Positions 1 through 64,000 of a stretch of DNA of 64,000 bases are shown here, piece by piece; position 1 is the stretch's first letter; each line of letters begins with the position of its first letter. This DNA comes from Nitrospira sp. GTDB lineage: Bacteria; Nitrospirota; Nitrospiria; Nitrospirales; Nitrospiraceae. Below the pieces are notes generated by a model. It had not been told where the DNA came from. It saw nothing but the letters and a program-made list of their open reading frames with translations, and made no database searches. Made by a program: the position numbers and the translations under genes. The stretch covers positions 1 to 64,000 of the forward strand of contig JARFXO010000009.1 of the NCBI GenBank assembly GCA_029194665.1. The letters are read 5' to 3'.

Positions 1-678
1 AAAGGTGGCCGGAAGCGGCTTGACCCGAACGACGGGATTAACGAGTTTAACGCGACGCTCGACCCGCAAGTGCCTCGTCCGACCCTTGGCGATTCTGAAG
101 CCGAAGCCCAGGGTGAATTTGTCGAGCGGCTCGACGATAATGGCTGGCACAACGGGCTCATTGCCATCGCCCCCCACGGCGGTAAAATCGAACCGCACAC
201 CGACCAGCAGGCCGAGCACCTCGCATCGCAGTTGTCGGCCAAGGGTGTCAGCTCGTGGCGGTGCAAGGGTTGGCACCCCAACGGCCCGTTTGAACACTGG
301 CACATCACCTCGATCGATATTCACGAGGCGTGCTTTCCGCTTCTCAACTCGGTCATCTCTCGCGGCTTCAAATATGCCGTCGCCTTTCATGGAGTCGACG
401 ACGACGTATCAGACGACATCCTCATCGGCGGCCTCGCGCCCGATGCCTTGAAGGAGAAGATCAAGGAAGCCATCGAAGGCGCCGTCGGCTCGGAGTTCAC
501 TGTGCGCATCACGACGCCAGATGATCAGTTCGGCGGCGATGACAAGAGGAACATCGTGAACAGACTCACGGCGGGTGGTGCAAATGGCATACAGATCGAG
601 CAGAAGGAGGCTCCGCGGGAAGAGAAAGGACTGGCCATCGCCGAGGCCGTCGCCAAGGTCTACGCCTCCAAGCTCTAA
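1..678 (+). CDS. Poly-gamma-glutamate hydrolase-like protein (PF05908/DUF867 type), 5' end outside window
   Basis: The reading frame is open from base 1 to a TAA at 676-678, so the gene starts left of the window. Visible family motifs are IAIAPHGG, the FHG triplet and a C-terminal NRLTAGGANGIQIEQ stretch. These match the zinc-dependent poly-gamma-glutamate hydrolase family (phage PghP-like), which cleaves gamma-linked polyglutamate. From about codon 20 it is close to identical to the complete copy at 6298-7176, and the bases after the stop are also nearly identical (shared start actgcgcatgataacg). It is the first gene of the left-hand duplicated unit and is followed by a PatG_C remnant and leader-type small ORFs. 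Family assignment is good; the substrate here is not known. Confidence 0.75.
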   Translation, partial: KGGRKRLDPNDGINEFNATLDPQVPRPTLGDSEAEAQGEFVERLDDNGWHNGLIAIAPHGGKIEPHTDQQAEHLASQLSAKGVSSWRCKGWHPNGPFEHWHITSIDIHEACFPLLNSVISRGFKYAVAFHGVDDDVSDDILIGGLAPDALKEKIKEAIEGAVGSEFTVRITTPDDQFGGDDKRNIVNRLTAGGANGIQIEQKEAPREEKGLAIAEAVAKVYASKL

Positions 679-750
679 CTGCGCATGATAACGAGAGAAC
701 CATCAGCCGGCCAGGGGGAGACAAAACGCGATGGCACTCTGATCACGCCA

Positions 751-837
751 TTCACGGAGAAGTTGTTCGTGCGCGTAGATGTGACCGAGGAGTTTCCGTT
801 TTTGGTGACGAAGTTGTCACCGTACTACGACCGATGA
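751..837 (+). pseudogene. Remnant of PatG_C-domain gene (last ~28 codons)
   Basis: The frame reads TEKLFVRVDVTEEFPFL, then VTKLSPYYDR and TGA at 835-837. This matches the last 28 residues of the intact PatG_C protein ending at 4864. No start or upstream domain remains: the sequence joins the hydrolase downstream region directly to the final codons, so most of the gene was deleted. It sits 27 bp before the leader ORF at 865, the same position the intact gene holds before the leader ORF at 4891. Confidence 0.7.
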
Positions 838-864
838 ACTTGAAATGATGAAGGAGGATACAAA

Positions 865-1308
865 ATGGACATGCCAAGATTTACCGGAGAGGCCTCGCTC
901 TACAAGACGAGCAGGCATTACCAAACCAGTAGACAGGTGTTCAATTTACCCGTGCCAATGGCTAGGGTGATCTCCTCGGCGATTAACGAGGGAGGCAGGA
1001 CTGTCGACTGCGACACCTGCGTGGGCGGTGAGTGCGTGGGCTGCCTCGAGAAAATGCTGCATAAAGGCAAATTCGAGGGCTTGGACCCAGGTGGCGGTGG
1101 CGGGGGAGGTGGTCCGGTTGAACCGTGCCTCAGCCACGACGAGTGCACCCCGTGCGTCTCACAGGGGCCGTCTATTTTTTCGCCGGGTCGCAGGTTTTGT
1201 CAGCACTCTGTTTGCCAGCCGACGGCTTTCGGGGGATGTAGTTGCACGGTATTCAAGGGATTCGAGAAATGCACTCCGACTCGCAATACCGGGGTCTTGC
1301 AGCGGTAG
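865..1308 (+). CDS. Leader-type Cys-rich small protein 1 (RiPP-like precursor candidate)
   Basis: 147 residues. Start ATG 865 has the ribosome site AAGGAGG 8 bp upstream. The N-terminus (MPRFTGEASLYKTSRHY from residue 3) is the shared leader of the local family. The rest differs from its neighbours: a mid part with CDTCVGGECVGCLEK, an eight-Gly run near residue 75, then a C-terminal half with about ten Cys (CLSHDECTPC, FGGCSCTVF). There is no classical signal peptide. A conserved leader with a variable Cys-rich core is the layout of peptide precursors handled by a shared enzyme or exporter. This is inferred from the family at this locus; no modification is shown. Confidence 0.6.
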   Translation: MDMPRFTGEASLYKTSRHYQTSRQVFNLPVPMARVISSAINEGGRTVDCDTCVGGECVGCLEKMLHKGKFEGLDPGGGGGGGGPVEPCLSHDECTPCVSQGPSIFSPGRRFCQHSVCQPTAFGGCSCTVFKGFEKCTPTRNTGVLQR

Positions 1309-1339
1309 GCGACCGTAACCTAAAGAAAGGAGATGTGAA

Positions 1340-1693
1340 ATGAATACCAATAGTGTTCTGCCTGGGTTTACAGCAGAAGCGTCGCTCGACAAGACCGCTC
1401 TGCATTATGCAGGAATGGTAATTAGCGCCGCTGCCCTCAACCAAATAGCGCCGCAGATCTTATTAGCCCCTGGGTCATTAACACCGTCCCTCCCACCAGG
1501 GACCTGTGTCGACATTCTCTACGCCCCAGATTGCCGTCAGGTGAATCCTTTCACAGAGTGCTGCAAGAGAAGCCATGAGCTTAAGTGTCCGGTACTTGAC
1601 TCTCCGAACTGCACGACAAGCCGAGTGGATAGTTGTACAGAATGTCGCTCCACCGTTTCGGGCTTTCCTACCAATGGGGTATTTAAGGTTTAG
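1340..1693 (+). CDS. Leader-type Cys-rich small protein 2
   Basis: 117 residues. ATG 1340 follows AAAGGAGATGTGAA, the same translation-start region found before several paralogues. The leader LPGFTAEASLDKTALHY lies at residues 7-23. The remainder is a hydrophobic-to-Pro-rich linker and then nine Cys between about residues 50 and 105 (including CCKRSHELKC and CTECRSTV). It lies 31 bp after the previous family member and reads as part of one operon-like array. Core identity with neighbours is not evident, only the leader. No function can be assigned beyond family membership. Confidence 0.6.
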   Translation: MNTNSVLPGFTAEASLDKTALHYAGMVISAAALNQIAPQILLAPGSLTPSLPPGTCVDILYAPDCRQVNPFTECCKRSHELKCPVLDSPNCTTSRVDSCTECRSTVSGFPTNGVFKV

Positions 1694-1747
1694 CCCGCGT
1701 AGAAGGATGCGGTGAACGAAGGGAACCGCATCGCTCGCAACAGCTCG

Positions 1748-1825
1748 CGTAGGCTGGGTGAGGAACGAAACCCAGCAATAACCTTGCCGCCTCGCAAGGT
1801 GCTGGGTTTATCAATCCAGCCTACG
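1748..1825. repeat. Palindromic intergenic repeat (REP-like)
   Basis: The segment begins cgtaggctgg and ends ccagcctacg, a perfect 10-bp inverted repeat. Internal arms are also inverted (gctgggt near the left end, aacccagc inside). This is the form of dispersed palindromic elements seen between genes in many bacteria. It lies between two leader-type ORFs. Confidence 0.6.
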
Positions 1826-1865
1826 GTTTCTAGCCGCAACACCAAGTAACCGAAAGGAGATTTAT

Positions 1866-2153
1866 ATGAACGCCAAGAATATGCCAGGATTTACCGCAGA
1901 CCAGTCGCTGCGCGCAGCGCGCGGGCACTACCGCAGTAGTCGGCGGCATGCATCGCACTTGGACGCTGTCATCCCCTCGATTCCGGCCTGCGCGAACTGC
2001 GATTGAATCCTTGACAATTGCGAGAGGAACGGCTGGAGGCCACGTGCCGCCTGCAATGCCTGGGCATGGGGCAATTGTGACTCGAGCGAAGAGAATCCCG
2101 GCGGGCATTGTTGGTATGATCCCATTCTCAATAGAAGGATTTGCGATTTGTGA
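1866..2153 (+). pseudogene. Leader-type small protein 3 with in-frame TGA
   Basis: ATG 1866 (ribosome site AAAGGAG) starts MNAKNMPGFTADQSL and reads 46 codons to TGA at 2004-2006. The same frame then continues for 48 codons to TGA 2151-2153, closely matching the intact 95-residue paralogue at 7949-8236 (shared IPSIPACANCD, ENPGGHC and a C-terminal ICDL). In the paralogue the stop codon is TTC (Phe). The simplest reading is a nonsense-inactivated copy. A 46-residue truncated product carrying leader plus CANCD remains possible. Confidence 0.7.
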
Positions 2154-2309
2154 GACGTGTGACTGAGGCAACCGGCATCGCTAGCCCAAGCTCTAGCCCT
2201 GCCCGATTAATCTGGCAGCCGTCTGTCTCTTGCCGGATGTTGGGCGAAGGAGCTTTCGAGCGCCACCACACATTGCGACAGGCAATTCACTAACAAAGGA
2301 GAAATGAAG

Positions 2310-2564
2310 ATGAACATGCCAGGATTTAGTGCAGAGTCATCGCTTGGCCCAACGAAGGGGCAGTACCGGGTAAAAGCCGTTCTCGAAACATTTTCCTCAG
2401 CTGGCAGCGGACCCATTGCGCCACAATTTCGTTTCTCGGCGACATCGGACCCAGATTTGGGTGCATATTTGAGATGTATAGCAAATGGCGGGAACGAGCT
2501 TGTTTGCCGCTTCTTTGGCGGACTTCCTCCCTTTACGATAGGTGGCCGTCTGATCAATCGCTGA
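2310..2564 (+). CDS. Leader-type small protein 4 (paralogue of 8314-8568)
   Basis: 84 residues from ATG 2310. An upstream in-frame ATG at 2304 is only 2 bp from the GGAG and is less likely, and the paralogue also begins M-x-MPGF. The leader is MPGFSAESSLGPTKGQY. The C-terminal part is Cys-poor (one Cys pair in LRCIANGG and ELVCRFF) and ends GGRLINR. It is about 93% identical to the copy at 8314-8568, including the sequence after the stop, so it is a recent duplicate. The small number of Cys suggests that this subfamily has a different core type from the Cys-rich members. Confidence 0.6.
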   Translation: MNMPGFSAESSLGPTKGQYRVKAVLETFSSAGSGPIAPQFRFSATSDPDLGAYLRCIANGGNELVCRFFGGLPPFTIGGRLINR

Positions 2565-2633
2565 GGAAGGATAAGGAGCAACCGAGCGCTGGTGTAACGA
2601 GGGCGGAGGTGGGTGCCGTCAGGGGATATCTTT

Positions 2634-2681
2634 TTACAGCAGCCGCCAGGTGCGGCCGTTGTGCAAGACAATCAAACGGTC
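2634..2681 (-). pseudogene. Remnant of zwf 3' end (copy 1)
   Basis: Read on the minus strand, the last codons are DRLIVLHNGRTWRLL and then TAA. They match the C-terminus of the real glucose-6-phosphate dehydrogenase gene (EADRLIQNDGRTWRLL, ending at 8638). The bases between the preceding leader ORF and this remnant also match the bases before the real zwf end, so it is the edge of a duplicated segment rather than a gene. Confidence 0.65.
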
Positions 2682-2915
2682 GCTTATTCCAAGCCGCTAG
2701 GTGCTCAAATCGGCATGCACAGAACAAGATGTGGCCCCGAACAACGAAATCTGACTTCCTGAGGATGATGCCCGCAGAATAATGTACTGGCGGGAGTGCC
2801 TCGCTGAAATCAGCACGTCATGGAGCTGCTCTTATACTGGATATGCCGCCGTCAGTGGCTTGCTTGAAAATGGTGGCTGTCGATCGCGGCCACGCGATCG
2901 GTCTGAAGCGCCAAG

Positions 2916-3134
2916 TTAGGCGGAAATGGTCTGCACAATCAGCGGCAGCTTGCTGAGTGTGAGTTGCTTCAGCTCGACCTTTTGGCTGGCATTGTCGATG
3001 TCGATCCCCACAAGCTGTCCCGCAGCGTCGTAATCCAGAACAATACCTTCAGTGACCTCCCGGCTTTTGACGCTCGGCTGTTCGGAAAGATCGATATAGA
3101 GTGAGTCGGTATCCGGATAATAGTTAAGCTTCAT
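2916..3134 (-). CDS. DUF2283 family small protein
   Basis: 72 residues, beginning MKLNYYPDTDSLYIDL, the usual opening of the DUF2283 family, with EGIVLDYDAAGQLVGIDI in the middle. This family consists of small single-domain proteins of unknown biochemical role. It overlaps the upstream gene by 4 bp (ATGA at 3131-3134), so the two are translationally coupled. Such small overlapping pairs are often toxin-antitoxin-like, but no toxin is proven here. It is transcribed against the surrounding leader-ORF array and lies in the insert between the two duplicated units. Confidence 0.7.
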   Translation of the reverse strand: MKLNYYPDTDSLYIDLSEQPSVKSREVTEGIVLDYDAAGQLVGIDIDNASQKVELKQLTLSKLPLIVQTISA

Positions 3135-3373
3135 GGTTTGAACCCTCGGTCTGGAAAAGCATTGTGTATTGTAAGCTTATCTTCGAGAGTGATCACCCTC
3201 AATATCCGTCCCTCAAGCTCCTCAGTACGACCCCAGAACCGGAAACGGTTTCCCTCTTGAGGCTCGCTTCGTAGCGCGTTCTCTAGAACCCGGATGCACC
3301 ACTCTTTCTTCAGATACGGACGTTTCCGGAGCACTTCCCTTTCAAAATATTCGGTGAATTTATACTGAACCAT
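3131..3373 (-). CDS. Small protein coupled to DUF2283 gene (possible DUF4258-like partner)
   Basis: 80 residues, MVQYKFTEYFEREVLRKRPYL at the start, then WCIRVLENAL and an RFRFWGRTEE...GRILRVITL strand-rich part. This pattern (helix, then RVW/RFWG strands, then a 'GRxLRVI' strand) resembles small nuclease-like proteins of the DUF4258/BrnT sort found beside DUF2283 genes. The resemblance is weak and the family is not certain. It is first in a two-gene operon. No Shine-Dalgarno of note is visible. Confidence 0.5.
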   Translation of the reverse strand: MVQYKFTEYFEREVLRKRPYLKKEWCIRVLENALRSEPQEGNRFRFWGRTEELEGRILRVITLEDKLTIHNAFPDRGFKP

Positions 3374-3543
3374 CTATCACACAATAGCGCATTCCCTCAC
3401 GGTTGGCCAGTCTTCCAACGAACATCAAGGATCCTTACCCATCGATAGATTAATGACGTGCCCGCCCAGAAAATTTGTAAGGATCTTGAGATTCCCAAGC
3501 CAATGAAAAGTTAGATTTCACTGTTTGTTGTCGAAGGCAGGTT

Positions 3544-3596
3544 CTTGCAGTAATCGTCAGGTGCGACCGTTGGTCACGCGGACAATCAAACGTTCG
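3544..3596 (-). pseudogene. Remnant of zwf 3' end (copy 2, more decayed)
   Basis: Minus-strand reading gives ERLIVRVTNGRT, a stop in place of Trp, then RLLQ: a degraded version of the zwf C-terminus. The following bases (cacagaacaagatgtgacc near 3632-3650) also match the bases after copy 1 (near 2718-2736), showing that the same boundary segment was copied twice here. Confidence 0.5.
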
Positions 3597-3658
3597 CTAA
3601 TCCAAAGCCAATAAGAAGTAAGATCAGCGTACACAGAACAAGATGTGACCCCAAGTCA

Positions 3659-3856
3659 GTGACTCCAAACCAACGCGAAGAGACTCCCTACCGAGTGCGC
3701 CTCCCCGGATTTCTTTCGGATGATGAAGAGATCGGCTTAGGCGATGTGGTCAAGCGAGCCACATCGTACATCGGGATCAAGCCCTGCGGCGGCTGCGAGC
3801 AACGAGCGGCCGCGCTCAACCGCTGGATGGTCTTCACGAAAGGACGGTCACGATAG
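3659..3856 (+). CDS. Small conserved protein, LPGF...GIKPCGGCEQRAAALNRW type
   Basis: 65 residues from GTG 3659. The core is VRLPGFLSDDEEIGLGDVV followed by GIKPCGGCEQRAAALNRW, with a CxxC pair (PCGGC). I recognise this as a widespread small hypothetical type but know no function for it. The 'LPGF' near the N-terminus recalls the leader of the neighbouring family, although the rest is unrelated. It precedes the PatG_C gene by 66 bp and is probably in the same transcript. The start is uncertain because no clear ribosome site precedes the GTG. Confidence 0.55.
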   Translation: MTPNQREETPYRVRLPGFLSDDEEIGLGDVVKRATSYIGIKPCGGCEQRAAALNRWMVFTKGRSR

Positions 3857-3922
3857 AGGGATGGAGGGATATTCGATGTCCCCGGTCAATCACGTTCACA
3901 CTCATGAGGAAGGAGACAGCCG

Positions 3923-4864
3923 ATGAACGAACCAACGAACCAGACGGCTCAGGTGAGAGAACAACCGGATCCACCGATCAATGGAAATGACCTGCGCCCT
4001 GCCGCACCAGCCTCTGAAGCCCGTCATAGTCACAGCACTATCTCACCGCAAGCGGGCTGCGCCACCTGTGGCGGAGCAACTGGCGTGCCCGTGAAGCCGT
4101 CATTTGTCTATGCCATAGGCCGGGTCGAAGCCCGCTTCCCGAACCTGGCAGCGGAAAAAGAATTTGCCCAGGCGACGGGACGCTCCGACACCGCAGGAAA
4201 GACCGACCAGCAGAGCTTCCATGCCGTGTTGTCCAAGCGTGAGAACCGGTACCTGGTGCGTCAGCTCTGCTGGGTTCTGACTGTTCAGGGGTTGGAAACC
4301 TATCTGTTGGTGCCTCGCGATCCGGCGGATATGGATCTGCTCGTGGAAGCCATTCGGCCGGCACCGAGCCTCAACGACATCGATGTCGTCATCGGCATGC
4401 GTGGTCCCATCGCGCCGCCGGAAATGTGCAACGGGCTGCTGGTGCCCATCGTGGCCTTTGACCAGATCTATTCCTTCAATCGTGACGCACTCATCAAGGC
4501 CATTCCCAAGCCGGAAAAGACGAAGGCCGAAGAGTTCGCCCCGGCCGCTGAGGAACTATTCAACCGCGTGATCCAACTGACCGACAACGCCGGTGCGACC
4601 GATGATCACCGTGCCTTGAACTACTTGGCCATGCGTTACCATGGGATTTATGCGAAGGCGGCGGAGGAATTCGGCAAAGATTGCTCATTGACCGGGGTAG
4701 AAGTACGCCCTTCGCCCCTGAGCGGCACGCGCAACATCGTCGATGTGATCTTCGCCTATACCAACCGCAATACCGATTATACGGAGAAGTGTTGTGTTCG
4801 CTGCGACGTGACGGAGGAATTTCCGTTCCTGGTGACAAAGATGGGGCCGTACTATGACCGGTAA
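3923..4864 (+). CDS. Cyanobactin-maturation PatG C-terminal domain protein (no protease domain)
   Basis: 313 residues; ATG 3923 has GGAAGGAG 9 bp upstream. Residues 1-45 are polar and low-complexity, with a CATC pair near 48. From about residue 56 (FVYAIGRVEARFP) to the end (TEEFPFLVTKMGPYYDR) it matches the C-terminal domain that follows the subtilisin domain in PatG proteases of cyanobactin clusters, with the recognisable blocks RQLCWVLTVQGLETY, RGPIAPPEMCNGL and DDHRALNYLAMRY. The serine-protease domain is absent, so it cannot itself be the macrocyclase. It stands directly upstream of leader ORFs, and three decayed copies of its 3' end (751, 7224, 7868) precede other leader ORFs. A role in recognising the leader is inference. 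Confidence 0.75.
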   Translation: MNEPTNQTAQVREQPDPPINGNDLRPAAPASEARHSHSTISPQAGCATCGGATGVPVKPSFVYAIGRVEARFPNLAAEKEFAQATGRSDTAGKTDQQSFHAVLSKRENRYLVRQLCWVLTVQGLETYLLVPRDPADMDLLVEAIRPAPSLNDIDVVIGMRGPIAPPEMCNGLLVPIVAFDQIYSFNRDALIKAIPKPEKTKAEEFAPAAEELFNRVIQLTDNAGATDDHRALNYLAMRYHGIYAKAAEEFGKDCSLTGVEVRPSPLSGTRNIVDVIFAYTNRNTDYTEKCCVRCDVTEEFPFLVTKMGPYYDR

Positions 4865-4890
4865 CCCTAACCGACTGAGGGAGGTGTGAA

Positions 4891-5187
4891 ATGAACGCCA
4901 TGAAAATGCCTGGATTTGCCGGCGAAGTTTCGCTTTACAAGACAATGAATCACTACCACATGATTGGGGCAATCCATCGAGCCGATGGGACTGTGCATGC
5001 CGCACAAATCGGCCTTGGCAATCCCTCTTGCTTTGTACAATGCATGCGAGAGTGTATTCAGGAGGGTTTCCCGCCTTTTCAGTGTGGTCCCGCTTGCCAC
5101 AGACAGTGTAATCCGCCAGTTACTTGTGGACCCTGCGTAGGTGTTCGGCAGTGTTCTGATGGAACCGAGATACCCTGTTCAGTGTGA
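4891..5187 (+). CDS. Leader-type Cys-rich small protein 5
   Basis: 98 residues; ATG 4891 after GAGGGAGGTGTGAA. Leader MPGFAGEVSLYKTMNHY at residues 6-22. The core has ten Cys spaced CFVQCMREC...CGPACHRQC...CGPC...C...C, ending IPCSV. It starts 26 bp after the PatG_C stop and is the first of three leader ORFs in a row. The paired CxxxC spacing could form disulfides or bind metal; this is not shown by sequence alone. Confidence 0.6.
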   Translation: MNAMKMPGFAGEVSLYKTMNHYHMIGAIHRADGTVHAAQIGLGNPSCFVQCMRECIQEGFPPFQCGPACHRQCNPPVTCGPCVGVRQCSDGTEIPCSV

Positions 5188-5294
5188 TCTATCGTGCAGA
5201 CGAAGCGAGCGTAGCTCGGACGTGAAGGAGTGACATTAAAAAATGTCCCCGGTTTACGCCATAACCGTTAAGCCTAAACATAAAGAGGTCTCAA

Positions 5295-5594
5295 ATGAAT
5301 ATTCCTGGATTTGATGCAGAATTGTCGCTTAGCCAAACCAGAGGGATATACCGAGACATGGCTGGGTTCGGCGGATCAGGAATGGGTGAAGTGTCTATGC
5401 AGCAATTAGGCAGCTTGTTCCTTACTACATTTGAGTGCTGTAAGTATGATCCATCGGTAAATCGAGTTGTATGCTTGAAGATGCTTGTGAGCCCGTTCGA
5501 CGACTGCAGCTGCCTCTGGGCACCCGGCGGGGGCCCTCGCATTGACTGCCGCCCGGGGGATATTCCTGTCGTCGACATAACACAGTCTCTGTAG
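5295..5594 (+). CDS. Leader-type small protein 6
   Basis: 99 residues; ATG 5295, preceded by AAGAGGTCTCAA. Leader MNIPGFDAELSLSQTRGIY is at the very N-terminus. After a Gly/Met-rich linker the core carries CCKYD, VCLKM, DCSCLW and RIDC. It lacks the paired CxxxC pattern of protein 5, so the cores are not simple duplicates. The 100-bp gap before it has no gene and contains a short A-rich run. Confidence 0.55.
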   Translation: MNIPGFDAELSLSQTRGIYRDMAGFGGSGMGEVSMQQLGSLFLTTFECCKYDPSVNRVVCLKMLVSPFDDCSCLWAPGGGPRIDCRPGDIPVVDITQSL

Positions 5595-5737
5595 ACCTGG
5601 TGAACGAAAGCAAAAGGAGTTGGGGTGGGGTCTTAAACCGTGCATGGCGCAGGAGAGCAGGTTCGATCTGGGGGAAACTTTCATGGCATCCTACGAATAA
5701 TGGCGGTTGAGTTACACCAACTTAAGGGAGATGTGAA

Positions 5738-6265
5738 GTGAATGCCCTAAATATGCCGGGGTTTACCGCGGATCGATCAGTTTATAGGACGAATGGTTAT
5801 TACCGGCTTTCAGCCGGAAAGGCTAACGGTATCGCCTCGCCACCGGGTTTTGTACAGCCCATGCAACTAGAGACGCCGATCCCGGGTGGAGCGTTTCCGC
5901 CCAGGTGCTTTGACTGCTTCCCCAATCCAAGTTCCGCGACCGGGTGCTCCCAGTTATGTATCAGTCGTTTTCCTTTCAGGATATTGTTGCGGAACTGTGT
6001 GGGGTGCGAGGCACAAGTCTGCGGAGGCATCGCGGGAATCCCTTGTCCTGATGCAAGCCAATATTGCGATTCTGGAATCGGGAACTGCCGGGTGGCGGAT
6101 GCGCAAGGCACGTGCAGGACGAGACCGGAGATATGTCCACTTATATTCAACCCAGTTTGCGGTTGTGATGGCAAGACTTATGGAAATGCATGTGCGGTGG
6201 CTGCTGGTGGTGTCTCAATCGATCACCAGGGCAGATGCGGTGGCGGTGATGGCGTGGTTCAGTGA
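5738..6265 (+). CDS. Leader-type protein 7 carrying a Kazal-type inhibitor domain
   Basis: 175 residues, starting at GTG 5738 (ribosome site AAGGGAG; the same GGAGATGTGAA context as paralogues, but with GTG instead of ATG). Residues 1-25 are the leader (NMPGFTADRSVYRTNGYY). The middle has many Cys pairs (CFDC, CVGCEAQVC). The last 45 residues contain the Kazal signature CPLIFNPVCGCDGKTYGNAC ending in QGRC, a secreted serine-protease-inhibitor fold held by disulfides. The Kazal domain implies that at least this product is exported and oxidised. Whether it protects the peptides or targets outside proteases is unknown. Confidence 0.7.
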   Translation: MNALNMPGFTADRSVYRTNGYYRLSAGKANGIASPPGFVQPMQLETPIPGGAFPPRCFDCFPNPSSATGCSQLCISRFPFRILLRNCVGCEAQVCGGIAGIPCPDASQYCDSGIGNCRVADAQGTCRTRPEICPLIFNPVCGCDGKTYGNACAVAAGGVSIDHQGRCGGGDGVVQ

Positions 6266-6297
6266 ACAGAGCACGTCTAACGCAAAGAGGTTGTCTC

Positions 6298-7176
6298 ATG
6301 GCCACCTATGAAGCATCAATCAAGAGAGCTTTGGATCCCGAGCAGGATGATCTCATTAAACGCAAGGAGCATTGCTCGGCCGATCGGGAAAAGTTGGAGA
6401 CAGTTGGGCGGCTGCTTGGGCATCAGGTTCGGATCAAGCGTAACAACGATGAGTACGGACTCTACACGGTTTCCGAGGTCCGCCAGGAGAGCCCGGATAA
6501 CATCGTTCGCATGGGCGAAGGTGGCCTGGCGCGACTCGATATGAACGATGGGTCTGACGCGACACTCGACCCGCAAGTGCCACGTCCGACCCTGGACGAC
6601 TCCGAAGCCGAAGACAAGGGTGAATTTGTCGAGCGGCTCGACGATAATGGCTGGCACAACGGGCTCATTGCCATCGCCCCCCACGGCGGGGATATCGAGC
6701 CGCTCACCGATGGACAGGCCGAGCACCTCGCATCGCAGCTCGCGGCCAAGGGTGTCAGCTCGTGGCGGTGCAGGGGCTGGCACCGCAAAGGGGCGTTTAA
6801 ACACTGGCACATTAATATCCACGAGGCCTGCTTTCCTCTTCTCAACTCGGTCATCTCTCGCGGCTTCAAATATGCCGTCGCTTTTCATGGGATCGAAGAC
6901 GACGTATCAGACGACATCCTCATCGGCGGCCTCGCGCCCGATGCCCTGAAAGAGAAGATTAAGGAAGCCATCGAAGGCGTCGTCGGTTCAGTTTTCAGAG
7001 TGCACATCACGACGCCAGATGATCAGTTCGGCGGCGACGACAAGAGGAACATCGTGAACAGACTCACGGCGGGTGGTGCAAATGGCGTACAGATCGAGCA
7101 GAAGGAGGCTCCGCGGGAAGAGAAAGGACTGGCCATCGCCGAGGCCGTTGCCAAGGTCTACGCCTCCAAGCTCTAA
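6298..7176 (+). CDS. Poly-gamma-glutamate hydrolase-like protein, complete copy
   Basis: 292 residues; ATG 6298 has AGAGG 7 bp upstream, and the frame upstream of it overlaps the previous gene. The N-terminal ~100 residues include LGHQVRIKRN and VRMGEGGLARL. The PF05908-type core follows (IAIAPHGG near residue 125, KYAVAFHG near 195, NRLTAGGANGVQIEQ near 260). The family hydrolyses poly-gamma-glutamate using zinc. No signal peptide is seen, so it is probably cytosolic. It opens the right-hand duplicated unit. A role in processing gamma-linked or modified peptides is speculation. Confidence 0.75.
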   Translation: MATYEASIKRALDPEQDDLIKRKEHCSADREKLETVGRLLGHQVRIKRNNDEYGLYTVSEVRQESPDNIVRMGEGGLARLDMNDGSDATLDPQVPRPTLDDSEAEDKGEFVERLDDNGWHNGLIAIAPHGGDIEPLTDGQAEHLASQLAAKGVSSWRCRGWHRKGAFKHWHINIHEACFPLLNSVISRGFKYAVAFHGIEDDVSDDILIGGLAPDALKEKIKEAIEGVVGSVFRVHITTPDDQFGGDDKRNIVNRLTAGGANGVQIEQKEAPREEKGLAIAEAVAKVYASKL

Positions 7177-7223
7177 CTGCGCATGATAACGAGAGAACCA
7201 TCAGCCAGCCAGGGGGATTACAT

Positions 7224-7510
7224 ATGACGGATAACGTGAGATCAACGGATGGCCATCGGAATCTGAACTGCCTGGTGGTGCGCTATCCCGATGTGAATGG
7301 CAGGACCGCAGCGCGGTTTGTAAAAGATTGTTCTCTGGCGGCGGGCCAAGTCCTGCCTTCGCCTTTGAGCGACACAGGCAAGATCGTCGTGGCGATCTTT
7401 TCCTATGCCAACCCAACACCGACTACACGGAGAAGCTCTTCGTCCGTGTGGACGTAACCGAGGAGTTTCCGTTTTTGAGCAGCAAGATGTCGCTGTACTA
7501 CGATCGGTAG
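7224..7510 (+). pseudogene. PatG_C-domain fragment with frameshift
   Basis: From ATG 7224 the frame matches the PatG_C protein from its TDNAGATDDHRALNY region (here STDGHRNLNCLVVRYPD, then FVKDCSL and PSPLSDTGKIVVAIF). A one-base loss near 7412 shifts the frame, after which PNTDYTEKLFVRVDVTEEF continues to LYYDR and TAG 7508-7510. Only the last third of the gene is present. It may yield a short product ending near 7457 but is best called a decaying copy. Confidence 0.75.
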
Positions 7511-7531
7511 GTTGAAAATAGGAGGCGGATC

Positions 7532-7843
7532 ATGAGCATGCCGGGATTTACCGCCAGAGTTTCACTCTATCAGACGAGCAGGCGCTATCGTGCTGTAGCT
7601 GCGGGAGCGTACGGCGGCGGGGAGCAAAGAGTCGTTTCCCAGCTTTCCGTTAATCGGTTTGATGGAATGCGCAGTGCAGGGAGTTTTGGTGATATCGGCG
7701 GATGGCTTTGTAGATTGTGGTGCAACAGTGCTGACTCAGTGTGTCTGGACGGTTGCGAAGGTACCTTGGACAATCCGAAACCATCCTTGAATTGTGTGAT
7801 TTGCGATGAGCAACATGGGGTATGTCTGGGTGCATGCGGTTGA
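7532..7843 (+). CDS. Leader-type Cys-rich small protein 8
   Basis: 103 residues; ATG 7532 has TAGGAGG 6 bp upstream. Leader MPGFTARVSLYQTSRRY at residues 3-19. A long Gly/Ala/Ser linker is followed by a C-terminal core with eight Cys (WLCRLWCNS, VCLDGCEGT, CVICDEQHGVCLGACG). The final residues CLGACG place a Cys pair at the end. It lies 21 bp after the frameshifted PatG_C fragment, mirroring the gene order at 751-865. Confidence 0.6.
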   Translation: MSMPGFTARVSLYQTSRRYRAVAAGAYGGGEQRVVSQLSVNRFDGMRSAGSFGDIGGWLCRLWCNSADSVCLDGCEGTLDNPKPSLNCVICDEQHGVCLGACG

Positions 7844-7867
7844 GGAGTAGCCGGTACGTATTAGCCC

Positions 7868-7921
7868 TTTGCACGCGTCGATGTGATCGTGACGAAGCTG
7901 CTGCCCTACTATGACCGGTAA
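7868..7921 (+). pseudogene. Third PatG_C 3'-end remnant
   Basis: The frame reads FARVDVIVTKLLPYYDR and TAA at 7919-7921, the last residues of the PatG_C protein with TEEFPFL deleted. It lies 27 bp before the next leader ORF (7949), exactly as the remnant at 751-837 lies 27 bp before 865. This suggests that the fragment hitch-hikes with leader ORFs during duplication. Confidence 0.65.
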
Positions 7922-7948
7922 AGTTCACTAACCAAGCGGAGGTACAAA

Positions 7949-8236
7949 ATGAAGACCATGAATATTCCCGGATTTACTGCAGAACAATCGCTGCACCAAA
8001 CGCGTGGATGTTATCATAGTGGCCGGTCAGTCGCAGCACGGCCGGACGCCGTCATCCCTTCGATCCCGGCCTGCGCGAACTGCGATTTCATTCTCGAGAA
8101 TTGCGAGGCAAACGGCTGGAAGCCGCGTGCCGTCTGTAATGCCTGCAATAGAGGCAGGTGCTACTCTGGTGAAGAGAATCCAGGCGGTCACTGCCGATAC
8201 GACCATGCTTCGGGTGGCATCATCTGCGACTTGTGA
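7949..8236 (+). CDS. Leader-type Cys-rich small protein 9
   Basis: 95 residues; ATG 7949 with GCGGAGG 7 bp upstream. Leader NIPGFTAEQSLHQTRGCY at residues 5-22. The core contains CANCDFILENCEANGW, VCNACNRGRCY and GGHCRYD and ends ICDL, with nine core Cys. It is the intact counterpart of the nonsense-containing copy at 1866-2153. Confidence 0.6.
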   Translation: MKTMNIPGFTAEQSLHQTRGCYHSGRSVAARPDAVIPSIPACANCDFILENCEANGWKPRAVCNACNRGRCYSGEENPGGHCRYDHASGGIICDL

Positions 8237-8313
8237 GGGCGCGGTGCGATGACACGAAGTAACCGTATCGATTGGGGTTATGAATCGTTGAATCTAGAAA
8301 GAGGAGGTGTGAA

Positions 8314-8568
8314 ATGACCATGCCAGGATTTAGTGCAGAATTATCACTTGGCCCAACTAAGGGGCACTACCGGGTGAGAGCCGCTCTCGAAACATGTTCC
8401 TCAGCTGGCAGCGGACCAATTGCGCCACAATTTCGTTTTCCGGCGACATCGGATCCAGATTTGGGCGCATATTTAAGATGTATAGCAAATGGCGGGAGCG
8501 AGCTTGTTTGCCGCTTCTTTGGCGGACTTCCTCCCTTCACTATAGGGGGCCGTCTGATCAATCGCTGA
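8314..8568 (+). CDS. Leader-type small protein 10 (paralogue of 2310-2564)
   Basis: 84 residues; ATG 8314 has AGAGGAGGTGTGAA upstream. Leader MPGFSAELSLGPTKGHY; core PIAPQFRFPATSDPDL, then LRCIANGGSELVCRFFGG, ending GGRLINR. It differs from the copy at 2310 by few residues (for example FSAESS to FSAELS, a Cys in ETCSS instead of ETFSS). It ends 69 bp from the convergent zwf stop, and that junction is repeated after the other copy. Confidence 0.6.
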   Translation: MTMPGFSAELSLGPTKGHYRVRAALETCSSAGSGPIAPQFRFPATSDPDLGAYLRCIANGGSELVCRFFGGLPPFTIGGRLINR

Positions 8569-8637
8569 GGAATGATAGAGAGCAAAAGCGCGCTGGTCTA
8601 ACGAGGGCGGACGTGGGTGCCGTCACGGGAGATCTTT

Positions 8638-10185
8638 TTACAGCAGTCGCCAGGTGCGGCCGTCGTTTTGGATCAGCCGGTCTGCTTCCACCGGTCCCCA
8701 GGTGCCGGCTTGATACTCGGGGAGCCAGCGCTGTCCCGACTTGTCCCAAGCTTCGAGGATCTGGGTGATCCAAGCCCAGGAGGCTTCGACGGCATCGCGC
8801 CGCATGAAGCGGGAAGCATCTCCGGCCATCACGTCGAGCAGGAGCCGTTCGTAGGCTTCCGGAGATGGTCTGCCGAAGACCTCGCAGTACTTGAAGCTCA
8901 TCTCGACCGGATGAGTTTGCTCGCGGGTGCCAGGCACGCGGGAGACGATGCGGAGCGTGAGCCCTTCCTCAGGCTGAATTTTTAACGCCAGCACGTTTGG
9001 AGCTTGAGGCGTTTGTCCGCCGGGATTGAAGAGAATCTGAGGGATCTCTTTGAATTGGACGGCGACTTCGCTGGCCCGCAGGGGCAAGGCTTTCCCAGTC
9101 CGCAAGTAGAACGGCACGCCGGACCAACGCCAGTTTTCTACGAAACATTTCACGGCCACGTAGGTTTCAGTGGTGGAGTCCGGCTTCACGCCCTTTTCAC
9201 GGCGATAGCCTGGCACCGGCGTGCCATGGGCCGTCCCCTCCGTGTATTGGGCCCGCACGGTAAACTTGCCCACATCCTTGGCCGTGATGGGCCGCAAGCA
9301 ACGAAGGACTTCCATCTTGGCGTTTCGGACGACGTCCGGATCTAGCGAATAGGGCGGTTCCATCGCGACGAGACAGAGCAATTGAAGCATATGATTCTGG
9401 ATCATGTCCCGCAGCGCGCCAGCTTCTTCATAGTACGTGGCCCTGGTCCCCACGCCTTCGGCTTCGCTGACAGTGATCTGGACGTGGTCGACGTATTTGT
9501 AGTTCCAGATCGGTTCGAAAATGCTGTTGGCGAAACGTACGACCATGAGATTCTGAACCGTCTCTTTGCCCAGATAATGATCGATGCGGAAAATCTGCGA
9601 TTCGTCGAACACGCGTCCGGTCACCTCGTTGATGGCCTGAGCAGAGGCCAAGTCACGCCCGACTGGTTTTTCCACGATGATGCGCGTATAGGGCGGACGA
9701 GTCGCCGGGGTCCCTGCAAGACCGGAACGGGATAAGCCTTCGCAGACTGCGGTAAACGAACTGGGGGGAATGCTCAGATAGAAAATACGATTCCCCGGTA
9801 GTTGAAATCTCCGCTCGAGATCCTCGGCACGTTCCTTTAGTCGGGTATAGGTTTGTGCGTCGTCATTTCCTCCCGCCAAATAAAATAGGTGCTGAGAAAA
9901 GGCGTTCCACTTCTCTTCGATTAAAGCCTGCCGGGAATGTTTGACCACGCCGTCTCGGACGCTGGCTCGGAACTCGTCATCGCTCATGGGGGTGCGGCCT
10001 AAGCCGAGCACGACGTAGTTCGACGGCAGCAATCCGTCGAGAAGCAGATTGTAGACCGCGGGGATAAGGCGTCTGCGGGCTAGATCTCCCGAGCCGCCGA
10101 AAATCACCAACGTACAAGGTTCGAAGGACGGCAGCGGTTCTTGGGCAGGACTGATGTCGATCCGTTGACTAGTCGTGTGGGCCAT
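8638..10185 (-). CDS. zwf: Glucose-6-phosphate 1-dehydrogenase
   Basis: 515 residues, about the usual family length. It oxidises glucose-6-phosphate to 6-phosphogluconolactone, the entry of the oxidative pentose phosphate path. Motifs: NAD(P)-binding GGSGDLARRR near residue 30, EKPVG near 172 and the active-site RIDHYLGKE near 200. A second ATG was chosen as start (10185) because GGAGG lies 5 bp before it; an in-frame ATG four codons upstream (10197) is the alternative. It is followed on the same strand order by gnd upstream (10388-11281), the next oxidative enzyme. Its 3' tail is duplicated twice at 2634 and 3544. Confidence 0.95.
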   Translation of the reverse strand: MAHTTSQRIDISPAQEPLPSFEPCTLVIFGGSGDLARRRLIPAVYNLLLDGLLPSNYVVLGLGRTPMSDDEFRASVRDGVVKHSRQALIEEKWNAFSQHLFYLAGGNDDAQTYTRLKERAEDLERRFQLPGNRIFYLSIPPSSFTAVCEGLSRSGLAGTPATRPPYTRIIVEKPVGRDLASAQAINEVTGRVFDESQIFRIDHYLGKETVQNLMVVRFANSIFEPIWNYKYVDHVQITVSEAEGVGTRATYYEEAGALRDMIQNHMLQLLCLVAMEPPYSLDPDVVRNAKMEVLRCLRPITAKDVGKFTVRAQYTEGTAHGTPVPGYRREKGVKPDSTTETYVAVKCFVENWRWSGVPFYLRTGKALPLRASEVAVQFKEIPQILFNPGGQTPQAPNVLALKIQPEEGLTLRIVSRVPGTREQTHPVEMSFKYCEVFGRPSPEAYERLLLDVMAGDASRFMRRDAVEASWAWITQILEAWDKSGQRWLPEYQAGTWGPVEADRLIQNDGRTWRLL

Positions 10186-10228
10186 CGACGCCTCCATAGA
10201 ATTGCGATCAGAGAGTTATTGCCATAAT

Positions 10229-10304
10229 CCGTTCGCCCTGAGTCTGTCGAAGGGCGTGTAATTTCAGGCAGGTTCGTGCTTGGTTCGACAAGCTCACCAC
10301 GAAC
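10229..10304. repeat. REP-like repeat, copy 1
   Basis: Two palindromic half elements: ccgttcgccctgag...gaagggcg and ggttcgacaagctcaccacg. The same words recur at 15942-16020 and 18881-18973. They lie in the zwf-gnd gap. Confidence 0.6.
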
Positions 10305-10387
10305 GTATCTCTAGGACACAACGCTTCGAAGGACTTGAAAAGTCCGCCAGCCGCGAAGTGTTGACACCTGTTCATGGGGCCGGGCTG

Positions 10388-11281
10388 TTATCGCCGGACG
10401 GCGTGGCCACCGAAGGCATTCCGCAGGGCTGCCAGCATTTTTTCGGCAAACGATTCCTCCTGTCTCGATCGAAACCGCGTGAAGAGCGCCGCCGTGAGGG
10501 TGGGAACCGGCACATCCTTCTCGATGGCATCGGCGATCATCCAACGGCCTTCTCCGGAGTCTTGAACATACCCTTTGAGTTTATCCAGCTTTTGGTCGTC
10601 CTTGAGCGCGCTCGCGGCCAACTCCAAGAGCCAGGATCGAACGACGCTCCCGTGCATCCACAAGTCGGCCACGCGCGCGAGGTCCAACTTGTACTCGCTC
10701 TTCGACATCAACTCAAATCCTTCGGCATAGCCTTGCATCATGCTGTACTCGATGCCGTTGTGGACCATCTTCACATAGTGGCCGGCCCCGACCGCGCCGA
10801 CGTGGGCCCAACCGTTTTCAGGCGCCAAGGTCTTCAATACCGGCTCAAGCCGTTTGACGGCTGCGTCTTCTCCGCCGACCATGAGACAATAGCCGACTTT
10901 CAATCCCCAGATCCCTCCGCTGGTTCCCGCGTCGACATAGTGGATGCCCTTTTTCTTCAGCTCGGCAGCCCGCCGCACATCGTCGTGAAATCTTGTATTT
11001 CCACCGTCCACGATGCTGTCGCCGGATTGCAACAGCGCAACCACGGCCTGGATGGTTTCTTCAGTAGGGGCTCCGGACGGAACCATCACCCAGACGGCGC
11101 GCGGAGCGCTCAACTTTCCGACAAGATCGGAGAGGGACGAAGATCCGACGCAGCCCTGGCTCTCAGCCTGTTTGATCAACTCGTTGGATCGGTCATACAC
11201 CACCACGCGGTGTTGATCGCGCCGAAGGCGGGTCACCATATTCATCCCCATCTTGCCGAGTCCGATAAATCCCAGTTCCAT
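10388..11281 (-). CDS. gnd: 6-phosphogluconate dehydrogenase, decarboxylating (short form)
   Basis: 297 residues, the short bacterial class (about 300) rather than the 470-residue class. It converts 6-phosphogluconate to ribulose-5-phosphate and CO2. N-terminal Rossmann motif GFIGLGKMGMNM at residues 4-15, substrate signature GTSGGIWGLKVG near 125 and catalytic KMVHNGIEY near 180. Start ATG 11281 was chosen because GGAG lies 7 bp upstream and family members begin at MELGFIG; ten codons of upstream frame are open but lack support. It lies upstream of zwf, separated by a REP-like repeat. The short class is usually NAD-linked (family knowledge). Confidence 0.93.
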   Translation of the reverse strand: MELGFIGLGKMGMNMVTRLRRDQHRVVVYDRSNELIKQAESQGCVGSSSLSDLVGKLSAPRAVWVMVPSGAPTEETIQAVVALLQSGDSIVDGGNTRFHDDVRRAAELKKKGIHYVDAGTSGGIWGLKVGYCLMVGGEDAAVKRLEPVLKTLAPENGWAHVGAVGAGHYVKMVHNGIEYSMMQGYAEGFELMSKSEYKLDLARVADLWMHGSVVRSWLLELAASALKDDQKLDKLKGYVQDSGEGRWMIADAIEKDVPVPTLTAALFTRFRSRQEESFAEKMLAALRNAFGGHAVRR

Positions 11282-11415
11282 TAGAGAGCTCCTTGGTTTG
11301 TGGCTTATCACGGTCGATGCGATGGTCGTTGATCGATCTACAGGCAGGTGTGGTTCCTCTCACCGTATGTGCGAAACACTTTCCCTACGCGGAGACGGCC
11401 GGTTGAATGTTCCGG

Positions 11416-12198
11416 TCAGTCGATACGAGCAGGATTCGGGACATCCTTAAAAAGGAGATCGGCAAACTGCCGGCCGAAATTGAGCCGCTCGGGGAGGGTG
11501 GCGGCCGTCAGAAATTGTCCGGCCAGGTCGGCGAGCGCCGGCTCCCGCGAAAACATGAACCGGTGAACATCCACCGGGGCGACCAACCAAAACCCTCTCA
11601 ACCGAAAAAACGCCGAGATGCAATCCTCGTAAAACAGCATCAATAGATAGTGGGCCGTTCCAGGCTTGTCCATGAAGTCCTGCGTCTTGCCCAACAGGTG
11701 ATAGCACTCGGCTTTGAGGCGAATTTGTTCATTGATCGAAGCCGGTGGAGGACCCTGGCGAAAGCGCTGGTGGACCGTTTCGATCAAATTCGCACAGATC
11801 CCGTCGTGATCGAAAAGGATTCTGCCTTTTCGAAGCAGCGAGGGGAGCCGAAGCGAGTACGCGAGATCCTCCTCGACGGAGTGGTGGCCGTGGTAGCGAA
11901 TATCCGCCATGCGATCGCCGACGCGGATGATTTCATGGCTGTCGGCTTCCCCCTTGACAAGGGCGATCAGATCGATATCGCTATGAGAAGTCACGGCCCT
12001 CCGAGCCCCCGATCCGACGAGTATGATGCCGACCAGGTCACCCCCCCTTCGGCCTTTGATATGCCGCAGCGCGATGTCTAAACTGTCCTCAAAACCCGGG
12101 GGAGGCGGTGATTCCGGCTGCTCCGGCGGTTCCGGGACTTCGAGCAGCTCGGCATTCAGCTCTTCACGAGTGGGAGTGCTTGTCGTGGTGGAGTCCAT
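11416..12198 (-). CDS. Nucleotidyltransferase-domain protein
   Basis: 260 residues. A Pro/Glu-rich segment (EPPEQPESPPPP, about 23-34) precedes a pol-beta-type nucleotidyltransferase core with VGSGARRAVTSHSDIDL (Gly-Ser at 62-63, Asp at 74 and 76 as metal ligands). The C-terminal 130 residues are helical and contain KAECYHLLGKTQDFM. Such minimal nucleotidyltransferases add nucleotides to proteins or small molecules, but the substrate is unknown here. It is not paired with a HEPN gene, although the C-terminal helices could play that part. Same strand as gnd, 134 bp upstream. Confidence 0.7.
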   Translation of the reverse strand: MDSTTTSTPTREELNAELLEVPEPPEQPESPPPPGFEDSLDIALRHIKGRRGGDLVGIILVGSGARRAVTSHSDIDLIALVKGEADSHEIIRVGDRMADIRYHGHHSVEEDLAYSLRLPSLLRKGRILFDHDGICANLIETVHQRFRQGPPPASINEQIRLKAECYHLLGKTQDFMDKPGTAHYLLMLFYEDCISAFFRLRGFWLVAPVDVHRFMFSREPALADLAGQFLTAATLPERLNFGRQFADLLFKDVPNPARID

Positions 12199-12288
12199 AC
12201 CTGTCTCTGATCATGTGAATAGTATTCGGAAACCAGATCACTCGAACAGATTCTATGGATCGAGGACTATCGTGTCAACGCCGAACGA

Positions 12289-13320
12289 TCAACCGGCGAG
12301 GACCTTGGCAAAGACGGCCGCGGCTTCGTCGATCTGCTTGTCCGTGATCTGCAGATGAGTCACCGCCCGATAGCTCTGTCCTCCGACGGCGTTGATGAGT
12401 ACGCCCCGCTCTTTGAGCGCGGCCACCAGTTGGGCCGGAGAGCGATGCTCGTCAAGAATATCGAAAATCACGATATTGGTCTCCACGTGCTGCGGTGCAA
12501 TCTGGATTGCCGGAATTTGCTGCAGCAGTCGAGCAAGTTTTTTCGCATGGTCATGGTCGGTCTTGAGTCGAGCGACATGCCGCTCCAAGGCATAGATGCC
12601 GGCTGCGGCCAGAATGCCCGCTTGGCGCATCGCGCCTCCATACATGCGGCGGAAGCGCCGTGCGCGATCGATGAGTCGCTGGTCGTTGGAGATCAGCAAT
12701 GATCCAACGGGGGCTCCCAGCCCCTTCGAGAGACAGAGTGAGACGGTTTCGAAGTGCTGGGCATAGGCCGTCGGAGGCAAGGTAGTGGCGGCCACGGCGT
12801 TGAAGAGCCTGGCCCCGTCGAGGTGCATGGGAATGCCGTGTCTCACGGCGAGGGCTCGGATTTTTTCGATCGTGGAGAGCGGATAAATCGTGCCGCCTCC
12901 GGCATTGTGCGTGTTCTCTATGCAGATCAAGGCCGTCGTGATGCTGTGCGGATCGTTCGGCCTGATGGCGGCTTCCACCTGCTCGCCAGTCATGACCCCT
13001 CGCTCCCCGATCACCCAATGAAGTTGCACGCCGGCCAGCGCCCCGGCTGCTCCCTGTTCATAGCGAACGACATGACTCTTACTCTCGACGATGATCTCCT
13101 GCCCCGGCTGGGTCTGCGACCGGATCGCCAGCTGATTGGCCATGGTGCCGGAGGGGACGAAGAGGGCAAACCGCTTGCCGAGCATGGTCGCCGCCATGTC
13201 TTGGAGGCGATTGACGCTCGGGTCTTCGCCATAGACGTCATCGCCGACTTCCGCATGCGCCATGGCTTTCCGCATCTCGTCCGTCGGCTTGGTGACGGTA
13301 TCGCTACGAAGGTCGATCAT
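12289..13320 (-). CDS. ltaE: Low-specificity L-threonine aldolase
   Basis: 343 residues. PLP enzyme that splits L-threonine or allo-threonine to glycine and acetaldehyde. Starts [17 protein letters not shown], the diagnostic opening. PLP contacts include [10 protein letters not shown] (Asp168, Arg171) and the Schiff-base Lys199 in [12 protein letters not shown]. Full length. Its start lies 12 bp from the edge of a 215-bp inverted-repeat element, which therefore occupies its promoter region. No operon partner is evident. Confidence 0.93.
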
Positions 13321-13332
13321 AGCTGCTGCTCC

Positions 13333-13547
13333 TAGGCCACATTATTCATGACAGTTCGTTGCGAAATTGCGGAGTCGCCAGGCGAGACGGGCGCGCGGAG
13401 CCGTGAGGAAGGGAGGCAGACTTGAAACAGTCTGTTGACCGACCGAGCGGCGAGTCCGCCCGCCAACATGGGCCGAAGCCGCATGTTGGCTTGTCGCAGC
13501 GGCGAATCCACAATTGCAGCAGAAGTGTTCATGAATAATGTGGCCTA
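13333..13547. mobile_element. 215-bp MITE-like element with perfect 19-bp terminal inverted repeats
   Basis: Left end taggccacattattcatga (13333-13351); right end (13529-13547) is its exact reverse complement. The interior has secondary palindromes (caacatg...catgttgg) and no plausible gene. The size, terminal repeats and lack of coding fit a non-autonomous element. It fills most of the gap between ltaE and the divergent transporter gene, so it may carry or separate their promoters. Confidence 0.75.
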
Positions 13548-13623
13548 AAAATTCCGTACGGTCTCGGCATTCTAACAGATCTGCCGCTTGCGGGTGAAAG
13601 CATACCTGCTACACTGCGCAGGG

Positions 13624-14895
13624 ATGGGCGTATCCAGTCAACCGATAGTTGATCGATGGGTGAACTCCTTAGGCGCGAAGCGGGACGAGCTTGTTCCGCT
13701 AGCCTGGGCATTCACGTATTTTTTCTGTCTCCTGTGCGGCTACTCCATTCTCCGCCCGGTGCGCGATGAAATGGCCATCGAAGGAGGGTTGAAACATCTC
13801 CCCTGGATGATGACCACAACATTCCTCACCATGCTCGCCGCCACCCCGCTGTTCGGGTGGCTCTCGGCGCGATGCTCGCGCTACCGGCTGCTGCTGACCG
13901 TCTATGCCTTCTTCATCACGAACCTGTTGGCGTTCTATGCGTTGATGACGAGTCATCTGCATCCGGAGTGGGTGGCTCGGGGATTTTTTGTCTGGCTGTC
14001 GGTGTTCAACCTGTTCATCGTGTCGGTTTTCTGGAGTTTCATGGACGATCTGTTCACACCGGAGCAGGGATCACGGCTGTTCGGCGTGATCGCGGCCGGG
14101 GGGAGCAGTGGAGCGTTGCTCGGCCCGCTCTTCACCACGGGCCTCACGATTGTCTTCCCGATTCCGGTGCTGATGGTGGCATCGAGCCTGTTCTTAGGCG
14201 CCTGTATCGGATGCGTGTATCGATTGGAGCGATGGGGGCGGGCACAGACGAACCATCATCGGTCCCAGCAGGGAGAGCCGCTCCACGGCAGCTTTCTCGC
14301 GGGAGTTCGTCTGACCTTTTCGTCTCCCTATCTGCTTGGGATCTGCGGCTATCTGACGATCCTGACCATGACCGCCACGTTTCTGTATCTTGAGCAGACC
14401 CGCTTGGTTTCGGAATATCTGGACCAGCCGGAAGCCCGCACGCGGCTCTTTTCCACCTTGGACTTCACGACAAGCCTCCTGACCTGGACCACGCAGGTAT
14501 TCATGACCAGAAGGCTCATCAGCCGGTTTGGTCTCGTGGCGGCGTTACTGTCCTTGCCGGCGATCAGTCTGGTGGGATTTCTGGGGATCGCCTTATGGCC
14601 GAGCCTGGCGATCTATGTTGTCTTTTCCGTGTTGCGGCGAGTGGGGGAGTATGCGTTATCGAAGCCGGCGCGCGAAGTCTTGTTTACGGTCGTCAGTCGC
14701 GAGGAAAAATATAAGGCCAAGAACTTCATCGATACGGCCATCTCACGCGGCGGCGACGCCTCGACCGCCTGGCTCGTGACTGCGGTGAAGGCCCTCGGGG
14801 CGACCGCCACACACATCGCCTGGGCGATGGTCCCCTTGATGGGACTTTGGGCCTGGCTCGCCACGCTACTGGTCCGTCAGAAGGAGCACATGTAG
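13624..14895 (+). CDS. 12-TM transporter, MFS / NTP-NDP exchanger-like
   Basis: About 423 residues from ATG 13624; an upstream GTG at 13588 is also in frame and neither has a strong ribosome site. The protein is a series of about 12 hydrophobic helices. The first contains FFCLLCGYSILRPVRDEM, the block typical of the MFS/ADP-ATP-translocase-like family, and RLFGVIAAGGSSGALLGPL lies in the middle. A KYKAKNFIDTAISRGGD segment near residue 365 is also characteristic. These proteins sit in the inner membrane. The substrate is not predictable. It stands alone, divergent from ltaE across the MITE-like element. Confidence 0.75.
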   Translation: MGVSSQPIVDRWVNSLGAKRDELVPLAWAFTYFFCLLCGYSILRPVRDEMAIEGGLKHLPWMMTTTFLTMLAATPLFGWLSARCSRYRLLLTVYAFFITNLLAFYALMTSHLHPEWVARGFFVWLSVFNLFIVSVFWSFMDDLFTPEQGSRLFGVIAAGGSSGALLGPLFTTGLTIVFPIPVLMVASSLFLGACIGCVYRLERWGRAQTNHHRSQQGEPLHGSFLAGVRLTFSSPYLLGICGYLTILTMTATFLYLEQTRLVSEYLDQPEARTRLFSTLDFTTSLLTWTTQVFMTRRLISRFGLVAALLSLPAISLVGFLGIALWPSLAIYVVFSVLRRVGEYALSKPAREVLFTVVSREEKYKAKNFIDTAISRGGDASTAWLVTAVKALGATATHIAWAMVPLMGLWAWLATLLVRQKEHM

Positions 14896-14988
14896 TCGCG
14901 CCCTCCGAATGAGAGCAATTGAGATGCTCACTGTGGTTGCCCCTCCTCCTGAAGAGGATTAGAATATGATTTGTTGGGAGGATCAATC

Positions 14989-15330
14989 ATGCCGGCCACA
15001 AGAGTGATACGTCGCCGCACAAGAGAACCAAAGATCATAGTAACCGAGCCTCGGCTGACAATTCTGCTCGCGAAGGATAATGGCCACTTTTGTGCGAAGT
15101 GCCCGGAATTGGATCTAGTGACGGAGCTTCCGACCGCGGATGCTGCGCTTAAGGATTTGATCGAAGCCATTCAGGACTATGCGAAGGAATATCTTCTAGA
15201 ACGCGATCAGTATAGCACGAGCCCCAACCGTGCCCACCATCTGCCCTATGTGGAAGCCATCTCTGCCTGCAAGACGGAGTGGGAATTGCGTACGTTGATC
15301 GAGATCAAGCATGGCCTCGTTCACGTATAG
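14989..15330 (+). CDS. hicB: HicB-type antitoxin
   Basis: 113 residues; ATG 14989 with GGGAGGA 6 bp upstream. The HicB fold is seen in LTILLAKDNGHFCAKCPELD followed by TADAALKDLIEAIQDYAKEYL, the partial RNase-H-like antitoxin domain. The N-terminus is basic (RVIRRRTREPK). The C-terminal part would neutralise the toxin. The gene overlaps the HicA gene by 20 bp, antitoxin first, the less usual order for hicAB but common in environmental bacteria. It would act with HicA as autorepressor (family knowledge). Confidence 0.75.
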   Translation: MPATRVIRRRTREPKIIVTEPRLTILLAKDNGHFCAKCPELDLVTELPTADAALKDLIEAIQDYAKEYLLERDQYSTSPNRAHHLPYVEAISACKTEWELRTLIEIKHGLVHV

Positions 15331-15541
15331 CGATTTCCGTCTGGTACTCAAACACGCCGGCTTTGAAAAACTTCGATCGGAAAAACACGAAACGTGGAGG
15401 AAACTCTTGCCAAATGGGTCGATCTTGCGAGTCCGGATCAGCCATCAGCACAAGCGCGACATACCGAAGTGGCTGTTTCACGAGATGCTTCGACAAGCAG
15501 GGCTGACGCTTGACGAGTTTCGAGCGCTGCTCAATTTGTGA
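15311..15541 (+). CDS. hicA: HicA-type mRNA interferase toxin
   Basis: 76 residues; small basic dsRBD-like protein. FRLVLKHAGFEKLRSEKHETW is the HicA helix-strand start; His26 sits where the family has its catalytic GSHH/GSH motif, although the Gly-Ser is replaced by Glu-Lys. HKRDIPKWLFHEMLRQAGLT matches the family's C-terminal 'eLxkGtlrsILrqaGlt' helix. The reaction is translation-independent mRNA cleavage. It is translationally coupled to HicB. Confidence 0.78.
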   Translation: MASFTYSDFRLVLKHAGFEKLRSEKHETWRKLLPNGSILRVRISHQHKRDIPKWLFHEMLRQAGLTLDEFRALLNL

Positions 15542-15941
15542 CGATACGTGCTCGGCCAAGTCAATGCTGGTTGAGTTGCAGGCGATGCGCCCCCACTGTG
15601 CTGCCCCCAGCATGAGTGAATAGCTTTCCCTCCGGACTTCAGCTACGCCATCACCATCCCGCCCAAACAAGCCTGGTTTTCTAACCCCTCCTACTTATGG
15701 TATCTGTACCGATACAAATCGTATCCCAATCGATACCAGCTATGGCGACCGTCATTCATCGCCGCCGCTCCCATTTCATTCAGCAGGGCCATATTCACTT
15801 TAGGTCTGGGGACTTATGTCAGTCGAGGGAAAAGGGCGGCAGTAGTTCTCGGCGGGCACTGGTATTGCTCAACTTAGAAAGGTGGGCTGTCGGTCTTGAA
15901 TGACACTCAGTACGTTCGCCAGTTCGCGTAGTGACCAGAAG
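15542..15941. other. 400-bp gene-free stretch
   Basis: I see no convincing coding frame here; short open frames lack ribosome sites and family motifs. A repeated word ccgatacaaatcgtatcccaatcgatacc-like palindromic patch lies near 15708-15736 and could be an operator. Otherwise nothing can be supported. Confidence 0.4.
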
Positions 15942-16020
15942 ACCGTTCGTGGTGAGCTTGTCGAACCATGAACGGACCTGGCTAGAGTCACACGCCCTTC
16001 GAGGGCCTCAGGGCGAACGG
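15942..16020. repeat. REP-like repeat, copy 2 (upstream of TIR gene)
   Basis: Contains ccgttcgtggtgagcttg, tcgaaccatgaacgg and, inverted, cgcccttcgag...cagggcgaacgg. Copies lie at 10229-10304 and 18881-18973. This one and copy 3 bracket the TIR-STAND gene in opposite order. Confidence 0.65.
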
Positions 16021-16056
16021 AGTCTGAAAATAACGTTCGGGACGCTCCACGAGGCG

Positions 16057-18789
16057 ATGTCCAAAATATTCATCAGTCATTCCAGTTCTGATAACGCAAA
16101 AGCCCTTGCTGTGGCGCAGTGGCTTGAGCAGAACGGTTGGGCCGACTATTTCCTCGACATCACGCCGTCGCGCGGCCTTTCACCGGGAGAGCGCTGGCAA
16201 GAAGCCTTGAAAGTAGCGGCCGACCGATGTGAAGCAGTCGTGTTCCTGATCTCACCGGCCTGGCGTGACTCAAAATGGTGCCTGGCGGAATTTCTCCTGG
16301 CCAAGCAGCTCGGCAAGACCATTTTCGGGGTGGTTGTCGAGCCTACGCCCATCGAGACGCTCCCCAGGGAGATGACGGCTGAATGGCAGCTGTGTGACCT
16401 GGCATCCGGCTCAGAGCGGCAGACGTTCCAGGTGTTTCGGGATCAGATCGTGCCTCAGACCCAGGTGTCGTTGGCCGGAGCGGGGTTGGTCAAGTTGAAG
16501 CAGGGGCTGCAGAAAGCCGGTCTCGATCCATCGTTCTTCCCTTGGCCGCCACCCAACGATTTGGAACGTCTGCCCTATCGCGGACTCAAGGCATTGGAAG
16601 CGGAAGATGCAGCGGTGTTCTTTGGACGGGAAGCGCCGCTCATTCTGGCGTTGGATACGCTACGGCGCATGGTCGAGAGCGGCGAACAGCTCCTGGTTAT
16701 CCTGGGCGCGTCGGGGGCGGGCAAGTCGTCTTTCTTGCGGGCCGGGCTCTGGCCACGCCTCAAGCGCGACGATCGACATTTCCTTCCCTTGCCGGTCGTC
16801 CGTCCGGAGCGGGCGGCCATCAGCGGCCAGACGGGGTTGCTGGAAAGTCTAGAGAAAACCTTCCGTGAATATAAGACCCCGAAGACACGGGCGGACCTAC
16901 GCGAGACCCTGGCCAAACCCGATGGCCTCGTCGAGCTTCTCGTCGAGGTGCAGACCCTCGCACAGAAGAGACTGGGGCCGGGGGCTGCTCCCCCTACCAT
17001 CGTCATCGGCATCGATCAAGCGGAAGAACTCTTTGTGAAAGAGGGTGGCGACGAAGCGGGGCAATTGTTGGAGTCCATCGGTGGGCTGATTGGTAAGGCC
17101 AACCGCGAACCACCGAGTGCGGTGGGGCCATCCCCGCGCGTGATGGTCCTCTCGGCTATCCGGTCTGATTCGTATGAGCGATTGCAGGCGGCGCCAGTTT
17201 TGGCTGGGATCCGGCAGACACCCTTCAACCTCCCTCCGCTCGCTCCAGCTGAATACAAAATGGTCATCGAAGGGCCGGCTGTTCGTGCCACCTCTGCTGG
17301 GCGCAAGCTCACCATCGAGCCTGCCTTAACCGCGCAGCTTTTGCAGGATGCGGAAGGTGCCGATGCGCTCCCATTGCTCGCATTCATCCTCGAACGGTTG
17401 CTGATCGACTATGGCGCCGATGGCGACCTGCTCCTGAAAGAATACGAGGCACTCGGTGGCCTGCAAGGATCTATCGAGGCAGCGGTGAAAGAAATATGGA
17501 AAAATCCAGGGCGAGAGCCCGTCATTCCCCTCGATGAGGCGACCAGACGCGCGCTCCTGCACCAGGCATTTCCCGCCTTGGTCATGCTCGATCACGAGGC
17601 TGACAAGCCCAAACGACGCGTAGCCACCTGGGATGGCTTGCCTCAGAAGACGCACCCACTCTTGGAGCGGTTGGTCGAGGCGAGGTTGCTACTGAAAGAC
17701 CGGCGCAAGCTGGCGGATGGACAAGAGGCTGTGGTCGTGGAAGTGACGCATGAAGCCCTGATCCGGCACTGGTCTCAACTGAAAAACTGGGTCGATGCCA
17801 ACCGCGAGTTTCTGGCCTGGCAGCAGCGGTTGAACGCGACGAGGAAGAGATGGGAAGAGAGCCGACAGCATCCAGGTCTTCTTCTCCATGGACTGCTCTT
17901 ACGCGAAGCAGAGAACTGGCTCAAGAAACGACCCGATTCTTTCTCCTCTGACGAGCGAACATTCATAACAGCTGGCCAGAATCGGAAGACCAAGGAGCGC
18001 CTCGCCGCTGCCATTCTCGCTGGCCTTATGGTTCTGCTGATAGGTGGAACAAATTGGCTTTGGCAAAAGGGTTATAACCTCGACCAAGCCGTGCTCAAAA
18101 TCAAATCGGTCTTTGTAAATATCTCTATCGAGCCGGAAATGCGAATTGTGCCTTCGGGCACTTTTCTGACACGCAATAAGCATTTACTGGAAGTCAGCAA
18201 TACTCCCGTAGACATCAAACAATTCGGGATAGCAAGGTACGAGGTAACGTTTGAGGAGTACGACCGCTATGTAATAGCCGAGGGGAAGTCCTTACCTGGC
18301 GATCAGGGGTGGGGACGAGGCAGGCGGCCGGTAATCAATGTGTCATACGTCGACGCAGAAACGTATGCTCGGTGGCTGTCTATTACAACACACAAGAAAT
18401 ACCGGTTACCCACATCGCTAGAGTGGGAATATGCGGCAAGCAACGGAAAATCTGATGAGATTTTGATTGGCCTCGCCGTCTTTGCAGACAACTCGCATAA
18501 TCGAACATCAGCAGTTGGTCAAAAAATCCCCAACGACTTTGGGTTGTATGACATGTTGGGGAATGTCTGGGAGTGGTCGCAAGAATGTAGTAATAGCACC
18601 ACCCATAGGTCTATAGTAGACCCGCTTGAGCTGACCAAAGAAGGGGGAAGTTGCACTTTTCGAATGCTCCATGGAGGATCCTGGGGTGAATCATCGCACG
18701 ATGTGAAACCGTATGCATATACCTGGGATAACCCAGCAAATCGGAGCAGCGGCGTCGGCTTCCGACTCGTCCAGGACCTTGAGCCCTAA
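16057..18789 (+). CDS. TIR - STAND NTPase - transmembrane - formylglycine-generating-enzyme-like fusion
   Basis: About 910 residues from ATG 16057, chosen because the TIR domain starts at once (SKIFISHSS); the open frame upstream is REP sequence. TIR domain residues 1-125, with the NADase-type glutamate in SKWCLAEF (Glu78). STAND/AAA NTPase: Walker A GASGAGKSS near 217, Walker B IGIDQAEELF near 320. A membrane helix lies near 649-670 (LAGLMVLLIGGTNWLW). The last ~220 residues form a sulfatase-modifying-factor/FGE-like domain with GNVWEWSQE near 834 and GVGFRLV at the end; such domains often serve as sensors or ligand-binding modules. TIR-STAND proteins commonly deplete NAD+ in phage defence or conflict, so a defence or signalling role is inferred. 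Confidence 0.85.
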   Translation: MSKIFISHSSSDNAKALAVAQWLEQNGWADYFLDITPSRGLSPGERWQEALKVAADRCEAVVFLISPAWRDSKWCLAEFLLAKQLGKTIFGVVVEPTPIETLPREMTAEWQLCDLASGSERQTFQVFRDQIVPQTQVSLAGAGLVKLKQGLQKAGLDPSFFPWPPPNDLERLPYRGLKALEAEDAAVFFGREAPLILALDTLRRMVESGEQLLVILGASGAGKSSFLRAGLWPRLKRDDRHFLPLPVVRPERAAISGQTGLLESLEKTFREYKTPKTRADLRETLAKPDGLVELLVEVQTLAQKRLGPGAAPPTIVIGIDQAEELFVKEGGDEAGQLLESIGGLIGKANREPPSAVGPSPRVMVLSAIRSDSYERLQAAPVLAGIRQTPFNLPPLAPAEYKMVIEGPAVRATSAGRKLTIEPALTAQLLQDAEGADALPLLAFILERLLIDYGADGDLLLKEYEALGGLQGSIEAAVKEIWKNPGREPVIPLDEATRRALLHQAFPALVMLDHEADKPKRRVATWDGLPQKTHPLLERLVEARLLLKDRRKLADGQEAVVVEVTHEALIRHWSQLKNWVDANREFLAWQQRLNATRKRWEESRQHPGLLLHGLLLREAENWLKKRPDSFSSDERTFITAGQNRKTKERLAAAILAGLMVLLIGGTNWLWQKGYNLDQAVLKIKSVFVNISIEPEMRIVPSGTFLTRNKHLLEVSNTPVDIKQFGIARYEVTFEEYDRYVIAEGKSLPGDQGWGRGRRPVINVSYVDAETYARWLSITTHKKYRLPTSLEWEYAASNGKSDEILIGLAVFADNSHNRTSAVGQKIPNDFGLYDMLGNVWEWSQECSNSTTHRSIVDPLELTKEGGSCTFRMLHGGSWGESSHDVKPYAYTWDNPANRSSGVGFRLVQDLEP

Positions 18790-18880
18790 CCCTTTGCGCT
18801 TTGTTCTTTGACCCTTTGCCTCCGATTCCGCCGGGCGAGGGGAGTCTTCAAGAGGTTGTGGAATTAACTGACTCCGAAAC

Positions 18881-18973
18881 CCGTTCATGGTTCGACAAGC
18901 TCACCACGAACGGAGAACCTCAGTATATTCAATGACCGCTCCGTTCGTCCTGAGGTTCTCGAAGGATGAACGG
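18881..18973. repeat. REP-like repeat, copy 3 (downstream of TIR gene)
   Basis: Contains ccgttcatggttcgacaagc, tcaccacgaacgg and ccgttcgtcctgaggttctc with a closing gaaggatgaacgg. It is the inverted counterpart of copy 2, on the other side of the TIR gene. Confidence 0.65.
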
Positions 18974-18992
18974 ATGGTCTTCCCGCAGCCTC

Positions 18993-19168
18993 CTAATCCC
19001 GAACGACCATCGAGCCGATGACATAGGAACTGGCTCGTCCCGACTTGGCTCCTCGGATCCGTACCTCCGACACATCCCGCACATGCCCGCGGATATTCCA
19101 GGTGCTGCCGGCCTTCAGCTCCGGCCAGAACCACCAGGTTCCATCGCGCTTTCGGAACCAGGTTATCT
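18993..19168 (-). pseudogene. Duplicated 3' fragment of the lipoprotein gene at 20072
   Basis: Minus-strand reading gives WFRKRDGTWWFWPELKAGST, then NIRGHVRDVSEVRIRG and a C-terminal SYVIGSMVVRD with TAG at 18993. This matches the last ~58 residues of the protein encoded at 20072-20902, with conservative changes. No start or upstream part is present, so it is a partial duplicate left behind 1 kb away. Confidence 0.7.
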
Positions 19169-19216
19169 TGCACTGAGTGGTTAGTCGAGAGAGACGGCAG
19201 GTCCCCTGTCGTTCCT

Positions 19217-19699
19217 TCAGGCCGCCTTGCCTGAAGTGGGCTTGGTTCGCACAAGAAGCTCGATCTCACAGTCCAAGATGTGCAAGAGAGACAAGAGTTG
19301 ATCGACCGATTTGCGGTAGTTCGTCTGGTCCAGCAGACGGTAGAGCTGCGTCGGGGATGTATGCAGCCGGCGAATGATCTCCCGTTTCGAGAGGGGACTC
19401 GCGCGTACCCTTTTCTGCGCCTCGACCGTCAGCTTATACAACAGCGCATCGCGCAAGTAGCGCGAGTCTTGGTTGTATTCCAACACCTGCTCACTGTGGA
19501 CCGTACCCCCATTGCCTGATTCCAACACATAACTGAACCCTTCCCCTCCCAGTTCCTTATCGACAGAGACGCTGACGATCGGATTGGTGCCGGTCGGTTG
19601 AGGATCGACCTTGCAGTAGGGAAGCCAAAACGACTGTTTCGAGGACTTTACGAGGAAAGCCTTTCTGCGATTGTTAGAGGTGACCGATCGAATTTTCAT
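19217..19699 (-). CDS. Hypothetical protein with C-terminal HTH-like helices, paired with 19696-19890
   Basis: 160 residues. The N-terminal half is strand-rich (FWLPYCKVDPQPTGTNPIVS). The C-terminal half has SKREIIRRLHTSPTQLYRLL, a helix-turn-helix-like stretch, followed by KSVDQLLSLLHILDCEIEL, resembling an XRE-type antitoxin tail. It overlaps the preceding small gene by 4 bp (ATGA), so the two form a coupled operon. An antitoxin-like role is possible but inferred. Confidence 0.55.
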   Translation of the reverse strand: MKIRSVTSNNRRKAFLVKSSKQSFWLPYCKVDPQPTGTNPIVSVSVDKELGGEGFSYVLESGNGGTVHSEQVLEYNQDSRYLRDALLYKLTVEAQKRVRASPLSKREIIRRLHTSPTQLYRLLDQTNYRKSVDQLLSLLHILDCEIELLVRTKPTSGKAA

Positions 19700-19890
19700 A
19701 GCGCCCCCTCGGAGTCCAGTTCTTCGATCAGCATGCGCACTCGCCGCGTGGCCTTGCCGAGCATCGGCTGGTTGTTATCCAGATCCCACTTCACGATGAG
19801 CACTCCATCGCGATACACATGCACGTGCCGAGGAGAATGGTCGCTCTTCCACGTTAGGAAGAGGTAGCCGCCCCGGCGAACCTTGCCCAT
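19696..19890 (-). CDS. Small DUF4160-like protein
   Basis: 64 residues: GGYLFLTWKSDHSPRHVHVY, then KWDLDNNQPML and RMLIEELDSEGAL. The 'DHxPxHVHVY...G' block is typical of DUF4160-like small proteins, often the first gene of a two-gene toxin-antitoxin-like operon. Here it is followed by an HTH-type partner with a 4-bp overlap. The biochemical function is unknown. Confidence 0.6.
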   Translation of the reverse strand: MGKVRRGGYLFLTWKSDHSPRHVHVYRDGVLIVKWDLDNNQPMLGKATRRVRMLIEELDSEGAL

Positions 19891-20071
19891 ACCGTAGTGC
19901 TACCTCAGGAGGTAACAGTTGTCAAGTGCGACTCGGGCTTGTACGCTTCTTGGGGTCGAAGGCCTTTGCGGAGCCAGACGTGGCGGCTCTGGCTGCCCGC
20001 GATCGGGCCTACGCCCAGGAAATTACTGTCTTTTGGGGGGGGGACGAAGTCATCGCCGCCACGATGGGACC

Positions 20072-20902
20072 CTAGTCCCGAACGACCAGCGAGCCAATCA
20101 CATAGGAACTGGGTCTGCTCGACTTGGTTCCTCGTAGCCGAACCTCCGACACATCGCGCACATGCTCACGAATGGTCCAGGTGTTGCCGGCTTTCAGCTC
20201 AGGCCAGTACCACCAGGTGCCGTCGCGTTTCCGGAACCAGAGTTGAATCGATGTATCGGACAGGACTGAAATTGATTCCATGTCGAAATACATGGGTGCA
20301 TGATTGTCGAGATTGCCGACCCAGATTTTGATCCACTGATTCTGATTGTGGGAGGACAGGACGCGGGGAGTCTTCGTCCAATCGACATCGGTGCATTTAA
20401 AGTCCACCAGTTTGCCGAACCCTTTACCAAGCCCGTCTCCCGGATCCGGAAGGGTGTAGCATTCGACCCCTCCTTCCATGCTCAAATGGAAATGAGTGTG
20501 GCCGATGGTGTCGAGGTTGACATCGCTTCGTGAACAACGTTGGCGGTAGGCCCAGCAGTCGCTATGTTTCGACGAATCACACATCTGCAAGGGCCCGAAT
20601 CCGATTCGGGTCGTCCTGTATGCCAGCGTTGATCTGGCCTGACCATAAATATGTTCCAGCGCGGCCTCATTGTCGAAATTGACCAGGCATTGTTGTGGAT
20701 TGCTGCCGTTGGGACGGGCTTGGACGACCTTGGGAGGTTGACTCTCCCGCTCTCGTTCAGCCGATTGCTCGGGTGAGGCTTGCGTCGGGGGAACCAGAGG
20801 ATTCACCGGCTTCAGTTGACCACAGGCTCCTAGGAATGCCGCCAAAGCCACACAGCCAGCCAGCCTGAGACTATGTCCATTGACCTGAACTGATGAGCGC
20901 AT
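20072..20902 (-). CDS. Putative lipoprotein of unknown function
   Basis: 276 residues. N-terminal signal with a lipobox, CVALAAFLGACGQ (Cys about 27), then a Pro/Glu linker. The mature part has several Cys, including CDSSKHSDCWAYRQRC, and an all-beta C-terminal region with WFRKRDGTWWYWPELKAG and SYVIGSLVVRD. No family is recognised; the C-terminal region resembles a carbohydrate- or ligand-binding beta sandwich only in general character. The last 58 residues are duplicated at 18993-19168. Confidence 0.65.
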   Translation of the reverse strand: MRSSVQVNGHSLRLAGCVALAAFLGACGQLKPVNPLVPPTQASPEQSAERERESQPPKVVQARPNGSNPQQCLVNFDNEAALEHIYGQARSTLAYRTTRIGFGPLQMCDSSKHSDCWAYRQRCSRSDVNLDTIGHTHFHLSMEGGVECYTLPDPGDGLGKGFGKLVDFKCTDVDWTKTPRVLSSHNQNQWIKIWVGNLDNHAPMYFDMESISVLSDTSIQLWFRKRDGTWWYWPELKAGNTWTIREHVRDVSEVRLRGTKSSRPSSYVIGSLVVRD

Positions 20903-21109
20903 CGTTTCTCCTTTCCCTTAGCGCCAACGCGAGCCGGCACACCGCTTCTCATTCATCAACCTAACGTTTAGTTGCAGCAGGTTGAGCTGCGAGGCTTTCC
21001 GCTTATTTACTCATGAAAAAAACGCGTGGTATAGTCCGTCGCCCTGAGCCTGAATCGGCAGCATTGTCTCAGGGAGATGGATTGATTGCAATGGATTGAG
21101 GGAACCAGT

Positions 21110-22477
21110 ATGGCGATTGAAGTTCCGGTCAAGTTATACCTTGATAAGCTCTTGAAGGACTGCAGGAATGTCGCGGTCGGTCTGGCTCTGCTTCAAGGTC
21201 CCGTGAAGGCGAGGGCGCTGCATGCCGTGGCCGACCGGGTTGCTGCTGACGAAGATGGTATTCTCGCGGAAAACGCCAAAGATGTCGAGGCGGTCGGAAA
21301 GTCCTTTGAGAAGGCCGACACGAAAGATCGGGTGAAGGCTGCCGTCTCTCGCGTACGCATGACGGCGGACCACATCAAGGAGATCGTGGATCGACTTCAC
21401 GTTATCGCCGATCTGCCGGACCCTGTCGGCGCCGTGACGTCGCGACGGGAACGTCCGGATGGGTTGCAGGTCTCCCGGGTGAGGGTGCCGATCGGAGTGA
21501 TCGGCGTGATCTCCGAACGGAGTCCGCTCGTCACAGTGGAATCGATCGCGCTCTGTCTGAAATCCGGCAACCTCTGTGTGTTTCGCGGTGCTCCGGAATG
21601 GAAGTTGACGCATCAGGCGATCGATGCACGATTTCGGGAAGCGGCAACGGAGAACGGGATACCCGCTGGAGCCTGGGTACTCATCGATCGCCAAGAGAAG
21701 GAAGTCGCGCTCGATCTGATGCGCTCGGGGAAATCCCTCGATGCGATCATCGTGCGAGGCGGAGCCGGTTTACGAAAGACAGTTGCAGAGCAAGCCAGGG
21801 TGCCGGTGCTCTGCAATGACGGGGGCCTCACGCATTTGTACGTCGATGCAGACCTCGACATGTCCGTCGCGCAAAACCTGGTGATCAACTCGAAGGTGCA
21901 GCAGGCGGGAGCCTCCAACGCGCTGGATACCTTGCTGGTGCAGCAGGTCGTGGCACGGCAATTCTTGCCTCCATTAATCAACCGCCTATTGGACCAGTTC
22001 AAGGTAGAAGTGCATGCCTGCCCGAAGACGGTCGCGCTCATGGGGCAAATGGCGATGACGGGACATACCGCGATCATTCCAGCGACGGATGCCGATTGGC
22101 AGACCCAGTTCGCCGGTCCGACCCTGGCCGTCAGAATGGTCGAAGACCTCGATGAGGCGCTGGCCCATATCAACAGGCACGGTCCCTGTCTCACCGCTGG
22201 AATCGCCACCACGCGCTACGACTCCGCCATGCGATTCACCAGGGAAGTCGATGCCGGCGCGGTGCTGGTGAACGCATCAACCAGGCTGCATGCGGGCGAT
22301 AGTTTCGGGATGGGGAGCGACCTGGGGCTGAGCCTGGGGAGATTGCATGCGAAAGGTCCGATCGGTCTGGAGCAGCTGACCTGCGAGAAGTATGTGGCGT
22401 TCGGAGCGGGCCAACTTCGGTTGCCGCATCCTGTTCCGGAAACCTACTTTGATGCCATCATGCTCAAGAGACCGTGA
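21110..22477 (+). CDS. proA: Gamma-glutamyl phosphate reductase-like protein lacking the catalytic Cys
   Basis: 455 residues from ATG 21110 (GAGGG 8 bp upstream). ProA reduces gamma-glutamyl phosphate in proline synthesis and belongs to the aldehyde dehydrogenase superfamily. Overall collinearity is good (RVPIGVIGVI, ALCLKSGN, RGGAGL, HTAIIPATD near the usual places). However, the segment that normally reads K-T-Q-R-P-x-x-C-N-A is NSKVQQAGASNALDTLLV, with Ser269 in place of the nucleophilic Cys. IYEARPNVT is also replaced by ISERSPLVT. It is therefore a divergent, perhaps non-catalytic or re-purposed paralogue. No proB lies nearby. Confidence 0.75.
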   Translation: MAIEVPVKLYLDKLLKDCRNVAVGLALLQGPVKARALHAVADRVAADEDGILAENAKDVEAVGKSFEKADTKDRVKAAVSRVRMTADHIKEIVDRLHVIADLPDPVGAVTSRRERPDGLQVSRVRVPIGVIGVISERSPLVTVESIALCLKSGNLCVFRGAPEWKLTHQAIDARFREAATENGIPAGAWVLIDRQEKEVALDLMRSGKSLDAIIVRGGAGLRKTVAEQARVPVLCNDGGLTHLYVDADLDMSVAQNLVINSKVQQAGASNALDTLLVQQVVARQFLPPLINRLLDQFKVEVHACPKTVALMGQMAMTGHTAIIPATDADWQTQFAGPTLAVRMVEDLDEALAHINRHGPCLTAGIATTRYDSAMRFTREVDAGAVLVNASTRLHAGDSFGMGSDLGLSLGRLHAKGPIGLEQLTCEKYVAFGAGQLRLPHPVPETYFDAIMLKRP

Positions 22478-22547
22478 AACGTATCTCGTAACCCCTCACC
22501 CCTTGCTCCTCGCGCCTTACGACTCGATGCCATAAGCCATCAGCTAT

Positions 22548-23738
22548 ATGCTCTGTTCTTCGGACGAGATACGGGCGGCGCTCCGCGAGCATCTCGCATG
22601 GTGGGGGCTCAGGCACTTCACATCCGACCGCGAGTATTTTGCATGGCAGCGGCAGCAGTTCTCCTCGGAAGATCTTCAGCAGCTCGCGCGCCACGTCGAA
22701 CGAAAACGCAGAGGCGATCGTCGCGACGAGATCGCTTTTTACGATCTCGCGGCGCAACCGAAGCTCTATCCCGTCCTCTATAGTCAACGCTACGAATATT
22801 ACGAGGAGATTGGTCTGCGGACGACAGCCCACCTCGGCCAGGCGAAAGAGGTACTCGATTTTGGCTGTGGTATCGGAGTGTTGACGATCTTCTATGCCCG
22901 TCTCTTCCCGGAGAAGAATTTTGTCGGTGTCGACCGGTCATCCGCTTCCATCGCCGTTGCACAGGAAAAGGCGGACAAGCTTGGGTTGCGCAACGTACGA
23001 TTTGAGTGCGTGGATGTGGAAGATGAGCCGCTCTCAGGTGCGTACGATCTCGTGGCGGCGACGCATGCGCTGGTGCAGGCTGAACAAGACCGCGGTCTTC
23101 CGAGCCGCAGTTGGCGGACCTTCGAACGAGGACAGGATCCCTCGCAGCAGCTGTCATTTGAACGGCGGACAGGGCTCGCGATTCGACTAGACCGGTTGTG
23201 CCGGGTCCTGAACCAATCCGGCCGCATGATTGGGAGTGAGAAAACGCGGCAGTTGGCCAGAAGAGTGCCGTTTCAGCGCGCGTTGGCGAACAGAGGGCTT
23301 CAGCTCGTCGAGTGCCCGGCCATGATCCGGTATCGAACCGTCGAAGAATTGGTGGACGACGGCCCCTATTATGTGCTTGATCGGAAAGGCGAAGCGGCTC
23401 TGAACTGGGATGAGCAGCCGGAACGGGATCAAGGACAGCGCTTCGAACCGGACGCCGTTTCGATGTCAGCCGGGGATGTCAACGTCCCGCTCTACGAGAA
23501 TCATTGGCCTTCGGCTCAAACGGCTTGGGAACAATTGAAAGATCGGAAGGTCGGCAGCGAGACCACCCGCCAAGCAGCCGATGGACGACAAGTGCATGCC
23601 GAGCGTGGCCGCTCTCGCGGGTGGCAGTATCTTTACTGTGCTAACACCTTCGATCAACGGCAACTGGTCATCGTCGAAGAGGCTCGTTCTGCGATGCTCG
23701 ATGAGTACTACCAGGAAATCCTACGTGGGCTCCCCTAG
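22548..23738 (+). CDS. Class I SAM-dependent methyltransferase
   Basis: 396 residues. SAM-binding motif I VLDFGCGIGVLTIFYARLF near residue 105, acidic loop FVGVDRSS near 128 and motif II VRFECVDVED near 150. The N-terminal 90 residues are charged helices. The C-terminal ~100 residues form another domain with HAERGRSRGWQYLYCANTF and DQRQLVIVEEA. The substrate is unknown. It starts 70 bp after the ProA-like gene with no clear ribosome site, so the start could be a little further in. Confidence 0.75.
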   Translation: MLCSSDEIRAALREHLAWWGLRHFTSDREYFAWQRQQFSSEDLQQLARHVERKRRGDRRDEIAFYDLAAQPKLYPVLYSQRYEYYEEIGLRTTAHLGQAKEVLDFGCGIGVLTIFYARLFPEKNFVGVDRSSASIAVAQEKADKLGLRNVRFECVDVEDEPLSGAYDLVAATHALVQAEQDRGLPSRSWRTFERGQDPSQQLSFERRTGLAIRLDRLCRVLNQSGRMIGSEKTRQLARRVPFQRALANRGLQLVECPAMIRYRTVEELVDDGPYYVLDRKGEAALNWDEQPERDQGQRFEPDAVSMSAGDVNVPLYENHWPSAQTAWEQLKDRKVGSETTRQAADGRQVHAERGRSRGWQYLYCANTFDQRQLVIVEEARSAMLDEYYQEILRGLP

Positions 23739-23927
23739 GAAAGCTACTGGCTGGTACTGGCCTGCCTGGTGGCCCAGGTTCCACAATCCATACATGGCCG
23801 ATATTCCCCTTGCAATCGTTTTCTACCCTCGCTAACCTTGGGCTTCTCCCCAACAGATCCTAGGCAGTCGGTCGGTCGCTTTCTCGTTTGTGTTCGTTCC
23901 CGGTGTGAATTGGAAGGAGGAATCACC

Positions 23928-24563
23928 ATGAAAGCGGCACGCACCATGGTTATTGTCGCCCTGAGTCTGGTCAGTATCGGTTGCGCGACTCCGCCCGAAG
24001 TCAAACAGGCTTTGATCGACAAGGATCAGGCCTATGCCGAGAACGAACGGCTGATGCAGCAGTACCGTGAGTTGGTGAGCAACGTCACCAAACGGCATCA
24101 GCAGTGGTATCGCTATGTTCAAGCTCGACTGAAGCTGAACCTGGCGCTGCAATGGGCCACCACGAACCCCACACTGACCGACGTGGCCGACGAGGACTTG
24201 ACGAAAGACGATGCCGATCTGTTAGGTCCCGAGGTGATCTCGCTGATCAACGAGATTCGCCTGAAAAATTTGCCGGAGCGAAAAGGGCCTACCGGAGAGA
24301 TCGTCTTCCAGGCTGGTGCTGGGGATATGAATAATCTCTTGCAGAAATTTCCCGAACTGATCGGACGAGTCGAGCAGCGCGTTGAAAAAGATTCGCAGGC
24401 GGCGTCGACGGTCGATCTGACGGCGTTCGATCAATATCGCACCAATGTGGAAGCGCTTCGCCGAATCAATGCCATCATTAAACATTACTTGGATATCGAC
24501 GTGACCTTGTCGCGCGACGACGTTCAGTCGGTGGCGGAGGCCGTGCGCGCGTTGCGCCGGTGA
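23928..24563 (+). CDS. Lipoprotein, helical
   Basis: 211 residues; ATG 23928 has AAGGAGG 7 bp upstream. Signal peptide MVIVALSLVSIGC with lipobox Cys19. The mature protein is almost entirely charged helix (coiled-coil-like, AYAENERLMQQYRELVSN). First gene of a five-gene group of lipoproteins and exported proteins (to 27750). No family recognised. Anchored to the membrane, it may form a complex with the next two helical proteins (inference). Confidence 0.7.
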   Translation: MKAARTMVIVALSLVSIGCATPPEVKQALIDKDQAYAENERLMQQYRELVSNVTKRHQQWYRYVQARLKLNLALQWATTNPTLTDVADEDLTKDDADLLGPEVISLINEIRLKNLPERKGPTGEIVFQAGAGDMNNLLQKFPELIGRVEQRVEKDSQAASTVDLTAFDQYRTNVEALRRINAIIKHYLDIDVTLSRDDVQSVAEAVRALRR

Positions 24564-24596
24564 TGCGCCGGGATGTGTGAGCGGAAGGAGATCAGC

Positions 24597-25310
24597 ATGA
24601 TCGGACGAGCCGTAGCCGTAGCCGTGACGGTCGGGCTCATTCTCATGAGCCTTGTGGGATGCCACTCGATTCACAGCGATGCGGTCCGCGATCTCCTCCA
24701 GAAGGAAGGCGCCAAAATTGATGCGGCCCAGACCAATATCGATCTGTTCCAGAAAGAAACCGAGGCGCGCATCACGTTCTTGGAGCAGGCGCGCAGCGCA
24801 CTCCATGAGAGTTTCAAGGCGTTGCAAGCGCAGGAAGCCAAGCATCAATTCGTCCTTTCCTCGTACCGGAATATCGCGAGCAAGAAAGACGAGGCGGCGT
24901 ACGCAGCGGCCTATCTGGTCGGTCAAATGTACCTGGTTGAATATCAGGGACTGGAAAAAGCGGTGTGGGATCAATTTGAAGAAGATTTCTGCGGCTTGCG
25001 CGATACGGCCAACGCCTTGAACGATTCGTGGAAACGGACCGCGACGATTCATGCTCAATTGAAGCGGTATGCCGACGAATCGGCTCTGGCGTCCGTCGAC
25101 CCCGAGTTTGTATCGGCGTTGATCGAGCAGGCTCCGGGACAATCCGAGCGCATCAGGGAGGTGCTGAATCGTTCACGGACCGTCAACGATGCCCTGGAAG
25201 AAGTGACGGGCTCGCGCATCATCCGTCTGAGGGCTCTGGAACGGGCGCATACCTTTACCGCCGACTTGGTCGACCTTCTGGACAAACTGAAGAAGGACGA
25301 CGGGCAATAG
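24597..25310 (+). CDS. Lipoprotein, coiled-coil
   Basis: 237 residues; ATG 24597, GGAAGGAG 7 bp upstream. Signal peptide with lipobox LMSLVGC (Cys22). The mature region is helical with heptad-like spacing (DLFQKETEARITFLEQARSA). It follows the previous lipoprotein by 33 bp, so it is probably cotranscribed. After its stop comes a 122-bp repeat. No known family. Confidence 0.7.
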   Translation: MIGRAVAVAVTVGLILMSLVGCHSIHSDAVRDLLQKEGAKIDAAQTNIDLFQKETEARITFLEQARSALHESFKALQAQEAKHQFVLSSYRNIASKKDEAAYAAAYLVGQMYLVEYQGLEKAVWDQFEEDFCGLRDTANALNDSWKRTATIHAQLKRYADESALASVDPEFVSALIEQAPGQSERIREVLNRSRTVNDALEEVTGSRIIRLRALERAHTFTADLVDLLDKLKKDDGQ

Positions 25311-25432
25311 CAGGATGCTCAAAAAGGCTGTCCAGCAAGGCCGCAGCGAGCGAAGGGACGAGGCGTACGCTTCGGTACGTTGAGTCTCTGAGCGATGCGA
25401 GAACGCCGCTGGTAGACTTTTTCAGCATCCTG
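25311..25432. repeat. 122-bp inverted-end repeat, copy 1
   Basis: Begins caggatgctcaaaaag and ends ctttttcagcatcctg (inverted ends with one mismatch). It is about 92% identical to 50269-50390, the same length. Internal acgcttcggtacgttgag is palindromic in part. It sits between two genes of the lipoprotein operon, so it is likely transcribed and able to fold. Confidence 0.8.
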
Positions 25433-25446
25433 ATAGCGGAGGCACC

Positions 25447-25965
25447 ATGGAGCTCAGTATCGGGGGGGTCGTCGGATTCTTACGAGACAATGATAGCCTG
25501 ATCAAGCAGTTGATGGAAACAGGCGAGAGCGCGAATCAGGAAATCAGCGATCTCTCGGTCCAAGTCGACCATGCCCGTGATGAGGCCAAGGTCCTGGTCG
25601 ATCAGGTAGGTGCCGTCGAATTCGCAGTAGGAAAACAGGATGAAACGAAGGTCCGTCAGCAGGCGCTGTTGGAAGCCGTTGCCGCACTGCGGAAGAAATT
25701 CGAAACCTATAAGAACGACCCGCTTCGACGCGGCATCTATGCGGCGGAAATCTCCAATCTCTACCTCCAGCTGGCCAACACGTTTAATAACGAAACCGTG
25801 GCCCAAATCGTTCCGTTCAGCAACGACGAGATCGAAGCCTACAAGGAGTTGATGAAGAAAGCTGTGCTCGATGCGGCCTCTCGGAAAAAGCGGGCCGCCG
25901 TCATCAAGGCTGCTGCGCAGATCTCCAGGCTCGCTTTGGGAATTGCCGCAAAGTTGGCGGTGTAA
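25447..25965 (+). CDS. Helical protein of unknown function
   Basis: 172 residues, MELSIGGVVGFLRDNDSLIK at the start; no signal peptide, although the C-terminal RLALGIAAKLAV is hydrophobic. Charged helices dominate (coiled-coil like). It starts 15 bp after the 122-bp repeat, in the lipoprotein group. No family recognised. A cytoplasmic or peripheral partner of the two lipoproteins is a reasonable inference. Confidence 0.6.
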   Translation: MELSIGGVVGFLRDNDSLIKQLMETGESANQEISDLSVQVDHARDEAKVLVDQVGAVEFAVGKQDETKVRQQALLEAVAALRKKFETYKNDPLRRGIYAAEISNLYLQLANTFNNETVAQIVPFSNDEIEAYKELMKKAVLDAASRKKRAAVIKAAAQISRLALGIAAKLAV

Positions 25966-25969
25966 GACT

Positions 25970-26758
25970 GTGATAGATCGAACGGAGTGGCAGGCTCTCT
26001 TTCTAGTGACGGTCATCGGCACCGGCTACGGTTGCAGCCTCGATGCATCCTCTCGGGGTCCGTTCGGTCCGGAAGATCCGGAGACACCTGTGCGGAAGGC
26101 CAGCCTGCCCGATAAGCCCCCATCGCCGCACGTACTCCAATTTACCGGTGATGACACTACTGGTCACTACAAGCCTACCATGGTTGGTGCCGTCACGGAT
26201 CCCGTGGTGAAGCGGTCCGCGAATGCTTCGGCTGTTTTGACCGCGAACGAGGTTGCAGCATTGCGGAAAGCCGCCGAAAGCGACCGTCGAGTCACAGCGC
26301 TTCTGGGAAGCCGATGGGCGTTCATCGACGCTGATCGCACACCACCCGAGGGCAAGGTTTCGTTTGGTTGTTGTCGTCACACAACAGGCCAGACCAGGCT
26401 GGTGTATTACAGTTACAGTCAAGATGTTGCAGTTGACGTCCGCATGAAGGAAATGAACCTGCTCACGGTCTCGCGTCTTGAAGGCTATCAACCCCCTGAG
26501 GGAGAGCAGGATGTACAGCGTGGGATCGAGTTGGCCAAAACGGATCCTCGTCTGGTCGGCAAGGTTGAGCAACTCCAAGGCCATGGATTGCTCATGCAAC
26601 CGGACCGTGGGTTTTTCAGGAACGATCCCGGCTACGCCCACCGCACGATTTGGATCACCTTTTCTGAAGGGCAGGATGGAGATCCGAAATATTGGGCGGT
26701 CGTCGATTTGACCGAGGATAAGGTCTTGGAGGCTGGACAGGAACCGCCTCGGTCATGA
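25970..26758 (+). CDS. Lipoprotein of unknown function
   Basis: 262 residues from GTG 25970, 4 bp after the preceding stop. This start gives a signal peptide with lipobox IGTGYGC (Cys22); the longer open frame upstream overlaps the preceding gene. The mature part has LGSRWAFIDADRTPPEGKV and CCRHTTGQTRLVYYSYSQD. It ends SEGQDGDPKYWAVVDLTEDKV, a form reminiscent of amine-oxidase N-terminal or PepSY-like small domains, but not certain. It overlaps the next gene by 4 bp (26755-26758), so the two are coupled. Confidence 0.65.
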   Translation: MIDRTEWQALFLVTVIGTGYGCSLDASSRGPFGPEDPETPVRKASLPDKPPSPHVLQFTGDDTTGHYKPTMVGAVTDPVVKRSANASAVLTANEVAALRKAAESDRRVTALLGSRWAFIDADRTPPEGKVSFGCCRHTTGQTRLVYYSYSQDVAVDVRMKEMNLLTVSRLEGYQPPEGEQDVQRGIELAKTDPRLVGKVEQLQGHGLLMQPDRGFFRNDPGYAHRTIWITFSEGQDGDPKYWAVVDLTEDKVLEAGQEPPRS

Positions 26759-27750
26759 ACAGGAATGAAATGAAACGGATCTGGTGGAGCGCGGTGATCA
26801 TGTTCTGCGCGTTCTCCCCGGCTCAGCCCCTGTTTGCCGAGACGCAATCGGAGCATGTGAACTGGGGACGTTGGAGTTTCGACTGGGAGGTTCGAGACAA
26901 CACTGGACTGGCGTTGCGAAATGTGAAGTATGCGGATGAGCTGATTCTCAATAAGGCCAGCATGCCGGTCATCCGTGTCAAATATGTCAAGGAGCGTGTC
27001 TGGTGGAACCCCTTTACCTGGTTCGGTTCACGGGCCGACAGTGGACGGTGCGGGCCGTTTCAAGATCGCCTGCGGTGGCAGGACCTCGTGCCGATCGTGA
27101 ACTGTGGCAATCAGAAAGTCTGCATGGCCAACGCCACTCAGAATAATGTGAACTGGCTTGAAGTGGGAACGTACGCTCGGATCGGTGAATATCACATTTA
27201 TCAATCGTGGCATCTGTCGGAAGACGGCGAGCTCCGTCCCGTGCTCCACAGCCGAGGGCTGTCTTGCAACACCAACCATGATCATCATCCCTACTGGCGG
27301 TTTGATTTCGACATCAACGGCAACGGCATGGATCAGGTGTTCGTCCATGAAGGGGGAGGGCCGGATCGAGGTTGGGGACCGGGCTGGCGGAAATATCTGA
27401 ATGAACGGAACGATATCAAAATTCCAGCGCTCAACAAAACATGGCTGGTCCGCGACCAACTGAACGGTCATGGTGTCTGGATCTTGCCTGGTACTGGGTA
27501 TGCTCCATTAAAGGACGATGGAGAACGAGACAAGTTTGCCGATTTCGATGTGGCGATCAGGCGGGCCAACGCGAGCGAGGATGTGCCGTGGAGTTTCGGA
27601 GCGCGTGGCCAGCTGGGATATGACGAGGATAACCAGGGAGTGCAAGAGCAAGACATCGTGTTCTGGTACGTCGCCCACCTGCCTCATATGTCCGCCTTGG
27701 GGCCGACCAAATGGCTAGCCTTAGGTCCCATCCTCCGCGTGCAGCGCTAG
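26755..27750 (+). CDS. Exported protein with distant copper-amine-oxidase-like features
   Basis: 331 residues with a Sec signal peptide (AVIMFCAFSPAQPLFAETQ). Features recalling the copper amine oxidase catalytic fold are WEVRDNTGLALRNVKY, YHIYQSWHLSEDGELRP, a His cluster NTNHDHHPYWRFDFDINGNG and the end block EQDIVFWYVAHLPHM. I see no topaquinone-type Asn-Tyr-Asp/Glu motif, so redox activity is doubtful. Last gene of the exported-protein group, coupled to the previous lipoprotein. Confidence 0.5.
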   Translation: MNRNEMKRIWWSAVIMFCAFSPAQPLFAETQSEHVNWGRWSFDWEVRDNTGLALRNVKYADELILNKASMPVIRVKYVKERVWWNPFTWFGSRADSGRCGPFQDRLRWQDLVPIVNCGNQKVCMANATQNNVNWLEVGTYARIGEYHIYQSWHLSEDGELRPVLHSRGLSCNTNHDHHPYWRFDFDINGNGMDQVFVHEGGGPDRGWGPGWRKYLNERNDIKIPALNKTWLVRDQLNGHGVWILPGTGYAPLKDDGERDKFADFDVAIRRANASEDVPWSFGARGQLGYDEDNQGVQEQDIVFWYVAHLPHMSALGPTKWLALGPILRVQR

Positions 27751-27961
27751 GAATTGGTTTTCAAACTATTGGACAATAAGGGTTATACCGCCCAGTCCGG
27801 TTCTTATGATGGACGTAGCATTGCTTATGCCTGTGCCAGCTCGGTTCGACCTTGATTCTCGCTATTGACAATGACCCTCCAACAGGAGTATGGAGAAAAT
27901 AGTCCAGTGACTTGTCGTCAGTGAAATGCTTCGAGTCATTCCTTAGCAGGAGGAGGTGGAG

Positions 27962-28033
27962 ATGGAAGACCTGAGTCCACCGGATCACGTCGGCCCGCCG
28001 AACCATGGGCGGGTGCCTCGCCAGTCATGCTAG
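27962..28033 (+). CDS. Possible 23-residue peptide with strong ribosome site
   Basis: ATG 27962 is preceded by AGGAGGAGGTGGAG, one of the strongest ribosome sites in the window. The frame encodes 23 residues ending RVPRQSC and TAG 28031-28033. It is His/Pro-rich, with no TM segment or leader motif. Coding status rests on the ribosome site only; it could be chance. Confidence 0.3.
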   Translation: MEDLSPPDHVGPPNHGRVPRQSC

Positions 28034-28227
28034 CCTTTCTCCATCGGCCGTCGTCTTCCCCGCGTAGGGGGGTTAATCCTTAGATGTGCTGTGAGGAGGT
28101 TCAGGTTTGGCGTAAAAGCATGATCGCTGGTAATTCGATTCATTATTCATAAAGAAGCACCCTCATCCCGTCCTTCGCGCGGGTCCTCAAGAGAAGAGAT
28201 TCATCCGGCGTCCTAAGCGCCATGCGC

Positions 28228-28256
28228 GGGCGACCTCGTATTCAGAGAGGTCGCCC
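28228..28256. terminator. Hairpin with 10-bp perfect stem
   Basis: gggcgacctc (28228-28237) pairs with gaggtcgccc (28247-28256), loop of 9. No strong T-run follows, so it is a hairpin or weak terminator in the 600-bp gap between 27750 and 28365. The rest of that gap shows no other supported feature. Confidence 0.45.
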
Positions 28257-28364
28257 GTAGCGTTACTCGTAGTTTTTGCATGGCTTGAAGACGGAGAAAG
28301 TCACCCGAGGCTCATACACTGTCCCGGTTTATGCTACCAAACGTAAGGAAGAAAGGAGTCGGTC

Positions 28365-28448
28365 ATGGACAGTAGCTTCTTAATATTCGTATTCGTCATG
28401 CTCGGGATTCTCCTGGGCGGGTTCGTCGTCTACAAGAAGAGCCAGTAA
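28365..28448 (+). CDS. 27-residue single-TM small protein
   Basis: ATG 28365 has GAAAGGAG 8 bp upstream. The peptide is one hydrophobic helix (FLIFVFVMLGILLGGFVVY) followed by a basic tail KKSQ: positive-inside topology places the C-terminus in the cytoplasm. No homologue recognised. Good ribosome site plus clear helix make it a probable real membrane peptide. Confidence 0.6.
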   Translation: MDSSFLIFVFVMLGILLGGFVVYKKSQ

Positions 28449-28535
28449 CTCGCGGTCACGAACGGTTGTCTAATTGAAGCGGCTTGCAGCCAACAGCACC
28501 GGTTGCGAGTGCCGAACCGTCAGTAATGAGCGGCG

Positions 28536-28925
28536 TCATTGAACGGATGCAGGTGTGAGGAAATCGTCACTAATGCGCCGGTGCATGGCGGTTAAGTTTT
28601 TGATGTGACGAGGCGCAAGAACCTTCCCCCACTCATTGTCTATTCTGAAACCTCCTGTGAGCCAATCTTTCTCGGGAATCTTGCCGGCCGCTTCTGCGTA
28701 GCCGGTCGTGTGACAATCATTGCATCCGGCGATCTTGATGACATACCTCGCCCAATTCTCGGTTTGCTCATCCAATGGCGAAGCTTGACTGCTTGTGAGT
28801 GTTTTCTCACCAGCGAATGTTGCAGTGACCATGACTCCAACGAATAACAGGCAGAGCGTTGACGTTCGGACGATCTGACACTTGAGGATGGTTCTTTTTC
28901 CCTCGTCGATGTGGAGGCCGGTCAA
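28536..28925 (-). CDS. Monohaem c-type cytochrome-like protein (small)
   Basis: 129 residues; the N-terminal ~25 residues may be upstream of the true start, and the exported form would begin near LKCQIVRTSTLCLLFVGVM with a signal peptide. Haem motif CNDCH in IAGCNDCHTTGYAEAAG at about residue 68. A short C-terminal part follows with no clear axial Met. It resembles the N-terminal part of larger cytochrome c family proteins, so it may be truncated. Periplasmic electron carrier or a remnant of one. Confidence 0.6.
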   Translation of the reverse strand: MTGLHIDEGKRTILKCQIVRTSTLCLLFVGVMVTATFAGEKTLTSSQASPLDEQTENWARYVIKIAGCNDCHTTGYAEAAGKIPEKDWLTGGFRIDNEWGKVLAPRHIKNLTAMHRRISDDFLTPASVQ

Positions 28926-28937
28926 GAGGAACGGATT

Positions 28938-29111
28938 TCAGTATTCGTCTATTTCGTCGGTCTCATCGAGCATCTCCGCCGTGATCTCATCGGCCTCGGA
29001 GTCCCATTGAGCCAGTGGAATGCCTTTGGCTTTTAAAATGGCTTCCTGCTCTGTTCCTGCGGCTGTCGTCAGTTCATACGTGACAGTTTGCCTGACTTGA
29101 AACATTCTCAT
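28938..29111 (-). CDS. Small acidic hypothetical protein
   Basis: 57 residues from ATG 29111 (AGGGG 9 bp upstream); a longer frame upstream lacks support. Strand VRQTVTYELTT, then a helix and an acidic tail (EMLDETDEIDEY). It ends 12 bp before the cytochrome-like gene on the same strand. No family recognised. Confidence 0.5.
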   Translation of the reverse strand: MRMFQVRQTVTYELTTAAGTEQEAILKAKGIPLAQWDSEADEITAEMLDETDEIDEY

Positions 29112-29352
29112 AAGTATTCCCCTTTGAACGTCTAAAATCTGATCACAGGTTTTGCCTCGGGTAACCCGTGCATTGTAATCGATCCGGTCATGGATACTAT
29201 AGAGAGTGTTCAACTACGATGTCATGTTCCAAGACCTGCGGCTGTTGTCTTGACTCCATTTCCGTTGCTTTGCTAGAGTGACCAATCCAGGTCTAAGCGA
29301 TTGAAAGTCCACTGTTTCCGAATTGTTCCACCAGCAATCTGAGGGCAACACC

Positions 29353-32319
29353 GTGAAGAAAGCTTGGCTTTTCGATGACACCTGTACATGCAATCCGTTC
29401 CTTCTCTGTATCGAAGGGCTTCAGGGAGAATGGGGTGGCGGAGATGTGGTGGCGGAAGAAGAATTGCCGTTGCCCCCGAAGAACGTTCAAGCAACACCAG
29501 GCAATGGGCGCATCACCGTTACCTGGGATCCGGTTCCGGATGCCATGTACTACAATCTCTACTTTCAGACGACCAAGGGTGTCCAGATCAAGTTCTCGGA
29601 GCTGACTCGTCCCATCGCCGGTCCCGAGGATTTCAAAAGCGTGATCGGAGTGAAAAAAGACAAGGCGACCTGCCTGGAAGGGGCCTCTAGTCCCTACGTC
29701 CATGACGACCTTGCCAACGGCAGCTGTTACCACTATGTCGTCACAGTCGTCACTCCGAAAGGGGAAAGTCCTGAATCGCAAGAAGTGATGGCTATCCCAT
29801 CGCCCTATCTCCTTGCCATGGTCGTCGGCTGTGAAGGAGCGGGCGACGGAGAGTTGAGCTCGCCCACGGGGATCGCGCTTGACAAGGACGGCAACATCTA
29901 CGTGGCTGATACCGACAACCATTCGGTCCAAAAATTCGATAAGTCTGGAAAGTTCTTGGCCCGATGGGGCGGTGAGCCCGGTTCACAGGAAGGCCAGTTT
30001 TACTACCCTCGCGGATTGGCTGTCGGGTCGGACGATGCCGTGTACGTGGCCGATAGCGGCAACAATCGGGTGCAGAAGTTCGATCTCGAGGGCAATGTGC
30101 AGAAGGCGTGGGGCAAGTTCGGGTTCGCCTGGCGTGGGGCCGACATGGGGCGCTTCGACGTACCCTGGGGCATTACGACGGACCAAGAGGGCAATGTGTA
30201 CGTGTCCGACACGAGCAACGCGCGCATTCAAAAATTCCAGGCCGACGGCCAACCGCTGTTGAAGTGGGGCCGTGACGGCAGCTTCGACGGCGCCTTCTTT
30301 TTTCCGCGCGGCGTGGCGGTGGATTTCGTCGGTAACATCTATGTCGCCGACGAGAGCAACAGCCGAATCCAAAAATTCGATGCCCGCGGAAGTTTCTTAG
30401 CCAAGTGGGGACGAGAGGGTCAGGGACCCGGACAGTTCAAGTCTCCGTGGGGCATCGCCTGTGACGCGTTGGGCAACGTCTATGTCGTCGACAGCGGCAA
30501 CCACCGGATTCAGAAGTTCGACGGCAACGGCACCTTCCTCTGCTCGTTCGGGAATCGCGGGAAAACAGAGGGGCAGGTTAATTTCCCCTACGGCATCGCG
30601 GTGGATAAGGAAGGCGCGGTGTACGTCGTCGATAGCGGCAACAACCGTGTCCTCAAGTATGTGCCGACCGAAGAAGAGATGAATCGTGGGAAGGACCAGC
30701 CGACGCAAGCAGTGGAAGCCGGGGCGGTGCAGCCACCCCGCAGCCTTGCCGTCAAGGCCGGTGACACGGAAGTCTTCCTGAGCTGGATGGAAGTGTCCGG
30801 CATTCAGTCCTACAATCTCTATTTCAGCACCTCGCCCCATGTCACGCTTGAGGGCGCGACGAAGATCGAAGGCGTGACGAACCCCTACACGCATGAAGGT
30901 CTCACCAACGATACCCCCTATTTTTATGCGGTGACCGCGTTGTTCGAGGACGGGACGGAGAGCGGACTGTCGGAAGAAGTGACGGCGACGCCCGTGCTCA
31001 TCGATATCACGGCGCCACAGAATCCCTACGCGGTGATCAATCATGGGGCCTTCATGACGAATTCTCACGATGTCGTGGTGACGATTTCGGCGACTGATTT
31101 GGATTCGGGCGTCGGGGCCTATTTTATTTCAGAAAGTCCGCTCACACCGATGGCTGGGACTCCCGGGTGGGTAGATGCAACGCCGGCGATCAAGTTTGGA
31201 GCCACGATTCCGTTCATTCTCTCGCCAGGGGACGGACCCAAAACCATTTATGTGTGGTTCAAAGACATCGGCAACAATGTCTCCACGCCGGCCGGTACCA
31301 CAATTTTGGTCAATACATCGGGCTATCTCTGCGTCTCGAAATGGGGGAAGCCGGGACGGGGCGCATCGCTGTTGCACGGCGGAGAGTTTATGGCGCCGAT
31401 GTACGGACTGTGCGTCGATCAGCAGGGATCGATGTTTGTCGTCGACAACGGCAACAATCGCGTACAAAAGTTCGACAATGCCGGGAACTTCATCATTCTG
31501 TGGGGGAGTTTCGGCTCGGCCAATTCGAATTTTCACAATCCCACCGGCATCGCCTGCGACGGCAAGGGCGATGTCTGGGTGGTGGATACCAACAACCACC
31601 GGGTTCAAAAGTTCGACGGCAAGCTCGGCGGCTATCTCATGAAGTTCGGTTCGCGCGGAAACGGTGAAGGACAATTTAATGCACCCTGGGGGATTGCCGT
31701 CGACCGCGTGCGCGGCTATCTCTACGTCGTCGACAGCGCCAATTTCCGTGTGCAGAAATTCGACATGTCCGGTGAGTTCATCATGGCCTGGGGTGGCTTC
31801 GGCAATGGGGACGGGCAGTTCTATTTCCCACGCGGGGTGGCGGTCGATCCGGAGGATGGGGCGGTCTATGTGGTCGACATGGGAAACCACCGCATCCAGA
31901 AATTCGACACCAGCACCAATGTCTTGCCGCAACTGTTGACGAAGTGGGGAGGCAGTCCGGTGGCCGGGCACGCCAGCAGTTCTTTGGCACAGGAGGCCGG
32001 TCAATTGCGCTCTCCCTGGGGTGTCACCGTCGACGGAGCCGGGGATGTTTACGTGACGGATACCGGAAATCATCGGATCGAGAAGTTCGACCGCGAGGGC
32101 AATTTCATCACCCAGTGGGGCGGGTTCGGCAACGGGGACGGGCAATTCAATTTTCCATATGGGATCGCCGTCGACGCGAAGGGGAGCGTCTTTGTCGTGG
32201 ACAGCGGCAACACGCGGGTGCAGCAGTTCATGCCGTCCGAAGAGGGCAGCGAACGATTGCAGGACGAGGCCGAGGAGCTGGCCGAGCTGGAAAGTGCGCA
32301 ACGAACGCGGAAAGAGTGA
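29353..32319 (+). CDS. Large NHL-repeat beta-propeller protein with fibronectin type III domains
   Basis: About 988 residues from GTG 29353 (GAGGG 7 bp upstream). A short Cys-containing start ([12 protein letters not shown]) is followed by an FN3 domain ([19 protein letters not shown]). A first run of about six NHL repeats comes next, each carrying the form [14 protein letters not shown] and PRGVAVD. A second FN3 domain ([19 protein letters not shown]) and a linker with [12 protein letters not shown] follow, then a second run of about five NHL repeats, ending in a charged helix. NHL propellers bind proteins, RNA or glycans. No signal peptide is seen, which is unusual for an FN3/NHL surface-type protein. 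Confidence 0.8.
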
Positions 32320-32329
32320 AGGGGGAGCG

Positions 32330-33796
32330 ATGCTTGACAAAGAACCGCGACTGGGATTGACGTACGACGACGTGGTCCTCGTGCCGGCGAAATCGCAGAT
32401 TGTGCCCAGTGAAGTCGATACCGCGACCTTCGTGTCACGCAATCTGCGAATCAATATCCCGCTCGTCAGCGCGGCTATGGATACGGTAACGGAGTCTCGG
32501 CTGGCGATCGCGATGGCGCGCGAAGGAGGGATCGGGATTATCCATCGCGTGCTGTCTCCGGTGGATCAGGCGATAGAGGTGGATAAAGTTAAGAAGTCCG
32601 AAAGCGGAATGATCCTCGATCCCGTGACGATTTCTCCTGATGAAACGATTCGCGATGCGCACCAGCTCATGGCGAAATATCGGATCTCAGGCATTCCGGT
32701 CACCAAAGGGCGCAAGCTGGTCGGGATTCTCACCAACCGAGACCTGAGGTTCGAAAGCAGGATGGACCTTAAGGTATCGCAGGTGATGAAGCGAGACAGG
32801 CTCATCACTGCACCGGAAGGCACCAGTTTGGAGAAGGCACGAGAAATTCTTCATGAACATCGGATCGAAAAGCTGCCGGTGGTCAATAAGCAGTTTGAAC
32901 TCAAGGGTCTCATTACCATCAAGGATATCGAGAAACGGATCAAGTATCCGAGTGCCTGTAAAGATAGCCATGGGCGCTTGCGGGTCGGAGCGGCGGTCGG
33001 GGTCGGAGCGGATACCGAGGAGCGGGTCGGGCTGCTCAAGAAATCCGGCGTGGATCTGGTGGTGATCGACACAGCTCACGGTCATTCCCAAGCCGTCTTG
33101 GATACAGCGAAAATGATCAAAAAACAGTATCAGGATCTTGAGCTGGTGGTAGGAAACATTGGCACCGCCGAGGCGGCCAAAGATCTCCTCGAAGTCGGAG
33201 TCGATGCGGTAAAGGTAGGGGTGGGGCCTGGATCGATCTGCACCACGCGCATTGTATCGGGGGCTGGGATGCCACAGTTGACCGCTATCGCCGACTGCGC
33301 AAAAGCTTTGCAGGGGAGCGGTGTGCCGATCATTGCCGATGGAGGCATCAAGTTTTCCGGTGATATCACGAAAGCCTTGGCTGCCGGGGCGTCTTCCGTG
33401 ATGCTCGGCGGTCTCTTTGCCGGAACGGAAGAGTCTCCCGGTGAGACGGTGCTGTATCAAGCCAGAACCTACAAGGTCTATCGCGGCATGGGTTCCATCG
33501 GGGCGATGGAGCGAGGAGGAGGAGATCGATATGGTCAGGGAGGACGCCCGGCTCAGAAGCTGGTTCCTGAAGGAATCGAAGGCCGTGTCCCCTATAAAGG
33601 GTCGTTGGCCGCTGTGGTGTATCAGTTAGTCGGCGGCGTGAGGTCGGGAATGGGATACTGCGGCTGTAAAACGATTGCCGACTTGCAACGGAATGCCACC
33701 TTCATCAGACAGTCCGTGGCCGGCCTCCGTGAAAGCCATGTGCATGACGTGATCATTACCAAAGAGGCCCCGAACTACCGGATGGATTGGGAGTAG
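32330..33796 (+). CDS. guaB: IMP dehydrogenase
   Basis: 488 residues; ATG 32330 after GGGGGAG. Oxidises IMP to XMP with NAD+, first committed step to GMP. Family layout complete: N-terminal barrel start ([14 protein letters not shown]), two CBS domains at about 95-205, substrate loop [17 protein letters not shown] with catalytic Cys near 304, and the flap region GGGDRYGQ. It begins 11 bp after the NHL gene stop, so it may be cotranscribed, and precedes guaA. Confidence 0.97.
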
Positions 33797-33805
33797 GACG
33801 TTCAA

Positions 33806-33903
33806 CGTTAATCGTGAACCGTGAATCGATAAGACACTTAGAGTCCGGTCCCCCTTCCTCATAATGACTCCGGCGATTAACGTGTAACGATTCACGATTA
33901 ACG
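33806..33903. promoter_or_regulatory. Nested inverted repeats between guaB and guaA
   Basis: The 13-bp arm cgttaatcgtgaa (33806-33818) is the exact inverse of 33891-33903, 3 bp before the guaA ATG. Inner arms gtgaatcg / cgattcac and cgattaacg add to the fold. The structure would overlap the guaA ribosome site. It could be a translational control hairpin or a repeat element. Confidence 0.5.
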
Positions 33904-33906
33904 AAC

Positions 33907-35463
33907 ATGGAGCTCTGGCACGATAGAATTCTGGTCCTCGACTTCGGGTCGCAGTACACGCAACTGATCGCCCGCCGCATTCGCGAAGCGCAGGTCTATT
34001 CGCAAATTCTTCCCTGTACGGTCCCATTGGCCACGGTCCTCGCGTATCGGCCGCAAGGCATTGTCCTTTCCGGCGGTCCCTCCAGTGTCTATGAGGAAAA
34101 CGCGCCGATGGTCGCTCAGGAGCTCTTCGATCAGGGTCTTCCGATCCTCGGCATTTGCTATGGCATGCAATTAGTGACTCATCTCTCCGGAGGTGAAGTC
34201 GCCAAATCGACACATCGAGAGTATGGCCGAGCCGATCTTACGATCGACGATGCCGGGGATCTCTTTAAAGGAGTCGGAATCGATCGATCGACCGCCGTGT
34301 GGATGTCTCACGGTGATCGCATCGAGCGGATGCCGCCGGGGTTTCGGTCGATCGCGCATACGAACAACTCGCCTGTCGCAGCGATGAAGCGGGACGATGA
34401 CCAGCGCCGGATCTATGGTCTGCAGTTCCATCCCGAAGTCGTGCACACGCCGGAAGGGGCGAGGATTCTCCGCAACTTCGTCTACGAGATATGCGGTTGC
34501 AAACCCACCTGGACCATGCAGTCCTATGTGAAGACCGCGGTCGAGCAGATTCGTGAGCAGGTCGGCAAGGAGCGAGTCATTTGCGCCTTGAGCGGAGGGG
34601 TGGATTCATCGGTGGCAGCGGCGTTGACCCACCGAGCGATCGGCGATCAGCTGAACTGCATCTTCGTCGATAACGGCGTCTTGCGGGCCGGTGAACGAGA
34701 CCAGGTGGAGAAGACCTTCGCTTCGCAGCTCCACCTGAATCTACGGATACTGGATGGAACGAAACAATTTCTTGCCGGCTTGAAGAACGTAACGGATCCA
34801 GAGCGCAAACGAAAGATCATCGGCCGTCAGTTCATCAAGCACTTCGAGGCGGAATCGAAAAAACTGAAAGGCGCCAAGTATCTCGTGCAAGGTACTCTGT
34901 ATCCCGATGTGATTGAGAGCGTCAGCTTCAAAGGCCCATCGGCTACGATCAAGACGCATCACAATGTCGGCGGCTTGCCGGCCCGGATGAAGCTCAAACT
35001 TATCGAGCCGCTCCGAGAATTGTTCAAAGACGAAGTGCGTATATTGGGAACAGAATTGGGATTGCCGGATGACATCATCTGGCGACAACCGTTTCCGGGT
35101 CCTGGATTGGCGATTCGTGTGTTGGGTTCCGTGACACCGGAGCGATTGACGGTTCTGAGGGCAGCGGAAGCGATCGTGGATCAGGAAATCCGAAGCGCCG
35201 GTCTCTATCGTGAGATTTGGCAGGCCTTTGCCGTCTTGTTGCCGATTCGAACCGTCGGGGTAATGGGTGATCAACGGACCTATGAGAATGTCATCGCGAT
35301 TCGCGCCGTCACCAGCGTGGACGGCATGACGGCCGATTGGGCGAAGATTCCAAACGATGTGCTCGGTCGCATGTCGAATCGGATCATCAATGAAGTCAAA
35401 GGTGTGAATCGGGTGGTGTACGACATCAGCTCGAAACCACCGTCGACGATTGAGTGGGAGTGA
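33907..35463 (+). CDS. guaA: GMP synthase (glutamine-hydrolysing)
   Basis: 518 residues. Converts XMP to GMP using glutamine and ATP. The N-terminal class I amidotransferase has GICYGMQ (nucleophilic Cys near residue 84) and the FHPEV motif near 177. The ATP-pyrophosphatase domain carries [12 protein letters not shown] near 226. The C-terminal dimerisation domain ends with PPSTIEWE. Start ATG 33907; the ribosome site is not clear and lies within an inverted-repeat region. Follows guaB, as in many genomes. Confidence 0.97.
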
Positions 35464-35611
35464 GGATCGAGTATGGCCAGGCGGCTTCCGTGGCCGCGTA
35501 CCGCGCACACAAGATTAATCGAATTGTGATCAAAGCGGGCGGTGCTCGCTGGATGCGCGCAGTGAGAGTCAGTAGGACTACTTCCAGCCTTGGGAGGAAA
35601 CGATAGAATAG

Positions 35612-36457
35612 ATGACAGTCAGGCTCCAAAAGCTCATCGCCAGTACGGGGCTGTCCTCCCGCCGAAAGGCGGAGCTGTTGATCGCCTCGGGACGAGTCTC
35701 GGTGAACGGCAAGGTTGTCACTGAACTCGGGACGAAGGTCGATCCTGATCGCGATCATGTCAAGGTCGATGGGAAGCACCTGACCTCGGCACAGCCCTTC
35801 GTGTATCTGATGCTCAACAAACCCAAGAACGTGATGTCCACGCTGGACGATCCTGGTGGACGGACAACGGTGAAGGATTTCTTGCGAGGCGTGTCCGTTC
35901 GCGTGTTCCCGGTCGGACGGCTCGATTTCGACAGTGAGGGATTGATGTTGCTGACGAACAACGGCGAGCTTGCGCAGGCCCTGCTACATCCGCGTTATCA
36001 TGTGCCGAAGACCTATCTGATCAAGGTCAAGGGTGCGTTAAATAATGAGGAGATCGTTCGTCTGGAGCGAGGGATCAGACTCGAAGATGGGATGACGAGT
36101 CCCGCCCACGTGAAGAAGGTGCGAAAAGTCGAGGCGAACTCCTGGTTGGAGATCACCATCCGCGAGGGACGCAAGCATCAAGTCAAGCGCATGTTGGAGG
36201 CGGTCGGGCATCCGGTCATCAAATTGCTTCGGGTCAGGATGGGGCCTCTCTCGCTCGGAAATCTGGAACCAGGAGAGTTTCGGTTCTTGACGGATCGGGA
36301 GGCCAATGCATTACGCGAGTTGGTCCATGAGCGGATGGCATCGGCTGAAAGGGGAGAGGAGCCGGCACCGAGGCCGAAGCGGCCGGTCAAGGGAGAGGGT
36401 TGGGCCAAACCCGATAGAAGTAAAAAGTCTTCTGGCAAGAAAGCGAAGGTTGCATGA
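35612..36457 (+). CDS. rluB: rRNA pseudouridine synthase, RluB/RsuA family
   Basis: 281 residues. S4 RNA-binding domain at 1-60 ([21 protein letters not shown]), catalytic domain with Asp near 104 in [18 protein letters not shown] and [12 protein letters not shown] near 185. It isomerises a uridine in 23S (RluB) or 16S (RsuA) rRNA; RluB is favoured by length and the basic C-terminal tail (PKRPVKGEG...KKSSGKKAK). It overlaps aspS by 4 bp. Confidence 0.9.
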
Positions 36458-38217
36458 AGATCAGAACTCACCGCTGTGGAGAGTTGAATGCGAAGCAAGT
36501 CGGTCAGATCGTCGTCTTGAACGGTTGGGTTCAGCGTCGGCGCGATCATGGCATGGTCATCTTCATCGATCTTCGTGACCGGACTGGCATTGCACAGGTC
36601 GTATTCAATGCCGAGCGAAACCTCAGGGTACATCAGGCTGCCCATTCGCTCCGCAGCGAATGTGTCGTGTCGGTTACCGGCCAAGTCATGGCGCGGCCGG
36701 TTGAATCGAAGAATCCTCATCTCTCGACCGGAGAGATCGAGGTTTTTGTCGATGAGGTTGAAATTCTCAATGAGGCGAAGACCCCTCCCTTCCTGATAGA
36801 AGACGAAGCGGAGGTGACGGAGGCCATTCGCCTGAAGTACCGCTTCCTGGATCTTCGTCGCCCCATCATGCAACGGCTCTTGAGCTTGCGCCACGGCATC
36901 ATGCAGAGGACCAGAGACTTTCTGAACGCGGAAGGGTTCCTCGAAGTTGAGACGCCGATTTTGACGAAAAGTACGCCGGAAGGAGCCAGGGATTACTTGG
37001 TGCCAAGTCGGGTGAACCCCGGACAGTTCTATGCCTTGCCGCAATCACCGCAACTGTTCAAGCAAGTGCTGATGATCAGCGGAGTCGATCGTTACTATCA
37101 GATCGCCCGCTGCTTCCGCGACGAGGACCTGCGAAACGATCGTCAGCCGGAATTCACGCAGATCGACCTGGAGATGTCATTCGTGGATCGTGAGCAAGTC
37201 ATGAGCCTGATGGAACGAATGATTGTGACTGTATTCCAGGAAGCCGGGGGCGTGCATCTTCCGACGCCGTTCCCGCGGATGACCTATGCCGAGGCCATGG
37301 GCCGATATGGGTCGGATAAGCCTGATCTCAGATTTGACATGCCGCTCTACGATGTGACGGCATTCGGCGCGACGAGCGAGTTTAAAGTCTTTAAGGATGC
37401 GGCAACCAAGGGCCGTATCGTCAAGGCCTTGATCGTGAAGGGTGGAGCTGCGCTTTCGCGGACACGCATCGACGCGTTGGGCGAAACGGCCAAGAGCTTC
37501 GGCGCCAAGGGCCTGGCTTGGCTCAAGATTACGACGGACGGGCAGCTTGAATCAGTCATCGCAAAATTCCTGGATGTCAACGCGTTTGCCGCAGCACTGC
37601 CTGAAGCGAAGCCTGGTGATCTGGTCTTATTCGGTGCCGACAAACCAACGGTCGTTCACGATGTGATGGGGCGGATTAGGCTTTTATTGGGAGAGGAGTT
37701 GAGGTTGATCGACTCCTCAGTATGGCGGCCATTGTGGGTGATCGATTTCCCCCTGTTGGATTACGATCAAGAGCAGAAACGGTATGTGGCCATGCACCAT
37801 CCATTCACCGCCCCGCTCGATGATGATCTACTGTTGTTCGAGTCCGATCCGCTGAAGATGCGAGCGAAAGCCTACGACATGGTGTTGAACGGGAGTGAGA
37901 TCGGCGGCGGCAGTATTCGTATGCATCGGCGAGAGATGCAAAGCAAAGTCTTTGACCTTCTCGGGATCGGCAAGGAGGAAGCATCAGCTAAGTTTGGATT
38001 TCTGCTCGATGCGCTCGAGTACGGTGCACCGCCGCATGGCGGGGTTGCGTTCGGATTGGATCGATTGGTGATGTTGCTCGGTAATGCCGATTCGATCCGC
38101 GACGTGATCGCTTTTCCCAAGACCCAGAAGGCACAATGTCCGCTGACCGATGCGCCGTCCTCCGTCAGTCCTGAGCAACTCAAGGAATTGCGCATCAAGT
38201 TGGATTTAGTCGAGTAA
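36454..38217 (+). CDS. aspS: Aspartyl-tRNA synthetase
   Basis: 587 residues, the usual bacterial length. N-terminal OB-fold anticodon-binding domain ([20 protein letters not shown]), class II motif 2 [18 protein letters not shown] near 225 and motif 3 [13 protein letters not shown] near 535, with the GAD insertion between. Whether it is discriminating (Asp) or non-discriminating (Asp/Asn) cannot be told here. ATGA overlaps with rluB upstream and aroC downstream suggest one transcript. Confidence 0.97.
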
Positions 38218-39380
38218 TGGCCGGTAATACCTTCGGCAGAATCTTTACCGTCACGTCATTCGGTGAAAGTCATGGGCCGGCGATCGGTTGTGTGATTGAT
38301 GGCTGCCCCCCGGGTTTTTCGCTTTCGACTGAAGACATCCAACATGATCTTGATCGGAGGAAGCCCGGTACCTCTCGTCATGTAACCCAGCGTCAGGAGT
38401 CTGATACCGTTGAAATTCTCTCCGGAGTATTCGAGGGAAAGACCACCGGCACACCAATCGCGCTGTTGATCCGCAATGAAGATCAGCGTAGCCGCGACTA
38501 CGGTAATCTGATCGATACCTTTCGCCCCGGCCATGCGGACTATACCTACTGGCAAAAGTACGGGATTCGCGATCATCGAGGCGGCGGCCGTGCATCGGCC
38601 CGTGAGACTGCGGTTCGAGTCGCCGCTGCCGCGATTGCCCGGAAGTGGCTCAGAGAGAAGCATGGTGTCATCATTCGGGGATATCTGAGCCAGTTGGGTC
38701 CTTATGAATTGGCCTTCAAAAATTGGGACACAGTGGGTCAGAATCCGTTTTTCTCTGCGGATCCAGACATCGTCCCCAAGTTGGAATCCTTCATGGATGA
38801 GCTTCGGAAGGACGGCGATTCTGTCGGCGCGAGGATCACGACCGTGGCCGAGTATGTGCCGGTAGGGTGGGGCGCACCGGTCTACGAAAAATTGGATGCC
38901 GACTTGGCTGCGGCGATGATGAGCATCAATGCGGTGAAAGCGGTCGAGATCGGATCAGGCTTCGGGTCGGTTGCGCAGCGCGGCTCAGAGCACGGCGATG
39001 AACTCACGCCAGAGGGCTTTGTCACGAACCATGCCGGCGGCATTTTAGGTGGGATCTCCACCGGGCAGGATATTGTCGTCACGATCGGGATCAAACCGAC
39101 ATCAAGTATCCGTATCCCGCGTCGATCAATCGATAAACAAGGCAATCCGGTCATGGTGGGAACCACCGGTCGCCACGATCCCTGTGTCGGCATCAGGGCC
39201 ACTCCGATTGCTGAGGCCATGATGGCGTTGGTGCTCATGGATCATGCGCTGCTGCATCGTGCTCAGAACGCTGATGTGACGACCAAGACACCGAAAATTG
39301 CTGGTTCCATCAAACGGACTGCCTCACAAGAAAAGAGCAACGCTGCCTTGAAGACCAATCCTGACCCTGCTGAAGCGTAA
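38217..39380 (+). CDS. aroC: Chorismate synthase
   Basis: 387 residues. Converts EPSP to chorismate with reduced FMN, last step of the shikimate path. Motifs [18 protein letters not shown] near residue 17, [14 protein letters not shown] near 103 and GGRASARET near 122. The start ATG shares its first base with the aspS stop. The C-terminal tail ([17 protein letters not shown]) is a little longer than usual. Confidence 0.97.
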
Positions 39381-39454
39381 TCGTGTGATTGAGGACACTG
39401 CGAACCATCCTCACCCCTCTCATAAAGTTCCTTTTGATGATCTTCTCTTATGGG

Positions 39455-39964
39455 CTAGCTGACCGACCTGAGCTGATCATTCTCTATCAGGGTGCTACGC
39501 AGGGCATTGACGAGCTGTCTATACCGGTCCTCGGCCCAAGCATTGAACGACTCTGCGTCCTGGAACACGAGGTCCCATGCCTTGGCTGCGTCCAGCATCA
39601 AGAGCTGCTGCGGCTTGGAAGGCCCGGAGAACAAGACGACGAGGACGGTGGAGCGACCGGTGAGGCTGATGTCGGTGAAGATGTGCAGCATGGAGGACGA
39701 GGGGAGCATGATTTCCCGCGAGGCGGCTTCAACGAGCGGTTGATAGAGGTGATGCAGAAATTGCACCGTGACCTCGTGCGGGTTGACGGGAGTCAGGAGG
39801 CGAGGATTTGGTTTTTCTCCAAAGAGGTTCTCTGTTAGATAGGTGGCCGCCTCCCATGTCGGCATGGCGCCTGAAGCAACCAGGGATTCGCAGAGATAGG
39901 CGATCCAATTTCGGTTTCGGGGGCGTTCGCGGACCGCAGTCAGCTTTGTCGCCATACGTGCCAA
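39455..39964 (-). CDS. Hypothetical protein
   Basis: 169 residues (start 39964; a second ATG at 39952 is equally possible). Mixed alpha/beta with IFTDISLTGRSTVLVVLFSG in the middle and helices at the end. No motif, signal peptide or TM segment recognised. Transcribed against aroC and next to the HD-GYP gene, from which it is separated by 130 bp. Confidence 0.55.
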   Translation of the reverse strand: MARMATKLTAVRERPRNRNWIAYLCESLVASGAMPTWEAATYLTENLFGEKPNPRLLTPVNPHEVTVQFLHHLYQPLVEAASREIMLPSSSMLHIFTDISLTGRSTVLVVLFSGPSKPQQLLMLDAAKAWDLVFQDAESFNAWAEDRYRQLVNALRSTLIENDQLRSVS

Positions 39965-40095
39965 TCCCTTCGTCTATGGCGGCGGTTGTTAGGATCGAAT
40001 CACGTTGTTCCGGCAAGCGAAAAAAGTATAGCCGTGGCACCACAGTCGGTCAACGAATTGCCGACAATCGAGTCATCGGTTCAGCTGAGGAGATG

Positions 40096-41238
40096 CTACG
40101 TTTCGCGGAAAGTACTGGCATTCACGCGGTCTGCGTATTGATCGTGGATGCGCGCCAATTCCTCTGCAGATGCGACGAAGGTATCCAGCAGCTCGGGATC
40201 GAAATGTTCGCCACGGTGCTTGAGCATGAGTTCAATCGCATGACTGAGCTCGAAGGCCGGCTTGTAGACTCGTTGAGTGGTGAGTGCATCAAATGCGTCG
40301 GCAATCGCTGCGATGCGGCCTTCGACGGGAATGGCGTCGCCTTGTAACCTGCGAGGATACCCGGTACCGTCGAAGCGCTCATGGTGGGTGTAAGCGATCA
40401 CGGCTGCGACTTTCAGCAGCTCTGCATCCGACCCGCTGAGGATCTTATAGCCGATTTCGGCGTGCTGCGCGATCACCCCGAATTCTTCCTGTGTGAACTT
40501 GCCGGGTTTCAGCAAGACATGATCCGGGGTGCCGATCTTGCCGATGTCGTGCATGGGGCTGGCCGTGCGGATCAAGTCGCAGCGTTCCGGGGATAGGCCG
40601 GCCTTGCGCGCAAGCAACTCACAGTAGTGACTCATGCGTTGAATGTGTCGGGCGGTCGCATGATCGCGGAATTCCGCGGCGATGGCGAGTCGCTGAATGG
40701 TTTCCTCACGCGAGAGGCGGAGTTCTTTTTCAGAGCGTTCCAGCCAGTCCAGCGCTTGCTGTAGCGCGAGCGTTCTTGTTCGGACAATGTCCTCAAGATT
40801 CTCACGATGGAGCCGATTCTCCATCTCGAGTCGTCGGCGGCGGAGGGCATTCGCGACGTCGATGAGAACCTCATTGGCTTCGAACGGCTTGATGATGTAT
40901 CCGAACGCGCCGACCTCCAAGGCGGCATTGGCGAGGACCGAGCTATCGAGGCCCGTGACCATGATCGCCGCCGTGTGAGGGTGCTCCGTGAGAATGTGTC
41001 GCACGAGATCCATACCCGATTCTCCGGGCATGTTGACGTCGCAGAGCATCAACGCAAAGGGTTGGTCCTGCAATTTTTGCCGAGCCTCTCGGGCATCTGC
41101 GGCGCATTCGGCCGAATACCCATGAGATTGAAGCAGGTAGGCCAGGAGGCGCCTGATCGGTTCCTCATCGTCGACAACCAGAATATTGCGATTATCGAGG
41201 AGGGCTTGATGAGTAGTCTGGTTCAGCAGTATCGCCAT
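40096..41238 (-). CDS. Response regulator with HD-GYP c-di-GMP phosphodiesterase domain
   Basis: 380 residues. Receiver domain at 1-135 with phospho-Asp67 in MLCDVNMPGESG. A coiled-coil linker follows, then an HD-GYP domain with HDIGKIGTPDHVLLKPGKF and HHERFDGTGYP, the metal-binding and GYP motifs intact. It hydrolyses cyclic di-GMP on phosphorylation and so lowers its level. No cognate kinase is adjacent; the nearest kinase is at 45829-48174 with its own NtrC-type partner. Confidence 0.92.
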   Translation of the reverse strand: MAILLNQTTHQALLDNRNILVVDDEEPIRRLLAYLLQSHGYSAECAADAREARQKLQDQPFALMLCDVNMPGESGMDLVRHILTEHPHTAAIMVTGLDSSVLANAALEVGAFGYIIKPFEANEVLIDVANALRRRRLEMENRLHRENLEDIVRTRTLALQQALDWLERSEKELRLSREETIQRLAIAAEFRDHATARHIQRMSHYCELLARKAGLSPERCDLIRTASPMHDIGKIGTPDHVLLKPGKFTQEEFGVIAQHAEIGYKILSGSDAELLKVAAVIAYTHHERFDGTGYPRRLQGDAIPVEGRIAAIADAFDALTTQRVYKPAFELSHAIELMLKHRGEHFDPELLDTFVASAEELARIHDQYADRVNASTFRET

Positions 41239-41750
41239 CAGTCGGAATGTAATCGGCTCGTCGAGGCCTCGGACTGTCTCAGTTGTTCTTTATCGGCTCA
41301 TTGAGGTTGGATCTGAATCGCCATAGGAACGGCGCAGAGATGTGCACTTTTTGTGCCAATTGGTATTGCCTCTACCCTGTCATTTGAATACCGTCCATTT
41401 TGATGATCTTAAGAGATCCAGGATGGAATCTCTGCGTCTGGAGAGATTTTGGGAGGTACCTGGTCATGAGCTCTTACTTAGTCCCTATTCCGGTGTGGGG
41501 TGAGACGTCAAAAGATTGTACAGAATTCGTCAAACTTGAGTAGCTGCTTTTGTACAGAGGAAGATACCGGTGGTGGGCCGACGCATCGATTCACCCGCCT
41601 ACACACACTTCGGCGAGGTGTCGCTCAGAAACTAACAGGGATCACGGCTGTCATGCCGTGAGGCTCCACCGACGATGATCGGCTGGACAGTTGGTTTGCG
41701 CTTTCTTAAGGCCTTCACTATAATTCGAATCCCACTATTGAGGAAGGGAC
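41239..41750. other. 510-bp gene-free region
   Basis: Lies between the HD-GYP gene start (minus strand) and rph (plus strand), so it should hold divergent promoters. No coding frame, terminator hairpin or repeat can be supported. Confidence 0.35.
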
Positions 41751-42500
41751 ATGAGAATGAGCGGAATTTCCGGCTTAGTCCGTTTTGATGGGCGTCGCAG
41801 AGATCAGGTCCGCCACGTGAAAGTGACACGCAACTATATCAAACATGCCGAAGGGGCGGTTTTGATTGAAATGGGAGACACGAAGGTCATTTGTACTGCG
41901 TCCGTTGAGGAAAAGGTGCCTCCCTTTCTCAAGGGCAAGGGGACGGGATGGGTCACGGCGGAATATGCGATGTTGCCGCGGGCAACCCATGAGCGATCCC
42001 CACGAGAGGCGGTCAAGGGGAAGCAAGGCGGCCGGACCCTGGAGATTCAACGGCTCGTCGGACGTGCTCTGCGCTCCGTGACCGACATGTCGCAGCTGGG
42101 AGAGCGGTCCATTTGGATCGACTGTGATGTGATCCAAGCGGACGGGGGCACCAGAACCGCGTCCATCACCGGCGCCTTTATCGCGTTGGCTGATGCTTGT
42201 GCCGTGCTGAAAAAACGGGATCTGTTGAAGAAGATGCCTTTGACCGACTACCTGGCGGCCATCAGCGTCGGAAAGGTCGGGGGAGAGGTGATGGTGGATC
42301 TTGCCTATACCGAGGATTCGATGGCCGAAGTCGACATGAATGTGGTGATGACCGGCAGCGGCCGGTATGTCGAGGTACAGGGTACAGCCGAACGCACGCC
42401 GTTCGCGAAGCAAGATATGGACGAGTTTCTGAATCTGGGGTGGCAGGCTATCCAACGGTTGACCGCCATTCAGAAAGAGCTGATCGGTGCACTCGATTGA
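41751..42500 (+). CDS. rph: Ribonuclease PH
   Basis: 249 residues; ATG 41751 (an ATG two codons on is also possible). Phosphate-dependent 3' exonuclease that trims tRNA 3' ends. Typical blocks: [34 protein letters not shown] near 70, SLE-type [10 protein letters not shown] near 105 and [16 protein letters not shown] near 125. It overlaps the next gene's GTG start by 14 bp, a common rph-rdgB arrangement. Confidence 0.97.
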
Positions 42501-43113
42501 GGGACCGATAGAAGAAATCCTCCTCGCGACCAGAAATCCGGACAAAGTCAGGGAACTTGCGGCTCTTCTCGGGGATCTTGGAATCAGCATCCGTACCCTG
42601 GTGGACTTCCCTACCGCACCGGAAGTGGAAGAAGACGGTACAACCTGTGAAGCCAACGCACTCAAGAAGGCCAGGGAAATGGCCTCTGTGACAGGCCTTC
42701 CGTCGGTCGCGGATGATACGGGACTCGAAGTTGATGCGTTGGGTGGAAGGCCAGGCGTGTTTACTGCTCGATATGCAGGGGGAAACGCAACCTACGAAGA
42801 CAACTGCCGGAAGCTGCTCAAGGAACTGGGTGGTGTGCCACCGGCCAGACGAACCGCTCGATTCGTAACGGTCGCTGCCTTGGCGATGCCGGGTGGTCAC
42901 TGTCGAGTGGCCACGGGAACCCTCGGCGGCGTCATTGCTGAAGGGTTTGTTGGTACGCAAGGATTCGGCTACGACCCCGTCTTTTTCGTCCCGGAGCTCG
43001 GTCGTACGTTGGGTGAGTTGACGGCTGAGGAAAAGAACCGTATCAGTCACCGAGCCAAGGCATTTCGATCCATGGCGGACATTCTTCGACCCTTGACTGG
43101 CCGGAAACTCTGA
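42487..43113 (+). CDS. rdgB: XTP/dITP pyrophosphatase (RdgB/HAM1)
   Basis: 208 residues from GTG 42487, overlapping rph. Removes non-canonical purine triphosphates (XTP, dITP). N-terminal [37 protein letters not shown] near 75 and [14 protein letters not shown] near 160 are diagnostic. An ITPase in the same transcript as RNase PH is common in bacteria. Confidence 0.95.
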
Positions 43114-43197
43114 GCCGGGTGATGTCGACGCATGTGCAAGGGAGACATTGCCTGGACACCAATCGGAACATTCTTGTATAAGTGAAGGACGAGCCGT

Positions 43198-43612
<415 letters not shown>

Positions 43613-43642
43613 TGAAATCCACAGCCGCACGTCTCACGGCGA

Positions 43643-43729
43643 TTACTCGCGGTCCTGGGCAAGCATCATAAACATGACAAGTACCGCACCGATGACCAGT
43701 GCTCCATTGATCAACAACATCAGTATCAT
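43643..43729 (-). CDS. 28-residue membrane peptide A
   Basis: ATG at 43729 (minus) with GGAGGTGAGAGG just upstream. One hydrophobic helix LLINGALVIGAVLVMFMML, then the charged end AQDRE. It lies 51 bp after a similar peptide gene, both downstream of a sigma-54-type promoter at 44018-44033. No known family. Likely an inner-membrane peptide; function unknown. Confidence 0.55.
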   Translation of the reverse strand: MILMLLINGALVIGAVLVMFMMLAQDRE

Positions 43730-43780
43730 CACCTCTCACCTCCATTCATGTAGAATTTGTCGCAATGCTCACTCCATGTC

Positions 43781-43873
43781 TCACCGTTCGCGCATGAACA
43801 TCGTCAACATCACCATCACTGCGAAAAGTATCCCGCCCGAGATCGTCAACATGGCCATCTCATCACTCATCAT
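43781..43873 (-). CDS. 30-residue membrane peptide B
   Basis: From the ATG at 43873 (in-frame alternatives at 43885 and 43894 give up to 37 residues). Helix MLTISGGILFAVMVMLTMFM ends in RER, similar in plan to peptide A: a Met-rich single TM helix with a charged C-terminus. First gene after the sigma-54-type promoter at 44018-44033. The start choice is uncertain because no ribosome site is clearly spaced. Confidence 0.5.
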   Translation of the reverse strand: MMSDEMAMLTISGGILFAVMVMLTMFMRER

Positions 43874-44017
43874 ATCTGTACCCATCCTTTCCATATCTCC
43901 ATCGTGGTTCATCCACGTGGAGGTCGAGTGTCCCTCGAAATCCGATGATGGAATTCGAGTTCTACACCGAGCACTTCTGCACCGAGCATCCGCCAGCGTT
44001 TCTCATGACAAGCCCTA

Positions 44018-44033
44018 AGCATTTCTTGGGCCA
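44018..44033 (-). promoter_or_regulatory. Sigma-54-type promoter upstream of membrane peptides
   Basis: Minus-strand TGGCCCAAGAAATGCT: GG and GC elements exactly 10 bases apart, as required for RpoN. Expected transcript start about 44006, leading into the peptide genes at 43873 and 43729. Confidence 0.6.
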
Positions 44034-44113
44034 CGCCGGGTCTTATGCTAACTCGTGATATTTCCAGGGCCTACGCAAATGGAGGTGTGGTCTGGCGGCC
44101 TGCAGCTGTATCT

Positions 44114-44145
44114 GAATGGATTCCAGGCTGGATCAAAATGGATTC
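44114..44145. promoter_or_regulatory. Enhancer-type sites (GAATC-N6-GATTC family)
   Basis: GGATC-AAAATG-GATTC at 44130-44145 (one mismatch to the shared site) and GAATGGATTC at 44114-44123, about 80-110 bp upstream of the sigma-54-type element at 44018. The same site type precedes three other such promoters in the window. Confidence 0.55.
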
Positions 44146-44324
44146 TAGAGTGGATCGAATGTGATGCGGATAATGTGGGATATACTTATCCGGTTAATTC
44201 CCTAAACTCCAACCGGGTGGAGGGCGATGAGTCATGAACTCCGATGGACAGTCGGGGCTGGTCGCAACTGTTTTAAGAGATCTGCCTACGAGGTCGGAAC
44301 CGCTTCAGAGAGCCGCACAGTCCT

Positions 44325-45773
44325 TCAGTCTGAAGAAGTAGGCGGTTTGCCTGAGATCTGCTTCTGTCGGAGCAGTTTGGTCAGGTAGGTCCGTTGCAGG
44401 CCGAGTTCGGCCGCCGTCTTTGTCTGATTCCAGCCATTCCGACGCAACGCGGCCTCAATCAGCTTCTGGCCATATACGTCCATGCTCCTATGATACGAGA
44501 AAAACAGTATGTCGGTGTCGGCCTCCTGACTCACCATGGGAGCCTCGGGCGTCGAAGCAGCTGACGCAGTCAATGAGAGGTGTTCCGGTTCGATCGTGTC
44601 GCCGGGACATAAAATCAATGCACGAGTGAGCACGTTTTCCAATTCCCGCACGTTACCCGGCCAGGGGTACTGTTGCAGCGCTTGGAATGCCTCGTCGCTG
44701 AGGGTCACGCGTTTAGACAGGCCCACGATGCTGGGCCGGTTGAGGAAATGTTCCACGAGGGTGGAAAGATCCTCCATCCGCTCATGCAGTGGGGGCAGCG
44801 CGATGGTAATCACGGCGAGGCGAAAGTACAGGTCTTCGCGGAATGTCCCTTGACGAATCGCCTGTCTCAGATCCTTGTTCGTGGCCGCGATAAAACGTGC
44901 GTCGGTCCGTACCTCTTGAGTTCCGCCGACGCGGTAGAATGTCCGGTCTTGAAGTATACGCAGGAGATGGCTTTGCATGGTGAGCGGCATGTCGCCGATC
45001 TCGTCAAGAAACAGCGTGCCTCCCTCGGCGACCTCGATTTTGCCAGGCTCCCGCTTAGTGGCTCCGGTGAACGCGCCTTTTTCGTGCCCGAAGAGCTCGT
45101 TTTCCAGTAGGTTCTCAGGGAAGGCGGCGCAATTGACGGCAATAAATGGTTTGGTAGCGCGAGGGCTCCAACGATGAATGGCGCGGGCGACCACTTCCTT
45201 CCCCGTACCCGTTTCCCCGAGTAATAACACAGTTACGGAAGAGGCCGCTGCCTGTTTGGCCATCGTCAACTGTCCGGCCATCTGCTTGCTGGCCGTCTCG
45301 ATGGGTTCGAACTGGGCATCGACCTCTTGGCGGAGCGTCTCGACCTGGCGGTGAAGGGTGACGGTGTCCAAAGCCTTCTTAATCACGACGGTCAAATGGT
45401 CTGCAGTGAACGGCTTCGGCACAAAGTCGAAGGCACCAAGTTGCATGGCCTGCACCGCGCGTTCGATCGTTCCATAGGCCGTGAGCATCACGATCAGCGG
45501 ATTCGTATAGGTTGCTGAAGCCCGGAGCGTCCCTTCATCTTCCTGATCGTGGCGAACTGACCTCCCGCTGACTTGTTTTAAGACATCAAGTCCTGACAGT
45601 AATGGAAGTTCGAGATCCAGCAGGACAAGATCAGGCCCTTCTTCCTGAATTATGCGCAGAGCATCCTTCCCATTCGCGGCAGTCACCGGTTCATGTCCCA
45701 TCCAGGTGATCCGATTTTCCAGACTCAGAAGGATATCGCGGTCGTCGTCAACAATCAGGATTTTCGCGCGCAT
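44325..45773 (-). CDS. NtrC-type sigma-54-dependent response regulator
   Basis: 482 residues from ATG 45773 (AAAGGAG 10 bp upstream); the longer open frame upstream is not used. Receiver domain with phospho-Asp53 ([13 protein letters not shown]). AAA+ domain with Walker [10 protein letters not shown], the sigma-54 contact loop GAFTGAT and LFLDEIGDM. Fis-type HTH at the C-terminus ([21 protein letters not shown]). It activates RpoN promoters when phosphorylated. Third gene of an operon with a histidine kinase and substrate-binding protein; its likely sites are the GAATC-N6-GATTC elements nearby. Confidence 0.95.
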
Positions 45774-45828
45774 CGGAGGCTTCTCCTTTCTGGATAGGCA
45801 ATTCTTCACCCCGTAACATCGGGAAAGG

Positions 45829-48174
45829 CTAGATTCGCCATGTCGTCCGACCTGAATCAAACTGTGGCGCAGCGATCGGCAGCGTAAAATAAAAACGAGA
45901 CCCGATCCCTGGTTGGCTCTCAACCCAAATCGAACCATGGTGCATGGTGACCAGGGTCTTGGTGATGCAGAGGCCAAGTTGAGCGCCTTGCGCGGTCGGC
46001 ATGGGCGACGGCACTCTGGAAAACTCATCAAAAATGTTTGGGAGATGGGATGAATCAATCCCGCAGCCGGTATCAGCAACGCACGTTTGTACGAGTCCTG
46101 GTGGAGATTCGCAAAACTCCACGGTTATTCGACCACCGGGAGCGGTGAACTTGATCGCATTCCCAAGGAGATTCACCAGAATCTGTTCCACCTTGTCGCG
46201 GTCGCCTTGCACGGGTGGAAGCGACTCGAGGGGGGGAATGTCGAGGGAAACATTCTTCTCTGCCGCAAGCATCTGGAGGCTGTCCACTGCGATCATCGCC
46301 ATCCGGCGGACGCAGACTTCTTCCAGGCGAAGCTCGATTCGCTTGGTATCGAGGCGCGACCAATCGAGCAGTTGACTGATGATTCTTCCAAGCCGGGCGA
46401 CGTTGCGTTGGATGCGGGTGAGATAGGTGCGTTGCAGGTCGGTGAGTGGACCCGTGACGCCGTCGAGCATGTTTTCTGCAAAGCTCCGAATCGCCGTCAT
46501 AGGCGTCCCCAGCTCGTGTGAGACTACTGAGAGAAAGGTCGTTCGACGCCGGTCATGTTCCTGCAGCTGAGCATTGGCGCAGGACAGTTCTTCGGTCCGC
46601 TGCTGGATGCGATCTTCAAGATGCTGGGTCAGCTCGGTCAGATCGGAGTAGGCCTTGGCATTGTCGATGGCCGCCGCGACGTGGCTTGCAATAGTGAGCA
46701 AGATACTGAGATCTCCCTCACTGCATGGACGTGACCCTCGGTCAGCCAATAAAAATCCGAGAATCTTTGTACGGCTCTGGAGCGGCACGGCGACGAATGA
46801 CCGTGCTCCGGACCGGCGCAGCAACTCAAGCAGCGGCGGAAATATACGCTGGGGGATGGCCTCGATGTCATGGATCAGCAACGGCTTGCTGTGAATGAGC
46901 AGATCCGCCGCGATGCCGCCATCGACGATGGGTAATTCAAGCCGGTAAGCGGCCTCCGTAAGTTCCTGTGAAACTCCGATGATCCGAGCGAAGGAGGCGC
47001 AGTTCTTTTCTGGGTAGTGAAGAATGACCGCCATTCGAGAAAATCCGAGATTCTCGACCAGCAACCGGAGCACTGTGTCAAGCAACTGACCCATGTCGAA
47101 CATATTGGCGCGTGCGATTGCGGCACTGGCTTTATGCACCGTGGTTAAGTGCCTGACCTGCAGTCGGATGGTGTCGAGGTTTGCGGTGATCGCGTGATTC
47201 CTGTCCTGCAGACATTGTGTCATCACGCTGAATGCATGGGTCAATTGACCGACTTCATCATTGGTAGGTCGAGGGAGGGAAATGTGAACATCCTTTCCCT
47301 CTGCGAGTTTCCGCGCAGCACCGGCGAGACTTCGGAGTGGTGTCGTAATGCGAGATGTAAGAAAGTGCGCGCCGACGACGCCTGCGACAATGATGAGCAG
47401 CGTGAGAATCGAAACGTTACGAACGATGATCAACAGGGCTTGCTTGGCTTGGGCGTCGGTTATGCCGATACGCACCAGGCCGACCACCGGCGAGATTGTG
47501 GGTAGGAGAGTGGGGCCAATGATATCCTCCAATTCGACCGGAAGATGAGGCAGCGGTGGCTCGGATGGGGATTCTCGGAGGACCGGCATCGCAAAGTCGA
47601 ACAGGGTTTCCGTCCGCACGAAAAACGGTAGGAGCCAATCAGAGGACTCATCCTGAGGGACCAACGTGTGTTCTGCAGATTGAAAAAATCTGGTAATGAG
47701 CGGAACGGTCAGCGGCGCCCGCAGCAGCGATTGTGATATCCGGTCGTCAGGGTAGAGCGGTTGTTCTACGGCCGGAGGTGACCCGTTCGACGACCTCCGA
47801 ATGCGCTTGCTTTGTCGGTTCAGGATGCGGCCGTCGGAGCCGGTGATGACGACATACACGACGTGATCGATCGTCATCAGGCTCTGCATGAATTGACCAA
47901 GTGTGACCCGATCCTCAAGCACAACGCCGGCAAGGCGAAAGTGTTCGTTCTGTACGGTGTTGGTCAATAAGATGCTTCCGAGTTCCTCCAGATTGTCCGT
48001 CATGGCCTTGCGCCGGGCTTCGATAAAATACCAGCTTAATGACGAACAGGTCATGATGAGAATGAGGCTGAAAAACGCCATGAACTTCAAGCGGAGACCG
48101 AAGAGTCGAGCCCCAGACCCTGGTCCGGGACGTTGTCCTCTTAGGAGTCCTGAGCTATCCATGGGCCGACTCAT
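45829..48174 (-). CDS. Membrane sensor histidine kinase (HAMP, GAF)
   Basis: 781 residues. TM helix near 30-52 (FMAFFSLILIMTCSSLSWYF), periplasmic part to about 245, second TM helix LTLLIIVAGVVGAHFL, HAMP with RITTPLRSLAGAARKLAEG, and a GAF domain (MFDMGQLLDTVLRLLVENLG). Then a helical linker and HisKA with phospho-His in FLSVVSHELGTPMTA, and HATPase with NLLGNAIKFT and DTGCGID. Partner of the NtrC-type regulator 55 bp downstream. The start directly follows the SBP stop, so the two are coupled. The signal sensed is unknown. Confidence 0.93.
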   Translation of the reverse strand: MSRPMDSSGLLRGQRPGPGSGARLFGLRLKFMAFFSLILIMTCSSLSWYFIEARRKAMTDNLEELGSILLTNTVQNEHFRLAGVVLEDRVTLGQFMQSLMTIDHVVYVVITGSDGRILNRQSKRIRRSSNGSPPAVEQPLYPDDRISQSLLRAPLTVPLITRFFQSAEHTLVPQDESSDWLLPFFVRTETLFDFAMPVLRESPSEPPLPHLPVELEDIIGPTLLPTISPVVGLVRIGITDAQAKQALLIIVRNVSILTLLIIVAGVVGAHFLTSRITTPLRSLAGAARKLAEGKDVHISLPRPTNDEVGQLTHAFSVMTQCLQDRNHAITANLDTIRLQVRHLTTVHKASAAIARANMFDMGQLLDTVLRLLVENLGFSRMAVILHYPEKNCASFARIIGVSQELTEAAYRLELPIVDGGIAADLLIHSKPLLIHDIEAIPQRIFPPLLELLRRSGARSFVAVPLQSRTKILGFLLADRGSRPCSEGDLSILLTIASHVAAAIDNAKAYSDLTELTQHLEDRIQQRTEELSCANAQLQEHDRRRTTFLSVVSHELGTPMTAIRSFAENMLDGVTGPLTDLQRTYLTRIQRNVARLGRIISQLLDWSRLDTKRIELRLEEVCVRRMAMIAVDSLQMLAAEKNVSLDIPPLESLPPVQGDRDKVEQILVNLLGNAIKFTAPGGRITVEFCESPPGLVQTCVADTGCGIDSSHLPNIFDEFSRVPSPMPTAQGAQLGLCITKTLVTMHHGSIWVESQPGIGSRFYFTLPIAAPQFDSGRTTWRI

Positions 48175-49149
48175 CTAATAAGTTTCGTCGATAAGGCTGT
48201 CGAGCTCTCTTGGAATCGAGATGCCGAGATACCGCGCGGTCTTGACATTCACCGTGATCCTGACCCGCTGGACAGGAACGGGTTTGAGGGGAAGCCGTTC
48301 TTCCCTGTCCAAGATACGCTTGGCAAGGAGCCCGGTTTCTCGGCCTACTTCGTTGTAGCTGATCGACAAGCTGAGCAATGCGCCCAGGCGGGTAAACTCG
48401 GATGAAAAGCCGATGACGGGAACCTGTTTGGCCAACGCCGATTCGAGAATAAAGCGGATCGATTCATCGGTCAGCACCGTCGAATCCGGAATCAGCCATA
48501 AGGCTTCCGATTCGGACAGGAGCAGCCGCAGTTGCTGAGGGACTTCCTTCTCATGCTCGACCATGAATCCCCGCAACTGAACGTTATGGACAGAAGCCTG
48601 CGCCTCCGCGTCCTTGAAGCGGGAAGCAGACTTGCCGGGATCGTACAACATGCCGATCCGGCGAAGGGTGGGCAACAACGCGCGCATGACCTTCAACTGA
48701 CGGTCCGTTGGAATTTCCAACAGGACGCCGGTCATATTGGCAGCGGTCAGATGATGTTTCAAGGGGTCGAGAACCATCATGTAGAGAATCGGGGTATCGA
48801 CGATCTCCAACTTGACCGCCAGTGCCGCTTTGAGGCCGACGGCGACTACGAGGGAAGCGTCTGAGGCACGAATCTTTCTGACCAGCTGCTTGCCTTGCTC
48901 CAGATCTCCCCGTAGGTCGTACTCAATATAAGTGGCTCCGGTCGGCGCTGTCGCCTTGAAGCCTTCGACGGCATCGCTGTACGCCTTCAGGTCGGGCGAT
49001 TTGAGAATAGCGATCTCAGTGCCGGCCGCCTCGGCCTGTACAGAGAGGAAATAGGAGAGAAGGATGAGCGCAAGGGACAGTCGCCGGATATGAGCAGAGC
49101 GCACCCATCTGTTTTCCCGATCTCTCAACGTATGAGCGATCATAAACAT
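48175..49149 (-). CDS. ABC-type substrate-binding protein (PF04392-like) of the sensor operon
   Basis: 324 residues from ATG 49149; longer starts to 49191 would leave almost no leader after the predicted sigma-54 start site. Signal peptide LSLALILLSYFLSVQAEA. The mature part is of the PF04392 type (TGVLLEIPTDRQLKVMRALL, RRIGMLYDPGKS), a periplasmic binding fold. No transporter genes are nearby, so it probably serves as a sensor input for the histidine kinase next to it (inference from the operon). Confidence 0.8.
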   Translation of the reverse strand: MFMIAHTLRDRENRWVRSAHIRRLSLALILLSYFLSVQAEAAGTEIAILKSPDLKAYSDAVEGFKATAPTGATYIEYDLRGDLEQGKQLVRKIRASDASLVVAVGLKAALAVKLEIVDTPILYMMVLDPLKHHLTAANMTGVLLEIPTDRQLKVMRALLPTLRRIGMLYDPGKSASRFKDAEAQASVHNVQLRGFMVEHEKEVPQQLRLLLSESEALWLIPDSTVLTDESIRFILESALAKQVPVIGFSSEFTRLGALLSLSISYNEVGRETGLLAKRILDREERLPLKPVPVQRVRITVNVKTARYLGISIPRELDSLIDETY

Positions 49150-49208
49150 GCGATAGGGTGATAGGGCAGTGATCAAGGACCCCGCGACCAATCGGTGCGT
49201 TTATTTCA

Positions 49209-49224
49209 AGCAAACCCTGTGCCC
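49209..49224 (-). promoter_or_regulatory. Sigma-54-type promoter of the sensor operon
   Basis: Minus strand GGGCACAGGGTTTGCT, very close to TGGCACG-N4-TTGCT, with GG and GC 10 bases apart. Expected start about 49198, upstream of the binding-protein gene. Implies self-activation by the NtrC-type protein encoded in the same operon. Confidence 0.65.
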
Positions 49225-49340
49225 TCGGTATTGTCGAGTCACCACGACCAGACGAAGAAGTTCATTCTGGCAGCCCATGTTCATTGTCCAACTTAGCCGG
49301 TCCAGAAACAAAAAGCCGGGTGGCGTGGTGGATCAAAACT

Positions 49341-49366
49341 GATTCAGCCTGAATCGAATTGGATTC
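49341..49366. promoter_or_regulatory. Enhancer-type palindromes upstream of sensor operon
   Basis: GATTCAGCCTGAATC (49341-49355, perfect inverted repeat) and GAATC-GAATTG-GATTC (49351-49366) overlap, about 120-140 bp upstream of the sigma-54-type promoter. A further GAATC lies near 49374. Confidence 0.65.
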
Positions 49367-49440
49367 TCCGACCGAATCGAATGGACGGCATCAATCCTTG
49401 CTCAGAATGGAGCAGGCCGGGAGGGGTCGTTCGCGAAGCG

Positions 49441-50175
49441 CTATTTTGCGTTGCCCTGAATAGCTTTCAGATCCCAGTCCGCCACCCCGTTGAGTCCGAC
49501 CTGTCTTAGGAGAGCCGCCCTCAGTCTACGAAGCGACGGATCCTTTGGCTCTTTCTCAATCAACGAGCAGACACAGCCCATCGCATCGTACCAGAACCCG
49601 ATGAGGGCATTGGTGCGCACGGTTTCACGATCACAGGTCAGGTTTACCGACGTGACCGTCAGACATTCATTGAAGTCGCATCGCTCGATCATTCCACCTG
49701 CGACGATATCCCTGGAGGGGGACTCGGGATTGGGGCTGGCCGACACAAACCAGCGGTACTGGACGTTAGGTTCAAGGGTAAGTCCCAGGCTTTTGAGATC
49801 GATGGATTGCACCCCCGCCTCGGTTGGAACCGGGAGGGAACCTTCATAGAGCGGGACGACTTTTTGGGTATCGTTCAGTGTGAACCGCAAGGGATAGGTC
49901 GTCGGTTTCGAGAGATACCAATTGAGCGTCGGCGTTCGCTTCACCGTCAAACCCACGTGGTCGGGAACCAAGGCGACGAGCTCCGGTTCACTCCCCTCCG
50001 TTCCCCGTAACGTGCCTCCGACTCGCGCGCGAGGAGTCGGTTTCTTTGGCGGTGTATAGATGAGGTCATCTGGTTGATCAGCCGTTGCCGCCGGCGCCTT
50101 CTCTGCGGCGTCCAGGACATGCGCGCCTGAGACAGTCAGGAGAAGGCTTAACCCTAGGATCAACATGTATTTCAC
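49441..50175 (-). CDS. DUF928 family exported protein
   Basis: 244 residues from GTG 50175 (AAGGAG 7 bp upstream). Signal peptide YMLILGLSLLLTVSGAHVLDA. The mature part has the DUF928 form: LVALVPDHVGLTVKRTPTLNWYLSKP, a beta-sandwich pattern, and a helical end. This family commonly stands beside CHAT-TPR proteins and two-partner-secretion genes in cyanobacteria and Nitrospira (family knowledge). The next gene upstream is separated by the second 122-bp repeat. Likely periplasmic. Confidence 0.75.
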   Translation of the reverse strand: MKYMLILGLSLLLTVSGAHVLDAAEKAPAATADQPDDLIYTPPKKPTPRARVGGTLRGTEGSEPELVALVPDHVGLTVKRTPTLNWYLSKPTTYPLRFTLNDTQKVVPLYEGSLPVPTEAGVQSIDLKSLGLTLEPNVQYRWFVSASPNPESPSRDIVAGGMIERCDFNECLTVTSVNLTCDRETVRTNALIGFWYDAMGCVCSLIEKEPKDPSLRRLRAALLRQVGLNGVADWDLKAIQGNAK

Positions 50176-50268
50176 GGCAATTCTCCTTCTAGCAGGATGA
50201 TGAAAAACTCGGGTAATGCCAGGAATATGGCTGTAATTTTCCAATCGGTGCTAACGCTAGAATCAATT

Positions 50269-50390
50269 CAGGATGCTCAAAAAGGCCGTCCAGCAAGGCC
50301 GCAACGAGCGAAGAGGTGAGGCGTACGCTTCGGTACGTTGAGCCTCTGAGCGATGCGAGAACGCCGCTGGCGGACTTTTTCAGCATCCTG
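50269..50390. repeat. 122-bp inverted-end repeat, copy 2
   Basis: caggatgctcaaaaaggccg to gactttttcagcatcctg, same length as 25311-25432 and differing at about ten positions. It lies between the CHAT gene stop and DUF928, directly on the 3' side of the CHAT gene, and could act as a terminator-like hairpin. Confidence 0.8.
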
Positions 50391-52736
50391 TTAGAGCCAA
50401 TTATTGAGCAACAGGAAGGGCGACCAGTAGGCCGGGTGTTCATAAATCCTGTCGCTCAACAGCTTCAACTGCGCGCGCTGGAGCGCCACGGCTTTCGAGA
50501 GAGCCGGATTGCGCAGTTGGCGATAAAATTCAGAGATCAATGTCGCCGACGCTTCATCGTTGATGAACCACAGAGTGGCCAATGCGCTGCGGGCGCCGGC
50601 TTTCAGCGCGACACCGGCCAGGCCGAGGGCAGCGCGGTCGTCGCCGATGCCGGTCTGGCAGGCACTCAAGGTCAAGAGTTCAAGCGGCTCCTGCCGAAAC
50701 CGAAAGAGGCCGATCAATTGATCGAGACCCTGCATCGTCATTTTCCCATCGAAGGTCAGGAGGAATGAGTCGTTTATGTCGGTCGAGAATTTGCCGTGCG
50801 TCGCGATATGCAGGCCTCCATATCCACCATCACGCAATTCCTGTTCCAGTCTGGATGATTGAAAGGCATTGTTCATCAGTTGATCGCCCTTATAGAGCCG
50901 TTGAATGGATTCGACCTCGTCCGCTACGTAGGGAAGGGGTGGAAACCCTTGCACGGACTTGGTGAGGCCGGCCGTGAGGAATCGGAGCTTGTCGCGGTTG
51001 AGTGGACGAGGGTCGGTCAAGGTCAAGCCGGGCGTCATGGCGAGCGCGAACTTGTTGATCAAGAATGATGAGCCGTCGTGGAGCGCCGCCAGCGGAATCG
51101 TCCGCAGGGCGCCGTCCGGCACAAACACCAAGGTCGTGATCTGCGGCTGCGAGAGGTCCGTTTCCAGCGGGCGAAGGAGCCAGTCGTATAACCGTTGGGC
51201 ATGGGGCAGATATTCGCGGGTCGTGCGCTTTTCAACCAACCGACGGAATGTCCGAATTTCCTGAGTCAGCCGCTCCGCCGTCATGGGCACGGAGGTGCGC
51301 TTGAGGCCGGATGGCAGACTCACGAGCAGTTCGAGTCGGGAACTGAACATGATGGGATAGATGACGGCGGTGTCCGGCGATAAGCGATCGAACGTGGTCA
51401 GCCTCGACCGGACTGAATCGACGCAATCGTCCTTGAAATAGTCCCGTAGCTCAGCCGTCTTGTAGGCTTCAATCGCATCGCGAGCGCCGAACAAATCGCC
51501 CTCGGCTGCCTTGCCGTCGCCAGAACGCGATGCACGCTGCAGCAACAGGTCGGCCAGCTCAAAAAACAACGGCCTCACGGACTCATGACCGGTGTTCGCG
51601 TCCTCGGACGAGGCTTGCTCCACCTCGGCGCGGATCGGTTGGAGCGTCGATGCCGCTTGCCGGTATGAGGAGATGGCGTTGTCCAACTGCCCGATTGCAG
51701 CCAGCTGTCGGCCCAGCTGCCATTGCCAGCGATAGAGCGACTCGGATGCGTCCACCGATTGGGCCGCAAACAACGCCTTCCTGGTGAGTTGCAGCGCTTC
51801 GTCCATGCGAAATTCCGTCTCGTAGAGATGCCCGAGATAGCCGAGAGCATAGGACAGGGTTCTCTTGTCTCCCTGCCCCTCCGCGACCGTACCTGCTTCG
51901 TGAAGGACGCCCGCGGCTCGCAAGAGGAGAGGGTCACGATCATGTGGGAGTTGAGGGATGAGCCGCTGGTACATCAGCGCGATGCCGATCATACCTAGCG
52001 ATTGGTTGCGCGATGGCCGAAGATCCTTGAGTTGCTGGAGTGCCGCGTCAAGAGCCATACGGCTGTTGGTTGGTTGCCCGAGGCGCAGCAGAGTCCGCGC
52101 GGCATTGGTGCGGGCTGTCACAGCAAGCAGCGGGAGCTTGGCCCTCTGAGCGTGGCTGACGCTTTCCTGAAAGGCTTCCAATGCCTCCTTGTCTTGCTGC
52201 TTCAAGGCGAACACCACTCCGAGGTCATTCAGGATGGTCGCCGTGAGCTGCGAGGAGCCTTGCTCCCGTGCTGATGCCGCCCCGCGCTCGAGATATTCCA
52301 ATGCCTCGGTGAATCGCCGGAGCGTCAGGTAAGTCCTTCCTAGATGCCCGAGTACGGAAGCTTCCACGAGCGGATCGCCGTACTTGTCGGCGAGCGCAAG
52401 CGCCAGCTCCAGCGATTGGAGCGCTTGCTTCGATTGCCCTAAGCTCAATGAGGCTTGAGATGAGAGCACGAGCGCCTCAACCTGCGCAGAAGTATTCCCC
52501 TCGGCCTTGTAGCGATCGGCTGCTTGTTTCCAATGGACCAAGGCTTCGCCAAAGGCTCCCCGTTCAAACTCTCCCGCCCCTTGTTGCATCAGCGCGTCAG
52601 TGGAGGATGAGGTTTCATGCGATTCAGATCGCGTGACGAAACAACATAGAAGCGTTACGAATAAAAATAGAGTTCCGCGGAGCAGGAAACGAACCAATGG
52701 TCGATTGGAGGCCGACAGGGTGTGTAATGTGGACAT
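50391..52736 (-). CDS. CHAT-domain protease with TPR repeats
   Basis: 781 residues from ATG 52736 (AGAGG close upstream). A membrane/signal segment FLLRGTLFLFVTLLCCFVT precedes about eight TPR-like helix pairs (ALVHWKQAADRYKAEGNT, ALEYLERGAASAREQG). The C-terminal CHAT domain has the catalytic His in GLHIATHGKF and Cys in LLTLSACQTG. CHAT proteases are caspase-like. Together with TpsB, TpsA and DUF928 it makes a recurrent module; its substrates here are unknown. Confidence 0.88.
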   Translation of the reverse strand: MSTLHTLSASNRPLVRFLLRGTLFLFVTLLCCFVTRSESHETSSSTDALMQQGAGEFERGAFGEALVHWKQAADRYKAEGNTSAQVEALVLSSQASLSLGQSKQALQSLELALALADKYGDPLVEASVLGHLGRTYLTLRRFTEALEYLERGAASAREQGSSQLTATILNDLGVVFALKQQDKEALEAFQESVSHAQRAKLPLLAVTARTNAARTLLRLGQPTNSRMALDAALQQLKDLRPSRNQSLGMIGIALMYQRLIPQLPHDRDPLLLRAAGVLHEAGTVAEGQGDKRTLSYALGYLGHLYETEFRMDEALQLTRKALFAAQSVDASESLYRWQWQLGRQLAAIGQLDNAISSYRQAASTLQPIRAEVEQASSEDANTGHESVRPLFFELADLLLQRASRSGDGKAAEGDLFGARDAIEAYKTAELRDYFKDDCVDSVRSRLTTFDRLSPDTAVIYPIMFSSRLELLVSLPSGLKRTSVPMTAERLTQEIRTFRRLVEKRTTREYLPHAQRLYDWLLRPLETDLSQPQITTLVFVPDGALRTIPLAALHDGSSFLINKFALAMTPGLTLTDPRPLNRDKLRFLTAGLTKSVQGFPPLPYVADEVESIQRLYKGDQLMNNAFQSSRLEQELRDGGYGGLHIATHGKFSTDINDSFLLTFDGKMTMQGLDQLIGLFRFRQEPLELLTLSACQTGIGDDRAALGLAGVALKAGARSALATLWFINDEASATLISEFYRQLRNPALSKAVALQRAQLKLLSDRIYEHPAYWSPFLLLNNWL

Positions 52737-52756
52737 GTCCTCTGTAACCGCTCGTA

Positions 52757-54592
52757 TCAAAAAAGATTGACGACCATTCCAAGATGAACGCCATGATCTT
52801 GCAGGGTAGTTCCAGTGTCCCGCACGGGGCGGAGTCTCTGACCCCAATAGACTTCAAAAACGGCTCGCCCTTGCGCGAGGATATTCCAGCGGAGTCCCAC
52901 TCCCACGCTGGCGAGCGTGTTGGGAAAGTCTGTGAACGGCGCGATGGGAGCGGGCCGGTTCTCCCCGAGACTCCATCCATGCGCCACATCGACGAATGGA
53001 GCCAGTTGCACTATCGGCTCGCCGCTCCGCCGGCGGATCAACGGAAATCGCGATTCAAGGGATGCAATGAACGCATTGTCACGTAGGATCGTCACTTCAC
53101 GGTAGCCGCGCACGGTATAACGGCCGCCAAGCGCGACCTGCTCGAGAGGAAAGAGAGGAGAAGTCGTGAGTTGAAGATCCATGTGTCCCAGGAGTTGCAT
53201 GCCGAATAACCGGTCGCCGTATTGTTTAATGGTCTGGACCTGTCCTAACCAAGAAAAAAACTGTCCGTCGGGCGTGGCGGGATTACTGTTGATCGTCGCA
53301 CCGAGGACATTGAGGCCCACACTGAATCGCGAACGCACAGCTAGGACAGTGTCGAGCGTTCGATGGGTCCAATCCTGGGCGAACCGGAGCGCGGAGACGG
53401 TCGCTGTCCCGTTCTGGAAACCGGGGAAAGAATCAATGGGTTTGTCTCCAAAGATGAAGCTTTGCGTGAAGAGATGCTCGCCGATGATCGAGAGCGCCAC
53501 CTCGTCCATCACCGTCCGATAGATCGGGTGGCGGAGGCTTATGCCGATGATTTCGGTGTCGGTATTGAGGTTGAATGGCTCGAGTGGTTCTTCGATCAGC
53601 TTGAAGTCGTAGCGCCGATAGTACGGCATGAAGCTCGTACCGTATCGGTTGAAGGGGAGGGCATATGAAGCATCAATAATCGGATGGGCTCCGGCTGAAC
53701 CGCCGTAACTGACGCTGAGTGGATCTCCTCGACCGGTGAGGTTGTCATGGATGACTGTGCCGATTCCGCGGACCGGTCCGACCAGAGGGGTCTGGTAGTT
53801 GTTCACATCGAACGATGCATGAAACGGATTTCTGTCCGCCACTCGCACATTCAGCACACTCTCGCCACGTTCATCTCCGGGCCGGAGTTCCGCATTGATG
53901 CGTTCGATCCGACGATCCTGCTGTAAGAGTTGCAGCTGTTCTTGAAAGGGGGCGAGTAACAGGGGTGTGCGGCTGCCGAGCGACAGGCGATCGCGCAGGT
54001 ACGATGAGCTGAACCAACGGTTGCCTTCGACATCGATGCGCGCCAGTTTCCCTTCTATGACTTGCACCTCTACGACTCCATCGACGACATCCTGATCAGG
54101 AATGATCGCCCCAGAGGTCAGGTAGCCCTTATTGACGTAGAGCAGCGTGAGCGCCAGCCTGAGCCGCTCGAGATCTTCAGTCATCAAGATCCGGTTCTTA
54201 AACAGGGCCGTCGTTTCCGCAATCTCGGCTGCCGAGAAGACGGTGTTGCCCGTCACGCGGACATCGCGCACAAACACCTTCACTGTTCCAGGTTGTTTAG
54301 GCACTTCTTCTTCGGATGGAGCGGGCGGGAGGATCGGCAGAACCTGACGCGGGGGTGGTAGAGGGCGTTGAAACTCTTCTTTCAACGGCCCAGGCGGCTG
54401 ACCGGATCGACCTGTCGGGTCAATCGTAGCTGTCGGGTCAATCGTAGATTGAGCGAAGACTGATGTATCTACCAACGTGCTCATCATGGTGAGACCCATG
54501 GTCAACGAGATAAAGGTCTGACGGGCGAACAGAAAATTGACAGGCGCCGCTCCGCGAGTACCTGCTGTCACGATTCTTGACATGTGGGTCAT
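52757..54592 (-). CDS. TpsB-type outer-membrane transporter (ShlB/FhaC family)
   Basis: 611 residues. Signal peptide (FISLTMGLTMMSTLVDTSVFA), Pro-rich linker, POTRA domain (VKVFVRDVRVTGNTVFS) and a second POTRA with VEVQVIEGKLARIDVEGNRW. The C-terminal 350 residues form a 16-strand barrel of alternating strands, ending GVHLGMVVNLF with a terminal Phe. It exports the TpsA partner encoded upstream (54702-57764). Start codon of three close ATG choices not settled. Confidence 0.9.
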   Translation of the reverse strand: MTHMSRIVTAGTRGAAPVNFLFARQTFISLTMGLTMMSTLVDTSVFAQSTIDPTATIDPTGRSGQPPGPLKEEFQRPLPPPRQVLPILPPAPSEEEVPKQPGTVKVFVRDVRVTGNTVFSAAEIAETTALFKNRILMTEDLERLRLALTLLYVNKGYLTSGAIIPDQDVVDGVVEVQVIEGKLARIDVEGNRWFSSSYLRDRLSLGSRTPLLLAPFQEQLQLLQQDRRIERINAELRPGDERGESVLNVRVADRNPFHASFDVNNYQTPLVGPVRGIGTVIHDNLTGRGDPLSVSYGGSAGAHPIIDASYALPFNRYGTSFMPYYRRYDFKLIEEPLEPFNLNTDTEIIGISLRHPIYRTVMDEVALSIIGEHLFTQSFIFGDKPIDSFPGFQNGTATVSALRFAQDWTHRTLDTVLAVRSRFSVGLNVLGATINSNPATPDGQFFSWLGQVQTIKQYGDRLFGMQLLGHMDLQLTTSPLFPLEQVALGGRYTVRGYREVTILRDNAFIASLESRFPLIRRRSGEPIVQLAPFVDVAHGWSLGENRPAPIAPFTDFPNTLASVGVGLRWNILAQGRAVFEVYWGQRLRPVRDTGTTLQDHGVHLGMVVNLF

Positions 54593-54701
54593 GCATTGAA
54601 AATCACTTAAATGATGAGTCCGCGAAACACCACGCGCTCAACGGTAACACCGACAGCGGAAGCTATTGCCACGAGGTGGCGATGGCGGAGCATACGCTCA
54701 G

Positions 54702-57700
54702 TCATGATCGACATCCTCCAAGCCTGTTCATCGCAAAGGTTTCGGTCAAGAACCTCGGAGGCGCAATCTGCCGTAAAGATAAGGAGGGGAACTCTTCCGT
54801 CGGCTCATGACTTGCCCGTGGACCCTTGCTAGTCATCGTATCACCAGGGGGCGTAGCACCATGAGGTGCAGAGATCGATAGTGCTAATGGGCTGGAGAGC
54901 CATCCCCCCGGTTCTGCTGAAAGACTGTTCCGCCCTGCCACCGTGAAACTGCTGAACTGACCGTCGACCACCGCTGCGCAGCGCTGATGGAGGAGGGATG
55001 TGGCTTGCAGAGGTCGGTTGCCCAGGGGCTGGATCTTGCCGCCGGCTGGGGCATATGGAGCCTGAATCCTCACGGTGCCGTCTAATCCGAAGGGCGTAGA
55101 GGCATCAATGCGGCTGACTGAATCGGGCATGAGCATCTGTGTCGTAATCGTGATATCCCCGCCTTTTCCGCGTACCGCCTGTGCGAGGATTTGGCTGTTC
55201 TGAAGGACCACAATCTTTGGATCGATCGTGATATTGCCGCCGCTGCCGTGGCCACCGCGAACCGATGTGCTGATCTCGCCGTTCGCCAGGTGGATACGAT
55301 CGATGGCTACGAGCTTGATGTCGCCACCCTTTTTTGCCTGAAGAGCTTCTGTGGTGATCTTGCTGTTTTGCACAAGGAGCTGCTGACCGGCATCAATGTC
55401 GATCTTGCCGGCATGTCCTGGACCAGTGCTGCTGGCAGAGACTGTCGCGCCGTCTTGGATCGTGACAGATTGGCCAGCTGTGAGAAAGATATTGCCACCA
55501 GCGCCTGAATTTGACGCTTGTCCAATCGTGCGACTGAAGATGCCGGAAGGTGTTCCGTCGATCGAGGTTCCGGAAAGGTTAATGGTGTTGGTTGATCGTA
55601 TGTCGATGATGCCACCATGGCCTGAACTACTGGTACCGCTGTTAATCTGGGCCCCATGGGACATAAACAAAGAGCTAGTTCTAGTTGATGTAGAAACATC
55701 ACCGGCGCTTCCACACGTTCCAGCGCAGGACTGTGAGGTGCCGATAGTCGAGGTGAAAATTCCGCTGGCGAGTTGATTACCAAGCCCAAAAATGCCTTCG
55801 GAGGGAGGATCAACTAATTGCCCGGCCATGGAAATGGTGCTGGCATTGATAATTACATTTCCTCCCTGCCCGCTCGTTCTGGTAGCGGTATTTATGCGAG
55901 CGCCTCCTGTGATCTCCAATCTGGAAGTATCGATAAAGACGTTGCCTCCGTTGCCACGGTTTCCGTTCAACCCAACCGAATTACTGAAAATGCCGGTTGT
56001 ACCCGCGGTCGACGTTCCTACAAGGTTTAGTTGTTCCGTAGCTCTGACATGAATCGATCCGGCATTGCCGTTCCCTAGTGTCGTGGTTGTAATTGTGCTC
56101 CCTTCAGTAAGTTCTATGAATCGACCTGTAAGTAACACTCCTCCTCTCTCAACTTCAGGAGAACCGCGGAGGAAACTTTCCACGTGAGAGTCCAACATGG
56201 ATACTTTGTCTCCACGAATCTCGATTGCCCCGCTACGTTCGAATCCGGTCGCCGAAACACTGGAAAACTCCAAACCGATTTGTCCTTGAGATGCCAATAG
56301 GATATCCCCGGCATTTCCCAATGCGCTATCCGACGTCAAATTGGAAAAATTTAGATTGATGCTATCCGTCCCTATAATTCTAATGTTCCCGGCAGATCCC
56401 AAGACAGATGCTTTGCTCAAGTTGGGATCTCCTGTATTGATATATGCGCTCTCGAACGTGACATTCGACGCCGTGATTGAAACGTTTCCACCCGGTTTAT
56501 CTCCGGTGGTACCGCTGTCGATGAAGAACGTAGTACCTTCCGAATCTCCTGTGGCAGTAACTTCAGTTGCTATGACATTTACGTTGCCAGCTTTTCCGGC
56601 CCCCAACGTATGTGTATCGATTACCCTTAACGGCTCTGGGTTGGTAGCGGAAACGGTCAGCTTTCCGGACACGATTTCCACCGTGCCCGCATCACCTGCT
56701 CCAGTGCTTCTTGCGGTGATAGCTGAGCCGGTGGTAGCTGTTATAGAGAATTCATCGGCTGCCACAATATCGACGGCAATAGGAGCACCATGTCTGATTC
56801 CTGTGTCCGCAGAAATGGTGGCATTATCTAGTACAAGTTGTCCTGCACGGATGCGAACTGTACCGGCGGCGCCAGCATCATGGGAGACGCTTATGACGGA
56901 CCCATCTACAAGAGAAACAGGGCCTAATTGTCCATTTATTGATGGTTGAAACATAGCAGCCGAAATCTCTCCAGTGGTAATACTAGCTATGTCAAATCGA
57001 CCACTTGGCGCAGATAGCATTGCCGAATGTCGTACCCCTTGATTAGTTTCGGCTGCAGCGATTCGGATTTCTCCAGCAATGAGTGCAAGGGTTTGTCCGT
57101 CTGGTACTGAGAGCTGGCTCCCCTCAACGACAATGCCGCCAGTTGGACCCAGGAATCCAAAGGCAACAATAGGATAACTCGTCAAGATACTCGGCCGCGC
57201 TTCATCAGCGTAAAAGCGTGAGGCACTCGCACCGTCACCCATTTTAAGATAATCGGCCGTTGTCGCATAAAATGATCCGGATCCCCTTGGACCCTGGCTG
57301 GCTGCTCCTATATCCAGAGAAGCGGTCGGTCCAAAGAGAATTCCATTAGGGTTCAGCAAGAAGAGGTTGGCATTGCCAAAATCCGTCGTTCGTAAGGTGC
57401 CGTATATCTGCGACGGTTCACCACCAGTTACTCGACTGAGGATGTTCTCAACTGATGGAAAAGCTCCGTTCACCCTCATATTTTGGAAATTGGCAATGTC
57501 ACCTGAACCAACGTTGAACTGATCAAAGCTGTGAAAGAGGTTCGATCCCACAAGAGTTCCTCCCGTGATGGTATGGATGTTGTGTGTGGGATGAGAGACA
57601 TGAGTTCCCAGTGTTCCTACGTCAGTTGTAGGGGCTACAGTGGTGGTTACCTGAGCCTGAGTCTCCAGGAACATCATGAATATTGATGTGGCAGCCAAGC

Positions 57701-57764
57701 CGCAAACAATATGATAAGAGGGATTACGGGCAACGATTGGCTGAGCTCCGAATAAGACTCGCAT
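54702..57764 (-). CDS. TpsA-type exoprotein with filamentous-haemagglutinin N-terminal domain
   Basis: 1020 residues. Signal region (TSIFMMFLETQAQ), then the TPS domain with HSFDQFNVGSGDIANFQN and NLFLLNPNGILFGP, and a long beta-helix of repeated GNAGNI/GGNIFL-type turns, rich in Gly, Ser, Thr and Ile. The end segment carries HQRCAAV. It would be secreted through the TpsB barrel encoded downstream. The repeats and lack of an adhesin-specific motif leave its partner unknown. Confidence 0.9.
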   Translation of the reverse strand: MRVLFGAQPIVARNPSYHIVCGLAATSIFMMFLETQAQVTTTVAPTTDVGTLGTHVSHPTHNIHTITGGTLVGSNLFHSFDQFNVGSGDIANFQNMRVNGAFPSVENILSRVTGGEPSQIYGTLRTTDFGNANLFLLNPNGILFGPTASLDIGAASQGPRGSGSFYATTADYLKMGDGASASRFYADEARPSILTSYPIVAFGFLGPTGGIVVEGSQLSVPDGQTLALIAGEIRIAAAETNQGVRHSAMLSAPSGRFDIASITTGEISAAMFQPSINGQLGPVSLVDGSVISVSHDAGAAGTVRIRAGQLVLDNATISADTGIRHGAPIAVDIVAADEFSITATTGSAITARSTGAGDAGTVEIVSGKLTVSATNPEPLRVIDTHTLGAGKAGNVNVIATEVTATGDSEGTTFFIDSGTTGDKPGGNVSITASNVTFESAYINTGDPNLSKASVLGSAGNIRIIGTDSINLNFSNLTSDSALGNAGDILLASQGQIGLEFSSVSATGFERSGAIEIRGDKVSMLDSHVESFLRGSPEVERGGVLLTGRFIELTEGSTITTTTLGNGNAGSIHVRATEQLNLVGTSTAGTTGIFSNSVGLNGNRGNGGNVFIDTSRLEITGGARINTATRTSGQGGNVIINASTISMAGQLVDPPSEGIFGLGNQLASGIFTSTIGTSQSCAGTCGSAGDVSTSTRTSSLFMSHGAQINSGTSSSGHGGIIDIRSTNTINLSGTSIDGTPSGIFSRTIGQASNSGAGGNIFLTAGQSVTIQDGATVSASSTGPGHAGKIDIDAGQQLLVQNSKITTEALQAKKGGDIKLVAIDRIHLANGEISTSVRGGHGSGGNITIDPKIVVLQNSQILAQAVRGKGGDITITTQMLMPDSVSRIDASTPFGLDGTVRIQAPYAPAGGKIQPLGNRPLQATSLLHQRCAAVVDGQFSSFTVAGRNSLSAEPGGWLSSPLALSISAPHGATPPGDTMTSKGPRASHEPTEEFPSLSLRQIAPPRFLTETFAMNRLGGCRS

Positions 57765-57884
57765 ACCTTCCGTCCTTGAGAAGTCTTAGAAAACTGAGAA
57801 AGAGGTTTCCACAACGCGATATCGGAAATGTTCTTATAGGATTATCTATTGGAGTATCCTTTCACTGACCCGGTGTTCTTTGTC

Positions 57885-58271
57885 TCACAAGGTAGGAGGA
57901 CAGCCACAACTGCAACCCTCCGTGCTTGAATTATAGTGATTAATGCAAGACTGCATTCCGCCGGTGCAAGTTCCCGGAGTTGACTTGCATATGGTGCCAC
58001 TCTTACAGGTCTTATTTGTTTGGGACATCCACCTTTGTGTTGCATCATCCCAGAATCCTGTAACGTTTGCATTGCCGTGAGGTTTTTTATTGCAGGCTCC
58101 CACCACACCACCATCTGGTTTGGTCGTCTCCTCGCTCGACCCCGCTCCACATGTATTGACTTTTATGTCGATGAAGGGTGTCTGACAGCCCTGGAGCGCA
58201 AACAGTACCAGTGCTAGGCCTAGGCCTGCATAGGCGCCACTCTCTCGCTTAAGCCCATCAATATTCTTCAT
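57885..58271 (-). CDS. Small Cys-rich lipoprotein
   Basis: 128 residues. Signal peptide with lipobox LVLFALQGC (Cys about 29), then a mature part with ten Cys, including TCKSGTICKSTPGTCTGG and GCSCGCPPTL at the end. No family recognised. It lies upstream of tpsA on the same strand and downstream of the papain-like gene, so it may be part of this secreted group. The Cys pattern suggests disulfides in the periplasm or outside. Confidence 0.7.
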   Translation of the reverse strand: MKNIDGLKRESGAYAGLGLALVLFALQGCQTPFIDIKVNTCGAGSSEETTKPDGGVVGACNKKPHGNANVTGFWDDATQRWMSQTNKTCKSGTICKSTPGTCTGGMQSCINHYNSSTEGCSCGCPPTL

Positions 58272-58282
58272 TTCCCCCCCCC

Positions 58283-59080
58283 TCAGTAGTGGATGGATTG
58301 TCTCTTTGATCGTGACCGCGGTGGCGCATCATAGCGAGAGTCTTGAGCTTCACGCGAAAGTTCCTGAAAAACTTGTTTTGCTTGGAGAAAGGCCCCCTTT
58401 TTTAGTGTGCCGGGGCCATCCTCCAGAACCTTGATCATTGGGATGTCGGTGGTCATGTCTCCGAAGAAAGTCCGCGAGAGAGCAGGAATCCCAATGGCAA
58501 TGCAGGAGCATCCTAAATCTGGATGTCTATACTTTGCCTCCATCCGTGCGGTAGTGAGCTGTTGCACGAGCTCAGGTGATTCCATTTGCGAAATTCGGAG
58601 ATCTTTTCCAATTGCCACAACGGTAACGGATGATCGAACCTGCGGTAGCTCATGTTTCGTTGTGGAAATTGGGAAAATCCAACTATGAGTGTTTATTAGT
58701 AATTCTCTTAGTAATTCTCCTGTATCACTTTTTGGATTGTCCTGTTCACTGTATGCTCGCAATTGATCTAAACGAACATGGTAGATTGGGAATGGAACTT
58801 TTGGTCTTGCCCGACGAGCCTCTTCAACCGAAGCAAACCCCAACTCCGTTGCGTATGATTCTGCAGTGGATGGATCTAAACCTGATATTTTGAAATCAAA
58901 CAGCCGAGAGAAAGCGTCTTCAATGAGCGACTCTACTTCGGCAGAAGCGGTGAGGTTGTCCAGGATGATATCACTCTGTTTTTCTGCGGATGACCCACCG
59001 GCAATCAAAATGATTGATAATGCAGCGATTATCACTGCGGCGTTGAGCTGTCTCCTAGTTCTTACACTCAAAATTCTCAC
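58283..59080 (-). CDS. Exported protein of unknown function
   Basis: 265 residues from GTG 59080, which overlaps the preceding gene's TGA (GTGA); a longer ATG start at 59116 would overlap it by 40 bp. Signal peptide AAVIIAALSIILIAGGSSA. The mature part includes IEDAFSRLFDFKISGLDPS and LGCSCIAIGIPALSRTFFG and ends in a basic tail. No known family. It is coupled to the papain-like gene and probably works with it. Confidence 0.6.
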   Translation of the reverse strand: MRILSVRTRRQLNAAVIIAALSIILIAGGSSAEKQSDIILDNLTASAEVESLIEDAFSRLFDFKISGLDPSTAESYATELGFASVEEARRARPKVPFPIYHVRLDQLRAYSEQDNPKSDTGELLRELLINTHSWIFPISTTKHELPQVRSSVTVVAIGKDLRISQMESPELVQQLTTARMEAKYRHPDLGCSCIAIGIPALSRTFFGDMTTDIPMIKVLEDGPGTLKKGAFLQAKQVFQELSREAQDSRYDAPPRSRSKRQSIHY

Positions 59081-59826
59081 AGCGGGCAATCTTCCCCTAG
59101 GCATACGTAATCCCAATCATGTTCGTGATTAACTCCTGCCGCAACCGCGCCGGTCATGAATTGATCGTAACTCCAACGCTTCTTCTTGTGTGATTGATGG
59201 TCGATGATCCAGAGATACATCCCTGACCCATTCGTGTCGTAATCGCTAACTACGTATGAATGTCCTCCGCCTCCTTCAAAAAGAAGCAGGAAGATGAAGG
59301 GCCCATTGTTGCAGAGCTGCCAGCTAATTTCGTCTGGCTCAAGAGGTCGTGTAATCACCTTGAATGGGAACTCATACGCCCAAAATACCGTTTCTGGTCT
59401 TCCATTCCGTGAGCACTTGTATTCCTCTCGCTCCGACCCGCTGCAGCAATCCTTGGGATCGTTTCCGGATGGAACCGTCGAGGCTATTTCGCACTGTTCG
59501 AGGCCCATATCATGGGCTTTCATAACCACCTGAGCGCTTGCGATCCAGCACCAGCTATCCGTTTCTTGCCAATTAACTTCACCTTTTCTTTTTGTCCCTG
59601 GGCATGAGGGATCAGTTGTATGAGCTATGAAACGGGGAGATTGTGATTGTTCTAAACGTACGGGTCTCGTCGGAAGTCTCTCTATGATTTCGGGAATGTT
59701 TTCGTCTTTGAGCCTTTCAACTCCGGAAAATACAGGTAATTGATGTACTTGAACGTGAATTCTTGTGCAGGCTACACAAGACAAGGCCACATAAAACGCC
59801 AAAGAGGACAAGACAAAATGTCGCAT
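59077..59826 (-). CDS. Papain-like cysteine peptidase lipoprotein
   Basis: 249 residues. Signal peptide with lipobox ALSCVAC. Papain-like motif with Cys in DSWCWIASAQVVMKA (C near 93), His in GGGGHSYVVSDYD (near 187) and Asp/Asn in LWIIDHQSH. Several extra Cys (CPGTK, DCCSGSEREEYKC). The C39/papain-like fold family often cleaves leader peptides or tethered proteins; here it is membrane-anchored outside. First gene of the group upstream of tpsA. Confidence 0.72.
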   Translation of the reverse strand: MRHFVLSSLAFYVALSCVACTRIHVQVHQLPVFSGVERLKDENIPEIIERLPTRPVRLEQSQSPRFIAHTTDPSCPGTKRKGEVNWQETDSWCWIASAQVVMKAHDMGLEQCEIASTVPSGNDPKDCCSGSEREEYKCSRNGRPETVFWAYEFPFKVITRPLEPDEISWQLCNNGPFIFLLLFEGGGGHSYVVSDYDTNGSGMYLWIIDHQSHKKKRWSYDQFMTGAVAAGVNHEHDWDYVCLGEDCPL

Positions 59827-59945
59827 AGCACTCTCTCCCTGATCATCCGTTCTACATCAATAAATGGGGCCTATTCTTTTTGGTGCGCTTAGTATTTCTG
59901 TTCCATATTTTGCTCAATAATCCTTTAATGTGATTCCATTCCCCT

Positions 59946-60158
59946 TCACGCGGATCTGCCAGGATGCCCCGCTCGGAAGAGCGGGAAGGAATGGCAGCCC
60001 GTAGCGTAGCGGAGGAGAAAAAACCCCTCCTGGTTCAGAAAGCCCCGCCTGGAAGGGCGGGGTTCTTTACTGATTTCTAGAATCCTCCAAGTTTCATCCC
60101 CCGGGCTACGTAGTCCTGTTGCGTATTTTCCACAATAACCCTTTCGTAGGGAATCCAT
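59946..60158 (-). CDS. Uncertain small ORF or leader of a sigma-54-controlled transcript
   Basis: ATG at 60158 follows GTGAAGGAGC, a good ribosome site, about 31 bp after the predicted start of a sigma-54-type promoter (60200). The frame gives 70 residues (MDSLRKGYCGKYATGLRSPG...), but the last half reads through GC-rich hairpins at 60011-60062, which looks more like a terminator than coding. The transcript may instead be a small RNA of about 150 bases. Confidence 0.3.
   Translation of the reverse strand: MDSLRKGYCGKYATGLRSPGDETWRILEISKEPRPSRRGFLNQEGFFLLRYATGCHSFPLFRAGHPGRSA
60041..60064. terminator. GC-rich hairpin, terminator-like
   Basis: ccccgcc (60043-60049) pairs with ggcgggg (60056-60062), loop of 6; on the plus strand followed by ttcttt, on the minus strand by ctttct. 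A second weaker hairpin (ggagg...cctcc) with an A/T run lies at 60011-60030. It could end the sigma-54 transcript from 60200. Confidence 0.55.
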
Positions 60159-60199
60159 GCTCCTTCACTGCCTTCGACTGGTTTTGCTCAGCTCGCAGA

Positions 60200-60215
60200 A
60201 GCAAAGTGCACGCCA
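60200..60215 (-). promoter_or_regulatory. Sigma-54-type promoter
   Basis: Minus strand TGGCGTGCACTTTGCT: GG and GC 10 bases apart, a near-consensus -12 (TTGCT). Expected start about 60189. Drives the small ORF/sRNA region to the hairpin at 60041. Confidence 0.6.
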
Positions 60216-60335
60216 CTGACGCAACAGCGAACGAAGCCTTCACGAAAATTCGCGCAAACGATTCACTGTCGCACTGATGAAGCGCTTCATCCCCGACCGG
60301 ACTGTCTTCGTGTTTCAAGGGAAGAAGCTGTCGGT

Positions 60336-60351
60336 GAATCCAAAGAGATTC
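60336..60351. promoter_or_regulatory. Enhancer-type site GAATC-N6-GATTC
   Basis: GAATC-CAAAGA-GATTC, exact match to the shared site, about 120 bp upstream of the sigma-54-type promoter at 60200. A further GATTCACC half lies at 60370. Confidence 0.6.
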
Positions 60352-60396
60352 ACTAGTGTATCTAAACTGATTCACCAAAGCTGGTGACGAAGGGAT

Positions 60397-60891
60397 CTAC
60401 CACATCATCCCTCGAAGGTCTTTGAGCAGCATGAAGCAATGGAGTGGATCGGTCGGAGAGGGGAGGAAATCAAAGCGATCATAAAAGTTTCTCGCGGCCT
60501 CAGCTTTGGCATGGACCACCAACGTACGAATTCCTGCAATGTCGGCCGCCTGTTGAGTCCGCAGCGACGCATTCTTTAATAACGCCGGACCGACTCCTTG
60601 TTTCTGCCAGTTCAGATCGACCGCCAGCCGGGCAAGTAGCATAATCGGAATGGAGTGCACGGCCAGCTCTTTCTTGACCCGTTCCGGGACGTGTTCTTGC
60701 TCTACTGAACCCACTGCGAGAGCGTGGTAGCCGATCACGGTCTCGCTGACCAGCCCCACATAGGTCTGCGATCCTCCGCCGCGTTGATTCTGCAGGGCGT
60801 GTTCTTGAAGGAAACGATTGAGGGCTTCCGGTCCACAGTCGAATGCCTCGACAGCATGATGCGGTTGAAGTGTTTCAATACGCCTCGTCAA
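60397..60891 (-). CDS. GNAT acetyltransferase toxin (AtaT/TacT-like)
   Basis: 164 residues from TTG 60891, which overlaps the TGA of the antitoxin remnant. GNAT fold with the acetyl-CoA loop QKQGVGPALLKNA near 95 and helices typical of TacT-type toxins, which acetylate the amino group of charged tRNAs. Its opening FDCGPEALNRFLQEHA is typical of this toxin class. The upstream DUF1778 antitoxin gene is broken by a frameshift and an IS3 element, so the toxin may be uncontrolled or silent. Confidence 0.85.
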   Translation of the reverse strand: MTRRIETLQPHHAVEAFDCGPEALNRFLQEHALQNQRGGGSQTYVGLVSETVIGYHALAVGSVEQEHVPERVKKELAVHSIPIMLLARLAVDLNWQKQGVGPALLKNASLRTQQAADIAGIRTLVVHAKAEAARNFYDRFDFLPSPTDPLHCFMLLKDLRGMMW

Positions 60892-61093
60892 CGTTTGTTT
60901 CGAGAGTCGGAGGGAGGCGCGCTGTCAAAAAAGTCTGGTTCCGTTATGAGGCGCTGCATCCGAGGGAGGGGGCGTGTGGGAGCATCCAGTGCAGCCAAAA
61001 ACGCCCTCCATTGGACTTGCTCAAAGGAAATCTTCGGCGATCGGCCAAGGCTTCGTCTGCTCGAGCCAGTGCGCTTTCAAGGACAAATGCACT
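60888..61093 (-). pseudogene. DUF1778 antitoxin remnant, truncated by IS3 and frameshifted
   Basis: The minus frame gives SAFVLESALARADEALADRRR up to about 61030; after a frame change it continues WRAFLAALDAPTRPLPRMQR to a TGA at 60888-60890. These are the second half of a DUF1778 RHH antitoxin, and the DNA-binding N-terminus is missing because the IS left end begins at 61094. The toxin gene directly follows. Confidence 0.75.
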
Positions 61094-61125
61094 TCTGACC
61101 TTCCCCCAGTTTCGTGGACACCTGG

Positions 61126-61989
61126 TTACGCGACGGCCATCCTCGATTCGTACTCGACCGAGGAGCGATAGCCGATAGTCGAGTGCCGACGCGTCCAATT
61201 GTAGAACACCTCGATGTATTTGAAGCTGTCCTGCGTGGCTTCGGCTCGTGTGGCCTAGTGCCGATGGGACACGAGCTCGCGCTTCAGTGTCCAGAAGAAG
61301 CTCTCAACGCGGGCGTTGTCCCAGCAATTGCCTTTGCGGCTCATGCTGGCCGTGATGCCAGCGGTGGTGAGCAGCTGCTGGGACTTCCCTGCGGCATACT
61401 GACTCCCGAGATCGGAGTGATGCAGCAGTCCGGCTTGGGGCTGGCGAGTGGTGATCGCCATGCGGAGGGCCTGTTCGGTAAAATCCCCGGTCAAGCGCGG
61501 GCCCATCGCCCAGCCAATGATTGCACGCGAGTAGAGATCCAGCAGCACGGCCAGATACAGCCAACCCTCCAGGGTCCAGACGTAGGTGATATCGCCTGCC
61601 CGGACCCGGTTGGGCTGCGACACCGTGAACTGGCGTTGAAGCGTGTTCGCCGCCACGGGCCAGCGGTGCGGCGAGTGCGTCGCGGCCCGCCATTTCTCCA
61701 CGGTCTTGGCCCGGAGGCCATCGTGGCGCAGCAGTCGAGCCACGCGATTCTCCCCACCCCGGTGGCCTTGGGTGCGGAGCGCTCGCCAGATGCTCGGACT
61801 GCCATACGTCTGGCGACTGTCCTGATGGAGCACGCGGATGGTGGCGAGCAGCGTACGATTGGTGGTCGCCCGCCGACTTTCTGCACGTCCTCGCCACGCA
61901 TAATACCCCGCGGAGGATCCCGCCAGCGCACGGCACATCAGGCGGATCGGATCGCGACGGTCGTGCTCCAGGATCACGCCGTATCTCAT
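61126..61989 (-). pseudogene. IS3 transposase orfB with in-frame TAG
   Basis: From ATG 61989 the frame encodes 244 residues with DDE-type rve motifs (DITYVWTLEGWLYLAVLLD, HHSDLGSQY, WDNARVESFFWTLKREL) to TAG 61255-61257. The same frame then continues AEATQDSFKYIEVFYNWTRR to TAA 61126-61128, the usual C-terminus of this transposase, so a TAG has replaced a codon near residue 245. The catalytic Asp-Asp-Glu residues lie before the stop. Confidence 0.8.
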
Positions 61990-62282
61990 TGGGACTCCCT
62001 CGCGAAGAACGCCGCCGCACGTTTTAAAAAATCCCGCTCCAGCTTCAATACGGCATTTTCACGCCGCAGCTGGACCAGTTCCGCCTGCTCAGTCTGTAGG
62101 GATTGTCGGGTCTGTCCACGCTCCTCTGCCTGCTGCTGCCCCGCTCGCCACCGGTAGAGGAGATGATCGGCAATCCCCAGATCCCGCGCCACCTGGGTCA
62201 CGGGATGCCCTGACTTCCGTACGAAGCGCACGGTTTCTTCTTTGAATACCGCCGTATACGACCATCGTGTCTTCGTGCTCAT
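61986..62282 (-). CDS. IS3 transposase orfA (HTH)
   Basis: 98 residues. Helix-turn-helix VTQVARDLGIADHLLYRWR near 28-46 and a C-terminal leucine-zipper-like helix (LVQLRRENAVLKLERDFLKR). Binds the element's ends. A frameshift near its stop would join it to orfB to form the transposase. Confidence 0.85.
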   Translation of the reverse strand: MSTKTRWSYTAVFKEETVRFVRKSGHPVTQVARDLGIADHLLYRWRAGQQQAEERGQTRQSLQTEQAELVQLRRENAVLKLERDFLKRAAAFFARESQ

Positions 62283-62389
62283 GCTGTCCTCCCATTTCCT
62301 CGTTCTCCCACTTATGGAAGTGTCTGTGAAATCGAGGGAAGGTCAGACCTGATGCATTTCAGCCATCACGGCCTCGCATCTGTTCCAAG

Positions 62390-62572
62390 TTAGGACTGCT
62401 GCCGTGGATTGAACCTGCAAGCAATCTCGAAGTCATGGTCATCTGGATACGCTCTTGCCATTTCATCAGCGATACGCGCTCGCTCACTGTGGCACTCCTG
62501 GGATGTGGGATAGGTCTGTAGCAGCGTCATCCTGCTGATTCCGGGCACAGTGTTCAGCAGAATGATGACCAA
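62390..62572 (-). CDS. Possible small exported protein under sigma-54 control
   Basis: 60 residues from TTG 62572, or 46 from an in-frame ATG at 62530. The hydrophobic start VIILLNTVPG is followed by a Cys pair (ECHSERARIADEMARAYPD ... FEIACRF), similar in plan to small two-Cys periplasmic proteins. It lies downstream of a sigma-54-type promoter (62648). No strong ribosome site fits. Coding status uncertain. Confidence 0.35.
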   Translation of the reverse strand: MVIILLNTVPGISRMTLLQTYPTSQECHSERARIADEMARAYPDDHDFEIACRFNPRQQS

Positions 62573-62647
62573 TAGTCACATAGTGCCTTTCCTTCCGACA
62601 ATCATCACGATCTGGGGACTGATCGGCCCTATGCTCTGCTCGAAAAG

Positions 62648-62663
62648 CAGCAAAAGACGAGCC
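62648..62663 (-). promoter_or_regulatory. Sigma-54-type promoter
   Basis: Minus strand TGGCTCGTCTTTTGCT, GG and GC 10 bases apart, excellent -12. Expected start about 62637, upstream of the small ORF at 62390-62572. Confidence 0.6.
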
Positions 62664-62806
62664 ACTGGGGTGATATCGAACGCACATCTCCACAGGAATA
62701 CGTAAAACAGTCGAATTGTCGCGATGATAGGTCTTTTCCCCCTACAGGATTTCTATCGATGAGGTGAGATGCGGAGATCGACAGTGAACACAAAGAGATT
62801 CACTCT

Positions 62807-62822
62807 GAATCTGATTCGATTC
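62807..62822. promoter_or_regulatory. Enhancer-type site GAATC-N6-GATTC
   Basis: GAATC-TGATTC-GATTC, exact match, about 145 bp upstream of the sigma-54-type promoter at 62648. The preceding caaagagattcact word also recurs at 60341-60354. Confidence 0.6.
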
Positions 62823-62972
62823 ACTGCGAGCAGGCTGAGTTGGGTTTATATGCCTTGACCCATGATGCCGAATATGAAGCCGCTGTCTATGAAGCGATTG
62901 CAAAGGAGATGTGGCCCACGTGTGTGCCTTCCGACATTGACATGTGTTGCACATGTGAGTAAGCTGAACGAC

Positions 62973-63203
62973 ATGCCCAAGATGATTCAACTTCGAAATG
63001 TTCCGGATCAACTCCATCGAAAGCTAAAAGCGCGTGCTGCTACCGAGGGGCAATCGCTCTCGGATTACCTCCTTGCGGAAATCCGTCGCGCCGCCGATCG
63101 ACCGACTCTGACGGAGATGGCCGAACGTTTGCAACATCGGACAAAAACGACTCCAACACCCTCTCCCGAGGAAGCTGTTCGAGCTGAGCGAGACCGACAT
63201 TGA
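62973..63203 (+). CDS. RHH-type antitoxin (VapB/FitA-like)
   Basis: 76 residues; ATG 62973 (or 62982). A ribbon-helix-helix start MIQLRNVPDQLHRKLKARA and SLSDYLLAEIRRAADR, then a Pro/Thr-rich tail that would wrap the toxin. It overlaps the PIN-domain gene by 4 bp. FitA/VapB-type proteins bind their own promoter with the toxin. Confidence 0.8.
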   Translation: MPKMIQLRNVPDQLHRKLKARAATEGQSLSDYLLAEIRRAADRPTLTEMAERLQHRTKTTPTPSPEEAVRAERDRH

Positions 63204-63592
63204 TCGTGCTCGATGCTTCGGCGATTCTCGAAGTGCTGTTGTCGACACCAGCTGCTCCTTCGGTGTACGGTCGTCTCTCTGTCAATGGAGAAACTCTTCA
63301 TGCCCCGCACCTATTGGACCTAGAAATCCTCCAAGTGTTACGCCGATATTGCGCGACTGGTGAAATCACCGTAGACCGGGCGGAACAGGCTGTGGCCGAC
63401 TATCTCGATCTTCCAATTACTCGATATGCCCATGATGTCTGTGTGCGCAGGGTTTGGGAACTCCGGCAAAATTTGACGGCTTATGATGGCGTTTATGTGG
63501 CTCTGGCTGAGGCGCTTTCGGCTCCGCTGATTACGCGCGATCGAAGATTAGCGGCGGCGTCTGGACATAGGGCTATTATCGAAGTGGTGTGA
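63200..63592 (+). CDS. PIN-domain toxin (VapC-like ribonuclease)
   Basis: 130 residues from TTG 63200 overlapping the antitoxin stop; a GTG at 63206 is the alternative. PIN acidic residues are visible: Asp in IVLDASAILEVL, Glu near 43 (LDLEILQVL), Asp in LTAYDGVYVALAEAL and the final Asp in PLITRDRRLA. VapC toxins cut tRNA or rRNA. Complete pair with the preceding gene. Confidence 0.88.
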   Translation: MIVLDASAILEVLLSTPAAPSVYGRLSVNGETLHAPHLLDLEILQVLRRYCATGEITVDRAEQAVADYLDLPITRYAHDVCVRRVWELRQNLTAYDGVYVALAEALSAPLITRDRRLAAASGHRAIIEVV

Positions 63593-63680
63593 GAGAGCGT
63601 GTCGGTGATCCATGGTAGCGGTACTTGACGCTGGCGGACTTGCGCTTCAAACTAGCTCAGCACTCAGCACATTGAAGAGC

Positions 63681-63722
63681 GCGCCCGTAGCTCAGTCGGA
63701 TAGAGCATCAGCCTTCTAAGCG
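63681..63722 (+). tRNA. 5' half of tRNA-Arg (TCT), broken after the anticodon loop
   Basis: gcgcccgtagctcagtcgga starts a normal acceptor and D arm; tcagccttctaagc gives the anticodon stem and loop with TCT. After 63722 the expected stem (tga) and T arm are missing and unrelated sequence follows. No 3' half appears before 64000. It is a likely integration junction. Confidence 0.75.
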
Positions 63723-63883
63723 GTTCCAAGCCTTCCCTCTATCTCCTTGTTCAATCTGTGAAAAACCGCTCCAGTAAAGGTGTTTCGTTGTTTTTTGGGT
63801 TCAGTTTGACTCAGTTCACTTGAGGGGAATTTGGGTCAATTTTGCTCTTCTATTAACACGCCCGTAACACGTAGGGTTTTTCT

Positions 63884-64000
63884 CTAGATATGTCGGATAC
63901 GCACGACACGCCTTGACCCGTCGTGGGACGCGCTCGGCTCACCGTTCTCTGCCCCGGTTGCTCTTTCGCCTGTCTGGTCGGTTCCTGTGCCCACATGGGT
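63884..64000 (-). CDS. Possible 3' end of an integrase-type gene
   Basis: On the minus strand a frame is open from the right edge to TAG at 63884-63886, ending in a polar tail (GTGTDQTGERATGAENG, then RRVVRIRHI). Such tails occur at the ends of tyrosine integrases, and its place beside a broken tRNA fits. No catalytic residue is in view, so the identification is weak. Confidence 0.3.
   Translation of the reverse strand, partial: THVGTGTDQTGERATGAENGEPSASHDGSRRVVRIRHI

Follow-up and report, generated by a model that had tools for sequence, protein, structure and literature searches.

The locus considered here lies in a 64,000-nucleotide stretch of Nitrospira DNA (the window) and raises two questions: whether the 175-aa protein encoded at 5738-6265 ends in a genuine Kazal-type protease inhibitor domain, and how a protein of this kind might be matured behind a RiPP-like leader. 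The ORF is open on the + strand, starts with GTG and is preceded immediately 5' by an AAGGGAG-type ribosome site. The protein and its parts are:

5738..6265, + strand: leader-tagged follistatin-like/Kazal protein, 175 aa (ORF, profile, phmmer, dN/dS, AlphaFold2)
5738..5818, + strand: leader peptide, residues 1-27, VNALNMPGFTADRSVYRTNGYYRLSAG (leader alignment; profile match with E=5.9e-12)
5906..6007, + strand: middle Cys-rich segment, residues 57-90, six Cys (dN/dS 0.03-0.09)
6008..6238, + strand: follistatin-like and Kazal unit, residues 91-167, ten Cys (profile, alignment, AlphaFold2, Foldseek/VIA-align 2)
within 6008..6238, + strand: putative P1 residue of the Kazal loop, Leu135

The Kazal domain and its conservation

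The sequence-only reading had proposed a Kazal signature at the end of this ORF, and the proposal was borne out by profile search. Kazal_1 (PF00050) was matched over its whole model at residues 126-167 (E=3e-9; 37.2 bits, above the curated cut-off of 21 bits), Kazal_2 gave E=1.9e-5, and phmmer against solved Kazal inhibitors recovered ovomucoid (3.7e-9), silk protease inhibitor 2 (2.5e-8) and leech tryptase inhibitor (3.5e-8). The cysteines, C126-x6-C133-x7-C141-x10-C152-x14-C167, keep the family spacing of Kazal C1-C2-C3-C4-C6; the misfit to this spacing that the same reading had named as evidence against itself was not seen in the profile search. The canonical Cys5 (C1-C5 disulfide) is missing and an extra C143 creates a 'CGC' motif, a form without Cys5 that is common to the bacterial relatives aligned with this unit. 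Cys5 is not demanded by the Pfam model, solved four-Cys members lack it, and silk protease inhibitor 2 has only 4 Cys within the stretch aligned to the window domain; a strict Cys5-demanding pattern (PROSITE-style) gave no match in the window protein.

AlphaFold2 modelling with 49 sequences, in line with the earlier suggestion to predict the structure of the C-terminal part, yielded a confident model of residues ~91-167 (pLDDT mostly >89, with low confidence in the rest of the protein). The modelled region has a Kazal fold, and its neighbours by Foldseek and VIA-align 2 were leech tryptase inhibitor, silk protease inhibitor 2 and follistatin. Structure 1an1_I matched the model at 0.4 Å across 36 columns (Foldseek) and with Z 7.4 (VIA-align 2); Foldseek E-values were only ~1e-3, such middling scores being expected for a comparison of only about 40 residues. 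The middle segment (residues 57-90) matched no known family. Compared with established Kazal inhibitors (leech tryptase inhibitor, silk protease inhibitor 2, ovomucoid and Sec-exported bacterial Kazal proteins), the window domain shares the cysteine frame, the loop and the predicted fold, and differs in standing behind a non-Sec leader, in lacking Cys5 and in carrying the extra Cys of its bacterial relatives. The window protein ends in a genuine Kazal domain of the bacterial 'CGC' form.

Among 79 Nitrospira genomes, a copy in G055 is 89% identical to the window protein; within the window's own genome, contig C5 encodes a paralogue (79% identity) with two Kazal units, and a Nitrosomonas Kazal unit is up to about 72% identical to that of the window. 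For the follistatin-Kazal part, dN/dS comes to 0.079 with the G055 copy and 0.17 with that on C5, values which show that purifying selection acts on the encoded protein; in the leader, which changes more quickly, the ratio is about 0.42-0.46, as derived from few changes. Conservation and dN/dS ruled out a chance or wrong-strand ORF.

The unit could be a structural or binding module of the follistatin type and not an inhibitor; what the leader system delivers would then be a coat, adhesion or competition protein. In favour of this, the domain occurs in a follistatin-like pairing, its P1 residue varies between copies (Leu, changed to Phe and Asp), and many sibling leader ORFs are without an inhibitor-like domain. 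Retention of the Kazal loop and cysteine frame at a dN/dS of about 0.08 argues against such a role, as does the fact that the nearest structures are true inhibitors, and we consider it possible but rather unlikely. Inhibition of a serine protease is the function assumed in the account that we favour.

The leader family and its cargo

The leader has the consensus MPGFTAExSLYxTxxxYR (alignment form MxMPGFTAExSLYxTxxxY). The window contains four occurrences of the pattern ATGCCNGGNTTYNNNGCNGA, where 0.01 would be expected by chance, so the leader is not a product of chance; no Pfam or NCBIfam model covers it. Other ORFs of the window that carry the leader (by leader profile, in places with comparison) and the PatG_C fragments beside them are:

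748..825, + strand: PatG_C gene remnant immediately upstream of the leader ORF at 865
865..1308, + strand: leader-tagged Cys-rich ORF, 12 Cys
1340..1693, + strand: leader-tagged Cys-rich ORF, 8 Cys
1866..2006, + strand: leader ORF, 46 aa, shortened by a stop relative to 7949-8236 (also by comparison)
2304..2564, + strand: leader-tagged ORF, 2 Cys
4891..5187, + strand: leader-tagged Cys-rich ORF, 10 Cys
5295..5594, + strand: leader-tagged Cys-rich ORF, 6 Cys
7221..7498, + strand: broken PatG_C gene immediately upstream of the leader ORF at 7532
7532..7843, + strand: leader-tagged Cys-rich ORF, 8 Cys
7949..8236, + strand: leader-tagged Cys-rich ORF, 8 Cys in core
8314..8568, + strand: leader-tagged ORF, near-copy of 2304-2564 (also by comparison)

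Positions 1-8666 are arranged as tandem modules, in which leader ORFs recur together with a piece of PatG_C and a gamma-PGA hydrolase (PF05908); identity is 91% between 6557-7217 and 50-719, and 90% between 8302-8666 and 2297-2662.

When the leader profile was run against the 79 Nitrospira genomes, 44 matches were obtained in seven genomes, the match in G024 being marginal (E=1.3e-3). PatG_C is present in nine of the 79, among them all six genomes with clear leaders, so that the marginal G024 match is the only one in a genome without PatG_D/C. On the same strand, 43 of the 44 matches follow a PatG_C match downstream at a distance of 33-5670 bp. The chance of all six falling within the nine is 3e-7 if genomes are independent, a value that serves as a guide only, since the genomes are related and some matches are tandem copies. 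Many of the 36 rows of the leader alignment were initially gathered near PatG_C genes and their recovery was expected; the informative part of the search is that almost no matches lie away from PatG_C genes. Leader ORFs were also found with the same gene set on Mesorhizobium and Streptomyces plasmids. None was found in 398 sampled Pseudomonadota genomes, a sample that shows little because rhizobial plasmids carry the leader.

The leader ORFs display the RiPP trait of a conserved leader with a variable core, and the earlier idea that the family carries Cys-rich domains gained clear support. Leader-borne cargo comprises Kazal units (window, C5, G055), Stig1 repeats in a 724-aa protein of locus L111 and many orphan Cys-rich cores. 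The Stig1 repeats, a second recognised type, came to light in the proposed search for other domain types behind the same leader: the L111 protein resembles the MXAN_6577-like/Stig1 cysteine-rich proteins (NF041328, PF04885) and is likewise Cys-rich cargo behind an MPGFTAE leader, but its domain differs from Kazal. A second Stig1 protein (L110) has only a divergent, leader-like start. The cores contain 11.4 Cys per 100 residues versus 0.4 in the leaders. Cysteine numbers are even in 45 of 49 cores and, after clustering, in 12 of 15 clusters (p=0.018, of modest significance given crude clusters); even counts fit disulfides, but metal sites too. A knottin-like tail in L107:5537-5974 reached Toxin_7 only at E=0.086 and is not claimed. 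Directly behind the Stig1-repeat leader protein lies a second S8 protease (L111:3808-5169; PF00082, E=1.4e-50).

All intact Kazal domains found in the 79 genomes stand behind the MPGFTAE leader. The other Kazal matches are two apparently frameshifted remnants (L112 and L113, in G021 and G055), and the DNA adjoining them is about 92% identical to the C5 neighbourhood.

Genes linked to the leader

Two conserved genes precede the leader ORF at 4891:

3659..3856, + strand: small conserved protein, RLPGF...GIKPCGGC...AALNRWMVF (adjoins PatG_D/C in most loci)
3923..4864, + strand: stand-alone PatG_D + PatG_C protein (the DUF of PatA/PatG), 313 aa (4e-35 and 1.5e-32)

The order S8 subtilase, small GIKPCGGC protein, PatG_D/C and then leader ORFs recurs among the loci and is identical on the Mesorhizobium and Streptomyces plasmids. 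The PatG_D/C protein matches the solved PatG DUF (PDB 4UVQ, E=1.7e-4), which is conserved in cyanobactin pathways and has been described as unexplained in function (PMC4259220). The small protein has no Pfam or NCBIfam match; one of its type (L119:6904-7140) starts with a leader-like stretch (MSIPGFTAETTVHES) and may itself be a substrate. The S8 proteins of leader loci have conserved active-site motifs, with Asp-His-Ser intact, and no signal peptide. A search of the window for an S8 gene gave no convincing match (best tblastn E=0.32), and the C5 subtilase may serve both the C5 and the window locus. Within TIGR03895, the PatA/PatG model, the S8 protein covers the protease part and PatG_D/C the later part, and judged from these alignments the machinery looks like PatA/PatG split into two genes. 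Fused S8-PatG proteins also occur in Nitrospira (G055:C13, G058:C113 and G062), with no MPGFTAE leader seen near them; at L099, L100 and L101, fused proteins have nearby short ORFs beginning M[RK][LI]P-type, possibly a second leader class. A defence system was rejected, PADLOC giving only weak generic subtilase matches, and so was a phage origin, as no PatG_D/C relative was confirmed among viral contigs.

PatG_D/C and the small protein might form a recognition platform for a leader that stays uncleaved and serves as a tag for export or assembly. The extracytoplasmic nature of Kazal and Stig1 cargo speaks for such a tag, but most loci include an intact S8 protease as a neighbour and no membrane component recurs in them, so this arrangement is improbable. 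Searches of the leader loci found no recurring transporter, disulfide enzyme or core-modifying enzyme. Since the S8 partner is signal-less, removal of the leader in the cytoplasm is the more direct reading. A precedent is QhpC, the gamma-subunit of QHNDH, a Cys-rich protein whose non-Sec leader is cut in the cytoplasm by the S8 protease QhpE before the folded subunit is exported (PMC7876137). The S8 protein of the leader loci also resembles the QhpE model, with a score below cut-off. Unlike the QhpC/QhpE/QhpF system with its transporter QhpF, the leader loci have no recurring radical SAM enzyme or ABC transporter, and their leader family and cargo are unrelated.

The S8 maturation protease might also be the target of the domain, which would then inhibit its own processing enzyme, as the sequence-only reading had suggested. 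The two are encoded in one locus on C5, and Kazal domains with P1 Leu, such as the ovomucoid third domain, inhibit subtilisin-like enzymes. As a general role this is very unlikely, and the suggestion fared poorly: intact Kazal cargo is confined to G000 and G055, the four other clear leader genomes keep the system with no such domain, and, since the protease has no signal peptide, any encounter with the domain is probably restricted to a reducing compartment.

The loci resemble cyanobactin maturation (PatA/PatG; TIGR03895, PF18047, PF18065) in combining an S8 subtilase, the PatG DUF and leader-bearing precursors. They differ in that protease and DUF are separate genes and that long, Cys-rich cores stand in place of short cyclic peptides and of PatE-like short cores with PatA/PatG recognition sequences. 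Five of the six leader genomes lack the YcaO heterocyclase, and in the sixth (G063) it is unlinked, with matches obtained in control genomes; YcaO is not part of every cyanobactin cluster. A cyanobactin cluster was ruled out by YcaO and core shape, though related parts are in use. The least probable reading of all is that the precursor belongs to the classical RiPPs, with unlinked enzymes modifying its cysteines and a merely incidental likeness to Kazal domains: the leader/core layout and RiPP-type protease family suit it, but the Kazal and follistatin cysteine frames are conserved with Sec-exported homologues and YcaO is distributed as above.

Proposed maturation, export and meaning

Elsewhere the Kazal unit follows Sec or lipoprotein signals (e.g. 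in Nitrosomonas and Bacteroidota) and is therefore normally extracytoplasmic, and by this comparison the product of the window gene is likely extracytoplasmic. The earlier expectation that the leader be compatible with export or direct it stands in part: such export of the unit elsewhere agrees with it, while a directing role is not borne out by a leader without a hydrophobic segment in loci without a recurring transporter. A Sec or lipoprotein signal in the leader was ruled out for want of a hydrophobic stretch, the best 15-residue hydrophobicity mean being at most 1.75 in leaders (median 0.72) versus 2.15-2.37 in three Sec-borne homologues. Kazal matches were also found in S. meliloti and Eleftheria plasmid DNA; the S. 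meliloti match was rejected as a leader-borne case, since its N-terminus has a hydrophobic stretch resembling a signal and no leader motif lies nearby.

The account that we favour, with some reserve, is that of a leader-tagged follistatin-like/Kazal inhibitor that is freed of its leader by S8 and PatG_D/C, exported and then active against a serine protease outside the cell. The precursor leader MPGFTAExSLYxTxxxYR would be recognised by a two-gene form of PatA/PatG, comprising the signal-less S8 protease and stand-alone PatG_D/C, together with the small GIKPCGGC protein; the S8 enzyme for the window precursor would be supplied by the sister locus on C5. The protease would cut after the leader in the cytoplasm, perhaps near an 'hVxPQ'-like stretch that is present in most precursors, a loose motif to which the Kazal protein (FVQPMQ) is a poor fit. 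The freed part would exit the cytoplasm, after which disulfides would form by oxidative folding, and the Kazal loop, with Leu135 at P1, would block a chymotrypsin-, elastase- or subtilisin-like serine protease.

A wider proposal, which we put forward only tentatively and hold to be doubtful as it stands, is a Sec-independent, leader-based pathway for the maturation and delivery of whole disulfide-rich domains (Kazal, Stig1 and others), in which the split PatA/PatG machine would act with the small GIKPCGGC protein and the PatG DUF would be the leader recognition part. RiPP clusters have been reported in all Nitrospira examined, in passages that do not name the leader/PatG_D/C type (PMC9765116). 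The open-licence literature yielded no account of MPGFTAE leaders, of these Pfam families in such a role or of Kazal domains with RiPP leaders. The findings suggest that RiPP-like leaders can carry whole disulfide-rich domains, beyond small modified peptides, and they connect RiPP-type processing with a protease inhibitor domain that is familiar mainly from animals. For the PatG DUF, the loci offer a simple genetic context, in which it is encoded by itself immediately upstream of leader-tagged substrates, and this makes its role testable.
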